From Ostrinia nubilalis (taxonomy: Eukaryota > Arthropoda > Insecta > Lepidoptera > Crambidae), in assembly GCF_963855985.1 (NCBI RefSeq), contig NC_087099.1, positions 15,220,001 through 15,284,000 on the forward strand: a stretch of DNA of 64,000 bases. The letters are read 5' to 3'. The notes below the pieces were generated by a model. The model was not told where the DNA came from, made no database searches, and saw nothing but the letters and a program-made list of their open reading frames with translations. Within the stretch, counting starts at the first letter, position 1. The number at the start of each line of letters is the position of its first letter. The position numbers and the translations under genes are program-made. Of this stretch, positions 1 to 64,000 are shown in pieces.

Positions 1-3000
1 AACATCACCGGGATGAGCTTCGTCGCTGCCTGGCTCATATTACCAGGTAAAAACCTATGTAATATCTTGATTGGGCTATTTGATCGTCAGTACGATCATA
101 CCCAGTAGCAGCTATAGATTTTTGTTTTAAAATCGCAATTATTAAGACATGTACATACATTACCTTAAATCTATATCTATAAAAGCGAAAGATCACTGAC
201 TCACTTACTCACTCATCACAAAATCTCAGAAACTAACTACAATTGCAATTAAGAGTTTCAAATTTTTCATGGGAGTTCCTCACTAAGACGACATTTTGCA
301 AAATCCAACCCCTAAGGGGGCAAAATGGGATCCATGGCCGCTAGTATTGAATATTGATTAATTATAAAGCTAAATTCACAACAACTTACCACCATCCTCT
401 ATTTTGAAATTACTTTCTCTCAGTGCTAGGTTCAAATTCAAGATTCAAATCGCGCTCAAGGTCGTAATTCTTATCCCCAACTTATAAAGTATTGTATTTG
501 TATAATTTTATTTACCTACTAGCGGCCGCCCGCGACTTCGTACGCGTGGATTCCGTTTTACCCCCTTCATTTATCTTACGCGGTTTAGATTTTTTCATAC
601 AAATGTTTTTTCCCGCTAACTCCCGTTCCCGTGGGAATTTCGCAATATCCCCCTTCATTTATCTTACGCGGTTTAGATTTTTTCATACAAATGTTTTTTC
701 CCGCTAACTCCCGTTCCCGTGGGAATTTCGCAATATCCTGTTGTAACTAAGCTTTAAGTTTACTAAGGTACCTGCATGTTAAATTTCAAGCGTCTATCTT
801 ACGCGGTTTAGATTTTTTCATACAAATGTTTTTTCCCGCTAACTCCCGTTCCCGTGGGAATTTTGCAATCTCCTATTGTAACTAAGCTTTAAGTTTACAT
901 GCCAAATTTCAAGCGTCTGACAGACAGACAAAAATTTTACTGATTGCATTTTTGGCATCAGTATCGATCACTAATCACCCCCTGATAGTTATTTTGAAAA
1001 TATATTATGTACAGAATTGACCTCTCTACAGATGTATTATAAGTATACATTGCTGCCTATGCCATAGCGACGACTAACAACTTTTTACATTGACCTGACC
1101 CGGAACCGAACCTAAAGACTCCATAATTTCGCCGCTCAACTCCTTCGCTATATCCTTGACCTCTGAACCGACCCCATTTCTTATGATCCGTGATTACATT
1201 AATTCAATCTGTTAGTAGGTATCAATTAGTACCGTTAAATAAATGTAAAGACTTTTACAATGCACTCGTTTAGCTGATGACAGGCTCATGTAGACTGCGA
1301 TGCAAAACAAATAGGCACAAAAAGTGACCTACTGACCTCCCATCATTCATATCACTCACCGTTAAATCATATTTTGTTTCATTACTTTCTTATTACGCCT
1401 CAGTGCCTCAGTAGTAAGAAAGACCTTCCTAGGTCAGTTTCTGGATTCGATTCTCACGAGGGATTTTGAAGCTTATGTGATTGTGCGAAAAGATGACTTC
1501 GGAGGATAGGTTAATTTTTTTAAAAGCTAATTTATGTTTAGCCCTACCTAAGGTGAACTGGCAGAGAAGATTATTAAATTATTAAGATTTAAGAAGTTCG
1601 TTGGCGCTTCATTGGGCGAAACTAAATAAACAAAATCTTTGGTTTTTAAGAATTAGAAATTACTACTACTACTAGACGGATTTTAATGAAACAAGTAACT
1701 TAAGTAACAGTGGAAATGCTAAAATTTAATAGAAAGTTAAATTGTTTTTAATACAACAAAACGTCGCTTGCCTCTCTAACTGACGTATCTGACATTTTTT
1801 TCGAAACTGAGTTATCTACACCATCTTAATCAATTTCGCAAGACGAATCGATCTGTCTAATCGCCTGAAAATTTTGCAAAATGACAGTTACATCAGTTAG
1901 AGAGGCAAGCGACGAAAATTGTGCGCTGTATGAAACAAATATACATTGGTTTGTGATACCTAAACCATTGAACGTAATTGTTGTCATGTTAAGTGATGGG
2001 TGACCACTCTTTTTATACAGTAATAGACGATAAATCGATTCCAATTTACATGAAATCCTAACATGGTCGATTGAAGTGGCCTTTGTGGCATTATGCCGAA
2101 AATGAGCAGGATTTAGCAGATCTTTTCGATAACCGTTGATTAGATTTTTTCAATTTGCACTAAACTAGTGTAACTACTGTATCTTTCCTTACACTAATAA
2201 GGGGTGACAGAAGCTGGTGACACAAAAAATCCTAAATAATCCTATTGAATCGTACTATGACCATCAGCTTGAATTTCATACCAAAATAATATTTGTAGGC
2301 GCTATTATCGGGCAATCACACAAAATTACGAATGTGAGACAAATATTTCACAAGAAATTGGTAAGAAGATGATTTCTCAAATTCTTTGACCCATTTTTCC
2401 TAACTTCACTTCCATAGACTAAGCGAATACTTGAGCAAGGAACCAGTGATTTACAGTATCCTCTTCCAGCCGTAGCCTGGCTGGTCATCCCATTCAAAGT
2501 GGCGGACTACCACACACTGCTGCCGGTGTACTCCTGGAGGCTGTACCTGGCTCTCGGCAGCCTGCCCGGCTTCGTCAGCGGTCTATGGATGCTGGCGCTA
2601 CCGGAGAGCCCCAGACTGTTATCAGACACCAACAGGAGTGATAAAGCCTTGAAGATTTTGGCGAAGATCCACAAGAATAATCATGGGAAAGGTGCAGAGT
2701 TTAAGGTAGAGTAGACTGAGGCCAGCAAATTATTTATTTGTACTATCGCCAACAGTGTTAACTGCCCATTGAAAGTCATGTCATCTTGTTCTATCGCAAA
2801 GAATCGCCATTTGATTAGAGCGAGAGCAAAAACGGAAATGGATAGTTAACAGTGTGGGCGTGTGTACATGAGACCAAGATGACTCATATCATAACGTGCA
2901 GTAATAAGACTTAGGAAGAAGGGGATCCTTGAGGTAGCCAGTCCTCTTTACATAAATATTACGGCTCTTGATTTTTACCGATAAGATACTAAGAGTCAGC

Positions 3001-6000
3001 CACGAAACTGTCTCTCCGATTGCCATAATAGGCACGAACGACCCCAGGATATCTGAATCTGAGCAAAGTTGTCAGCTACATTTTAAATGATAAGCCATGG
3101 CTTATTAAGTATTTATTTATGATTTACAGATAAAGAAACTCATCCAAGACAACATATTCGTCGAGAAGACTTTGGGCGAAGAAGAGAACAGAACGAAGGC
3201 TTTATTCATGGGGGTGCTGAAAGACCTGAAGATGTTCGTGTCCAAAACCTATGCGTTCAAGTCCAGCCTCATCTTGTTTGTGTTCTTTGCGAATATGGCC
3301 GCGTGAGTTTTTTTTACATTATTCTTCTTGGAATAGTAACTCTAGGTTACTTCTGAATCTTATGGTTTTATTATTTTTCTATCTATCTTCTGATTCTCGG
3401 TGTGCATTTTGTAACTTCAAATAATACCAGCAGCTTTCAAGGGTATGTCCGAAAATCCTATAATCTTCCCTCATAGATCATTGTTTATCCTTCTAGTGGT
3501 TTCGGCCTAAATCTCTGGATCCCTGAACTGCTCCTACGCATGCAAAGCAAGGAGTGCAAGTACGCCAAGCTGGATGCCTTACCAGAGAACGCTCGGCTGG
3601 TGAACGCGACCGCTGCGGTCCTGAAGGAGCTGACCATGCCCAAGGCTGAGACGGTGGGAGGCTTCAACGGGAGCATGTTCGACCCTCTGGACGTCAGGAG
3701 TGGAGGGGAGAAGTGCAGCAGCGATATGGATGACGACGTAAGTATTATTGATAGGAGCCATGCGTGGGTCTTCATCATCATCATCATCAGGCATTTAGTC
3801 CCTACTGGACGAGGACGAACCTCTCTTATTTACCAGAAGCAAATAGAAGCCTTGGTAGAATCTTCACGATGACCAGACCTTTGGGTTGAGGCCAGATGTT
3901 TGCACATTTTCGCCTCTTAGGACATCCAAGAAGAATGGGGATGAGTCTTACGTGGTCGTCAACCTAATCCAATGCCAATGGAATTATAGTAAAGAAATAA
4001 CTAGTTTGTTAGTTTGACGACTTGACATTAAGTAGACACCCAGAAGTTAAGTAACGCAGAATTGTTGTTATTCCAGGTGTTCACCTCAGGCTTGATAGTG
4101 GGCGCGTGTTGCGTGCTAGGCAACGCTGCTTGCGCGTTGTTATGTGCGCGCGGCGGAGCGCGTGGCGTGCGTCGTGCGGCGTCAGCGTGCGCGCTAGCCT
4201 GTGCATTAGCGTGCGCGTTTTTGGCCGCGTGCGCCTGCTCGTGCTCGAATTCGAACAAGATAGCGGTGGCTGCAGCCGCTGCGTTGAACGCTGCGTCGTT
4301 GAACGGGAATGTGCTGCTGATAAGACTGTTGCTGCACGCGCTGCCGGCTAAGTTGAGGTAATTTAACGACTACAAACTTCGCGTCATCAAACACCAGTAT
4401 GCCAGGCTTAACAGGGCTTACTGTGAAAATGAGGAAGTTGTCATGGGGAAAAGAAGAGGGGAAGGTGAAGATTGATGTATTAGAAAGTCCTTCCCACTCG
4501 GTGGATCGACGAGCTGGTGAAGGTAGTGGCAGGCATCTGAATGAAGCTCAGCGTCATGTAAAACCTTGAGAGACGCCTTCAGCAGCGGACAACTGATGGT
4601 TGAAACGATGGATCAATGGATTCTATAGTTAATTTCAAAGTCAACCGATTTAGTTCCCCAATGTCAATGTCAAACTTCTTCACGTCGCGTGCTTGCCTTC
4701 ATTCCCCAAGAATCTCCAGTCTTGATGTTCAACCAAACATCACTCTGGCTCTGTAAAATTCTCCCACTCTCGCTTGTCAAAATTGTATGTATTATTACTA
4801 CAATGAGGGCTATCGTTTTTATACTTAACAGTTGGCACCCCTGGCGATTGACAGGACCTTACTCTACAGTGGCGCCATCTTGATGAGTGCAAATGCGATA
4901 GTCTTCCTACCACTAGCGCTCACAAGTTGGCGCCACTGTCTTCGCGACTAGCAAGTGACAGGACCTTACTCTACAGTGGCGCCAACTGGTGAGCGCTAAA
5001 ACGATAGCCCTCATTATTTATATTTCGTTCCAGTGGCCTCGGCGTGTGCTGGGGCGCGTGGTGGGGGCGCGCGGGGGGCGTGGCCTCCAACCTGGCGGTG
5101 GGCGTGCTGCTGGACTTCTCGTGCCCGGCGCCCTTCATCGCCGTGGCTGCTTTACTTACAGGTATGTCCTACTTTAAAGCCTAGTAGATACTCACTAGAC
5201 CTGCTGTACACTTTGACGCCTAGCGATTCGATCACCTTGGTGATCGAAGTGGGTTCCAGGCGGCCCTTTGGTGTCCTTTGATCACCCATGGATAAGAAGT
5301 CCACGATCAAAGTGGAATAGATCGAAACCATTAAAAGGAATGGGACCACTTCAATGGGAAGTAATTGAGGGTTTACGCTCAATTAATTCCCATTGAAGTA
5401 TTTCTCTAGTTTGTTACTCAATTAGTACTCTAGACAGTTAGTTTACAAAGGTACAGTTACACATAAGCACTCATAAAATGTCATGCTTATTAGCATGTTT
5501 AAAACAAGCGTAAGCACTCGAACAACTCGAACTGAGCCTGCTTATTATTAAGCAATGTTTTGACACACATCCTATTGAGCAATTGCTCAATAGTGGCATG
5601 CTTTCGTGCTTAGTGTGTGTAGTTGTACCTTAAAACTAAATACTAGCCTATTTTTAGGAACTATTTTGTAGCCTACCTACTAATTCGAGTACAAAATCGC
5701 CTAATCGGTACTAGAATACAGAATTCATTTTTAAAGGTCGATACAATAGAAAATTCGTCTAAAGTAACTTTATGGCATTGTCTGTGCTTACAAAGCTTTC
5801 CCTTTTAATGTAGCTTAATCACTAGGCCAACAAAGTAATCAATCAACCGAAGGCGTCCTTACATAATGGGCAAACATCGGCATTGACCTTAACCTGCAAT
5901 GTGAATGAACTTGTTTGTCAGTGTGCCCAAAATAACTGGTGTTTCAAATTATTCGAAAAGAAAAGTGTTTCATTTCACGGATGACAGCCTGGTCTGGTGG

Positions 6001-6406
6001 TTCCATGGAGAACATGACGTCATGAGCTCGTTAACTCAATTGTCTGACAATTTATTGATTTTAAGTCTATTAAAATTACAGCAAATTGAAAACTAAGATG
6101 GTTTGTATGTGTGTCCTTCTTTCCCAAGCTGTAGGTACTTTATAAACTTGACCTTCACTGGTTGGGTTTTATTGGCGCTCAAGCTGTAGATCTTGGCTAC
6201 ACAGGAGTTGCAGCAGTGAGAACGAATAGTCCCGTTAGAGGTACGTTTTTGATCAATCATCAAAATTTTTTTTTTCAGTTTCCATTGGTGCCATCATGGT
6301 GATAAAGTTAGACGACAACAATCCCACGGCAGAGACCGAGGAAGAGGACCAGGAGACCAGAGACAAGACCACGGGACTGGACAGGTATATATCTACGCAC
6401 ATGTAA
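1..6406 (+). CDS. Gene A: SV2/SVOP-like MFS transporter, 3' part (5' end outside window)
   Basis: Seven coding exons are visible: 1-46, 2470-2705, 3130-3302, 3497-3737, 4077-4357, 5034-5161 and 6279-6406. All have AG/GT borders and compatible phases, giving 410 codons plus TAA at 6404-6406. Exon 2 encodes the TM5-TM6 region, with a PESPRLL motif following TM6 (family PESPRF). Exon 3 is the charged central cytoplasmic loop and TM7. Exon 4 encodes an approximately 80-residue extramembrane loop with two N-glycosylation sequons (NAT near 3603, NGS near 3667), reminiscent of the glycosylated TM7-TM8 luminal loop of true SV2. Exon 5 is extremely Ala/Cys-rich yet keeps frame and both splice sites. 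The C-terminus is an acidic hydrophilic tail (AETEEEDQE). The last exon also holds a good donor (GTATAT at 6385), so an alternative downstream end is possible. Predicted multipass membrane transporter; substrate unknown. The N-terminal half with motif A lies upstream of the window. Confidence 0.85.
178..1022. repeat. Transposon debris with a tandemly repeated 89-bp unit
   Basis: This lies in the first visible intron of gene A. Bases 178-344 match, in opposite orientation, the element at 48379-48605 (gcgaaagatcactgactcac... and ...ggccgctag). From about 560 a unit starting ccccttcatttatcttacg is repeated at 649, and a third partial copy starts near 796. The same sequence family forms the arms of the palindrome at 27.9-28.6 kb. 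Bases 930-1022 are the reverse complement of the loop of that palindrome and of 54720-54810. One dispersed element family therefore accounts for all of these. Confidence 0.7.
1762..1914. mobile_element. MITE-like inverted repeat
   Basis: A perfect 22-bp terminal inverted repeat (cgtcgcttgcctctctaact at the left end, its complement at 1893-1914) encloses about 110 bp without coding potential. It lies in the intron before exon 2470-2705 of gene A. Confidence 0.75.
2751..2856. mobile_element. Short MITE, family also present at 59161
   Basis: Imperfect inverted ends (aacagtgttaactgcccatt / ggatagttaacagtg) bound an approximately 106-bp element. A closely similar copy lies at 59161-59261 in gene D. 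Both copies sit about 45-75 bp downstream of a donor site. Confidence 0.65.
4495..4612 (+). mobile_element. Degenerate RTE-like retrotransposon 3' tail
   Basis: The reading (gg tggatcgacgagctggtgaag ... cagcgg) resembles the RT C-terminal tail TRWTDDLVKVAG ... VQQWTS seen clearly at 33440-33757. It carries many substitutions. It is intronic in gene A. Confidence 0.55.
4802..5015. mobile_element. MITE abutting the gene A exon 5034-5161 acceptor
   Basis: Inverted ends (aatgagggctatcgttttt / aaaacgatagccctcatt) enclose two direct copies of a roughly 30-bp block (gacaggaccttactctacag) at 4849 and 4954. The right end stops 18 bp before the splice acceptor at 5033. A degenerate relative with cagtggcgccaactggtg lies at 7085-7165. 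Confidence 0.75.
5448..5632. mobile_element. MITE-like inverted repeat
   Basis: The ends aaggtacagttacacataag and cttagtgtgtgtagttgtac are imperfect inverted repeats. The element lies in the last intron of gene A. An adjacent self-complementary stretch occupies about 5215-5400. Confidence 0.6.
6150..6232 (-). repeat. Fragment of an unclassified dispersed repeat
   Basis: It matches, in reverse orientation, the family also seen at 8442-8629, 20924-21104, 47508-47699, 55452-55556 and 62200-62297 (hallmark cacaggagttgcagcagtg, complement of ctgcaactcctgtg). It sits about 45 bp before the terminal exon of gene A. Confidence 0.6.
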
Positions 6407-7625
6407 ATACCAGTTACGACAAGACTTGGATATGCGTACTTGAGTACGCTTTTACATAATAAGTCAATTTTAGAAGGTTATGCTGAAATATCCATCCCTC
6501 TGTTATTAATGAAATATTGTGAGTAGAAATTATTCATAATGAATACTATTATTATAATAGTGAAAGAAAATGCTAGCTAAAATAACAACATTTTATCTAT
6601 TTCCTTATTTGAAATTGAATTTGCAAAAATATTTGCAAGGACTAGTTTAAATTGTTTGGCGAATGAATGGTTGCCAAACTCAAATACTAAAATAAAAAAT
6701 CTATTATTGAACTATTTATTACAATTATTGTTCTCTGTTGTGAATCATAATAGTTCTATTGTTGATAGTCCAACAAAAAATTTATTAAAACATTCCTTAT
6801 GATAAAGAAACTAGTGAGCAAACTAGTGAATAGTTTTAAACTAGTGAAATTAGATGTCATTGATGTGCCTATGATGCTTTGTGAAGAGATGTAAATGCAC
6901 AAATTGTAAGTTCCTTTTAATATTAAGGAAACGTGCTTATGACGTTAGGTATAAGAGTTATATTTGAATGATTGAAGTCAATATTTATTTATAGTAAATA
7001 TAAAATAGTTAAATCTTCGAAATGGAGGATAAAAATCTCGAAAATATATCAAATTGATATTTTGATACAACTTTTTGAAGTTTGTAGTTACTAGTTCTAG
7101 TTGCACTCACTAGTTGGCGTCACTGCTTAATTAGCCAGTGGCGCCAACTGGTGGTGTACATATAAAGCCTTTACTGAAATTGAATTTGCGCTTGATGTTA
7201 ATTAATAGGTTTTAACGTAGATAAAACATTATATTCAATATAAATATTTTATTGAGTAGTAACAAATTAAAAAAATAATATTTAAAAAATACACGACGAG
7301 CTTTATACAAACATGAATATTATAAGTAAATCAAAATAAAGTTTTATACAACATATTTTCTGAAACTGTAAAAACTATCATCCGATCTGTGATGAATATA
7401 AATAAGAGAAACGACTATTATTTGTATTTTATGTACTTAGAACCTTTTTTATTTTAGTTATAAGCGAATAAAGTTCAATTAAAGATGAATTTATTATGTA
7501 TTTTTAATATTTAATTACTGGCTATTAACATTTAAAATAACAAGCTTTGGTCAGAGCTTAAGGCTGGATACACACCATTTGTGTTGGTAGTGTGAATCGG
7601 GCTTTGTAAGACCAAATACAGCTAA
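6407..7625. other. Convergent intergenic spacer between genes A and B
   Basis: Very AT-rich sequence with no ORF or conserved element beyond the degenerate MITE piece near 7085-7165. Several AATAAA-type motifs (for example near 6690 and 7335) could serve as polyadenylation signals for gene A. Nothing else is supportable. Confidence 0.6.
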
Positions 7626-7678
7626 TCATTGAGAGCCTTGATCGATATCCACGTCAGGAATATTCTCCTGGTAGTCAT
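7626..7678 (-). CDS. Candidate terminal exon of gene B (acidic tail)
   Basis: On the minus strand an acceptor (gtaattag) is followed by two bases and 17 codons ending in TGA at 7626-7628, encoding DYQENIPDVDIDQGSQ. The phase fits the last secure gene B exon (8871-8998, ends +1), giving a 505-codon total. The short acidic tail resembles the acidic C-terminus of gene A. Against it, the TM12 segment would be unusually short, and the 7709-7867 MITE lies just upstream. An unrecognised intermediate exon or another end cannot be excluded. Confidence 0.35.
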
Positions 7679-7708
7679 CTAATTACAGTCAAGCATTAGG
7701 TACTATAC

Positions 7709-7867
7709 ATAGATGAACTACAACGAACTGTCCCACCCGTGACATTGACTGGGGGCGCCACCGTCAATACCGGATCGCTGATTCAGATTTTTCCACGTGG
7801 AAACTTTAAAGTTGAACCATGGGGGCGCCCCCTGTCAATGTGAGACAGTTCATTGTAGTTCATCTAT
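7709..7867. mobile_element. MITE with ATAGATGAACTACAAYGAAC termini
   Basis: About 28-bp terminal inverted repeats (atagatgaactacaacgaac left; complement with one change on the right) bound 159 bp. Internal arms gggggcgccacc / gggggcgcccc continue the hairpin. It is inserted between the last secure exon and the candidate tail exon of gene B. Confidence 0.8.
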
Positions 7868-8441
7868 ATCATCAGACTCATTCTGTCATCATGGAGATAG
7901 TAAGTATTTATTATTACCTATCTATATTATTCCCATTTACGATCCCATAAAGACTGCAATCTACAGCTATGTAGAACTGCGGAAAAAAATATTTATCAAT
8001 ACATGTCATAACGTAATTCTATTTTAAGAATAATTGGCCAATAGTCTAATGGTGAAAACTGCACCATAATTATATTGAGCATCTAATTATATCGTTTATG
8101 AATAAGAACACGCTGTTTATTGTTTGAAGAGCTTACTCAAGCAAGAAATCACCTGCATGATACCTATTATACTCGTATCTCCAGAACTCAAAGTTCGTAT
8201 TTCCTCACATCCAAAATGCCTCTTGAAATTCCTTTAGCTAATATATCTATAGTATTCTAAAATCACAGACAATTTCATTCCGTCTTTACTGTTAACGTTA
8301 AATTACTGTTGACTTAACTGGCGCTTTGTCCGGAGGCAGGAACCAGGCTGCTATCGCACTACCTGGAAAATTGAAAGAATTTTACCAGTCAGCACACACG
8401 AGTCCGTTTATCCACTTGGCAACAGTTAACAGGACTATTCA

Positions 8442-8629
8442 CACCTCTCGTTCCCACCGCTGCAACTCCTGTGAAGACAGGATCTACAACTTGATCGCCA
8501 ATGAAAACCCAACCAGTGAAGGTCAAGTTTGTCCCGGGGGAAAGTTAAACTGTCATTGGATCCGCAACGAAATTAATCAGAAGAAGGATGAAGATAGGAG
8601 TTGGAAGTAAGGTTCGACTTCCCTCCAGT
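8442..8629 (+). repeat. Unclassified dispersed repeat, approximately 190 bp
   Basis: Runs from cacctctcgttcccaccgct to ttcgacttccctccagt, with a conserved core (cccgggggaaagttaaactg). It is over 80 percent similar by eye to 20924-21104 and 47508-47699. It has no clear Pol III promoter and no tail. The small ORF through it is not conserved between copies. Confidence 0.7.
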
Positions 8630-8870
8630 GCAAAGTGGATGACAGGTGACAAACAAAGGTTTAAGGACAAACCTTTAAGGACAACCTCGACAAACTTGTA
8701 ATAGTTAGAGAGAAGTAGAACTCTTCATCTTCTGATTAGCTTCTTCACGAGTCCAATGACAAACTTTAGCCTTCATCGGTTGGGTTTCAGCGGTATAGCT
8801 GTATATTTCCGACCTCTATCTAGTACTAGGTAAGAACGAGATGTGGGAAAATAAGAATGTAAGAACTTAC

Positions 8871-9299
8871 TTAGCACAAGCAGCGACCAGAGGTAAAACG
8901 TGATTTGGCAGTGGCGGAAGATGAGTTTCCCAACCAGGTTGATGCCTATAAAGGTGCTCGTTCGACCCACCATGATACTGAGGCATGCCACCATCCCTCT
9001 GGAAAAAATATGAGATTGGATTACTTCTCCTAAATACAGTTCTTTGGGAATCCACGTAAGTTTCAGCATACAATAAGGTATAGAATCTATCTTAATGTCA
9101 CTATCAATCCGAATTTAGATAATCTCTGTAATATTACAATATACAGTTTTATAGGCATTGTGCTTTTGGAAACTCTATTTATTTAGGTAGTGATGGAAAT
9201 GATATTGGCAATAGGTGCCCAATGGTTTTGATGACGAACCTTCGGTCGCTTGTTTTATCCTCAATAGTCTAGATATGATTTAGCTTCTTCATCATCATT

Positions 9300-9346
<47 letters not shown>

Positions 9347-12300
9347 CATCTCAGCCATAGGACGTCCACTGCTGAACATAGGCCTCCCCCAATGCTTTCC
9401 TTAGCTTGCTAGCTTTGATTTAGCTTAAGGTGGGATTAACGAGTGTTATTGCATAATAAATATTTTTTTCAATATTGAACTTACCTGTATGAGGTAGGAT
9501 ACAAATCCACGAAGTACGACGCCAAGATGCCCATCCCGAGGCACGTGCAAGTGAACAGCACGAAGAAGAACACAGAAGAGATCGGCTCCGGCATCAGGTT
9601 GAGGCAAACTCCACCCAACGACGATAGGCACAAGATCGTAATCAGAACAGCCTTCCGCCGGTTCGGCAAGTACGATATGACGAAGTTGAAGAATGAGAAG
9701 ACGGATTGGGATGCTATGAGGGTGACCATCACGTTTTCCTCTATTGTGCCAATGCAGACGTCTGGTGACTGGAAAGAAGATAATAAATAACTGTCCCGAT
9801 TAATTTTAATTTTAATTGTCATTCTTTTGACTGGTTCTGTAATGTGGACCGTTTGTTTTATCTATGTATGTGTATTCATGTGGCAGCAAAATAAATGTTA
9901 TTCTATTCTATTCTAAATAATTTCATTTTAGCCCAATGACGTTATGTGTCTTTTGCCTGAGGAAAAAGTCACTAGTTGCTCGACTAATGCCTCCTCCAGG
10001 GATTTCCAGGACTGGTCCTACGATGTTCGCATTCAGGTGTTTTTCGCTACCTTTAGCAGATCGTTGGTCTGTTAAGTAATAAAAAATATTTTCCTTACTT
10101 ATCCTGTTTCTAATTACTTCATACTATGACAAATAGTTATCAGTTAAATATGTCAACGTTGAGGATGGATGAGCATCGCTATCGCCAAAATTATGAAGAC
10201 TGACAAATATTAATTTTACTTCATGAGACTTCAACCCACCATTTGTCACTTCTGACACTCTGATATGCTCTACTCTTGCCCTGATTGGTTTAGTTAGAGA
10301 GTTAAAAAAATACACATACAGCCGAACATAGGACCTCCTCCTTTTTTGAATTCGGTTAAAAAAATGACTAATACAAGAGTACATCAAATTCTATACGAAC
10401 CTGTTCTTCCGGGGAGATGAGAGCGCAGATGTTCCCGGCTGCTGAACCCGTCTCTAGCGATAACCGGATCAGGTTCAAGATGTGCGGTAACCAGACGAGG
10501 AAGCTGTTGTTTCTGGAGACAAAAATCTGTTTTGGAATCATTGTGAAAAGTAGCCTAAAAGCAACTTTGACATAAGAGTACATAAAATAAGACTTTTAAA
10601 AAATCAGTTCGATTCAAAAACTTCAAAAAAATAATCTGCATCAATGTCTAAAGTTACAAATGCAACTACTCTAATCCACTTGGATTATTTTACCTCTAAA
10701 AGCAACTTACTTATGAAAATATGATTAGGTACTCATGTGTCCTTCTAAAACCAGGGGTTTCTCATCATTAAAATCCTGACTATGCCCTCGGGAGATGACG
10801 GACCTGAACCTGACCTGACCGAAACTGCGGACCGCAGACCGCGTTCAGTGTGCCAATCAATAAATAATGTCAGTGTTCTAGTCTTACAACTCTTAGATGC
10901 AGATCATACAGAAAAAGGCAATGCCATGTAGATAGCTCGGCTAGCGGCTGGGCGTTATTAAGAAACCTGTTCTCACGTGATGTACACGACGAAGACGATG
11001 TAGAACAGCTGCAGCGTGCGCCAAAGATACGGCGCCCGGAATAACGGCGCGCTTTGTTCAAACATGGCCTTGAGGAGCGTCGTCTGCTGCTTAGCCATGT
11101 CTTCGCTGAGTTTCAAGGATTTCACCTGGAGTTTTGAAAGGAAATCCTATTAATTCTTTATGGCTTTATGGCATTATCTTTAATTCTTTGATTTTCTAAT
11201 GACGATATTAACATCATCATCATTTCAGCCACAGGACGTCCACTGCTGAACATAGGCCTCCCTCAATGATTTTCAGATTGATCGGTTGGTAATGGCCTGC
11301 ATCCAGCGCCTTCCATGTGTCAATATTGTCTCAAAATTGTGGGTTTTTGAATGGTTGCATTGTGATGATTCATTGGTAACCTTGCCATCACATAACTGTT
11401 ATTAAAAAGAAGAATTATGTGTTTAAAGTGAAAACATTATTTTAACACCTGTTAATACCCACGTGACAAGCAAATAAATAAATTAAGATCTGATGATTCA
11501 TATTTTATTGTTCATGTTCACGATACATAATCATGCGTTTTCTTGATTTTTTAATATCAGCGAATGTAATTCTTTGCTGGTAGGAGCGTGCATTGTCTGT
11601 GAAAATGATAGTGGAATTGTAGAACACCAACTAAAGAGATTATGGTTCAATAACTCAAAAGTTTTATCTTGGCTTAGCTTTTTCTTCTTTGTTTATCTAC
11701 ACCGTACCCCATACTCATCATTAGAGTTCCTGTAGTTGATCGCATAATAAACCAGTGCCTTGTCCGACTGAGACTTCACGGAAAAAGCAGTTCTATAGTA
11801 TCTGTTCAACTCACCCCAAACTCGTCCTTAGAGTTCCTATGGTTTATCGCGTACATGGACCTCAGAACTTCCAGCGCCTCGTCCGTTCGTCCCCTGTTGG
11901 CCAGGAACTTGGGGGACTCGTGGAAGAAGTAGATAGCAATGGCCCCCAGCCCCGAAGGCAGTGCAAGCACGATAGTGAGCAGTCGCCACGGCCGGAATGT
12001 AACTCCGAACCAGAGGTCCGCCTCGAACTGCAGTTTTAGTGTGGGGTATGTGAGCACTGGAAAGTTATTGAAGATTTCGGGTATTAGGTACGCCATCTGC
12101 CAGGCTAGGATGCGCGCCGTGATAAAATCTTATCGATTTTAGACGACAAGTGTGGCTTACGATCGATAAACGTTTATCATGGTGCGCATCCTGGGCCTAC
12201 TATTGGTAAGAATGCTCAAGCTCTTGCATCAAGCATCTTAGTTTCAAGATTTTTTTAACTAGCACAAGTACCCCGTATAGATAAATTATCCACGAAGTCG

Positions 12301-15300
12301 CGCCCCACCATTCTTCCGCGAATGTTTGAGTGTTATCGGTACCCACTAAATTATCCATGAGTGCACACGCACACTACAATAATGACGCTCGGATTGCTCG
12401 GCTCAAACTCCCCGAGCCCCGCGCTTCCCTCGACCAAAAATTGGTGGGGCGCGTCTTCGTAGATGAAACGATCTATACATGGGTATCTACGCTAAAACTA
12501 ACCTCCAGCAACAGCAGGTGACAGCAAGATGAGGCAGGTCATCAGCAGCATGTATTTGCTCCGCACCCTCTGGATGCAGGACTCCCCTACCAAGGTATAA
12601 GTGGCAGAATTGGCAGCACAGGAGCTGAAAGGTATACATAAAGTTAAACTAGAACATTGGAACCAACAGGTGTTGAACCTTTGAGTCACATGTGACAAGA
12701 TTGTGATAAGATGTAATGTGACATGCAAGAAGCAATTTTAATTTGAAAATGTTTTATAACACTCTGTTGCTAGCTCGCCAAAGTTATTGAATAAATTTTA
12801 ATCAGTCCATTCAAAAAATATTAAAGTAATCCAAAGATAATTTGCTCTATTTTATTATTGCAAATTGCAGTAAAGCAATCCCTACAAGGAAACACTTTGT
12901 TGCTACTTGATGATTTCGATCTTCGAAAGGTATATCAAGATTTTCACAGTCTTATGTTATTTTGATACCACCACGTTTCTGGTGTCGACAACATGTCTCA
13001 TGAAAGAAAAGAATCCAGACATTACTACAAAGAATTAGTTTGACGAAATACTTTTCAGCCAAGGTTTTTCAGTTCTATATTTAGCCCGTACGCAGTCATT
13101 CATAAAAAAACGAAAATGTTTCAGGGCGGAATCTCGAGCGACTACATAATAGCGCCGCAACGCTCTTGGCATTCGCATCAATTGCGGCGCGTCGATCACC
13201 ATTAACTGCGCGGGTCATATTAATAATACACGAGGAAGTTAATCATAATCAGCCCTTTGGGCTTAGGCCCAGAACAAACGGTGAAACGCAACTGCAACGA
13301 AACTGCAACTGCTAGTTACTTTTGAGTTGCATCTAAGTTTCTGCCATAGCGTCCGTTGAGAGACCACACAATATGACGCGACCAAGCGACCAGTTTGAAA
13401 CTTTCAGTTTCAGTTTCATTCATCAGAATCTTCAGAAAGCTGCAGTTTCGTTGCAGTTGCGTTCCACCGTCTGTTCTGGGCCTTAGTTGACCATTAAAGT
13501 TGTCAGCAAAAAGTAATAAAAATTTCAAGAAAAAACATTACAATCGCAAATGAAGGATTTCCCTTTTTACCCGACTGCGCCAGAAGGGTTATTAAGTCCT
13601 TTGTTTGGGGCTCTGGGCTGAAAGAACATCAGACTGAACATTTTTGTCGCTTTTGAGTTTTCAGCATCTAATATAACAAACTGTACTGACTGACTGTTGA
13701 ACTATAGAGGCAATTTATTTAGTTGCCGGTCAAGTGGCTCTTCATTATCATGATTTCATATGAGGCAATTGATCATAATATCATGAGACAAGTCATGTTG
13801 TAGCTAGTAACTAGGTATTTTATTAGACTGTTGCACTTGAATTAACTTCCTCAGCACACAACGACTAACGAAATGAGTAAGTATTATAACGATGATTACC
13901 TTATTTATCACGAGAATAAGCATTGTTGTGCTTTTGAAGTTAAAGGAGGTTAGATAGCCAATTTTTCTGTGGTAGAAGATTCTGGATGATGCTAGCTTAA
14001 ATCTTCAGCCTGATCATAACTTTTCATCAGGTAAGATGTAAGCCAAGAGCCTCCTTGAAAAGGTCTTAATGACAACTAAAGAACTCACAAGCAAACGGCC
14101 AGGGGCAAGATGTAGCCCCACAGGCCATACAGGCAGCTTGGAGCAGTTAGTATCGACAGCTTCAAGCTGCAACTGCATAGCAAATCACAGTATTCTACGA
14201 ACACATAGGTACATGGAACCGCTAGACCAGTTACGACTGCTTCGGGCAGTTCGCAGCACAGAAATTCCATCGTGCGGTCAAGTAGTCACCAGATGTACTG
14301 ACTGCTCAAACTGACGACTGCTCTCGCGCAGTTACTGCCGCCCACGCTCTTCATTCTACATCACGCGCTTGTGACTCGTTGAGCAGCTAATAACTGCTCC
14401 AGCAGTTATCAGCGGCAGCTTCTAGCTATGACTGTTCGAGCTGTACGTGTATGGCAGGCCATAGGTATGTCACGAACAGGATTCCTGAGGATGTAATGAT
14501 ACTCACAAGCAAACGGCCAGGAACTTGATGAAGGCCAGCACCAGCCAGTTGGGCGTGACGCTGCACAGGCAGGACAGCACGAAGCCGGCTTGCATGCACA
14601 CCACCAGCGTCAGCCGCCGCCCGCGCGTGTCCGAGATGTAGCCCCACAGGTACGACACGAACAGGATGCCTGGGAAGGTAATGATAATGAAAAACAAAAA
14701 TACGTCTAAAGCCCTCGCACACTCACTGCGGGTGCCAGTCGCACAGTCGCGACAGCAATGCAATTACGCGCGAGCGATAAGGATGGGTAGCTAGGGGTCA
14801 TTGGACAAAATTCTACGTGCTCACGGACCAGACTATACTTTATGGCTGGTTTTAGTGTCACGCGGACTGTCAGTGCGGATCGCTCCGCACGGCCAATCTG
14901 TATGAACTTCTAGGGAGCGTTTTAGAGTAATGCGGTCCGGAGGAACCGCTCCGCTCCCTAGAAGTTCATACAGATTGGCCGTGCGGAGCGGGTCCGGCCT
15001 TTAAACTGGTGGTGGAAGAATTAATTGTGAACTTTAGTGAGATAGCACAAGGTTCAAAATCAATGAAAAATTGGTATTTTTGACTATTTACTACTTCTAA
15101 TATTTCTATTTTTAATTTACAAGTTTGGTTCGATCGCCTAAAACACCGCGAAGTTACTTGCAAAGGCTTGATAAAATAACTTAAGCATTACTCATATCGA
15201 CTGCTAAGTTAAATCGTCTGGCCTAAGACGAGTTTAAGCCAAATCCTGCTAGTTTAATAGAGGGCCGTGCTCCTGTAGTTGAGACTTCTACTAAGTTATT

Positions 15301-18300
15301 AATAACTTGATGATGATGAAGCAATTGCAAATGAAATAAATGAAGACCAAATCATCCATTTGTATCTGGCAACTAAAAGATCGTGCTCCTACAGTGAGGT
15401 ATAAATGACCAGATGATGATAAGGAGCATGAGCAGTTGAGCACTGACTAATCAAAGGAATGGAGGCCAAATCCTCGTTTGGTAAACTTGTCACTGTACTT
15501 GTGGAGACTAAATGACCTGACAATGTTGAAGCACTTACCAATGAAAGGAACGGAGGTGATGATCCCCTTTTCCATGACCGTGAGCTCCAGGTCGCAGGCG
15601 GCGGTGATAACCAGGCTGAAGCCGAACATGTCCACGCCGATGGCCAGCAGGATGAGGGAACACGTCGCCAGCAGCAGGATGTTGTAGAGGCCATTTCCTG
15701 GGATTAGTTATAACGATTATTATCATTGGCATATCTAAGGCGTAATATCGATAAAATGGCGTCATCAAAGCTTATCGCGGCGCGCATTCTACGACTATCC
15801 TTGGCCAGCAGTAAGATTTTGTAGAGGAAAATCTTAACCTGGGATTATAACCATTAATATTTATTGGCATAAGGTTCATTATGATCTAGGAGGAGCGAAC
15901 AGGTCCCCAGCAGTTAGGATGATGCAGAGGTGTCACCTGGGTTCAACAATGAAGCTTATTAAAGTTCGCAATCGTGTTGCATCATATCCCGGTTGATTTA
16001 TGAAATTTATTGGCATAATTGATTCATAAAAAAGTTCAGAGGAGGTTGATCGAATCTGCAAAATGATGTAACCGAACTCTTTGTTCACATCACATCTTAT
16101 GCTTTCGTGATTCGCATTCAAGTGTGTAGGTACACTAGTTTTTGTCGTACCTAGAGATATTTACACAGTAAATTATGATTAATATTTATAATCTTATATC
16201 TGAAAAGAAATTTCATCCAGCCGCCTATGGCCCCAGGGAAATGGTGATTTTTGTACTTTTCCTTATACACACTAAACTCTATTTTGAATACATTAACATT
16301 TAATTTTAAAAAGGTACTGATTTCTATCGTAGAGTCGATTCTCTCCTCAAAATAAAGACGTAATAAATTTTACAACGTACTTTCCAGATGGGGTTTGAAA
16401 GCCCTCACATAATTTTAGCAGGCGCCATAGTAACTTTGTGCAGCAACAAACCGAAATAGGCTGAATTAAAGAATTTAATGAATTACGCGACCATCGTCAG
16501 CACTCACAACAAAAGTGCCTGATTAACAGCTGTTCGCCACAAAAGACGGCTCAAACAATAAACACTCAGCACGTAACCAAAACAAATAAATTAAGTAACT
16601 ATTCAAGAAAAAGTGGTGAGAATTTCGCAAAACGTGAGATAATATTTTAAATATAGCAAAATCATGTGACACGATATATTTGCGATGTTCATTCAATTTT
16701 AATGTGAAAAGAATTAATTATTGACTCATTCCTATTACTAAATCAATTACAAAAAGACATCATCGAAACATAAATTAATAATAAAAAAAATATTCGTAAA
16801 GTTTTCGTAAATATAAATTTGAAAACATAATATGAACACAAAATAATATCGTAATTTCAAAAATACATGATTACTTAATACAAAGAGAAGCTAATTAAAT
16901 TATTAATGTATTTTAATATTTATAATAATTTTTATTACAATGTTAATGTTAACTGCCTCTTAAAAAAGGTAAAAACGTGTAGGTACCTTTAATTTTGCGC
17001 ACTTTATACAAATGTAAATATAACTTTATAAGAATACATTTTAATGAATTTGTCCAGCAAGTTATGGCTATGAGTAATCAATGTGTAAGATAAACATTTG
17101 TATGCTTTTAACAATGTTATAAAACAAAGATTATAAATCGGTATAAATCGCTACATGAGTTTTTTTAAATTTTATCGGCCTTTGCTTTGGGCTTGACTCA
17201 GTATATATGGATTTCAATAAATACCTACAGTTTAATATTATATTCTTAAAAAGGAATATTTTAAAATGTCTTTCATAGAAATGTCTAAAATTGTGCATGC
17301 GTCAGTCACTTTGACCGTAACTTTAACGATAACTGGTGCTTTTTGTATGGAGTTTGACAGATTTTTGACGTTTGTCAAAGTTAAAGTAAGATGGTGCAAC
17401 TCAGCCTTAGAGTATTAAAACCATAGACTCTAAGGCTCTAAGGTATTAAGGGTGGATTCGACCAAACAAGAGTAAATATTAATCCCAGAATAAATCGTCA
17501 GTTTTGATATATTATTATTTCCCATACTGAAACTGTCAATGTGCCAGTTATACCAGGAGTTATTCTCGGATAAAAGTTTGGTCCAATCGGGCCTAAGACA
17601 ATAAGAAGCTGGAAATTGACATCTAAAATGATTATTATTGTTATTATTCAGTTATGTGTAAATATTACATAATTCAATAATAGGAAAATAATAAGGACAT
17701 CTACAGAATGCCATTTCTATTCGCCATAACAGGAAACAAATTGCACAAAATGTTACATAAAATCAACCCAATAACGTTTATCTAATTTATATACTTAAAT
17801 TGCGACCTATAAAGGAAGTTACTAGTCACCGGTAATCATAGAGATTATTTTCCTACTGGAATAAATATCATGAAAATTTTGTGAAAAAATCAATGAAAAA
17901 TGCTCTTTCAGATAAAGACTAACGTGAAGTCAAGATGGTTTAACAGTTTTTTAATGTATATTATGTCAATCCGCCGATTAAAGAGCGAGAGAGAAGTATG
18001 CATGTATATTTTGAAAAATACCAAATACTATTTCCCTGAAAATAAGGGCACTTAGTGCAACTAGGCTATGAGGTCAATATAAGAAACCTATTCAGAGCTT
18101 TGAAACTACCTACCTCTACATTGTAACTGTGCCTCACATAATTTACCGATGCACACATTCAGCACATACAGGATGACTTTCCTGTATTTGTGTTACAAAG
18201 ACTAAGGGCAAGCAGGAATGGAATCCTGAAAATGTTAGCCGAGACTCGACTGGGCTCAGCCTTTTTAGTCCTTCCAAATACATTTGTCAAATCCTTATAA

Positions 18301-19040
18301 GCTATTTATTCATCATTCATTGTTATAACCTAGTAACAAACCAAACTATGAACTAAATTGTCTGAAAATATTTTTTATTTATTTATTCGGAGAATAATTA
18401 ACCAACAAGACAAAAACGCATACATGGAAATGAATTATTCTAAGTGTTCAAATATAGGTAAGTGTTGTGTCTTAATTAAAGGCTGCCACGGCATTTATTT
18501 TATTTTTTATTTATTTCAAAGTTAAAAGAATATTACATTAATTTTACCCCAAAAAGGATGGACTCATCACTATTACTTTATTGGACTGTGTAAAAATATA
18601 AAATTTTATTTATTATGGAATTTCTGAGGAAATTTTCAGCTTCTGGTCACGAGTCATGACAAAGGCATATTATTATTAACGTTTGTTTAATAGCATAACA
18701 CTGAAGGCAGGTCTTTGACATGCAAGTTCGCTTTATCCTCGTACTTGCCACTTACAGTTGAAATTGGCGGTGGCAGGTCAAAAAAAGCTACGTGTATTTT
18801 TATACAAGAAGTATTTTAAAATAGTATAATTTTCAACTAAAAACAATTGTTTAATCATTCTGATTTCAAACAAAAACAAAGCATCAGACCACTTTCCTGA
18901 ACAATGTTCGCAAACAATAATAATGACAGTCCCTTTCCAAATCAACACAAAGACTTTTCAAATCGCAACATCTCACCGGTCTTCTCCAGTGCATCCTCGA
19001 AGGGTGTTCCCGCGTCTCCCTTAACGTCGTCCGCCGTCAT
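8871..19040 (-). CDS. Gene B: SV2/SVOP-like MFS transporter
   Basis: Coding exons in transcript order: 18977-19040 (ATG at 19038-19040), 15539-15697, 14507-14669, 12503-12624, 11815-12104, 10977-11125, 10401-10503, 9485-9768 and 8871-8998. Every junction is in phase; these total 1,462 nt, about 487 codons before a terminal exon. The start exon encodes an acidic leader ending FEDALEKTG. Exon 2 carries TM1 and the ITAACDLEL segment. Exon 3 carries MFS motif A as GYISDTRGRR (residues 84-93). Exon 5 holds a longer loop than the paralogs, then TM6 and HESPKF (231-236), a variant of the family PESPRF. The 9485-9768 exon encodes TM8-TM10 and corresponds to two exons in gene C. Membrane transporter, substrate unknown. 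The exon 14507-14669 has a damaged tandem copy beside it, and the 11815-12104 acceptor lies at a MITE end. The C-terminus is unresolved. Confidence 0.85.
9288..9405 (-). mobile_element. RTE-like 3' tail with (ATC)n microsatellite
   Basis: A run of about 15 ATC units (the 3' tail, reversed) is followed by tcagccataggacgtccact and cataggcctcccccaatgct. This is the complement of the RTE coding end EAYVQQWTS. Confidence 0.8.
9822..9918 (+). mobile_element. Retroelement 3' end with (TTCTA)n tail
   Basis: Sequence ending gcaaaataaatgttattctat plus further ttcta units has the AATAAA-plus-short-tandem tail of non-LTR or SINE 3' ends. The body is too short to classify. It lies within a gene B intron, with a degenerate RTE tail (-) at 9984-10075. 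Confidence 0.5.
11212..11325 (-). mobile_element. RTE-like 3' tail
   Basis: catcatcatcatttcagcca, then the conserved ggacgtccactgctgaacat, gcggttgg-type and cctgcatccagcgccttcc blocks, in reverse orientation. Intronic in gene B. Confidence 0.75.
12105..12192. mobile_element. Short MITE containing the gene B exon 5 acceptor
   Basis: Imperfect inverted ends (ctaggatgcgcgccgtgata / tttatcatggtgcgcatcct) form an 88-bp hairpin. On the minus strand the last bases of the element, gcgcatcctag, are exactly the acceptor used before 12104. A related half-element lies near 15735-15805 (ttatcgcggcgcgcattcta). Confidence 0.65.
13266..13482. mobile_element. MITE with approximately 40-bp inverted ends
   Basis: Left end ggcccagaacaaacggtgaa continuing into acgcaactgcaacgaaactg; the right end is its near-perfect complement, ending ccgtctgttctgggcc. 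No coding potential. Intron of gene B. Confidence 0.8.
14085..14499 (-). pseudogene. Broken tandem duplicate of gene B motif A exon
   Basis: Read on the minus strand, an acceptor-like cctcag near 14485 is followed by GILFVTYLW, then unrelated sequence. At 14126-14085 come LWGYI and LAVCL, and the donor gtgagt. These correspond to the beginning (GILFVSYLWGYI) and end (FLAVCL) of the functional exon 14507-14669. The middle is replaced by the hairpin element 14128-14445, which brings in-frame stops. Only 22 nt separate the functional exon donor from the copy's acceptor, so the two cannot be spliced consecutively. It is a tandemly duplicated exon destroyed by an insertion. Confidence 0.75.
14128..14445. 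mobile_element. Foldback-type element related to 30767-30862
   Basis: Contains repeated, mutually complementary words (cagcttcaagctgcaactgc, atagcaaatcac, cgactgctt, gcagttac). The compact hairpin at 30767-30862 uses the same words. It interrupts the duplicated exon of gene B. Confidence 0.55.
14870..15000. repeat. Inverted repeat, approximately 38-bp arms
   Basis: Left arm 14883-14919 (ctccgcacggccaatctgta continuing to tagggagcg) and right arm 14953-14990 are near-perfect complements around a roughly 33-bp loop. Likely a MITE core. Confidence 0.75.
17304..17407. mobile_element. MITE, family of 21441-21559
   Basis: Carries tttgaccgtaactttaacg, tttgtatggagtttgacaga and gtcaaagttaaagtaagatg, as in the full copy 21441-21559. 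The left terminus is eroded. Confidence 0.7.
17449..17594. mobile_element. MITE, second copy at 55291-55431
   Basis: Termini gggtggattcgaccaaacaa and agtttggtccaatcgggcct are inverted repeats. The interior (catactgaaactgtcaatgt) is shared almost exactly with 55291-55431. Confidence 0.8.
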
Positions 19041-19160
19041 GTTTGCGATTAGTCGTGTCTCAGTAATCGCATTCGCGTTTAGTCGTCAACGCAGCGGACG
19101 GCCGCGCGCCTCGGCGGATACTGAATAAAAGCTCGAGCGTGGACGCGCGAGGAAGGCGCG
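19041..19160 (-). promoter_or_regulatory. Likely gene B promoter and 5' leader
   Basis: A CpG-rich island in AT-rich surroundings directly upstream of the gene B ATG. On the minus strand it contains ttattcagtatcc, with the arthropod initiator TCAGT centred at 19122, about 81 nt before the ATG. No convincing TATA box. The start-site position is inferred from the motif only. Confidence 0.55.
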
Positions 19161-20599
19161 ACGCACACTGGGTTTGGTTAACGCTGAAGTATGAGATAGC
19201 GAAGACATTTGACAGATATTACAGATGGTTTGGAGTGTGAGTCAGTAACTCATTAAGATGCAATTAAAATCATTTCAATGAATGAGCTTACATGTTAAAT
19301 TGCTCTACATATTATGATAATCGCGATAAGTAATGCACGATGAATGAATTTATTAAAGATAGAATTAAAATAATTTTATTTGGCAACAAAAGACAAATAA
19401 TTAATAGAAAAAAGTGAAACGATAAAGTTGCGAAAAAGTAGGTACCATCTTGACAGTGTAACTGCCAAGACACTGATTTTCAGTGGGTGCCTTATTAGTA
19501 GCGCTGGAGGAAGAATAGGAAGGATAAAAGTCTAGTTCATCTTGATTTTACGTATTTTTTTTTGTGCTCATATACTAACTCTATATTTTTATGATGGTAA
19601 GCGTCACTCATAAAGTGATTATTATACACACCCAATAAGTTAAGTGCTACGTATAATTAATGTAAAAACGAGCATGCGTTCAACAAGTACACAATCGTCG
19701 TACAAATACAACGTAGTATTATAATTTTATCAATTAACTTCACGTGCCTTTTCTCGAGCTGTATTCACGTGTTTACTATCGCATAATACGTGAGTTACAA
19801 TGAAAAGTATACTCAAAGAATATCAAATATAATTTAGAATATTATTTCATTCGCTTCTTTCAGTGTGCGTTGTACGTTACACGAGCCAAACCGTATTTCA
19901 GTATGGGAAAATCGTCAGAACAATCTTCAGGAACGACACCCATGCTCATGTTCAATATACATAGCCCATTTATTACATAGACAATCTAATCGCACTGAAA
20001 TTAAATCAGAAATGTACTAAAGCAAGAACAAATCTGCTGTTATACGACAAAATGGCTTAGTGCCAAATAGGAACAAAGTCTTGCACAAGGCCAAAATGGT
20101 GACGTGACGTAGTTATATACAAAAGAAATATACGTATACGAATGTAGAGAAGAAAGTGATAATGTTCACGTGTAAAATGCTAGTCATTTAAAGTAAATTT
20201 TGGCAGAATTATTCAAATGTTTTGTTTGCATTTTATTCAGAGTACTAATAACTGTGTCCTCGTGTATATTTCTAGCTGCAATTGATTTGTTGAGGACGAC
20301 GACACTGTGACGACACGTTTGAGTTATTGTACCTTTTAAAATCTTTTCTAAAATTATTAGCATATTATGTGAAAGCAAACTGAAAATGGTGGGTGGAAGC
20401 TTGCATCGTGCGGTCCACACAGCTTATGACTGCAATCTGTGGAGGAACACCATATTGTGGTGGCGATCCTTATCAGTGAGGGACTGAGGAAGAAGAAACA
20501 TTGGTTGGCTGACTCGCCATTTGAGGAACACGGGTCCGAACCCCGCTGACGTTCGACTATTGTGGTGAGCCCACCTAATACAAGCATTTAGTTTAGTTC
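19161..20599. other. Spacer between gene B start and gene C end
   Basis: AT-rich, with no credible exon, RNA gene or intact transposon. Upstream regulatory sequence of gene B may lie here but no motif is convincing. Confidence 0.5.
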
Positions 20600-20740
20600 G
20601 TTCGTTCGTTTCAGCCGAAAGACGTCCATTGCTGGACAAAGGCCTCCCCCAAGGATTTCCACAAAGACCGGTCCTACGCCGCTCGCATCCAGGCACCTCC
20701 CACGACCTTCACCAGATCGTCGAGTACGAGGGGCTAACGG
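20600..20740 (-). mobile_element. RTE-like 3' tail
   Basis: ttcgttcgttcgtttcagcc followed by gacgtccattgctggacaaa, aggcctcccccaaggatttc and cacgaccttcaccagatcg, the complement of TDDLVKV ... VQQWTS coding sequence. It begins about 65 bp beyond the gene C stop and may form its 3' UTR. Confidence 0.8.
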
Positions 20741-20806
20741 GACTTTTAGTTATAATTTACAACAAAAGCACGTACCTCAAAATCATAAAAAATGCTGTCT
20801 TCTTCA

Positions 20807-23800
20807 TCAATATGCAAATCCTCTTTCTTCCATGATCGCCCTGACTGCCTTCGGGTCTGGCCACAGCAGCATCAGTAATGTTGACCCTGTAAAACATTTT
20901 CTGTACTAATACGGATCTATTTCCACCTCTCATTCCCACCGCTGCAACTCCTGTGTAGCCAGGATCTACAGCTTGACCGCCAATAACCCAACCAGTGAAG
21001 GACAACTTTATCCCGGGGGAAAGTTAAACTGTCATTGGACCCGCAACGAAATTAATCAGAAAAACATAGGAGGAGTTCGAAGTGGAGGTTCGACTTCCCT
21101 CCAGTTTCTGTACTACTAGAGTAGTAGTTAGGTATACCAGGCCAGTGGGTCTAGTCAAAACGCACTTTAAAATCGCAAACCCATCGCAAACCAGGCGCAA
21201 ACAAATAAAGAAATCGCAAAAGAGGTCGATAACAAAAAAGGCTTAGTTTAACGGCAAAAAATCGAATCGCAAAGCCCTACCTATCGATAATCGAAAGACT
21301 GGATTGAAATTTCCCATACAAAGGCTTAGCCAACATGCATTTAAGACTCAATCAAAATCGAATCGAATCGCAACACCCGCCATTTTCATTGCGATTACTA
21401 AAACCCCGGTGATAAGCTTTGATTCGATCGAAAACCAATTGGGTGAGTTGCACCACCTAACTTTGACCGTAACTATGACGTTAACCGGTGTTTTTTGTAT
21501 GGAGTTTGACAGATTTTAGACGTTTGTCAAAGTTAAACTAAGATGGTGCAACCCACCCTAAGGCTGTTTAGACAAATCCGTATCGCGATGTAGTTTTGAC
21601 AGCTAGTTTGACAGCGAAGCATAGACGTAAACAGAGAGCAGAAAGAAGGAAGAAACTAATTAAAAAAAAAAAGCTAAAAAAAGTAAAAACAATCGCAAAG
21701 TCATAGACATTTTTTAACTTTTATTCGATTTTGAATGAACTTTTATATCGCCGCATCGTTGATGGTTCAATGTGCATTTTGGCTGCCATTTTCCGATCGA
21801 ATCGAATTACTGGTGACGCGGCGACTGACATTAGCGAAAACTTCATATTGGTTTGCGATGGCATTTTGACTAGACCCGCTGTTCATCTCCGCGAGTTTAC
21901 ATCGAAAACAAAACACGCACGATGGCCCCCCTACAGGATTACTATTCGACAAGGCCTCACATACGAGCGAACATTGACTCACGCACGCGTATTCTTGTGT
22001 ATGATGGAAAAAATAAAGAAAATGGTGTACTAAATACGATACTGTCTATATAATAATAAAAAACACAGAATGTACTTTTTTAAGTTGCCTGAAGACACTG
22101 AGAGGTAAATAAGTAGTTAATATAATTCATGATAAGTCATGCTAAATCATGTATTTCCTCCGCCATTTTCTGCTGCCATGCCTATAGCTTCGGCGCAGTA
22201 TCAATCACTGACGTTTGTCAACAAAATGGTGCTTGACTCTTGAAACAAGCTAAATTAGGTAGGTACACCATATTGTTAATGACATTAAGCATACATTTTT
22301 TTAAATACCTTAGCGAAGTAAAACTTCTGTATGTAGTACTAATTATTATTCTGTGGTTATACTTAAAGTAACAGGATGTTATACTATGGAATAAATAACT
22401 ATAGAAAACAATTATAATTATTATTTTTAAAAGTGTTACTAAACCTCGAATAGCTAATTTTAAACGGCTAAACGGTTTTACGGATGTCGAGACACACACA
22501 ATCACAGTATACACAAACGCACTTTGTTACATTACAATTGATTTATTATGTACACACACAGTTTTGTTTTTGAAATATTATCGTTTTATTTATAATATGT
22601 TATCACATCTTTTCTTTATAAAACTATACTGTACTTACACTTAAAATTTATACGCGCACTATTATTATTATTATGTATGTATATTTTATGCAGTATAGGT
22701 TAGTGTCCGTGACTCCCACTCGGCATGGGGTACACTGAAAACCAGCGTCGTGGCCTTCCTCATAGGGGGCCACGGCATAATTATGCTGAGTGGGGTCCCA
22801 TTGCGATGGACATCGCTGTGCGACAGGGTGGCACTGCTCAGTTTACTTTCTCTTCCATTGTATGTTTTATGTCACCTCTGTCTTATTTGGTTTTTTTATT
22901 TACATCTTTTGTCTTTTGTGATGTCCATGGCAATAAATGTTTCTTTCTTTCTTTCTTTCTAATTTCTTTGATATTGACGCCTGACATTATTACTATTATT
23001 ACCAATTTATTACAGGAAAATAATCTATCTATGCATTTTTCCTATAATACTGTTTTGCTTATGATTGCAATTATTAAGTAGTCGTAACTTTTTTTTTATT
23101 GAAACTAACTCACATGGTGAAGACCACGTAGATGAAGCTTGCTATGCAAACTATAATTTTGTTCGACACACCAACACTTATCAACGAGTTATGAAGTTCA
23201 AAACTAGTCTCAAGCATAGGTCGAGACTTTTGATTGGTAGAGTCAATTATGTCAATCACAGAACACAATAAATGAATTAATCGAGGTCGTGTAAAACGTA
23301 AATCAGACGTTGTCAAAGGGATTTGAAAAATTGCTGCCTGTAGCATAGATCTAGGCGCTTCAGTCAGTGACTGAGGTATGGGGCGGAGCGGAGCGGAGAT
23401 GTGCAATTGAATCTGATTGGTTATTTAAAAAACTTCTCTGCTCCGCTCTGCACCGCTCAGCTTTGGTGTAAACCATTCCTTAAGCGCTAGAACTATACTT
23501 TAAATAGTTATGTTTTGGCTTGTAGTTTCATAGCTTCTTACCTGCAGTGATGAGTGTGTTGGCGAAGAACAGCGGCAAGCAGTGTTCGCGCATCGCCAGG
23601 CCCATGACGTTGGCACCCACCGCTGCGCCCGACCGCCCCGCCATGTACAGAGTGCAGAGGGCCAGGGCTCTAATAGAAAGGGAAAAAGGAATACAAATTC
23701 AAGACTTTCAAAGGCAAAAAATCATTCTCTTATCATAAGATACGAGACATGAGATCATGAGGTCTTTAGTTAATTTCTTCACTTTCCACAACTTTAAATC

Positions 23801-26800
23801 TTACTAATATTATAAATGCGAAAGTTTGTATGGATGTCTGGATGTTTGTTACTCTTTCACGCAAAAACTACTGAACAAATTTTGATGAAACTTTACGGTA
23901 CTATTGTTAATAACCCGGAATATCTTATAGGCTATAATTTATGACGATCTGTGACAAAATAAATTTCACGCGGGTGAAGCCGCGGGCAAAAGCTAGTAAT
24001 CAATAATAATTGGCTCCTAAAATAAGTGATGATGATAAGATACTTTTTTGACTATCCATAGCTGCACTTCTTGAGATCGTCTGTCCAATGACACTGCAAT
24101 GAAGAATCAATAAATAAGCAGAAAGCTTGTGTTTTAATGTCACAAGTTGCGTCTTATCAGATGCGCTACAGAATTAAATACCTCATCACAAACCTTCATT
24201 ATTAATGCGACCCTAAAAATTTAATATCCTTGTCTGATGGCTTGAAATATTGCGATACATTTCCATTTTGTCGGCGTCATTATGACGTATGATGACACTA
24301 TCGGTTCCAGCTATGTTACTAGATTAATTTCATATCACACAATAGTCTTGTCTCACCTCACACTGGTAGGGAACACCTCCACAGCAATGGCGGCGAGCAC
24401 AGAAGCAGCGCAGCCGCAGCACAGGCCGACGATGAACAACGTGATGGCGACTATCGGCTGGGGAAGCACGCTGGACGCTGCCAGCATCAGCGAGCAGACT
24501 GCCAGCACTGAACCTGGGAAAATAAACAGCAGGTATGGTCTAGGACAGTGTTCCGCAAAGGTTGTACCGCGGCACACTGGTGTACCGTGCTCATTAAATG
24601 GTATGCCTCGGAAAAATAACATTATCTTGTAAACCTATTCTTAGTAAGTAAGTAACGGTAAGATTAATAAAGGTATAAATGGTGTACCTCCAAAAAATTA
24701 CCGTTTTCCTCGATGTACCTTGAACACAAAAATTTTGCGGAACACTGGTCCTAGGATGCTCGTGATCATCCACAACTTATGTTGTAAGTACTAGCAGGCC
24801 TGTTCATCTCCGCGAGTTTACATCGAAAACAAAACACGCACGATGGCCCACCTACAGGATACTATTCGACAAGGCCTCACATACGAGCGAACATTGACTC
24901 ACGCACGCGTATTCCTGTGTATGATGGAAGAAAATAAAGAAAATGGTGTACTAAATACTGTGCAGTATTTAACTGCCTAAATAATAATAAAAACACAGAA
25001 TGTACTTTTTTAAGTTGCCTCAAGACACTGAGAGGTAAATAAGTAGTTAATATTATTCATGATAATTCATGCTAAATCATGTATTTCCTCCGCCATTTTC
25101 CGCAGTTTGGCACCTCACGTCACATCATTTTACCGAAGTCAGCCCTATAGCTTCGGCGCAGTGCCGATCACTGACGTTTGTCAACAAAATGGTGCTTGAC
25201 TCTTGAGACATGCTAAATTACACCATATTGTTAATGACATTGAGCATACAATTTTTTAAATACCTTCGCGAAGTAAAACTTCTGTACGTAGTACTGATTA
25301 TTATTCTGTGGTACTAGTAGGTACAGTTAGAAGCAACGCCAGCTATAAGTAAAATTCGAACTACATGAGTAGAACCAATGGTCGCCTTGTCCTTTGCAGT
25401 GTACCTAATCTATGCGATTTTTTCTAAGTTATTTTGGGACTGTCGAACCTAGAGTACCAGATTCGGTCTCGTGATATTAAAACAAAGTTTGGAAAAACGC
25501 TCTGTGTCGTATTATACCTCTGTGACCTACAATTTATTAAAAAGTTACAGATTGATTAATAAAATAATTAAGCGTGCTACTCGCAATAAGTACCTAAAGA
25601 AGTAAATAAGGATTAAGACGATGAATATTGATACATTCAAATGAAAGTAATCAAGGACCACGTGCGGATTACTCGACCGATTATCATAGAAATGTATATG
25701 CTTACAAATATCTTCTAGATATGTAATTGTAGAGTCCAGTAATTTACTATTTGCATACGTCTAATGAGATTAGCAGTCCTTTTCGTAATTACGACAACCT
25801 TTTATGAAGAACATAATGTAGTATTATTTTTGTTTCTAAATATAGTAAAACGCATACACAATAGTAATTGCAGAGCATGTGAATAGCAGCCTAAATTAGT
25901 GTAACACTTGAGTGAGATAATAAATTGTATTTGCGGAGACATCTTCAAGCAATTTCATGACACTGCTAATGGATTTAATCAACTTGTTTTCCTGCACTAA
26001 GTACTTGTATTGTGATTAATGAATGAACGCTGCGATATTGAAGACTGAAAAATGTAATGAGGATCATTTCGATTTTTAGCTGTGAATGCAGATTTATAGG
26101 GCTAAGAAATCCTTAATACACAGTCCAAAAATTTTTGTTCTACGACAAAAATTGACGAAGTTATGGCCAAATTACTAAAAAATTTCACTGACCGCCCGGC
26201 GCGGGGACGATGACGTCACTATATCCGATCCGAACGCTGCCGGCGTACTGCGTGGATAGAAAATATTTTTTTCTAGCCAAACTATCAGTTTTAGAGAAAA
26301 ACTTGTAATGACATTTATTCATCAGAATAAAGTAAGCTATCGATAGGTAATTTAAAAAAATAGAAATTGTGAAAAATACCGCAAACAATCCATACGCTCA
26401 TACGATTCAATGGAACGCAGAGACGCGATTGGGGTCTCCGCGGTGGTATATTTGGCGATTTATTCAAATAAAGTGTTCATAAGTGTTGTTAGAGTCATAA
26501 TATCTTCTTCCAAGTAAAATATAAAAATGTATAAGTATTAATTTATTTACTTCTAACAATAAGGTATAGCTGAGACAGATACACTCTGCCTAGGCTACAA
26601 GACATTGCTATGAAGATCATTTCGATGTAGGTACACGCAATACCTACCTGTTATTTAGTTTTTCTGAGTTAAACCTACGTACCTACCTATCTATTCGCCG
26701 TTCCCATGGGCGGGCCAGCTGCTGCAGGAAAGGACAGCTGCTCCCTCCTGGAAATCTATTTAATCTTAGCCTAGAAGCTGGGTATGACTCCCCCGCCCCC

Positions 26801-29800
26801 TTCCTCTCCCCAGGTCATAAGCTGGGCATGACTTCCCCCTCGGCCAGAAGTTGGGTATGATTTACCCCTCTCCAGGCCCGAAACTGGGTATGACTTGACC
26901 CCTCCCCCTCCCCCCAGGCCAGAAGCTGGGTAAGGCTTGCACCTCCCCCCAGGTCATAAGCATAAGCTGGATATGACTCCCCTTCGGCCAGAAGCTGGGT
27001 ATGACCCCCCCCCCCCCCATGCCAGAAACTGGGTATGACCCCCCCCCCATGCCAGAAATGCCAGAAACTGGGTATGACTTGACCCCCCCCCCCTAGGCCA
27101 GAAACTGGGTATGACTTGCCTCTCCCCCCCTCCCACCAAGGCCAGAAGCTGGGTAAGTCTTGCCCCTCCCCCCAGGCCATAAGCTGGGTATGACTTATCC
27201 CCCCCCCCCAGGCCAGAAACTGGGTATTAGCATCATATTATGTATTATTATGTTCAATACATACAATCATTAAGTCACACTCACCCCCAACCGCGTCTCC
27301 GCATTGCATCGAATCCTATGAAAATGTGGTTTTTGGACATAGCGATACTTATTTTTCACAATTTTTATTTTTTTAAATTACTGGTCGATAGGTTACTTTA
27401 TTTTGATGAATAAATGTTATTAAAAGTTTTTTTCTAAAACTGATAGTTTAGCAGGAAAAAAATATTTTCCATCCCAATAGTACGCCGGCTGCGCTCGATT
27501 CGGATATAATGACGTCACGCGGCCCTGCGTACGTTGACTTTTAGCGGCAAAAACGGCCTATAGTCCAGTCATTATAGTAAGTTCACCTCGGAATTCGAGA
27601 TACCCAGCTATAAGTCTGTAAATACGTGTATATTGACACCCTAAAAGTTGTCTCAAAACCTACATATGGTAGGGTGTAAGCAACTATTAAATTTCAAGGT
27701 CAACGGTCACAAAAATCGGTTTTTTGCGCTTTTTTTAGAAATATCTCATTTCCTGTGGGTTTTTTGCTATTTGTATTTATTATCAATATTGTAGAATACT
27801 AAATTCTCTACAAATTTTGTTTAAAAACTTTTTTTATACGGTGAACCGTTTTCGAGATAGAGGGCGGAGAGCGCGCGGTCACTGCATCACTTCAGGTCTA
27901 CTTAAGCGGTTTAGATTTTTCATACAAAAGGAGTTTCCCGCTAATTCCTGTGGGAATTTCGGGAATTCCTTGTTGTAACTAAGCTTTGAGTTTACTAAGG
28001 TACCTACATGCCAAATTTCAAGCGTCTTAACTTCCGTTAAGCTTTTAGATTTTTCATACAAAAGGATTTTCCCGCTAATTCCTGTTCCCGTGGGAATTCC
28101 TAAGTATACTATAACCTGCCCAGGTGTATGAAGAATAATTGTACCAAGTTTCGTTAAAATCCGTCGAGTAGTTTTTGTTTCTATAAGGAACATACAGACG
28201 GACAGAATTCTATACATGAAATATATTTTCAAAATAACTATCAGGGGGTGATTAGTGATCGATACTGATGCCAAAAATGCAATCAGTAAAATTTTTGTCT
28301 GTCTGTCTGTCCGTCTGTATGTTCCTTATAGAAACAAAAACTACTCGATGGATTTTAACGAAACTTGGTACAATTATTCTTCATATACCTGGGCAGGTTA
28401 TAGTTTACTTAGGAATTCCCACGGGAACAGGAATTAGCGGGAAAATCCTTTTGTATGAAAAATCTAAACGCTTAACGGAAGTTAGACGCTTGAAATTTGG
28501 CATGTAGGTACCTTAGTAAACTTAAAGCTTATTTACAACAAGTAATTACCGAAATTCCCACGGGAATTAGCGGGAAAATCCTTTTGTATGAAAAACCTTA
28601 ACCGCTTAAGTTGACCTGAAGTGATGCAGTGACCGCGCGCTCTCCGCCCTCTATCTCGAAAACGGTTCACCGTATAAAAAAAAATTTTAAACAAAATTTG
28701 TAGAGAATTTAGTATTCTACAATATTGATAATAAATACAAATAGCAAAAAACCCATAGGAAATGAGATATTTCCAAAAAAAGCGCAAAAAACCGATTTTT
28801 GTGACCTTTGACCTTAAAATTTAATAGTTGCTTACACCCTACCATATGTAGGTTTTGAGACAACTTTTAGGGTGTCAATATACAAGTATTTACAGACTTA
28901 CAGCTGGGTATCTCTAATTCCGAGATTCTTACCTAATTTAAGCTTAAATGACTGGACTACTATGTTTATTACTTAATATCTTCGTAAGTAATGGTCCGAT
29001 TTGGATAATTCAAAAAGATATATCTTTCTTATGTCTTAAAGATTAACGTAGATACTAGTTTTATTGAATTTTCTACAACAGTACTGATCCTCATTGAAAT
29101 ATGCAAACATTAGGTAAATGTAATCTTTTGCCGAGGGTAGAGTAAAATATTAAGTTACTGACAGAATTTATGAATAGAAAATAATGACCAATGATTGGCC
29201 TATGTAGAAGAAATGTTCATCATCATCATCATCATTTCAGCCATAGGACGTCCACTGCTGAACATAGGCCTCCCCCAATGCTTTCCACGTTGATCGATTG
29301 ATAGCGGCCTGCGTCCAGCGCTTCCCTGCTACCTTTACGATGTCGTCGGTCCACCTTGTAGGTGGACGTCCCACGCTGCGCTGCTGCGTGCCAAGAAAAG
29401 TAAGGTACAGCATTCAAGGTAGTAACATCGTCTCTCGACTGTACTGCAAATTCTGAGTTTTGACTGTACATTCATTCTGTGACAGACCAATATTTAGGCA
29501 GGCGAAGCCACGGGCAAAAGCTATTTAGCTTTAAAGGTCAGTACAGTAACAGTAGGTCGACCAAAGATGTCCCGGCTAATCCTGTCGGCCCCCCATTAAG
29601 TGGGGGCGTGTTGGGTCCCGTGTAGGGCGGGACATCCGCGGAAGGCGCCTTGGTAGTTCCTAGTACCCAAGGCGCCAACCACTATGCGCCAGAGGGAACA
29701 CCTCAGGTTTTTAGTGGGTTCGAGCCCCACATAACCTGCCGTCCCCCGGCGGTAGGTATGGATAGGCCATTTTCCTGGGTAAAAAAAAGGTCGACCAAAG

Positions 29801-32800
29801 ATCTGGTGAAGGTCGCGGGAAGTACCTGGATGCGGGCAGCGCAGTCGTTGACGAAACATTTGAAAGAGGCCTTTGTCTAACAGTGGGCGTCATTTGGCTG
29901 AAACGAACTAACGAAATAAACTTACAGTAGATGCAAATCTTGTTGCGCGTGCGCATGATGTAGCCGATGGCGACGTAGGTGGTGGCGCAGATCACGCCCA
30001 TGGCGATCGACACCGGGAACACGAGGGGGTTTATGGTCTTCCGCTTGCAGGTGCGTTGGGTAGACACCTGAAAATATCACCAGTTATAGTCATGATGCTA
30101 CTACATGAAGCTAGGGACTGGAATTCGCTGCCTGCTGCTGTCTTTACTGAACACTATAATCCGGGCTTTTTTAAGGCGATAGTGAATAGGTACTTACAGG
30201 GCAGATAATGTACCATCCTAGACTGCATCTCACTTAACACCAGCCAGGTGCGATTGCGGTTAAATATCTGCTTTGTCTTACATAAAAAAAATACGATGTA
30301 TCAATTTTCGAAGTCACATAGAGCTATATAAATTTTGACCGTGAAGAAGTCTGAGGATGCTCGTGTATTTCATGTAAATTCATAGCATCGCTTCGGGGGA
30401 ATGGACAATTAAATTAACTTAGGGCTAGTATTAAATCATCAAATAAATCGAACCAACCGCTGCGGCTTTTTGCTTTGCGACCATGACGTCACACATGCTG
30501 ACAGACTTGTGAACGTTGAACAGCATCTCGTTCAGGATGTTGGGCATCCATGTGTAGAGCCCGCTGGATCTGAAGCAAATCATGACTTCAGCCAAGGGAC
30601 GTCCACTGTTGGACAAGAATCTCCACAACGACCGGTCCTGTGCTACCCGCACTCAGGAAATACCTCATTATTTTGTGGACTTCTTAATGTCTTCACATAG
30701 CATCAAACAGAGAAGCGTATGCCCACCATTCATGGACAGCTTGAAAAAGTAATTATTAACAGCTTCAAGTTGTGACTGCATAGCAAACTACGGAAGCAGT
30801 TGTGACTGCTTGGGCGGTTTTGTCTGCAGTTTGCTATGCAGTTGTAACTTGAAGCTGTCGGATACTAGCTATCCGTGCAGGGCAGGCCTTTTATGTATTT
30901 AACTGCCTACTACCTAATAAGGAATTTAATAAAACGCTTCAAAATTGAAATCATCGCACTCCGTTATTTCAATTAGCAGATGACCTAATAGCAATGTATG
31001 AGATTTCAATCAATTGCAATCATTGCGATTTTGTTGCGCTGATTCATTGAATTTCAGCGGGTAGCACTTGACATAAATTGTGTTCTCGCAAGTTCCTTTT
31101 GATGGCCTCAAATTGTTTCTGTTATATTAATTTCAAAGTAAATACGCCGCTATTTTAAGAAAGAGGGTTTGATATATCCAGATATATTTTTGGATAAATA
31201 TAAATTTGATTGGCGTTAAAGAATTGGGCAGTTGACACTTGACACCAAAAGAATAAAATCGGAACACAACTTAAAAAAAAAAACTAATTTGAAATGGAGT
31301 TCGTTCTCAATTTGCCTTACAATAATTCGATTTAATGTTAGTAAGGTTTTAGCAATAAATTGTTAATCAATTAAGTAGATGGAGTCTTGAGCTAGCTAGC
31401 TAGTTAAAGGTTTTCTGGAATAAATCGCTTCTTAGCAATAAGACCGCTCTAATTCTGTTGTTTCGATTTGGCATTTTTCTTACGTTTCACTTTTGGTGAA
31501 TAATGAAGTATAATATTCTATCCTGTAATCGTAAATATAATATGGCCCAAAACCCGTTATAGTAGACTTGTGCCAGTAGTAAGAATACTTAGCAATTAAT
31601 GATCTCATTTCCATGTCTGGTGCTCTTCATTACCTGAACTAATTTAGATAAAGCTAACTCGTAAGCAATTGGACTACATAAATAAAAATAGGCGCCGTTA
31701 TCTGAAAAATAATGGTGTTTTAATTAGTTTTAATGTGACCAGAGTTAAGCGACAGGATTTTTGGCGTCTTTGCCATAATTATTGTCTGTAATGTACTATC
31801 TGCCCTTAACCTTTTATAGAACAACATACTTAAGTTGGTTGGTATTCTATCAAATCATAAAGTTCTATTCTCCTGACAGGGGCTAGGTCATCATCTGATT
31901 CCAACTATAAGATATAACTAAAATAGGAGAATAGACATACCTACTTCTCTGTTGGGATATGAGGGAATGTGTGGTAGAGGGGCTAATCCTTTGTTTGTAT
32001 TTGTGTCTGTGTTTTTTTTTTTCTATATTATATTACAGAATCCGACTGCTAAGTTTGGCAGACGTCAACTATCTGGTTGACAGATATCCAAAGAGACATA
32101 AGGGAGTTGAAAGAAGAAAATCAAGGCTGCTAAGTTTTCAAAAGTCAGTGAAAATGTTTTAAATCTATTCGACTAGCTGAAAATTATGTTTTAGAAGCCG
32201 TGATGATAGATACATAGCTGAAAATGATGTTTCGGAAATTGTGATAACAGATTCTCAACTATAAAAGTACTTACAGACAGAACACCATGAACATGGAGAA
32301 GTGCGAGATGAGCACGCATCTGAGGAGCGGCGGCTTGAGCAGCTGGCCGAAGTTTTTGAAGGCCTTGCAGAAGCCGCGCTGGGCTAACGCGGTGGACAGG
32401 GTTATGGACTTCACCTGGTAGGTAATAAGGTTGATATTACCATAATTCTCAGGAACTTGCAAAATCTCTGCCTAACGAAGTAACAAGCGAACCTGCAAAG
32501 CCCTTCGTAACAATGCTGATGAGAGTTCACGCTTTGTTTGATAAATGAGTTCTGAAGCTTGATAAATGTAATTCCAAGCGTCAACCTTTCCATAACTCTA
32601 AGTGACAGCTATTATTAGGGCATCCACCAGTCAATTGATATAATTACTTTTTTATGCGGTTAAATACGTTGTTTCTCTATAGTGTTTTTAAGGAGATGCT
32701 CAAGTTTGACGTACTCACAACTTTGTTTTTAAGCGAACTAATCGAATGTATTGATTTCACATCAACTTCGAATCGAATGTAGCAAATAAATGTAAACGAG

Positions 32801-35800
32801 TCAGCTTTTCATACTTGTGTCCAATACCCTATATAATAGTGGCATGCAGTAAACACAAAGGTTATGAAGAAGTCTTACTGGATAATCTTCCTTCTTCTTC
32901 TTATGGTTCCAAGCGTAGATTCTGGCTAAGACTGGGATGGCTTTGATCTCTCCTTTAACTGCGTAAAGGAACCGCGGGCTCTCAGGCAGGAACACCATGA
33001 TGATCGCTGCCAGCACCCCTGGCGATGAGGAAAAGAGTTTTAATCCTACGAGACTGTAAAGATAGTCCAACATTTGTAGGAAAACACGAGTATTGAATTT
33101 CTTCTGGAGTTTCCTTGCGTGATTGAATCAGAAATGAGGAGATCTGGCGAATGTGTCCTGCTCCATTTCATTATGTAACATCTATGTACCACATTCTGCA
33201 AATAAATAATTTGAATTTGAATTTGATCAAAAACTCATTAAAAAACTCATTAAAACTCATTTATTTCTGTAAATAGGCTTAAAAAAAGCACCTTTACACG
33301 TCCCAGTATTAACCCTACAACTGCTTCAGGACAATAAATGGGCCAGTGCTGAGAAAAAGCAGCGCAAGAAACTCAGTCACTATTGTCAGCCTCTTTTTCA
33401 AAGGTTTACATGCTTTAAAATGTACAAAGTTATAAATATTTATGCGAGTTATAAATATTTATGCGATCCGCAGGAGAACCAAAGTGACTGACATAGCCCA
33501 CAGAATCGCTAAAATCAAGTGGCAGTGGGAGGGGCACATAGCTCGTAGAGCAGAGAGTAGAGGCAGAAAAGTTCGCGAGTGGCGACCACGAGCTGGAAGG
33601 CGTAGTGTGGGCAGGCTTCCCACTAGGTGGACCGACGATCTGGTGAAGGTCGCGGGAGGTACCTGGATGTGGGCGGCGCAGGACCGGTCTTTGTGGAAGA
33701 CCTTGGGGGAGGCCTTTGTCCAGCAGTGGACGTCTTTCGGCTGACACGAACGAACTTATTCTACGGGGATAGAACCTGCGACATCTGGCGTAGTTGGTTC
33801 AAAAGAACCTGTAAGATTAGAGCTGTTTCAAAATTTAATACACTCTTGATTTTATTTTATCGATTATAAAAAAATGCAGTTCGCGTCTTCTGGAGCTGCA
33901 ATTTTTTTCTCAGCCTCTTTAAAATACTGTCATTTTTTTCACTCATACCTACTATTACGCCCGTATTTACAAACTACTCAAAGGCACAGCGTTGAATAGA
34001 CCTCTGTGATTGGTTCGTGTGTCACCCTGTGCGTCCACGCGCACTGTGAGACCTCATAGTAATGTTTGTGAATACGGGCGTAAGTATCTTTGAAATTGTG
34101 AATATCAGTGTCACTTATTTGCTGCTAAAAGTCAAAAATCTACCAGGTGTGCACCAAGACCAGATGTACGCTCGCCATGGCACCATCTTCACATTGATTA
34201 GGGTGAACGACCAGTTGCTGGAGAGGATCAGCCACGCCATGACTGCAGTAGATGGAAAAAAGCTGGTTATGATGATGAATTTGAATTTGAATAAATAATC
34301 TGGTTGAAGCTAAAATTGAAATGCTGTTAGGTTTGCAATTTGAATCCGCAGAAGGTAAATAATTCTGGTTATCTCTAAAACGTACATTTTTTGAAGACGG
34401 CTTCAGAAGCTATAGCTTTTTCAAACTGTTTATTACTATTCCACACGTTACAAAGATCTTTAAAATATTATTCCACATCATATTTAGAATCCTCAAAATA
34501 ATATTGGACAGTTCGGACTCGGGTATAGCAAAATAGAGGAGAGGATGACGCAGATTTATACTCGTAGGTAGATTAACTTTAAAATAGACGTATTTTTTTT
34601 AATAAAAAATGGAACAAAAAAGCGTGAAAATTTTATAGTAGGCATTCAATAGACATGTTTTTCCTGCCATATAACATCATAATACAATCTCAAGGCCTGC
34701 TTCAATGTAGGTCATTGTACATTTTTCTCCTTACATAACGTTTAAACGCGCGTGCCAATTTCTGGTAGTTAGGGCACTTGTTTGCCAAATGTTTCGCTAT
34801 TAATTTCTGCAATTTCCAACAGTATAGGAAAACAGGACTGTAAGGATATAGAAATAGAGCATACTATTAAAATAGCTTTAGCTATGGATGTACTAGGGAA
34901 TATGGAGAACCCGTGGTAGACTCGACGACGCGTGTATTCATTGAGCATTCGTAATTACTATACTATTAATAGGTTGTTTTGATGGTATAACTCATACGAA
35001 CGAAGGGTCAATGTTGTTAAAGCTACGGTACCCATTGATTTGGATTATTGACTCTCTGAAGGATGAATTAAGGTGGTAGGGAGACATTAGGATGCCTGTT
35101 GGGGACCGTTCAGGGAAGATCAATGGGACCTGTATTCAGTAGAGGAAATGGACATCCTATTGACTAATAGAAAGCACCTAAAATTGATAGATAGAGAGAT
35201 AGTTAAGGGGACCGTGCGGAGAAAATACTTTAATTTATTTATATTTATTAAAGGAAATAGACACTCTATTTATCAATGTAAAGTACGTAATTGACAGATA
35301 AAGAGGTCGAGAGTATTTTGCGCACTGAGCCAAAAGTGTAGGTACAATCAATCACTTACATGAAATAAAAAGCAGTAAAGTATTCAATTGTTGACAGACT
35401 AATTAGAAATCTGACAGTAATTTCATTGATTGATTAAGCGTCTAATTAATCGAAGATTTAGTCTAAAACTTACCCGGCAATACGATGAAAGTGAACGCGA
35501 TGAAGGTGGACCCGAACGCAATGGCGGACGCTCGGCGGGAGTCCGTGTGCATTTCGCCGAGGTACGCGTACACGGTTGCACTTGATGCAGATACCCTGCA
35601 TAGTACAGAAATAAAACACATGCCACGCACTAAGAAGCTAACGTCTAATTTTTAAATGAGATACAATTAGGTTACTACCCACATTTATGTTGTAAAAAAG
35701 AGACTTCATTCTATTGTAACATGGCTTTATGAATGCACAAGCAACGCAGAATTAAAATAATTATCTGTGGCCTAGCTTTTTACCCTACTTTTTACTTTAC

Positions 35801-37661
35801 TGAAAGTTTACTCTAGTAGTCTGGTCAGAATATATGGAAAATACTTACCACTTAAAGATTTTATAAACCTTACAAGTTGGTTCACGCAATAATTTGCACT
35901 CAGAAGAATTTGCTATGAAAAAATCTTCAGGCGTTTAAATATTTTTCTCTACTATTAAATGCACCTGGATATTTGTATTTGATAGTAGATACTTACAGGC
36001 ATCCTGTAAGAAACCTCAGTATGAACAAGGTCCAGAAGTTGCCGGACAGGGACGAGACGAAGGACACGACCGTTCCCGCGCCGATGGCCGGCAGCATGAC
36101 CGCGCGTCGTCCGAAGCGGTCACTCAGGTAGCCCCAGATGATGGCCGTCGAGAATATACCTGGGGAACCCTTCGTGGTTGATAATACAGAATCCTGAAAA
36201 ACTCGACTGTCGTGTGAACACACATATTATTATTATTTATTTGTTTGAAATTCGAATAACAAATTCGAGCGGATCGGTTTTTTTGCGGGATACTGGGTCA
36301 CTTCTAAGTTGAATGGATTTAAAATTTATTTTTTTCGTTGATGTGATCTTTTTTCTCCCGAAAATGTGGTCTTATTTAATTTTCTCCTTTTAGCTATGTA
36401 CCTCTACTATGGACTTTTTCCGCTACTATGGATCCGCTCGAATTTGTTATTCGAATTTCAAACAAATAAATAATATTAGTGTTCACACGACAGTCGAGTC
36501 TTGCAGGATTCTGTATTACTGGACCCCGCAAAACTGTATTGCAGTGGAAATAAAGTAAATTCTTATAGCAAATATAGAAAAGAATTACTGGTACAATATT
36601 TTGTGGTCGTATGCTAGCTGGAACTAAATAATCGCATAAAAATTGCTCTTCAAGGTTGAAAGATAACGTGTGAAACCAATTAGATATTTGTGCCGGTATT
36701 CTTTAGAAACTGTTTTAACAATCAGTTTGTTAATTATTGTATTTCGTAGACTCTACGACGTAGAGTTACCTATAAACGCGGCGGCGTTGATCAAGCCTTT
36801 CTCGTTCCCAGTCAGTCCCAGGTCGCATTCTGCTGCTGTGATGATGTACCTGTCACAAACCAAGAAGTTTCGTGAACTTTTCCGTTGGTTAGCAGGGTTT
36901 AGTCAGAAACTATGGATATGCTTGGATTTTATTTAAGATTAAATCAGGAAGAAAGCTGTCTGATAGAGAACGCTAAAGTTCGATAGATTGTGTCTGGGAA
37001 AACGCAGTGTGAGACATTTTCCAGCAAGATGGACCCACGCTATAAATGCAGTAATTGTAAAGTTACAAGTTTTGTAAGAGCAGTCATCAAATTGTTGTCT
37101 GCTTCATGCACCCTGTATGATTATCTTTTCGTAGCAGATAATTTAGTACTAACTTACCCTATACCGAGTGACTCCACCGTCGCATACAACAGGACTAGCC
37201 CGCATGTCACCAACACTACGTAGTTGAACGCGCCATGACCTGGAAGAAAAGCATAATATTGGCACGTGCTGCCCATTGCTTAGGTCCTTCTACTCAGCCC
37301 TACCAGGTAAAAGCACGGGAAAGTCATTTGCAGTGGTCATAACAATAGTCTAACTAAGCCAATAGCACCAAACATAATGCATTTTAGAACCAGGTACCTA
37401 CCTATGTAAAGCGGCAGGGGTACGGGACGGGCTATGCATGAAAATTGTTATGATATTATTAAAGTAGAGAATAGTAGTGTTTTAGCAGAGTTTATTTAGA
37501 TTTTACGACTCCTTATGAAAGTCCAAAATCCACGCGAGCAAAGCCGAAGGAACAACATTAGTATAAAAGCACTGTTTTCAGGTTTCAGGCACTGTGTTCG
37601 CTGTACGTTTTCGTAAATTATACTCACCAGTTTCTTCAAAAGCTTCTTCAAAAGTTGTCAT
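20807..37661 (-). CDS. Gene C: SV2/SVOP-like MFS transporter, complete, 490 aa
   Basis: Thirteen coding exons in transcript order: 37628-37661 (ATG at 37659-37661), 37158-37239, 36770-36849, 35997-36159, 35474-35595, 34144-34242, 32879-33018, 32275-32414, 30458-30563, 29926-30067, 24357-24513, 23542-23669 and 20807-20886 (TGA at 20807-20809). The sum is 1,473 nt with all phases consistent. Residues 1-12 are an acidic leader (MTTFEEAFEETG). ITAAECDLGLTG lies near TM1-2 and MFS motif A GYLSDRFGRR at 75-84. VYAYLGEMHTDSRRA follows TM4; PESPRF is at 205-210 after TM6. A basic cytoplasmic loop (HKKKKED) leads to TM7; EVFPTSVR lies at the TM10-11 junction and LLMLLWPDPK closes TM12. The TM7-TM8 loop is short and without N-glycosylation sequons, which is more SVOP-like than SV2-like. 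Exon 9's donor (GTTGGT) is weak. Substrate unknown. Confidence 0.9.
20924..21104 (+). repeat. Unclassified dispersed repeat, approximately 190 bp
   Basis: Near-identical in layout to 8442-8629 and 47508-47699 (cacctctcattcccaccgct ... cgacttccctccagt). It lies about 38 bp upstream, in the transcript sense, of the terminal exon acceptor of gene C. Confidence 0.7.
21144..21880. mobile_element. Long MITE with another MITE nested inside
   Basis: Termini agtgggtctagtcaaaa and ttttgactagacccgct are inverted repeats 737 bp apart. The interior is rich in aatcgcaaa/atcgaatcg words on both arms. The separate MITE 21441-21559 is inserted within it. Confidence 0.7.
21441..21559. mobile_element. MITE, GGGTGAGTTGCACCA termini
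   Basis: Termini gggtgagttgcaccacctaa and aagatggtgcaacccaccc are inverted repeats; further arms are ctttgaccgtaac / gtttgtcaaagtt. Nested in the 21144-21880 element. Confidence 0.85.
21879..22357 (+). repeat. Dispersed repeat, copy 1 of 2
   Basis: About 480 bp from ctgttcatctccgcgagttt to gtactaattattattctgtg, repeated in the same orientation at 24800-25313 with small indels. Shared landmarks include acgcacgatggccc, acacagaatgtacttttttaa and gtaaaacttctgta. No protein-coding signature. Confidence 0.8.
22690..22965 (+). mobile_element. Non-LTR element 3' region with (TTTC)n tail
   Basis: Ends tggcaataaatgtttctttc plus further ttct units, typical of a retroposed 3' end. Upstream sequence is likely 3' UTR. 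The 118-codon ORF over it has no recognisable domain. Confidence 0.55.
23375..23465. repeat. Small inverted repeat of GGAGC/GCTCC words
   Basis: ggggcggagcggagcggaga and tctctgctccgctctgcacc are complementary around a roughly 35-bp loop. Probable MITE remnant next to the gene C exon 23542-23669. Confidence 0.55.
23799..23996 (+). mobile_element. LEP1-like non-autonomous Helitron
   Basis: Begins tcttactaatattataaatg and ends with the GC hairpin acgcgggtgaagccgcgggc then aaaagctag, matching the lepidopteran Helitron layout (5' TC, 3' hairpin plus CTAG, insertion before T). Confidence 0.85.
24800..25313 (+). repeat. Dispersed repeat, copy 2 of 2
   Basis: Direct copy of 21879-22357, with one extra stretch around 25103-25142 absent from copy 1. 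The two copies lie about 2.9 kb apart and flank gene C exons 11 and 12, so recombination between them would delete those exons. Confidence 0.8.
25314..26199. other. Intronic AT-rich stretch without recognised features
   Basis: Part of gene C intron 10 (24514-29925). No exon, RNA gene or recognisable element. Confidence 0.5.
26200..27525. mobile_element. Inverted-repeat element enclosing a C-rich minisatellite
   Basis: Arms of about 235 bp (26200-26436 and 27288-27525) are imperfect complements. Matched landmarks include tgacgtcactatatccgat versus cggatataatgacgtca, gccggcgtac versus tacgccggc, and acgcagagacgcg versus cgcgtctccgcat. The space between holds AT-rich sequence and the minisatellite at 26760-27228. 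It lies within gene C intron 10. Confidence 0.7.
26760..27228. repeat. C-rich minisatellite (G-rich on the gene C transcript strand)
   Basis: About 14-16 degenerate units built on ccagaagctgggtatgact followed by a run of 5-13 C with occasional T. Because gene C is read on the minus strand, its pre-mRNA would carry many closely spaced runs of G. The 121-codon Gly-rich ORF here is only a translation of the repeat. Confidence 0.85.
27561..28959. repeat. 1.4-kb palindrome, approximately 645-bp arms
   Basis: Arms 27561-28205 and 28308-28959 are complementary nearly throughout. Paired landmarks include tagtccagtc / gactggacta, tacatatggtagggtgtaag / cttacaccctaccatatgta, gagagcgcgcggtcactgca / its complement, and ggaacatacagacggacag / ctgtccgtctgtatgttcc. 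The roughly 100-bp loop also occurs at 54720-54810 and 930-1022. It lies within gene C intron 10. Confidence 0.85.
29220..29375 (-). mobile_element. RTE-like 3' tail
   Basis: catcatcatcatcatttcag, then ggacgtccactgctgaacat, gcggcctgcgtccagcgctt and cgatgtcgtcggtccacctt, the complement of the coding end TRWTDD ... QQWTS. Confidence 0.8.
29555..29802 (+). mobile_element. Retroposon insertion with 14-bp target-site duplication
   Basis: The 14-mer ggtcgaccaaagat occurs at 29555-29568 and again at 29789-29802, bracketing 220 bp (29569-29788) that end in A8. The insert resembles a truncated non-LTR 3' UTR and contains gtgggttcgagccccac. The target is an RTE-like tail that resumes at 29803. Confidence 0.85.
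29803..29915 (+). mobile_element. RTE-like 3' tail (interrupted copy)
   Basis: ctggtgaaggtcgcgggaag, cctggatgcgggcagcgcag and aggcctttgtctaacagtgg encode the degenerate end DLVKVAG ... of the RTE protein. It ends about 10 bp from the donor side of gene C exon 29926-30067. Confidence 0.8.
30108..30290 (+). mobile_element. Non-LTR retrotransposon 3' end (RT C-terminal region)
   Basis: One frame reads DWNSLPAAVF and, further on, FKAIVNRYLQGR then a stop, a signature of jockey/CR1-type reverse transcriptase C-termini. It is followed by the conserved 3' UTR gtaccatcctagactgcatc. A reverse copy is at 61640-61812. Confidence 0.65.
30584..30657 (-). mobile_element. RTE-like 3' tail next to gene C exon 9 acceptor
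   Basis: gacttcagccaagggacgtc, ctccacaacgaccggtcctg. It begins about 20 bp upstream, in the transcript sense, of the acceptor of exon 30458-30563. Confidence 0.7.
30767..30862. mobile_element. Compact hairpin element
   Basis: acagcttcaagttgtgactg and cagttgtaacttgaagctgt are near-perfect inverted repeats, continued inward by catagcaaact / agtttgctatg. Related words fill 14128-14445. Confidence 0.8.
30900..32270 (-). other. Gene C intron 8 (distal part), no recognised content
   Basis: AT-rich sequence between exons 30458-30563 and 32275-32414. Short ORFs here lack composition or motifs of real exons. Confidence 0.5.
33440..33757 (+). mobile_element. RTE-like retrotransposon C-terminal coding end
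   Basis: The longest RTE fragment in the window, about 100 codons open: DIAHRIAKIKWQWEGHIARR, then TRWTDDLVKVAG, AAQDRSLWKTLGEAFVQQW and a stop. 5'-truncated copy. It is intronic in gene C, in antisense orientation to it. A short 3' tail of another element (ttgaatttgaatttgatc) lies at 33200-33235. Confidence 0.9.
33955..34083. mobile_element. MITE, TTACGCCCGTATT termini
   Basis: Perfect 13-bp termini (ttacgcccgtatt / aatacgggcgtaa), extended by tacaaac / gtttgtg. It lies about 60 bp downstream of the gene C exon 34144-34242 donor. Confidence 0.85.
34320..35470 (-). other. Gene C intron 5, no recognised content
   Basis: AT-rich DNA without ORFs, RNA genes or repeats that could be matched within this window. 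Confidence 0.5.
36181..36519. mobile_element. MITE next to the gene C motif A exon
   Basis: Long inverted ends: acagaatcctgaaaaactcg and cgactgtcgtgtgaacac on the left, complements at the right. Inner arms caaattcgagcggatc / gatccgctcgaatttg. The element stops 22 bp from the acceptor of exon 35997-36159. Confidence 0.85.
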
Positions 37662-38555
37662 GGAACTTTGACATTATTTTACCGACATTTTTACATCACA
37701 GGTTTTGACAAGACCATCGCAATGTCGACGTGCCGAATGACAGCGCTAGACGAAGAATAAAAACAGGAAATTCTGTTTATATAGTTTTGGGGCAAAGTAG
37801 GTTTATTCATCGGACCATATAGACTATTCTTATCACAATTTTATTAATATGAAAAATAGTGGGCATCCATTTTATGCTCCTGAGTCGTGTTCCTGTTCAC
37901 TAGATGATATTAAAATAACTTTGCCTCTATCAACCACTGACCTAATTATTTAATGATTTTAGTTTACGTTTGGCTTAAAGTTACATTTTTTAAACTATGA
38001 GGGGGTAAAGATAGGGGTAGTAAGTACCTGAGGATATGAAGTTCATATTTACTTACATCAGTATTACTCGTAGATGTGCACTCACAGAAACAGATGGCTT
38101 CACCGTATAAATTAAAATTCATCTCTTTAAAATTTGTACTGAATCAACACATCACAAAAACTAACTCATCATTATTTAAAATATTTTTTAACAAAAACAA
38201 ATGAGCGTCTTTTGTTTTAGCGGAATCTTCCGAAAATCATAAACTTTTTCTTAGTGGCCAGTGCAAAACAATGTGCAAAAAGGAGGTTGTTAAAAATAAA
38301 GCAATCTGCTAACTGACCAGTGCTAAAAAGAGGTTTAAAATATAAATACCAAACCTGTTTAGTCAAATAAAGACCACCATGATATTGTTCACAGTTTGAT
38401 CATGTCAGTGTAATGAGGGTTTTCGCGATTGAAAAATCCGCCAGATGGCAATACGTAGACGCGAGGTCCAAATTTTAATGCTGCATGATTGGTGGATTTT
38501 GACATATCTGTCAATGTCATGTCAATAATAACCAAGCGCATACCACCGACTTTGA
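37662..38555. other. Upstream region of gene C
   Basis: The gene C promoter should lie here, but no CpG island or clear initiator was found. A TCAGTGG on the minus strand near 37935 is the only weak candidate. A noncoding first exon further upstream, near the 38.8-kb island, is possible. Confidence 0.35.
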
Positions 38556-38708
38556 GATGTAAGTTGGGTCGGGCTGTTAATCAGTATGGACATGTATGAA
38601 AGTGCGCACATTAAATTTACAGAGATTTGGTATCGGCCGATTCTTCATACAAATTAGAATCGGGCCCAACTATCGACCAACTAAAAATCGGTTGTCTGCG
38701 CCTAGGCT
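38556..38708. repeat. Degenerate relative of the MITE at 39395
   Basis: Shares gtatcggccgattcttcata, cgggcccaactatcg and aactaaaaatcgg with the reverse complement of 39395-39571. Confidence 0.5.
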
Positions 38709-38772
38709 AAACTCGTACACGTATAAACCAAGTCAATAGCGGCAGGCCTGGCTCACTCCGCGCGGTACATCC

Positions 38773-38820
38773 GATAATTACCTACAGCGAAGCGCCCCGC
38801 CGGCGGGTATTATATCAGTC
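38773..38820 (+). promoter_or_regulatory. Promoter-like island with initiator
   Basis: The element gataattacctacagcg (38773-38789) lies 44 bp upstream of the A of an arthropod initiator (tatatcagtc, A at 38817) within CpG-rich DNA. The same element and spacing recur at 44524. It points toward the THAP-like exon at 38902 and divergently faces gene C. Confidence 0.55.
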
Positions 38821-38901
38821 GAGTGTCACGCGCGCGCTCGTCAGGACGCTGGCGTGCGTTGTAGTATGATTATAATTCTATGATCGAAGTATTATTTAGA
38901 A

Positions 38902-39006
38902 ATGGACATAAAGAGAAAGAAATATTGTGCGGCGTTCGGGTGTTTAAATTCGAAAAGTAATCTACCGGATTTATCTTTTTTTTTCGCTTCCCAAAGATGC
39001 TGAAAG
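38902..39006 (+). CDS. THAP zinc-finger-like first exon, frameshifted
   Basis: ATG at 38902 opens MDIKRKKYCAAFGCLNSKSN, followed by LPDLSFF. The CAAFGC spacing (C-x4-C) and following N match the start of THAP domains (C2CH DNA-binding fingers). After a run of nine T the annotated frame reaches a stop. One base fewer would read SLPKDAER, the usual THAP continuation (F-P-K-D), directly before a good donor (aaag/GTATGT at 39007). The second half of the finger was not found downstream. It could be a real gene with a sequencing indel, a decayed pseudogene, or a THAP-bearing transposon relic. Confidence 0.5.
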
Positions 39007-39394
39007 GTATGTTGGCCATGTAGGTAATCAATAATTCTTAGGATAGTATAGGAACCTAACCTACTATGAAGGTTTTCCATAATGAATGCATACTTACCTA
39101 CATACGTACCTCATTACAAATAAGTAGATTAATTATTTTTTCACTAGACAGCAACCCTAACAGCGTAAGAAGAGTTCAGAGGCACGCGATAGAAAGAGAC
39201 AAAACTTGTAGGTGAATAAAATTGTAGGTACGTAGTGCTGTGCGAGCTGAATTCCACTGTATCGCGTCGTAGCAAGACTCGCATTTATTTAAATCGTCTT
39301 GCGGAGTAATCCTTCTGTACCTGTACTATTACTTATTCTGTGATAGCGGTCAGTGACATAACCTACACGTGTATACAATATTACTATACATGTA

Positions 39395-39571
39395 AGAGTA
39401 GGCGCACACCGTTGATTTTTAGTTGGCCGATAGTTGTGCCCGATTTTAAATTGTATGAAGAATCGGCCAAATCGAATCGGCGTAGTGTGAGCACTCCCAT
39501 ACATGCCCATACTGATCAACTGCCCGACTAAACTATCAGCCGACGAAAAATCAACGGTGTGCGCATACTCT
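39395..39571. mobile_element. MITE, GAGTAGGCGCACACCGTTGA termini
   Basis: Left gagtaggcgcacaccgttga and right tcaacggtgtgcgcatactc are inverted repeats; outer flanks tacatgtaa / taaacatgta extend it. Confidence 0.85.
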
Positions 39572-40139
39572 AAACATGTACCAGTTATAGTTAGTTAAGG
39601 AAATAAATAAAATTTTATATGACTGTAGATTATAGTGCTTTGCTAATTTACGAGCAAAATTCGTAGTTGCTAATAACATACATTATAAAAATCATCATAA
39701 ATTAGACACATAATATTATCCTTGGAACGGATACATAATTTTATGTATCAAATTTTTTTTTGTATATTCATTCATATACTGTTTCATACATTATAAATTA
39801 TATAGTTGCTAAGTTAAAAGTCAAATTTTATTTAGCCACAATAGCTAGATAATATAGCTTGGTGGTTAACATACGTTTTTAGATATACAATTTTTATAAA
39901 AACACTCAGACGAATACATACATACTATTCGTTCGCGATAAGTTTTCTGCTGGCGATATGACGTCCACTTGTGTCCAAAAATTGTGTATTTGCGTAAAAT
40001 AAGACACATTAATTGCGTTAATCACTAACTACCTAATTGCGTTTAATCGCGGTTGGGGGAGGGGACGCGCATTCCACGGACCGGCAAACTTAGCGCGAAC
40101 GGGTAGTAGGTAAGTACATAGTGCTCATTCACCAAAATG

Positions 40140-40205
40140 TTTTTGTTACGGGAATTGAACCCGCGACCTCTGGCATAATCTCCTTAGTACCTACTAAGCC
40201 TAAAG
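40140..40205 (-). mobile_element. tRNA-derived SINE fragment
   Basis: On the minus strand, ggtcgcgggttcaattcccg is a Pol III B box. No complete tRNA fold or A box is present. A comparable fragment is at 42396-42450 (ggtcgcgggttcaattccca). Confidence 0.5.
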
Positions 40206-40577
40206 TATGTTTAGTCATCTACGAATGATCACTAAATATCTGCTTCCTGATTAATCAGCCTTAATCCGGTTACTTTCGATCACTAATCACAATCATGACT
40301 ACTTTCTAGCTTCCGATTTTGTCTGAAGAAATTGGGTGGGCAATTAGTTATTTCCTGTGTCAGGGCTTGGAGACCACCTTGGTGTTCAGAATCATGTCAA
40401 AAACACTTTTGTTGTTTGACGTCACCCCTATAACATCATGTTAATAAGTATTTGAGCTATTAATAATTACGACTAGATTTGTCCCGCGGCTTCGCCTGCA
40501 TTAATTTTGGTCAGTCATATAGAAAAATAAGCATCGGGATTTCAGGAACAATGCAGCTATCTTCTAGTGAAAGAATT

Positions 40578-40790
40578 TTTAGACGATGGCCGTTGGGGCA
40601 GAAAAGTTCTCGAGTGGTTACCACTGGCTGGAAGACGTAGCTTGGGCAGGCCTCCTACTAGGTGGACCGACGATCTGGTGAAGGTCGCGGGAAGAGCCTG
40701 GATGAGGGCAGCGCAGGACCGTTCATTGTGGAAAACCTTGGAGGAGGCCTTTGTCCAGCAGTGGACGTCATTTGGCTGAAACGAACGAAG
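40578..40790 (+). mobile_element. RTE-like retrotransposon C-terminal end
   Basis: About 65 open codons: GRPPTRWTDDLVKVAGRAWM, then AAQDRSLWKTLEEAFVQQW. Followed by the tail gaaacgaacgaag. 5'-truncated. Confidence 0.88.
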
Positions 40791-40799
40791 TAGTTTCAG

Positions 40800-43270
40800 A
40801 GAGAGGAGCTCCTCAAGCAAACTCACAAACTTTACCGTTCTAAAATATCAATATGTTAAGATTGGCACTACACGTTAACTCGTACCTACCTACCAAATCT
40901 ACCCAGAATTCCATCCTTCTCACTCATTTGTAAATAGAATGAGACAAAAAGTCCCACATCACAATGATAACTTATCGAGTGCAAGGGCAAGGGTGCGCCG
41001 GTTACCGGTCCGTATTGTTTACCTTTTTGCCGGTTGCAAGATACCTGATATGGACAGCTGATGGTATCCTATCTTTGATAAAAGATTTACCACAAGATCG
41101 GAGGAAAAGTTAGAGTTGATACAACATTTTAGTTAGATAATTCATAAAAGCAGAGTCAACCAGATAAGTTCAATTTTTGACAAGATTTCACGTCAGACGA
41201 CAGCTGAAAGTTAATAAAAGCTTGTGAAAACACATTTTTTTAACACGCTTTTATTAGGTCGATTTGTAACGAAGGAACTAACGGAATCTGAATAGGCTAG
41301 TTTCCTAAAAAAATTTTTTTAGTCTGTCAATTTTAATATTAAAAAATATTGGACACGTATTTTTTTAATTGTCAATCTAATTAATAATTACAAAGTTATA
41401 GTGCGTTGAAGTTCCGCGCGACGTCACAAAGTGCCGCACTTTTACGCACTCACTGACGTCACGGGCCTGTTCTTTAGAACTTTGGCACGCTTTATCTCTT
41501 GACATTTTCATTAGTTTTAAAAAGTGAAAAATACGTGTCGAGTAGTTTTTGATCAGCTAACTCACGGACTAATTAAAAATCTTGCTTTTTTACCCAGGAA
41601 ACATCCCTATACCACCCCTATTTTGCAGAGTGTGGAATACCTGTAATCTAGAATTATTTTCCACAAAACTTCTAAAATACACTAGATTCCCATGCGGAAA
41701 ATTTAAGCGAGACAACCCTCTTTTCACGTTTGCCAAAACCATCGCTTACCACCGTAGAAAGATAGTTCTGTTGGCAACCAACAGATGGAGCCGTGCTCCT
41801 TTGAATCGCGATGTCATTTGTTTTTTTTTGCCCTATTTAGGTTAGTGGAGTAAAAATATAAGGTACAATATTTAAGGAAATAATGTCTAATAAACTTACA
41901 AAACTATGACAGATATACTTTCTTTCGTCTTATGTTTTGATGTCATTTAATAATATTCTTCCATCGCTGTAAGTAGGGTAATCCAATATGGCAATCAGCG
42001 TCTGAGCGAGTGCGCTGACCGCTTATTGCTAGCCGTTTCTTTATTATGCTTATAATATAATATTATTACCTTATTAGATAAGTTTTATGGCCACTATTAA
42101 TTTATAATATCGTCTGGGCTGGTGAAATTGATAAAAATACCTAACAAGTAGGAGAATTGAAAACCAATGAAATTAGAACGCTAAGCTTGTGTCAGTGATA
42201 GTAAATTGATAAAATAGTTAAATTAAGTTAAATCAAATGTTACTCACGCCCCATGGCTAACTTCAGAAACTTACAGAAATGAAAACAGAGCTTTGAATTA
42301 TCAAAAAACTAACATTACTTACTCTACTGCTTTTTAACCATACTCGTAAATACATAATAGCTTATTTTTAAAAACTTGGAATAGAAATCGATTGCCCCAG
42401 GTGGGAATTGAACCCGCGACCTTTCGCTTGCCGGGCGACTGCTCTGACCTTAAAATTTTTGACCTTTTGATTTATTTCAAGTTTTCAAAAATTTATAAAA
42501 TTTTAATGGATAAATAAATAAATTTTAATAATTACTACTATTTATAGAGGTGTTTTTAATGTTAAGGTAGATATCATTATACTAGTGTACCTTGGCTTTA
42601 ATTTTGACCAGGAGTTCAATTTTATTATTAACCTAAAATATTACCTAGTTAGGATAGGTTAGGTTAGGTTATTGTTGGGATTTTCTTTTCTCTGTGAGTG
42701 AGCTTTTATTTAAGTAGCATTTTGGTTTAGATATGAAAATTATTTGTTTTGTTCAAGTTAAAAAAGTGTTCTTCTACGTTATCCATTAATAACGTAGCTA
42801 TGTAGCACTTACGTAACAATGTTATGAGAATATTCAGTACAATACAGAATTTATGTTCCATAAATATTATTATTATTTTACAATGTAAATTAAGTATGAC
42901 ACATCTTCCTTAAACCCAGAATATGTCAAACTGTATAGTAAGTATGACGTCAGAAGCATTGTCAGTAAAATGCGTGGATTGCGGCAAGTTTAAATTATTA
43001 ACATAGTAAAATACAGTCAACAGCATACCAGACCATACATTTTAGTTGAATAATAGCCTCTATCACAACTAAATAAGATATCACAGTGTCAGGTTGATGT
43101 GCTGTCTTCCGTCCGGCTGATAACCTTCGACACAGGCTTGACAGATTTAAAGACCGAATCATTGATATCTGAACACGTGCACCATGACGTATATTTACTG
43201 CCCTCTTAATAATATAAACTTTTGTACTATGTATATTATCCTTTTGCATCGTAGATGATATTATGAGGAT
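40800..43270. other. Intergenic, mostly unassigned
   Basis: No gene supported. A CRE-like pair of gacgtca words occurs near 41418 and 41455, and a B-box fragment at 42396-42450. The remainder is AT-rich. Confidence 0.5.
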
Positions 43271-43411
43271 TCCGTCAACTGGGACCGCAATTAACTAGGA
43301 CCGCGGTCCCAGTCGCCGGATCCGTAAAAATTTTAATAATTTTCTTCCGGCGACTGGGATCACTCATTAATTTTAGTACTGTCCTAGTTAATTGCGGTCC
43401 CAGTCACCGGA
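43271..43411. mobile_element. MITE-like inverted repeat
   Basis: tccgtcaactgggaccgcaa and taactaggac on the left pair with gtcctagttaattgcggtcc and cagtcaccgga on the right. Inner arms tcccagtcgccgga / tccggcgactggga. Confidence 0.85.
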
Positions 43412-43577
43412 AGCCTCGATGATGAGGATATATTTTATGATTTGCACTCAAAGAGTGAGATCAAAAACATAACCCTCCTTCTAGCGCAGTCGGGTAAATA
43501 GAAGATTATTTATCAAAAAACGCTTATTGTTGTACTAATGAGTACTACCACAGAATAATATGGCACTACGAGTATGA

Positions 43578-43700
43578 TGTCGTCGGTCCACCTTGTAGGT
43601 GCAGGTAGCAGGGAAGCGCTGGACGCAGGCCGCTACCAATCGATCAACGTGGAAAGCATTGGGGAGGCCTATGTTCAGCAGTGGACGTCCTATGGCTGAC

Positions 43701-43737
<37 letters not shown>

Positions 43738-43738
43738 C
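43578..43738 (+). mobile_element. RTE-like 3' tail with (ATG)n microsatellite
   Basis: gatgtcgtcggtccaccttg, gggaagcgctggacgcaggc and ggaggcctatgttcagcagt, then about 13 ATG/TGA units. Poly-Met and poly-Ile ORFs over it are artefacts of the microsatellite. Confidence 0.85.
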
Positions 43739-44523
43739 GAGTATGATATTTAATCTAAATGCTGCTAATTTTGTAACAAAATTCAAATAAAATAAAACTT
43801 GCTCAGCTAAGTGGCTAAAGGGTAATACCAGATAGGCAGTTTTATTTGGAGTTATTTACTTTTATGAACAACATCTAAAATGTACAAAAATATTTAAAAA
43901 AATTAACAGCCGATAATTAAATTATTTTTTATTTAATTTGTATAACAATGATCGTAACAATATGATATTCTGACACTGATAAGTCGGTTACAACTGACGA
44001 AATACGCACTTCATTGATAACATAATTGATATGAAATATGAATATATTATTATTCTCTAGGATACTCCAATATTGTGACAAGGAAACAATATTAATTGGA
44101 CCTTATTTATTGCAAGTACTGCATACATTGTAATGATACAAACAGGTCCTAACCCTAGACCAGATTATCATTTTGCCTTGATATTAGGCGATATTATGAC
44201 TACCAAACAAGATATTGTCGTCAAATGATTTGAAAATCATTAAATAATATTAAAACTATATATTTTAAAAGATTCAGAATTCAGGTTTAAACTACGTCTA
44301 TATTTAGTAGTGTCAATAGGCTAGCCTAATAATATCTATCCTGTTTCGTATGAATTTAAAAGGCGCCTGATGTAGACCATCCTTCGAGAAAATACTATGA
44401 CAACTTATTTTAAATTAAATCAGCAGCTTATCTCGGCCTATTGAACAAAATTCGCCACACGTTTAATATCGCTTCCAAAACCGCGGTATTATCAGGCCTC
44501 CGTCACTCGCCTATGCCGGCCGA

Positions 44524-44567
44524 GATAATTACCTACAGCGCGCGACAACTTCAAGTTGCAAATCAGT
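44524..44567 (+). promoter_or_regulatory. Likely gene D promoter
   Basis: gataattacctacagcg at 44524-44540, then aaatcagtcagg with the initiator A at 44565, in a CpG-rich island. The gene D ATG is 902 nt downstream. A 5'-UTR intron from the gcgctt/GTGAGC donor (near 44584) to the aacacag acceptor at 45450 is plausible. A second CpG-rich stretch at 45220-45290 could be an alternative start. Confidence 0.5.
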
Positions 44568-45466
44568 CAGGGCCGCCACGCGCTTGTGAGCACACGCGTA
44601 TTTCTATACACGCTCGGTCGATCATCGTCGCAATCAAGGTTTATTGTTCCAACAGCACTGTTATTCTTCTTTAATGTAAAATCGTAATATTTAGGAATGA
44701 TAATTAACTGTAGTGATTTAAATAATTTAAAAAACTACACTTTTTAAATAATTTTGAAATACTAATGACTAAAAACTGTAGCAAAAAAATTATTTTAGCT
44801 AATAAAACATTAACCTTACTTCACCGTGTCTATTTTACGACACTACACCTTTTAAAACTGTTTGTCCAATTTCGAATTATCGCAACACTGAAGTTTATTA
44901 ATAGGTACTTTAGAGAAGGTACGATTATACAAACACCACTAGATTAAAGTTTACCAATCGTAAATACAATAAATACTTCTTAAAATTAAGTTTTTATTTA
45001 TTTAACTTTGCTTAAACAACCCTGACGCTTGAGCTGTGAGGTAGATCAATTATGAACAATGTAAGGTGCGATTTCGAATGCACCATGTGCGTTGGATATT
45101 TTGCATTATTATTATTACCGTTAAAATGCCGGCCTCTGATCCTACACAAAGGAGTGCAATTTCTGTTGCTACTATTATGTATTCTGTGGTATTATCAACA
45201 CTATATTGGTCACACGCACCAGCGCACGCGATCCGTTCGTACTCCGTAACTATATTTAGTACATTTCGTGAGTACGCGCGAAACGCACGCGCTTCTTTAC
45301 TCGACCACTACAACTGCATTTTACAAAATATTTCAATGAAAACACGTTCATTGACATCGTAAACACCCCACTGGGTGGTGTGCCAACGAATTCTGGACCA
45401 AATTGTGTAGTAAATTATACCAGTGATTAATAATTTTAAGTTAAACACAGTGATATTAGAATAAAT

Positions 45467-48400
45467 ATGAAGAAAGAAAGCGCGTCGGACTACGAGAAGA
45501 ATCGTGATGAGGACGAGGTGTTTTTTGAAGATGCATTCGAGTTGGCCGGTGAGTAATGTTTTGAAATCAAACACTGATGTTTTGAATGCATATTGCGTCA
45601 TTTTTTAAATGTATGCGTGTCGCACATTTTAAAAAAAGATTTCAGTTTACAATAGATAATCCAATATCGTTAATCATTCTGCTGCTGAATATTTGCTCTA
45701 ACATTTAATTTTCTTTTCCCAATTTCTTTTATTTGATGAGATTAACATTTTTTTATTTTCAAAATGATCTTCTTGTTTCATTTATAGTTAACAAAACTAT
45801 TTATAGTTATAAATCGTAAACATTTTAACGACAAAATTATACGTTAAGAGGATACATTTATGCGTCTCTTTATTGAGATCTTACAATACATGTTTTTTTA
45901 ATATTTTACCCTACCCCAGTGACTAAGTAAATGGAAGGTATAGATTATTATCAGTATGATGTTACAGTTTGTTTGTTGTGGTAATAAAAATGAGGCCGTT
46001 GCAATATTGATCGCGGTTATCTTCTATGATATTTTTGTTATCGTAATAAAATTCACTTTGACAGTCATAAATCAGTAATTATTTTGTAGATTATTATGTA
46101 AGATTGTAACATTATTTATAAATTTCTGTTTCTTATTTTAGGTCACAACTGACCGTTTTGTGTTGGGTACAATAAAGATGATTTTATCTATTTATTTAAA
46201 TGTTCTTAATCAAGCTTACAAAACATAATAATTTAATGTAGTACAATTTATTTCAGGCAATTAAATACCATAATAAATAACAATAGCAATATTTTTGTCG
46301 TTCAATAAAGAAAATCTAGTTGTGCATACTTATTAGGTAGGTATATATACACAGCACCTAAAACGAATAGTAAAATAGCCAGACCTGCTTTACATAACAA
46401 TTCAACATGATTATTCATATACCTAACTGATAACTCATAATTATGTAGTAGGTACCAAAATTCATAGTAGGTACCTATCTATCCGAATATTTTACGAGTA
46501 AGCTGGTTATAATTTATTATGTATTTTAAAGTTTTAAGTGTAAAATTGTCACCATAATAGCTATTTAAATAATCGAAGAATCTATGATCTGTTACTACCA
46601 ATAATTTTTTTTTTCGTGGATATAAAACCACCACCGATAGCAAGTTTTAAAAATTAAATAGCATTATCCTTGAATTAATGTTTTATAATAATAGATTACA
46701 GTTTCTCGGTAATATCATACCTACATTAGATACACGTGGATAGGCTCTGACATTTAAAAACATTAACGAAATAAAATAGAGATTTGTGATCCGATTTATA
46801 TGTAGAATTAACTAAATTTAGCACATTTCATTTAAATTATTCTTGATCACAATCTCATCACACAATCACAATCCCAAGCTATTCAAACATTTCGAACTCG
46901 ATTCGACTGAACTTCAATATTTTACAGTCATCTTCACAGACTTGCATTTAAAAAGATTGGTAGTGGTTTTTAGAAAACTAGCCTATTGTATGTTAATTAA
47001 CTAACTAACTTAATACAAAATGTGGATCATTCGTCAGAACATTGTTAAGTGTTTTCTACAGATGTAGTCAATCAGGGGGAACACCACTGTGCACCGTGTA
47101 TTTGGGACGCACTTGCACTTTCTAAAACCGATCAGTGGGAGTCATAGTCGCAGACGCAATCGGTCATATAATTGCATTCACCGAATGATTTAAATAGAGA
47201 AGTCGTTGGTGGCCACAAAATAATGAAGGTGTAGGTACTTATAGACTATTAGCTGTTGCCCGCGGCTTCACCCGCGTAAAATTTAGTTTGTCACAGATCG
47301 TCATAAATTATAGCCTATATGTTAATCTGGGTTATAAACAATAATACTGTAAAGTTTCATCAAAATCCGTTCAGTAGTTTTTGCCTGAAAGACTAACAAA
47401 CATGTTGACATCCAGACATCCATACAAACTTTCGCAATTATAATATTAGTAGGATAGTACACCTCCTATAGAAGGTGAATCTATATCTACTTGTGACCTA
47501 AGATTCCCACCTCTCGTTCCCACCGCTGCAACTCCTGTGTAGCCAGGATCTACAGATTGACCGCTAATAAAAACTCAACCAGTGAAGTCAAGCTTGTCCC
47601 GGGGGAAAGTTTAAAACTGTCATTGAACCCGCAACAACATTAATCAGAAGAACATAGGAGGAGTTCGAAATTCGAAGATAAGGTTCGAGTTTCCTCCATT
47701 GCCGGCCGTTTGGTGTAGTGGTTCAGAACGGACTACTATGCCGAGAGGTCCCGGGTTCGATTCCCGGTCGGGCAGAAATTGAAATGATGAATTTTAATTT
47801 CTGTGACGGGTCTGGGTGTTTTCTATGTATAATATGTATGTATTTACAAAAAAAAAGTATTTAAGTATGTTTATCCCGTCATCTAGTACCCATAGTACAA
47901 GCTTTGCTTAGTTTGGGACTAGAGGCGCAGTGTAAAATGTCCAAGGATATTTATTTATTTATTTATTTAGTTATCGTTTCTATCCTGTATACTTATTAAT
48001 AGGCTGTTTGTTTTCCATCAAAATCAAATTAAAATAAGTTGTTTGTATGGGAATAGGCCTGCTTTAGGCGACACGTGTAAGTAAGTACTCGAAGGTTCTG
48101 TTTTGCAAACTCATAAGTCAACATTTCATACATAAATCTATAATCGACGTTTTTATTAGGCAGTTTAAGGAATAATGAATGTATAATTCTGTCCGGTTCC
48201 CTATTAATGAGCATGTTATGGTATCGAAGGTAGGTGTACTAATAATTTTTGAAATGGCTAGCATTTTTGTCCGCGGCTTTGATCGCGTGATTTTTGGTAT
48301 GACTCAGAAAGAGGTTATCGCGCGCAAAACCAATACAAAAGATTAAGGTTGTTTTTCCCTGGGTACCAATCGTACAACTAGTGGCCGCCTGCGACTTCGT

Positions 48401-51400
48401 ACGCGTGGATCCCGCTTTACCCCTTCAGGGGTGGAGTTTCGTAAAATCCGTTCTTAGTGAGCACCTACGTTCTAAAATGCAAAACGTTCCATGCAAAATT
48501 TGAGACTCCTAGCAATTGTAGTATCTGAGATTTTGTGATGAGTGAGTCAGTCAATCAGTGACCTTTCGCTTTTATAGATCTATATCGATATTTGTACGGT
48601 AATACTATAGATAGATAGTAATTACCGTGATTAGTATAGATATCGAGAGCTGGATCGGTGGATGCGTACTGTTCGCCAGCTGTGGTGGCAGATTCGACCC
48701 CTTGGGCTATAAATGCGTGATGAATTTTAATAATTACCTTGTATTGCTTTATTTGATGATTGCTACGTTATCCAGTCGTAATAGGTTCATATTAATTTCA
48801 AGTTATAAACAAGAAAGTTAAAAAAAAATATACCTAGGTGTGATAAAATCTGTTTTTTTTAATCACAAAATAAATTAAAATCATCTTGCAATAAAATAAC
48901 AAATGCAAATATTAATGAATATTTAAATTGACTTGTTGGCGTTATTTATTTATTGATGAAAATCAGTCGGACTTTGTACCTAAGCACCTGCCTAGCTACT
49001 CAGGATAATATCAATCTAGCTTATTCTATGAATAGAAAAACAATTTACCTACTTGCAAATTGAATTTTAACTAAATTATTGCAAAAAGTAGTAGATGATA
49101 AAACAGTGATCAAAAACGAGGTTTTACTTTCATCATCATCATTTCAGTCACAGGACGTCCACTGCTGAACATAGGCCTCCCCCAATGATTTCCACAATGG
49201 CCGGTTGGTGGCGGCCTACATCCAGCGCCTTCCCGCTAGATTTTACTTCACGACAAGTTGAATTGTATCTTATGTAAGTTTTAATTACTTAGTGCTGTTT
49301 AAATATAAATAAAAATCCAATGTAATCCACTTACTGAGCAAATTTTGTACTTCAGACAACCTTCATATCTGATTACTTACTTATACGGTTTCATACCAAA
49401 ACATTGCCTCTTACATAAACAATACGCCTATGCATTATACCATACTAACTATTCCTTCTGACTGACTGCCGATGGGGCAGCAAGGTTCTAGAATGGAGAC
49501 CACGTACCGGAAAGCGCAGCGTAGGACGACCACCCACAAGGTGGACCGACGACATCCTATAGGCAGCAGAAAGGCGCTAGATGCAGGCTGCCACCAACCG
49601 GCCATTGTGTAAATGTAAATGGCACTAAGCTCGCCTGTTGTACCACTGTTTTTTTATGTGTGCAATAAAGATTTTAAATAAATAAATAAATCATTGGGGG
49701 AGGCCTATGCTCAGCAGTGGACGCCCTATGGCTGAAATGATGATGAATGAACTAAGTATTCCTTCGTAAACCTTCGTCAACATTTCTTCTTCTTGCACTA
49801 AGGTACTCCAAGACCCGTGCGCTATAAACGCATTTAGTAGTAGAAACTAGAACTAGATACTTAGGTATAAATGCCTTTCTTAGTTTCTTGTAAGAAACCT
49901 GAATCGCATACAAGCGAATTCTCTGAAATTAATTAATACCTATATAATCATGCATTGAGTAAGTATCAATAAAAGCGAGTAAGTAATTTTTTTCGTAGTT
50001 ATTATTCGTATCAGCTGTTATTGCATAAAACGTTTTAAATTGAGGTTAATAATTGATAAATACCTAACACAGTGACAAAATTACTGATTCAAAAGTCGAT
50101 AAAATGCTGACAATATAGTCATCATCTTACGTTAGTAACTTATTTATTACTCTGTGATAATATTATAGGTACGTAAATGCGAAATTTTGTACGGATGTCT
50201 GGATGTTTGTTACTCTTTCACGCAAAAAATACTGAACGGATTTTGATGAAACTTTACAGTATTATTGTTTATAACCCAGAATAACATTATAGGCTATAAT
50301 TTTAACTTTCTGTAACAAAATAAATTTCACGCGGTTGAAGCCGCGGGCAAAAGCTAGTTTTTAATAATTCGAAGACAAGTTAAGTTGTTGATTATTGTTA
50401 TAACGTTGTTTTATAAGTATTGTTTTTATTTTCCCAGACTGACGATGAAGGCCTATATACAGGGTGTTAGGTAAATGGTTGTCGGATCATATACCCATTT
50501 ACCTAACACCCTTAAAGTCTACCTACACTATTTAACATACTATTATGTAGATTCAAGCCTGTGATTGGCTGAATTGGATATATTCGAATATTTGGGTTAG
50601 TTACAAGTGTGAATAGATAACAAACTTGTTTTATAAATAATCATAAGTAGGTAGGTAACATACGAAGTGATAAATCAATGTAGCCTTAACATATTTCTTC
50701 AGAATATTTTTTACAATTTTCATCTGAATAATTTATTATTATAATCTTTAAAGACGCGAAATTTGCCTTTCTATCTAATCTAGCTAGCTGCTATCGTGAA
50801 AGTTGTTTATAATCTTGCCTGCATCATTGAAAACAAATGACTATCGTAAAGATCATTGCAATTGCATTACACGAAATTGTTTGGGCGGTAATTGTAAATT
50901 GACACGCGGACCACTCGTAAAGTAAGCGTATGATGTCGGATTGCGTAATCCGATCGGTGTGTAAACATGAAGCTATCTCAATAATCGTTAAGCCAATTAG
51001 GTGTTTACTGGGTCAGTGACTCTGTACAGTTGGTGACAGAAGTAGAGCTAATAATATATTGTAAGTATGTTACAGTCAAAATTCATAATCGGTCAATAAT
51101 AATGGGCGTTGACACATGATAGCACAATAAAGTTAGGTAAGTAATCTCTTCTATGGGATCAAATACTCTTTCTGCCTGACCCGTGGTTGACTGGCAGAGA
51201 ATGCCATCCGGCATTAAGTCCGCCACAGTGCATTGTTTCTATGTGTGCTAAAAGTTTAAATAAATAAAAATAAAAAAATAGATGAGACTCTTTATTGCAC
51301 ACCATATAAAATTAAGTAGAATCGAAACAGCACTCTTTGGACGGTCTTACGATTGGAAGCCATCTCTTTCAAACAAAATTAAAGTAGAAGACATTATATG

Positions 51401-54400
51401 TAATTATTTTAATCATCATTATAAAAATATAATAAATTCTACATAATTTGCTACTTAGCAAGATTTCTCGAACTCTATTTAATTTGGCGTCTACTTTTGC
51501 TAGTTCGAATCTTTAATTTTGAAATGAAAATGAAAAATGAAAATGAAAAAAGTATTTATTTAAATAGGCACAGGTTACATTTTGCATTACAAAATAATAA
51601 AGGCAAGATGTGTTAACAATAACAGTAAGAAAAAAGAGCAAGATGTATATCAATAACAGTGGGCCCCAAACTAGGCATAGCCTGTATCTTGGTGGCCCAA
51701 ACAGTGCAGTTTGCAAAATTAAAGTGACTGGCACAGCGCGGTACAGTTCAGCTCAATTTACTATGAATACCTACTATGTAATCTTTCTCTTTATAAAATC
51801 AACTGCATAAGTGCTTACGTACGTTGCTACTGACTGTGTGACTGTGGGTCTATTTATGTACTTATTTGTTTGTTGCCCGATTACGTGACCAAAGTGTTTA
51901 ATGTTTAAGCTTCAAGCCGACTAAATAAAGCCAATTACTCACTGGGTCATCGACTCCGCAGCCAAACTTGTTAATTTATACATATACAGGGTGTTTGGCG
52001 CATCGTGTGCCAAAATGATTTGACGGATAGAATGGGTCATTTCCTATATTTTCAGCCCCCATAACACGTTCCATGCCAGGCGGCTACTTTTTTAATAATT
52101 TTTAGTAATTTCACCAAAATACCCAAATCGCATCATTTAATTTCAATTTAAAAAAAAACTACTAGGCGTAGCCTCAAAGTAAATATTTTGTGAAGTTTTT
52201 ACCTGCTTTGAACTTATTGTAAAGTAAAAAAAAAGGTTCAAAATTCAAAATTTGAATATCAGTCCGAGTAGAGTCAATGCACTAATTTAAGGAATTTGTG
52301 AAGTTGTTGTTATTATTTAAACAAGATTAGTATACCGTTTGAATGGGGATAGACTAGAGAAGTTTTCATAAAATCCGAAGATCGCTATCTCTTTTAATTT
52401 TTTTATTATAGCCATGTAAACTTAATTGTTCAGTTCATTTTTAACTTTTCGGAAAACTTCAAAGCTGAATTAAAAAAAAACTAGATGATATTTGCCAGTA
52501 AATTTAGATTTTATGCAACCCTACATCAATGCACGTCAAAACAAAATATTTACTTTGAGGCTACGCCTAGTAGTTTTTTTTTAAATCGAAATTAAATGAT
52601 GCGATTTGGGTATTTTGGTGAAATTACTAAAAAAATTCATATAAAAGTAGCCGCCTGGCATGGAACGTGTTATGCGGGCTGAAAATATAGGAAATGACCC
52701 ATTCTATCCGCCAAATAATTTTGGCACACGATGCGCCAAACACCCTGTATTGTTTGATGGGTGTGGGGTCACTTTCTTATTAGCGGGTTTGGAGAGAATG
52801 GAGAGCACTTTGGTTTGGGACTCAGCTTATGCAATGTTTAGTTTAACTCTCTCCATTCGGGAGCTATGAGTTCCAGATGGGACACACAGAAGAGGCACAC
52901 TATGTAGGTAGAATGGTTCCCACTCCAATTGGGATATTAAAGGCTTGAATCAATTACCTAAAAAGGTTTCAATCAAAATCAAAATCAAAATTATTTATTC
53001 AGTTTAGACCACAAGTGGCACTTATGAACGTCAAAATATTATTATAGAAAATAATAAAAAAAAGAAAAGGTAGCCCTTATGGGGAAAGGTAGCCACTATA
53101 GTGGAGGAGGCTCATAGTCCAGCAGTGGACTGTAAAGGGCTGTTGATGATGATGGGGCACTTTACATGTCTCCTTATCTTTTGGGCCCTACCAGTTAAAT
53201 TTACAGTTTAATTACCTGCTGCAAATGACAAACTGACTGACTTAACTACGTCAGAAATAGCTTCGGCAGCTCATAAAGTTTTGAGATTTGTAGAACAAGA
53301 ACAGGGGAAGTCAAATAAAAGCTTGTAAAAATGGAAGGGTGTATCAAGCGCAATATGTGGAGTCAGCAGAGAAATGAAATTATATTTCAAACGTTTTTCT
53401 TACTATTTACAATCATTTTCACGTATTTGTATGATTTTTAATTTGTCCAACACTTATGTACATAACTCTAATATGCCACAAAACATTCTGCGATTCATCA
53501 CAGTCATGGTAATGATGAAATTTGTTCCAAAATGATAACAATATTCTACCTCTTTCTATCGCACACTTGTACACACATTTTTGTCATGTTACACAATTTT
53601 GTCGATTCTTTATTTTTACGAATGTAGAGCGACGACCTTATTGCAATATACTCGTAGGAGTAATGAAATACATTATCGATTTAATAAAGGCGTGTTGGGA
53701 AAGGTCTATGATATCTACATTATTAAGTACCTATAGAGGAAGATGTTACCATTAGCATAGACGTTCTTAAGTAGATCTAGAGTCTCAACAAAGAATTGCA
53801 GCCTTGCCAAGGATCTTTAAATCTGCGAAGTAGGCTAGGTACCCAAGTAGGTTTAAAATTACAAACATTTATCTCAGTCCCTCGTTGAAAAAAATATGCC
53901 AAAAAACATGTGTCTGAAATTACTAATTTCACGTTCATATAATATTAGTCCTAAAGAATAGGTAACATAATAATAACTATCAGATTTGATTGAGTTCAAA
54001 CACAGACACGCACAACATTTTTAATGTTAACTGGTTAAAAAACTGGGACTGTCTGGCGATGCAGCCTATGATGACGTAACTCGTAAATCTATCTTTTAGT
54101 GCTTAAACTTGTCGCAGGTCATGACCGGTTTTACTGCCGGGTATTATAAAAAAACATACAGTCGGATTCAGAACCTCCTCCTTATTTTGAAGTCTGTTAA
54201 AAAATCAGTGGATAGGCTGCAGTCTCTTTATTGACGTAACTCATAAAGCTATTAACTGCCTCTGCCTCTGAAGTCTAGTGGTAAGACCTCCTGTATCAGA
54301 TCCAGAGGTTCCCGGTTCGATTCCCAGCGGGTGCGAAATTCTCGGTTTGGTTCGTGATAGGGCTTGTTCTAAATCCCAACTTAATATTATAAATGCGAAA

Positions 54401-57400
54401 GTAACTCTGTCTGTCTGTCTGTCTGTTACGCTTTCCCGCTTAAACCTCGCAACCGATTTTGATGAAATTTGGCATAGAGATAGTTTGAGTCCCGGGAAAG
54501 AACATAGGATAGTTTTTATCCCGGTTTTTGAAACAGGGACGCGCGCGATAAAGTTTTTCTGTGACAGACAAAATTCCACGCGGGCGAAGCCGCGGGCGGA
54601 AAGCTAGTCTTCTCTAAATCTGTTCCTCCAGTTCCTCTATGATTGAGGATAACAGCTGTATCTCGCTTTACGACCTGCTCGTCCTTTCCATCTATACTTA
54701 TAATAAATCTGTAGAGAGGTCAATTAATTCTGTACATGAAATATATTTTCAAAATAACTATCAGGGGGTGATTAGTGATCGATACTGATGTCAAAAATGC
54801 AATCAGTAAAATTTGAAAATTATAAATAACTTGAAAAAATCGAACTGCCTAATCAGTAAAATTTTTGTCTGGTGGATGGTGTGTTTAACACTTTTTAAAG
54901 TATTTTTTCTTGTTCCAGGCCATGGCCGTTTCAACTACCTGGTGCTGTTCACCAGCGGGCTGATACTCCTCAACGTGTCCATGGAGTCGGTCGGCATGAG
55001 CTACGTGGTCACCGCAGCAGAGTGCGACCTGCAACTCTCCAGCCAAGACAAGGGGCTGGTGACAGCAGCTGCTTTCATTGGTATGTAACTGGACTAACAG
55101 GGTTCTGTCATCATCATTTCATCTAACGCAGTACACCAGCCGCGGGGGAAGCTAGTGGGTTATGTGGGGTTCTCCTTGCCAGAAGGGTAGGGCCTACCAC
55201 TCGGTCAGCCATGTGAGTCGGGAACGCGGGACATCACTATTGGCGTTTTGGTTCAAGCATTCATCCACATCCGCTCCTGACCCTGATTTAGGGTGGATTC
55301 GACCAAACAAGAGTAAATATTAATCTCTGAATAAGTCGTCAGTTTTAACATAATTTTCCATACTGAAACTGTCAATGTGCCAGTTATACCAGGAGTTAAT
55401 CTCGGATAAAAGTTTGGTCGAATCGGGCCTTAATAGGCTTAACCCTTAACCTCCTCCTCCTGTTTATCTTCTGATTCATTTCGTTGCGGGTTCCATTTTC
55501 CAATGACAGTTTAACTTTCCCGTGGGACAAACTTGGCCTTCACTGGTTAAGTTTTTGTACATTCAATAAATTCGTAAACATTCATCGTCAAGAGAACAAA
55601 AACGTAATGCATACCTAATAATCGTATATCATTTGTGATAATGTATTTAATGTATCTAAAGTAACAGTTGTTACAGTATTACGTCACTTAAATTCAATTA
55701 ATTGCAGAAGTAGGTGTTAATGTTACCATTAAATTAAAGGATATTTTCAATGGATGACGGTAAAATAAAATGTCAAAAAAACCAAGTCTCGCAACTCAGT
55801 TGTTCTACGGTAAAAAGTTGTGAGATCCATGTAATACCAAGTCCAGGCCAGCAAATCTTTAACGTTTTACATAAATTATTGACTTGGCCATCGCACTAAA
55901 TAATTTAATTTACACGTGTTTTCATGCGATGGCCAAGTCAATATATTTATGTAAAACGTTAAAGATTTGCTGGCCTGGACTTGGTATTACATGGATCTCA
56001 CAACTTTTTACCGTAGAACAACTGAGTTGCGAGACTTGGTTTTTTTGACAAGTATTGTTTTTGATGGGATCTCATTTCTTTTTGTATTTTGTAGACAGCA
56101 GTTATGTATCTAGAAAACTGGACCGAAATTGAAAAATTTTACTCGACTTGGCGGTTGCACTACCGTGCCCCCAAATATCATTTCTTTTTGTATTTTGTAG
56201 ACAGCAGTTATGTATCTAGAAAACTGGACCGAAATTGAAAAATTTTACTCGACTTGGCGGTTGCACTACCGTGCCCCCAAATATTTTAGTTTTTCCTTGA
56301 TTCATACACCAAACACTACTTATATTCCAAATTTGAAGCTTCTAGGTCTGCTAGAAGTGCCTTAGAGTTTTGATGATCGGTGAGTCAGTGAGTCAGTGAG
56401 TCGGTGAGTCAGTCAGTGAGTGACAAAATTAAGTAACTTTGACCCGTTATAATTCTTAAACTACTGGTTCAAATTGAATGAAATTTTAAATATACCGTGT
56501 CTTTACAATGCCTGCATAGCTAATGAAAATTCAGCCTTCTAGTTGTATCCACAACGAAGTTACAGGCGGTCGAAAATGGCCTGAATTGCTTCGAGAAAAG
56601 GATGGTACGGCCGTGCCGCTTTTTTGCTCGACTTGGTGGGGGCACTGCCGTGCCCCCAGATATACTTCAATTTATTATTCTGTCTGAATTAATTAATCAT
56701 GTGCCAGACAGGCCTTATTATTGCTGCCCCATTCCTGATCAAGGAAAAAGCGTTATCTAAAAGGCACTTGAAGATTAATTTGACAAGTTAGCTGAGTATA
56801 CGTTAAACTGGTTCCTATGTACTGTAGCCAACTCGATGCAATAAAGATTTATGACTATGACTAGAACTATTAAGCTTAATACCAAAGCATTTAAACTGGT
56901 TGAAGCCTAGCTTTTGCCTACGCCTACATAACACTAGATAATATTTTGTCTAACTTTACGAAGCTGTAGTATTATTCTTAGCCTTAATGGTAGATATATT
57001 TTGCGTACATCTGGTAATCTTGCAAGATTACTGATGTTTATGGTTTTACCTTTAATTGTGACTATTTTACTAGGCCATTGACTCACCATCACAAGGTTGA
57101 GTGGCTAGATTAGATACATTGTGATGCAAGGATTACACATTTATGCCATTTATCTATCTGTACTTACATTACAATACTGTTTTACATTTTGAAGATAACA
57201 ATGTATTCGTTTGTTTGCCATTAATCCGATCTTTCATTCGTACCACTGCAGAATCCTGTAGAGGCTGTCTATGAAGGCAGTTCTGGAAAATTTGTCAGTC
57301 TCTGATCCTGATAATTGTGAAGAATTTCGCTGAGTATGTTCCGATATGTACTGCGGGCACTTCTCACTACTCCACACCCACTAGTGAGAGCACTAAGCAG

Positions 57401-60400
57401 TCATCGCAGTGCTATATCGGAACATACCTAGGTACTCTATAATTATCATCGACTTTTCGTTGTTCCTATGGGGCTATCTGGGCGAACAGTCGGGCCGTTT
57501 TCCCTGAATAACTTCATAAGGTCAAATGTTCGAGTCCCACTAGTAACAGTTGTCTTTTTGAAATGAAAATTTTCATCCATCATCTTCTCCAGGCATAATC
57601 TGCACATCCTTCACTTGGGCTATCTGGGCGATGGACTGAGGTGCCGCTACTTGATATACTTCACAAGGTCAAGGGTTCGACTCCCACTTATTTATTTATT
57701 TATGAATAGAACTTGTGGCAGTTTTCTTATTCAAATACATAAAGTGTTCTTGAATCACATCTGCTCATCCTCTCCAGATATAATCTGCACCTCATTCCTC
57801 TGGGGCTACCTGGGCGACCGGCTGCGCAGTTGTTCCGTGATGCTGCCCTTATTCCCCGACTAACATCACAGGGTTAAGGGTTCGAGTCCCACTAGTAGCA
57901 GTCCTCTTTTTCAGATGAAAAAGTTCTTCTATCATCTTCTCTAGGCATAATTTGCAATTTTGCACGTCTTTCTTCTGGGGCTATGGGCGACTGACTGGAG
58001 TGCCGCTTCTTGATGCTGGCATTGTTCCCTGAAACACTTCACAAGGTCAAAGGTTCGAGCCCCACTAGTAGCATTCCTCTTTTTCAAATGAAAATGTTAT
58101 TATCATCTTTTGCTCATCCTCTCCAAGTATAATCTGCACGCATTTCTGGGGCTACCTGGGCGACCGTCTGGGGCAACGCTCCGTGATACTGCCCTTATTT
58201 CCTGACTAACCTCACAAGGTTAAGAGTTCGAGTCCCACTACTGTTAGTCGTCTTATCCAAATGATAGTGTTCCAATCCGTCTGCCAAGTGTGGAGATTAT
58301 GGCAAAACCCTCCATCCACTAAAGTGGAGGAGGCTCTTAGTCCAGCAGTGGGCTGTAAACGGCTGTTGGTGATGATGACGAGTTCAGTGTTCTTAAATCA
58401 TCTTCTGCTCATCCTCTCCAGGTATAATCTGCACCTCATTCCTCTGGGGCTACCTGGGCGACCGGCTGCGTCGTTGTTCCGTGATGCTGCCCTTATTCCC
58501 TGACTAACTTCATAAGATTAAGAGTTCGAGTCCCACTAGTGGCAGTCGTCTTTTACTGATGAAAATTTTCTTCTATCATCTTCTCTAGGAATAATTTGCT
58601 ATTTCGCACGTCTTTCTTCTGGGGCTATGGGCGACTGACTGGAGTGCCACTCCATGATTGTTCCCTGAAACAATTCACAAGGTCATGGGTTCGAGCCCTA
58701 CTTCTGGCAGTTGTCTTATTTAAATAAAATGTTCTTAAATCATCTTCTGCTCATCCTCTCCAGGTATAATCTGCACGTCATTCCTCTGGGGCTACCTGGG
58801 CGACCGTCTGGGGTGCCGCTCGTTCATATACTTCACAAGGTCAAGGGTTCGAGCCCCACTTGTGGCAGTCGACTTTTTCAAATGAAAGTGTTCTTGAATC
58901 ATCTTCTGCTCATCCTCTCCAGGCATAATCTGCACCTCCTTCCTCTGGGGCTACCTGGGCGACCGGCTGGGCCGGCGCTCCGTGATGCTGCCAGCCATGG
59001 TGGCGTCCGCCATATTCTCCGTGGCCTCCTCCTTCTCAACCAACGTCTGGATGCTGTTGGTGCTGAGGATATTGACGGGATGCTTGTGAGTTTTAAATCT
59101 TTGAAACTTCAATTTGATTTAATAATTATTATTGACGGGATTGCTACCATGTACCATCGGCAACTGTTACCTATCCATTGCCTGTCATGTCTCGTTCTAT
59201 CGCAAAGAATCACCATTTGATGAGAGCGAGAGCAAAAACGGAAATGGATATTTAACAGTGTGGCCGTGTGTACTTGATTAAATTCGAAACTTCGAAAAAT
59301 GTTTAGAAAAAAATGTGGATTTATGCAGGCAGTTGTTATAGGTAGACCACATTTGGATCTTGGCTTTGATTAGGCACCTTCCTGAGGTAAAAAGATGGAA
59401 TAACAGTGGAGTTTCATGACATGTCGTCTTAAGTCCATTTGCCTTGGGAACTTTCAAAGAAAAACGTCAGTGGTGCGTTTGCAAGACCGCACATAACTAA
59501 CTGTTGATGATTAACATTTACTCGTATAATACAACTTTTACAACGCACTTGTCATACATGTGTGGTGCAGCAAAGAGATGACTAATATTCAGCTCAAAAC
59601 ATCTTATTTGAAAGAGCCCTTTTATGTATTTTACCAACGATCTGGTAAAGGTCGCGGGAAGAACCTGGATGCGGGCAGCGCAGGACCGTTCATTATGGAA
59701 AATCTTGGAGGAGGCCTTTGTCCAGCAGTGAACGTCATTTGGCTGCAATGACGATGTATTTTTCCAGAGTGTCAGCGTCCAGCGCCACAGTATACGCGTA
59801 CTTGGGCGAGATGCACATGAACACCCGTCGGGCGTCGGCCATCGCGTGGGGCTCCGTCTTCATATCTTTCTCCTTCATCACGCTGCCAGGTAACACCATA
59901 TTCTGGTCATCAGATAGTTATCCCTACTTTCCTATCCATATTTCCCTAATCAATACTAATATTATAAATGCGAAAGTAACTCTGTCTGTCTGTCTGTCTC
60001 GCTTTCACGCCTAAACCACTAAACCTATTTTGATGAAATTTGGCATAGATATAGTTTGAGTCCCGGGAAAGGACATAGGATAGTTCTTATCCCGGTTTTT
60101 GGAACAGGGACACCGCGATAAAGTTTTTCTGTGACAGACAAAATTCCACGCGGGCGAAGCCGCGGGCGGAACGCTAGTAATATTATAAATGCAAAAGTAA
60201 CTCTGTCAGTCTGTCTTTTACGCTTGCAAGCTGAACCAATTTTGATGAAATTTGGTTTAAATATAGTTTGAGTTCCGGGAAAGGACATAAGATAGTTTTG
60301 AAACAGAGTCACGCGCGAAAAAGTTCCGTGACAATGTTTCACGCGGGTGAAGCCGCGGGCAACAGCTAGGTCGCACATAAATTATCCATACGAAGTGCCA

Positions 60401-62958
60401 CGTTTCCTGTAAATGATGTATTAAAGGGTAGGTAATTGGTTAATACTACGTCAATAATTGACTCAACTTTTTATGAGCTGGCAAAGCATGACTTTCTCAG
60501 TACATAATAACTGAATGACTCTACCATAGTTTTTACGGCAATGCTATGACGTCTGAACTGAACATTAAGTACACATATTTTTAATTTTAAGTAGAAAAAA
60601 TTTAATATTACAGCATATTGAAAACTAACTCGGTTTTCAGAGCTAGAATGAAAAGTTAAAATTGTGTAATTACATGTAAAATTACTAGTTTGGGTCAACT
60701 ACCTTATTGTATGCAAATTGGAATTAGAATGTTTCCAAATTACGTCTCGTAACCTTTCCCCTAGACATTTCTATTTTTATCATGTCCTACTAATATTATA
60801 AATGCAAAAGTTTGGATGTCTGGATGGATTTTGAAGAAACTTTACAGTATTATTCTTTATAACCCAGAATAACATATAGGCTATAATTTATGACGTTCAG
60901 TCACTAACTAAATTTCACGCGGGTGAAGCCGAGGGCAAAAGCTATTTGGATAATATAGCAAAAGATCGTAATGTCATAACATGGTCATAACCTACTGATT
61001 CCTTGCATTGAAGTTCTTCCCTTCGGACTTAGTATTGTACTTGAAGACAAGGAAACAAACAGACAAACATTGCATATTCCGCACATGAACCTCGGTACTA
61101 TTAACCTTAGCAATGGCCGATTAGCGGGTCAATAAGAAAGATACGGATATGCAACAGTACTAAATAACTATTAATTAATAATTATGTTATCCATTGAAAC
61201 AAAACAAAGATAGAGAGTTAGTTCACGGCTGTAAATTATTATCAATATTGCAATTGCATCAAATGACTTTAGATACAAAACATGACCCCAATTTCCGAGT
61301 TTATTGAAGTAGATTATCGGTATCTCTACTAACAATTTGATGGAGGTTAGTAACTGATATCCTATCTGAACAATCTGTAGATAAACGTTTATTACGTTAT
61401 TGTTATCCATCCACAGTAGGTACTAATGGATTAAGTAATTTGCATAATCATGTTTTTCTGCTAAACCAATTTTCATGACATTTGGGATGAAAAGACTGAG
61501 AATCAAGCACGAAAATTTCTCTGGCCAAAGTCTTAATAGACTCCTTGTTGCCGTCTACAAGAGTTCCACAGCTCTGCCCAAAGAAATGTTGAATACAGAA
61601 GTTACCGAGCTGGTAGCAATTACAAATCAACGCGACTGGGGCAGTTTTTTCTATGCATGACAAGGCAGGTATTTGACACAATCGCACCTGGTGTTCAGTG
61701 AGATGCAGTCTAGGATGGTACATATCTTTCCTGTAAGTACTTATTCACTCTCGCCTTGCAAAGACCCGAAATAGTGTTGAGAAAAGACAGCAGCAGGCTA
61801 GAGTTTCTTTGCATCGATCACTGCTGATCACAGAACAGCATGTACATGTACAGTTACGATGATCTATTTTCCACCCTCCATCTTCCCAGGTCTAGCATGG
61901 ATCATCATCCCCGGCAAATGGTCCTTCACTCTCGGCTCCCTCACTGTAGTACCATGGCGGGCCTTCATCTGGACCTGGTGTGCTCCCGGCTTGCTGGCAG
62001 CGCTGCTTTTACTATTCCTGCCCGAGAGCCCTCGATTCCTGCTGTCTTCCAAAGGCCCGGAGGCCGCACTGCCTGTCCTGGCTCAAATGTACGCGTGGAA
62101 TAATGGAGCTTCACCGTATAGTTTTCCTGTAAGTAAAAAGCTTCTTCTATCGAACTCTTACGTTATTCAGATCAATTTCTTAGCAGGTTCGATGACATTT
62201 TAACTTGACCTTCGGGACAAACTTGACCCTCACTGGTTGGGTTTTTATTGGCGGTCAAGCTATAGATCCTGGCTACACAGGAGTTGCAGTAGTGACCCGT
62301 TCTTCTATCGTCGAGTTGATACAAGTAGGGTCTCCTGCTATCAGATATTAAGAGCTGCTATAATTATTAGATCGATTGGACGACTTCACATGCTCTATAG
62401 CGCACGTAGCCACATAATGTATCAGGCATTCAGGTTAATAATCGAACAAAACCACAATGTGGTAAGCTCCCAAGGTCGACTCATGCAAAATTATATTGCG
62501 TATTCTGAAATATACGTAGATAACTAAATTAACAATTTACATGATATTATTATGATTCAGTTTAGTTAAGAGTTTATTCACTTACCTTGATTAACCGGGA
62601 AAATGCCAACAATATTCTTACCTTTACTCCATTGGAAATCTTTTAAACATGAAAAGGTACAACTGGTACAACTATGAAATCTACAAAAAATAGTTGATGA
62701 TTGACATTAAGTAAAAGTGAAAGTGAGTAAATGGTGAACTCCATTTGTCAGATCTCTAAAAAATGAATAGAATTTCACATAGATACTGGACCAATCCTAG
62801 GCTTAATTCCAGGTCAAGAAGATAGTATCTGGCAGCGTGGAAGCAGGCAAGGCTGGAGGCTTCGTGGGCGCTCTGAAGAACTTCTCCTTGCTGTTCAGGC
62901 CCCCATTGCTGAGATGCGTCATTATCTCCCACGTGTCTATGTTCGCAGTGTTTATGTT
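45467..62958 (+). CDS. Gene D: SV2/SVOP-like MFS transporter, N-terminal 304 codons
   Basis: Six coding exons: 45467-45548 (start ATG), 54919-55080, 58923-59085, 59768-59889, 61890-62128 and 62813-62958, after which the gene leaves the window. All junctions are in phase. The leader is longer and more charged than in B and C but ends in the same way (FEDAFELAG). Exon 2 encodes TM1 and VTAAECDLQLSSQDKG. Exon 3 encodes MFS motif A GYLGDRLGRR at residues 91-100. Exon 4 contains VYAYLGEMHMNTRRA. Exon 5 encodes TM5-TM6 and PESPRF at 221-226 in one exon; exon 6 is the central loop and TM7. Intron 1 is 9.4 kb and intron 2 contains an array of decoy copies of exon 3's beginning. Predicted multipass transporter of unknown substrate. 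Confidence 0.9.
45549..47248 (+). other. Start of gene D intron 1, AT-rich
   Basis: No exon, repeat or RNA gene recognised. Low-complexity A/T tracts only. Confidence 0.5.
47249..47455 (-). mobile_element. LEP1-like non-autonomous Helitron
   Basis: Reverse orientation: begins ttagctgttgcccgcggctt (CTAG slightly mutated) and ends taatattagtaggat. The interior matches 23799-23996 and 50158-50357. Confidence 0.85.
47508..47699 (+). repeat. Unclassified dispersed repeat, approximately 190 bp
   Basis: Third full-length copy of the family at 8442 and 20924. It directly abuts the SINE beginning at 47700. Confidence 0.7.
47700..47970 (+). mobile_element. tRNA-derived SINE
   Basis: The head has a Pol III A box (tggtgtagtggtt) and B box (gggttcgattcccgg), then a body with tctgggtgttttctatgtat and agctttgcttagtttgggac and an (ATTT)n tail. 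This is the standard lepidopteran SINE layout. It is not a functional tRNA gene because the acceptor stem does not close. Confidence 0.85.
48379..48605 (-). mobile_element. Helitron-like element, second family
   Basis: Starts actagtggccgcctgcgact and tcgtacgcgtgga, ends cgcttttatagatctat. The same family in the opposite sense lies at 178-344 and about 519-560. Confidence 0.6.
49130..49240 (-). mobile_element. RTE-like 3' tail
   Basis: catcatcatcatttcagtca, ggacgtccactgctgaacat, gccggttggtggcggcctac. A + oriented copy of the same subfamily lies 225 bp downstream, so the pair is inverted. Confidence 0.8.
49465..49745 (+). mobile_element. RTE-like 3' end split by a nested element
   Basis: Bases 49470-49610 carry gatggggcagcaaggttcta ... 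caccaaccggccattgtg. After an insertion at about 49613-49692 (tgtaccactg ... aataaataaataaat) the RTE resumes as cattgggggaggcctatgct ... atgatgatg. Confidence 0.8.
50158..50357 (+). mobile_element. LEP1-like non-autonomous Helitron
   Basis: Contains tacggatgtctggatgtttg and ends with the hairpin gaagccgcgggcaaaagctag followed by T. Confidence 0.85.
50459..50513. mobile_element. Very short MITE, CAGGGTGTTAGGTAAATGG termini
   Basis: acagggtgttaggtaaatgg and cccatttacctaacaccctt pair almost completely around a roughly 16-bp loop. Confidence 0.8.
51986..52749. mobile_element. 764-bp DNA-transposon derivative, long inverted ends
   Basis: Termini acagggtgtttggcgcatcg / cgatgcgccaaacaccctgt and more than 200 bp of further complementarity (for example aggcgtagcctcaaagtaaa / tttactttgaggctacgcct). 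The central part is not complementary and has no transposase. Confidence 0.85.
53075..53158 (+). mobile_element. Retroelement tail, second RTE subfamily
   Basis: ctatagtggaggaggctcat, agtccagcagtggactgtaa, agggctgttgatgatgatg. The same subfamily recurs inside the gene D exon array at 58290-58380. Confidence 0.7.
53160..54260 (+). other. Gene D intron 1, no recognised content
   Basis: AT-rich, with no repeats shared with the rest of the window. Confidence 0.5.
54262..54350 (+). mobile_element. tRNA-derived SINE head
   Basis: A-box-like agtctagtggtaagacctcc and B box cccggttcgattcccagcg spaced as in a Pol III promoter, followed by a non-tRNA body. A different family from 47700. Confidence 0.7.
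54379..54607 (+). mobile_element. Helitron, variant with (TCTG)n
   Basis: taatattataaatgcgaaag, then tctgtctgtctgtctgtc, tttgagtcccgggaaagaac and the 3' hairpin cgggcgaagccgcgggcgga ending gctag. Same variant as 59954-60177. Confidence 0.85.
54720..54810. repeat. Fragment of the 28-kb palindrome element
   Basis: Matches the palindrome loop (atcagggggtgattagtgat). It lies about 110 bp upstream of the gene D exon 2 acceptor. Confidence 0.75.
55291..55431. mobile_element. MITE, family of 17449-17594
   Basis: gggtggattcgaccaaacaa / gtttggtcgaatcgggcct termini, better preserved than at 17449. Confidence 0.85.
55452..55556 (-). repeat. Unclassified dispersed repeat, fragment
   Basis: Reverse-oriented part of the family at 8442 (tcgttgcgggttccattttc, tgacagtttaactttcccg). 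Confidence 0.6.
55771..56050. mobile_element. Near-perfect 280-bp hairpin (foldback MITE)
   Basis: Arms of about 126 bp, 55771-55896 and 55925-56050, are almost exactly complementary: tgtcaaaaaaaccaagtctc / gagacttggtttttttgaca at the ends and gacttggccatcgca / tgcgatggccaagtc near the 28-bp loop. So little divergence suggests recent origin or ongoing correction. Confidence 0.9.
56072..56283. repeat. Two tandem 106-bp direct repeats
   Basis: Copies begin at 56072 and 56178 (tcatttctttttgtattttg ... gcactaccgtgcccccaaat) and are essentially identical. Confidence 0.9.
57338..57427. repeat. Short inverted repeat before the exon array
   Basis: atgttccgatatgtactgcg pairs with cgcagtgctatatcggaaca, with inner ctcac / gtgag. 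MITE remnant. Confidence 0.6.
57459..58922 (+). repeat. Tandem array of decoy copies of gene D exon 3 start
   Basis: Units contain a pyrimidine tract and acceptor (catcctctccag or cttctctag), the first 50-90 bases of exon 3 (ataatctgcacctcattcct, ggctacctgggcgaccg), a junction tail (cacaaggtcaagggttcgag) and an intron piece leading to the next acceptor. Exon-like starts lie at about 57462 (truncated), 57593, 57778, 57945, 58128, 58422, 58589 and 58764; the real exon starts at 58923. Spacing is 159-185 bp except where an RTE tail (58290-58380) is inserted. Units 57778/57945 resemble 58422/58589, showing a higher-order duplication. Units at 57778 and 58422 keep the frame through LWGYLGDRL and then reach a stop (LPLFPD, TAA). 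Confidence 0.9.
59161..59261. mobile_element. Short MITE, family of 2751
   Basis: gttctatcgcaaagaatcac and gagagcaaaaacggaaatgg shared with 2751-2856. Confidence 0.7.
59630..59750 (+). mobile_element. RTE-like 3' tail abutting gene D exon 4
   Basis: gatctggtaaaggtcgcggg, cctggatgcgggcagcgcag, aggcctttgtccagcagtg, tcatttggctg. It ends about 20 bp before the exon 4 acceptor at 59767. Confidence 0.85.
59954..60177 (+). mobile_element. Helitron, first of a tandem pair
   Basis: tactaatattataaatgcga, (TCTG)n, and 3' end cgggcgaagccgcgggcgga then cgctag. Confidence 0.85.
60178..60369 (+). mobile_element. Helitron, second of a tandem pair
   Basis: Starts taatattataaatgcaaaag immediately after the CTAG of the first copy and ends acgcgggtgaagccgcgggc, aacagctag. 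Confidence 0.85.
60785..60944 (+). mobile_element. LEP1-like Helitron, internally deleted
   Basis: tcctactaatattataaatg to cgcgggtgaagccgagggca, aaagcta. Shorter than the 198-bp copies. Confidence 0.8.
61640..61812 (-). mobile_element. Non-LTR 3' end, reverse copy of the 30108 family
   Basis: On the minus strand, a segment resembling KARVNKYLQ is followed by gtaccatcctagactgcatc and caggtgcgattgtg. It ends about 80 bp before gene D exon 5. Confidence 0.65.
62200..62297 (-). repeat. Unclassified dispersed repeat, fragment
   Basis: Reverse-oriented part of the 8442 family (tcactggttgggtttttatt, tggctacacaggagttgcag). Confidence 0.65.
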
Positions 62959-64000
62959 GTAAGTTATTGTTAAGAGCGTTGTCACATTTTTCATGCAGAA
63001 ATCGAGAATTTGGCAGATTTCGAAATTATTTTAGTCATATAATTTATTGTTATAGCTTCTTTTGACTTATATCATCATAATTATCATACGTTTTTACGGA
63101 ATGTCTATTGACAAAATCTCGTTCAAATTGGATTTTTGCCTACGAAAACAGCGAATTTCGAAAGCCCGATTTCCAGGTAACTCGCGAAGGCACAACTTTG
63201 AACTAGTATTACAACAAATTTATTTCTAAGTAAGAAGATAGAATGTATTCATTAGAATAAGCATACCCTGAAGAAGAAAGTGTATTGAGAAAATTTTAAT
63301 GTTTAATTCATAAAAATGCATTTTTATCATGTCTAAGATAGTCAAAATTCGAGAAAATTACTGCAAGAAAACAGGTCACATCTCATAATCTAAAAGTCAT
63401 TTGGCAACATAAACTACTTTATACTTAAGAAGAAACATAGTACTATTACTGTGTGAAAAAGAAAAAATATCTATCTTCAATCTTCAAGTGAAAAATTAAT
63501 TTGAAAATACTATAAAATCGGGTGCATCAAATGGCATAAATCAGTCGTGCTTTGGCACTCGTAGACGCCGGGTCTATGTCAGTTGACTGCCCACTGACGT
63601 ATATGCGTCATGCGTGATTTTTTCGTAAATTGTAGTATGATTGAGTACTTTTGATCCGCAAGTATTTTTAATTTATTTGTTTAGGTATTTCGGACTTGTA
63701 ATTTCTTTCTTTTCAAACTTTTTATTATTTTACTTAAAGAATATGGGTAGAATAGACAAAAGATATTATTATGGTATCTGTTTGGTCAGGAAAAAATAAA
63801 TGACTAATAAAAATTTTAACAGGGTATCAAAACATTAGTCTAAGCTATTGTGTTTCTACCAACATAAAATATACTCTTCCTTACTAATAAAAGTTGAATA
63901 GCGTCTGTATGGTCACACAACGCTTCGTCATGTTTTTCCGAAAGCTCAATTACTGACGACTGAATGAAAGAAATTGGTGCGTAACTATTCATCTGATATT
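62959..64000 (+). other. Gene D intron 6, no recognised content
   Basis: AT-rich to the window edge. The following gene D exons (TM8-TM12) are expected beyond it. Confidence 0.5.

Follow-up and report, generated by a model that had tools for sequence, protein, structure and literature searches.

The window analyzed here is a stretch of 64,000 nucleotides of the Ostrinia nubilalis genome, and all positions refer to it. The SV2-like gene D contains a tandem array on the plus strand (57459..58922) that directly precedes its third exon. Exon 2 (54919..55080, plus strand), assigned from its open frame and splice signals, ends in phase 1 at the donor TTG/GTATGT. The real exon 3 (58923..59085, plus strand) starts with IICTSFLWGYLGDRLGRRSVMLP and has an acceptor that scores 13.98 and a donor that scores 9.77, or 8.7 if the matrix is built without it; exon 4 of the gene follows on the same strand (59768..59889). 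The peptide of exons 2–6 is a major facilitator superfamily (MFS) protein (Pfam MFS_1 and Sugar_tr). Its relatives include an Achroia grisella protein named 'synaptic vesicle glycoprotein 2C-like' (78%) and a Diatraea saccharalis protein (80% over 92% of the query), and the host gene therefore combines the MFS domain and the SV2-named relatives of an SV2-like MFS transporter. Two protein searches listed no match that is the product of gene D in Ostrinia; they scored 7997 and 7996 candidates, these being the proteins with most words in common with the query and not more than 1.75 times its length.

A paralogue of gene D lies on the minus strand at 37–34 kb of the window and was compared in five pieces with the O. 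nubilalis protein P0004. Three pieces were 100% identical, one was 97.6% identical, and the fifth gave 74% because the alignment overruns exon 3 at its end; by eye, the peptide encoded by exon 3 is identical. For P0031 of O. furnacalis, inspection by eye shows two residue differences in the compared exons. These comparisons place the window in Ostrinia, most likely in O. nubilalis. Exon 3 of the paralogue is without an array, and the array sequence matches a single exon-sized place there. In Choristoneura fumiferana, the predicted proteins P0008 and P0009 (MSG28_008312, 008313) of a related SV2-like gene carry consecutive locus numbers; one of them departs from the family after exon 2 and the other starts in exon 4, and exon 3 is thus absent from both models.

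The sequence-only reading of this DNA had proposed about eight degenerate units ahead of exon 3, most of which repeat the acceptor and the start of that exon. This description was confirmed by Tandem Repeats Finder (TRF), which detected periods of 159 and 173 bp, by a direct-repeat search, which found eight families within the array interval, each of 2–8 copies, and by eight aligned copies. Both searches show copies placed head to tail at a regular period. The unit alignment that had been suggested as a check was made by cutting the repeats at a common tail motif; pairwise identity was 72–89%, and the repeat that ends in exon 3 is 77–88% identical to the seven others. Each full unit consists of a tail, the exon 3 acceptor region and roughly the first 50–80 bases of exon 3, whereas the rest of that exon is continued by the last copy only. 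An acceptor and exon-start motif occurred five times with at most three mismatches (in four units and at the real site) and was absent from 100 shuffled sequences.

Seven units carry the acceptor region, and their extents from the acceptor position to the next tail motif, all on the plus strand, are U2 (57593..57659), U3 (57778..57864), U4 (57945..58037), U5 (58128..58210), U6 (58422..58508), U7 (58589..58673) and U8 (58764..58831). U1 (57459..57512, plus strand, edges by eye) is a truncated copy at the left edge that comprises the exon-like part only and lacks an acceptor. The tail of the last repeat occupies 58832..58890 and includes the B-box-like GGTTCGAGCCC; the other seven tails, which share the common motif, start at 57513, 57660, 57865, 58038, 58211, 58509 and 58674 on the same strand. 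Successive acceptors up to the real one are spaced by 185, 167, 183, 294, 167, 175 and 159 bp, of which the longest interval holds an insertion of ~113 bp in the repeat after U5 (58273..58385, edges by eye). We take this insertion to be SINE-like; 62 nt of it (58316–58377) are 92% identical to 53093–53154. One array copy also holds a short TTTA-rich insert. The units are of two types, with an acceptor region that either is shorter (U2, U4 and U7) or resembles that of the real exon (U3, U5, U6 and U8), and U4 and U7 have an additional 8-nt insert in the exon-like part. Moreover, the U3–U4 block recurs as U6–U7 (57760–58014 and 58404–58658, 92% over 255 nt), which indicates that growth of the array took more than a single round.

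Other repeats are present in the vicinity. Directly left of the array is a 94-bp stretch with 14-bp inverted ends (57334–57427) that may mark, or may have truncated, the left edge of the array. The same intron includes a large, near-perfect, foldback-like inverted repeat with arms of ~120 nt by eye (55780–56056) and a 106-bp sequence repeated perfectly in tandem in two copies (56072–56284), which presumably is recent or recently homogenized. Elsewhere in the window, TRF detected another tandem array, which is C-rich, has a unit of ~35 bp and contains CAGGCCAGAAGCTGGGTATGACTT in that unit (26811–27227).

The tails provide a hint of the origin of the non-exonic part of the unit. All eight tails match a tRNA-like B-box motif with at most one mismatch. 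There are 27 such matches in the window, 10 of which lie in the array compared to 5.8 expected. A repeat ~10 kb from the array, at about 47715–47800, weakly resembles the last tail and by its look may be a tRNA-derived SINE. Positions 47746–47775 of this repeat, which was chosen after seeing the sequence, agree with the last tail at 23 of 31 columns (P 0.001 by letter shuffling, 0.007 against 61-mers of the window) and gave P values of 0.002–0.073 and 0.004–0.13, respectively, with the other tails. A second repeat (54270) gave P < 0.05 for two of the eight tails, and a third place (29690–29740) contains 15 nt of B-box sequence that are identical in the last tail and gave P values of up to 0.006 over the eight tails; both places likewise were selected post hoc. 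ARAGORN found no tRNAs in the window. No Rfam family reached its gathering score in the window, and the array produced one match at chance level (E 3.4). On these resemblances, a SINE origin of the tail is plausible.

Acceptors were scored with a small weight matrix derived from 14 acceptors of the SV2-like genes in the window; for scoring, the real site of exon 3 was excluded from it. Leave-one-out scores of the real acceptors ranged from 2.5 to 14.0. Compared to the score of 13.98 for the real exon-3 site, the acceptors of U6 and U8 (13.66 each) and U2 (12.57) were nearly as high, in agreement with the earlier claim that several unit acceptors match the real one. Values for U4, U3 and U7 were 10.5, 9.69 and 8.56. 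In U5 the CAG at the old position is altered to CAA and a shifted AAG scores 2.29. Thus, the AG is kept in six of the seven units that have the acceptor region, and all six sites fall in the top 1% in relation to 7083 AGs outside the array, where 71 AGs score at least 8.5 (0.57 per kb per strand). In U6 and U8 the acceptor is followed immediately by a GT (AG/GTATAA).

Donors presented a different picture. The 13 real donors of the window, a small set from which the donor matrix was built, scored 4.2–11.5 in leave-one-out tests. The three top GTs in the array (4.21, 4.27 and 4.27) are at the level of the two weakest real donors (4.2), compared to 9.77 for the donor of exon 3. The best donors 30–300 nt downstream of the six strong unit acceptors scored 3.47 (U2), 1.98 (U3), 3.95 (U4), 1.24 (U6), 4.27 (U7) and 3.47 (U8); the highest of these, downstream of U7, is CAG/GTATAA at 58764. 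The string aag/GTTAAG, which had been suggested as a possible donor in some units, occurs once (58219), scores −0.99, which is below the median GT, and is not credible as a donor; its counterparts in other units scored −2.05 to 0.67. None of the 85 GTs in the array scored 5.0 or more, whereas 6.2 were expected (naive P 0.002), although this shortage is not taken as evidence of selection because the GTs over eight units are non-independent copies of perhaps ten ancestral ones. The units therefore are strong acceptors with donors that are weak at best, weak rather than absent.

Splicing from exon 2 to any of the seven unit acceptors leads to a premature stop within 1–40 codons. The stop follows after 15 codons in U2, 16 in both U4 and U7, and one in U5. 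As stated previously for the units at 57778 (U3) and 58422 (U6), the motif WGYLGDRL is read in frame, and a stop is reached after 28 codons. As the units end in non-coding tail, a stop is expected for any such duplicate and shows little. If joined to the exon-3 donor, exons that start at the unit acceptors would be 322 nt (U8, with the stop at 58883), 497 nt (U7), 664 nt (U6) or longer for the others, compared to 163 nt for the real exon. Separately, a frame that differs from the coding one runs without a stop for 183 codons across the last units and exon 3 (58669–59220); a protein search with this long frame (58669–59217) among 592 candidates found no relatives at E values up to 10.

Selection on the acceptors was assessed on the unit tree and by simulation. 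On the tree, the 16 acceptor columns with at least seven letters required seven steps, or 0.44 per column (P 0.10), whereas all 137 columns averaged 0.745. Other blocks gave 0.55 (exon positions 1–30, P 0.12), 0.86 (exon positions 31–60), 0.70 (B-box part of the tail, P 0.43) and 1.0 (rest of the tail) steps per column. Acceptor and exon start were more conserved than the rest when combined post hoc (P 0.022), and the minimum of a 30-column scan (11 steps) fell over the same region with a corrected P of 0.13. When neutral mutation was simulated at the divergence of each unit, with an acceptor counted as kept if its AG was retained and it scored at least 8.5, six or more of the seven acceptors were kept in 16% of 20,000 runs (P 0.16); the simulation treats the units as independent and hence understates retention by descent. 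Codons that differ from exon 3 divide into synonymous and non-synonymous as 1/3 in U3, 2/2 in U6 and 5/1 in U8, which are too few for testing. These results would fit an absence of selection, weak selection, and exchange between the units and the selected exon alike. Of the earlier proposal of decoy 3′ splice sites, the strength of six of the seven acceptors stood, but their retention is not clearly above that expected neutrally.

The age of the array can be gauged from exon 3, for which the Ostrinia sequence is IICTSFLWGYLGDRLGRRSVMLP and the Diatraea sequence IISTSFLWGYLGDRMGRRAVMLP. Units U3 and U6 read IICT, DRL and SVMLP, and U8 reads IICT and DRL; these residues are Ostrinia-like and are lacking in the Diatraea relative, which implies either duplication after the split from Diatraea or exchange with the exon. 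In viral contigs, from which records near to the genome of the window perhaps are excluded, there were no exact matches for one tail motif and one acceptor motif, and none of 84 stretches encoded a relative of exon 3.

The array probably is an old intronic minisatellite that was seeded by the exon-3 boundary, perhaps together with a SINE remnant, and whose acceptors were inherited passively. A segment that extended from the intron, possibly from the SINE remnant, into exon 3 would have been duplicated in tandem, after which unequal exchange would have expanded the array, in part by copying a block of two units at a later stage. With the gene kept intact by the last copy, the upstream copies would be free to decay, and the strength of the unit acceptors would be a legacy of their strong ancestor rather than a result of selection for decoys. 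The unit acceptors would mostly be passed over as exon 3 has the only strong downstream donor. Any leak would most likely be occasional use of the U8 acceptor (58764) with the exon-3 donor, which would yield the 322-nt form of exon 3 with its premature stop. In a transcriptome-wide study of competing 3′ splice sites, the preference for the upstream one of two similarly strong acceptors, which is seen when the flanking introns are short, is much reduced when they are long, and an overall preference for upstream acceptors still is reported (PMC9225289); from the latter, some use of U8 would be unsurprising. The fallback interpretation of the sequence-only reading, in which the end of an exon seeded a satellite in the intron, thus fits best and with the fewest assumptions. 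It is favored by the repeat structure and the higher-order copy, the lack of a strong donor in any unit (at best 4.27 compared to 9.77), the retention P value of 0.16, the B-box-like motif of the tails and the alignment of the last one with 47746–47775, and the Ostrinia-type residues in U3 and U6 that are expected of a lineage-specific duplication. Counting against it are the position of the 30-column minimum over acceptor and exon start, the post-hoc block P value of 0.022, the survival of six of seven acceptors although the repeats differ by 11–28%, donors that are weak rather than absent, the small splice matrix, and support for the SINE tail that ranges from P 0.001 to 0.073 with a repeat chosen post hoc.

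A selected bank of decoy acceptors, at which assembly of U2AF and U2 on several strong sites would delay or divert splicing of intron 2 and thereby lower or tune the output of gene D, somewhat in the manner of the OGT decoy exons, is unlikely. The top-1% rank of six of the seven acceptors and the 30-column minimum of change over the acceptor both speak for it, and decoy exons are reported to work via spliceosome assembly although they are seldom included (PMC12017769). The OGT decoy is described there as having weak 5′ and 3′ sites, so weak donors in the array are compatible with such a bank; however, the 5′ sites of that decoy also are reported to be needed (PMC12017769), whereas the best downstream donors here score 1.2–4.3, and the P values for retention (0.16) and acceptor conservation (0.10) count against it as well. 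The related suggestion that the units are cassette poison exons, included between exons 2 and 3 and leading to nonsense-mediated decay, is very unlikely. By matrix score their acceptors would be usable (six of seven at 8.5 or above), and although all seven lead to stops within 1–40 codons, the stop was inherited with the non-coding tail and carries little weight. A U7 exon ending at 58763 would employ CAG/GTATAA (4.27), which equals only the weakest of the 13 real donors, and the best donors past the other five strong acceptors score 1.24–3.95, with aag/GTTAAG at −0.99. Recursive or dual-specific splicing, in which the AG/GT at U6 and U8 would let a second splice to exon 3 correct a mis-splice, is if anything more improbable still. 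Both units do read CAG/GTATAA, and a tandem array of dual-specific AGGT sites, with motifs weaker than those of single sites, is reported for polyubiquitin (PMC10809524). But the regenerated donor, TTG/GTATAA, would score 3.22 (4.27 in place) compared to 8.4 for the donor of exon 2, and GT is present at just two of seven acceptors. Furthermore, the real exon of the paralogue also begins with GTATA, so that the GT in U6 and U8 may derive from a glycine codon, and recursive segments in flies are reported to be nearly all >1 kb and in very long introns (PMC6110457).

Tandem arrays frequently are misassembled, and the copy number of this array could be wrong in the assembly. An array that is itself an assembly error nevertheless is highly improbable, as duplicated reads would not yield copies that diverge by 11–28%, an insertion in one copy and a TTTA-rich insert in one. 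Hardly credible is descent from a former cluster of exons used in a mutually exclusive way: tandem copies of the start of exon 3 do sit upstream of exon 3, but the units hold the exon start only and are not full-length copies, as the second half of the exon (58999–59086) is found once in the window. The units also have no strong donor, and there are no inverted repeats of at least 20 nt in 57000–59400. Rather doubtful, finally, is a copy-number-dependent brake in which each copy, with its strong acceptor and weak donors, would add a site that competes for U2AF/U2 and so retards intron 2 splicing or redirects it, such that repeat number would tune expression, with the two AG/GT copies allowing a second splice to correct some mis-splices. 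Most likely, therefore, the acceptor copies belong to a DNA repeat that is tolerated and do not form a dedicated device of gene control.

Intronic minisatellites and tandem duplications that include an exon boundary are of a known kind. The array resembles these in its head-to-tail units of ~160–185 bp, its higher-order repeat and its decayed upstream copies, but differs in that the unit carries a 3′ splice site of near full strength and a coding motif. With the decoy exon in OGT intron 4 (PMC12017769), it shares splice-site-like sequence in an intron of a coding gene, a stop if included and weak 5′ sites; the OGT decoy is described as a single exon in which both kinds of site are weak and the 5′ sites are needed, whereas the array consists of many copies with strong 3′ sites and with weak 5′ sites that have no fixed place. 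The dual-specific sites of polyubiquitin (PMC10809524) similarly are splice sites multiplied by tandem duplication, with AG/GT found at two array units; unlike the polyubiquitin repeats, the units are not intact coding monomers, GT follows only two of seven acceptors, and the donors are weak. More than one acceptor per downstream donor is also the situation in the study of competing 3′ splice sites (PMC9225289), which deals with pairs of sites, compared to up to seven candidate acceptors over 1.3 kb here. Judged by titles and the openings of abstracts, an array of this kind is not described in any of the papers listed by searches on poison and decoy exons, on acceptor duplication and repeats within introns, on recursive splicing and exon definition, and on SV2; the nearest case among them is polyubiquitin (PMC10809524). 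If the array is only tolerated, it would constitute a natural test of acceptor choice among near-equal sites that share one strong donor, with copies in graded decay. If instead it is functional, the level of gene output could be determined via splicing by the number of repeat copies, which would be a simple path from satellite expansion to regulation.
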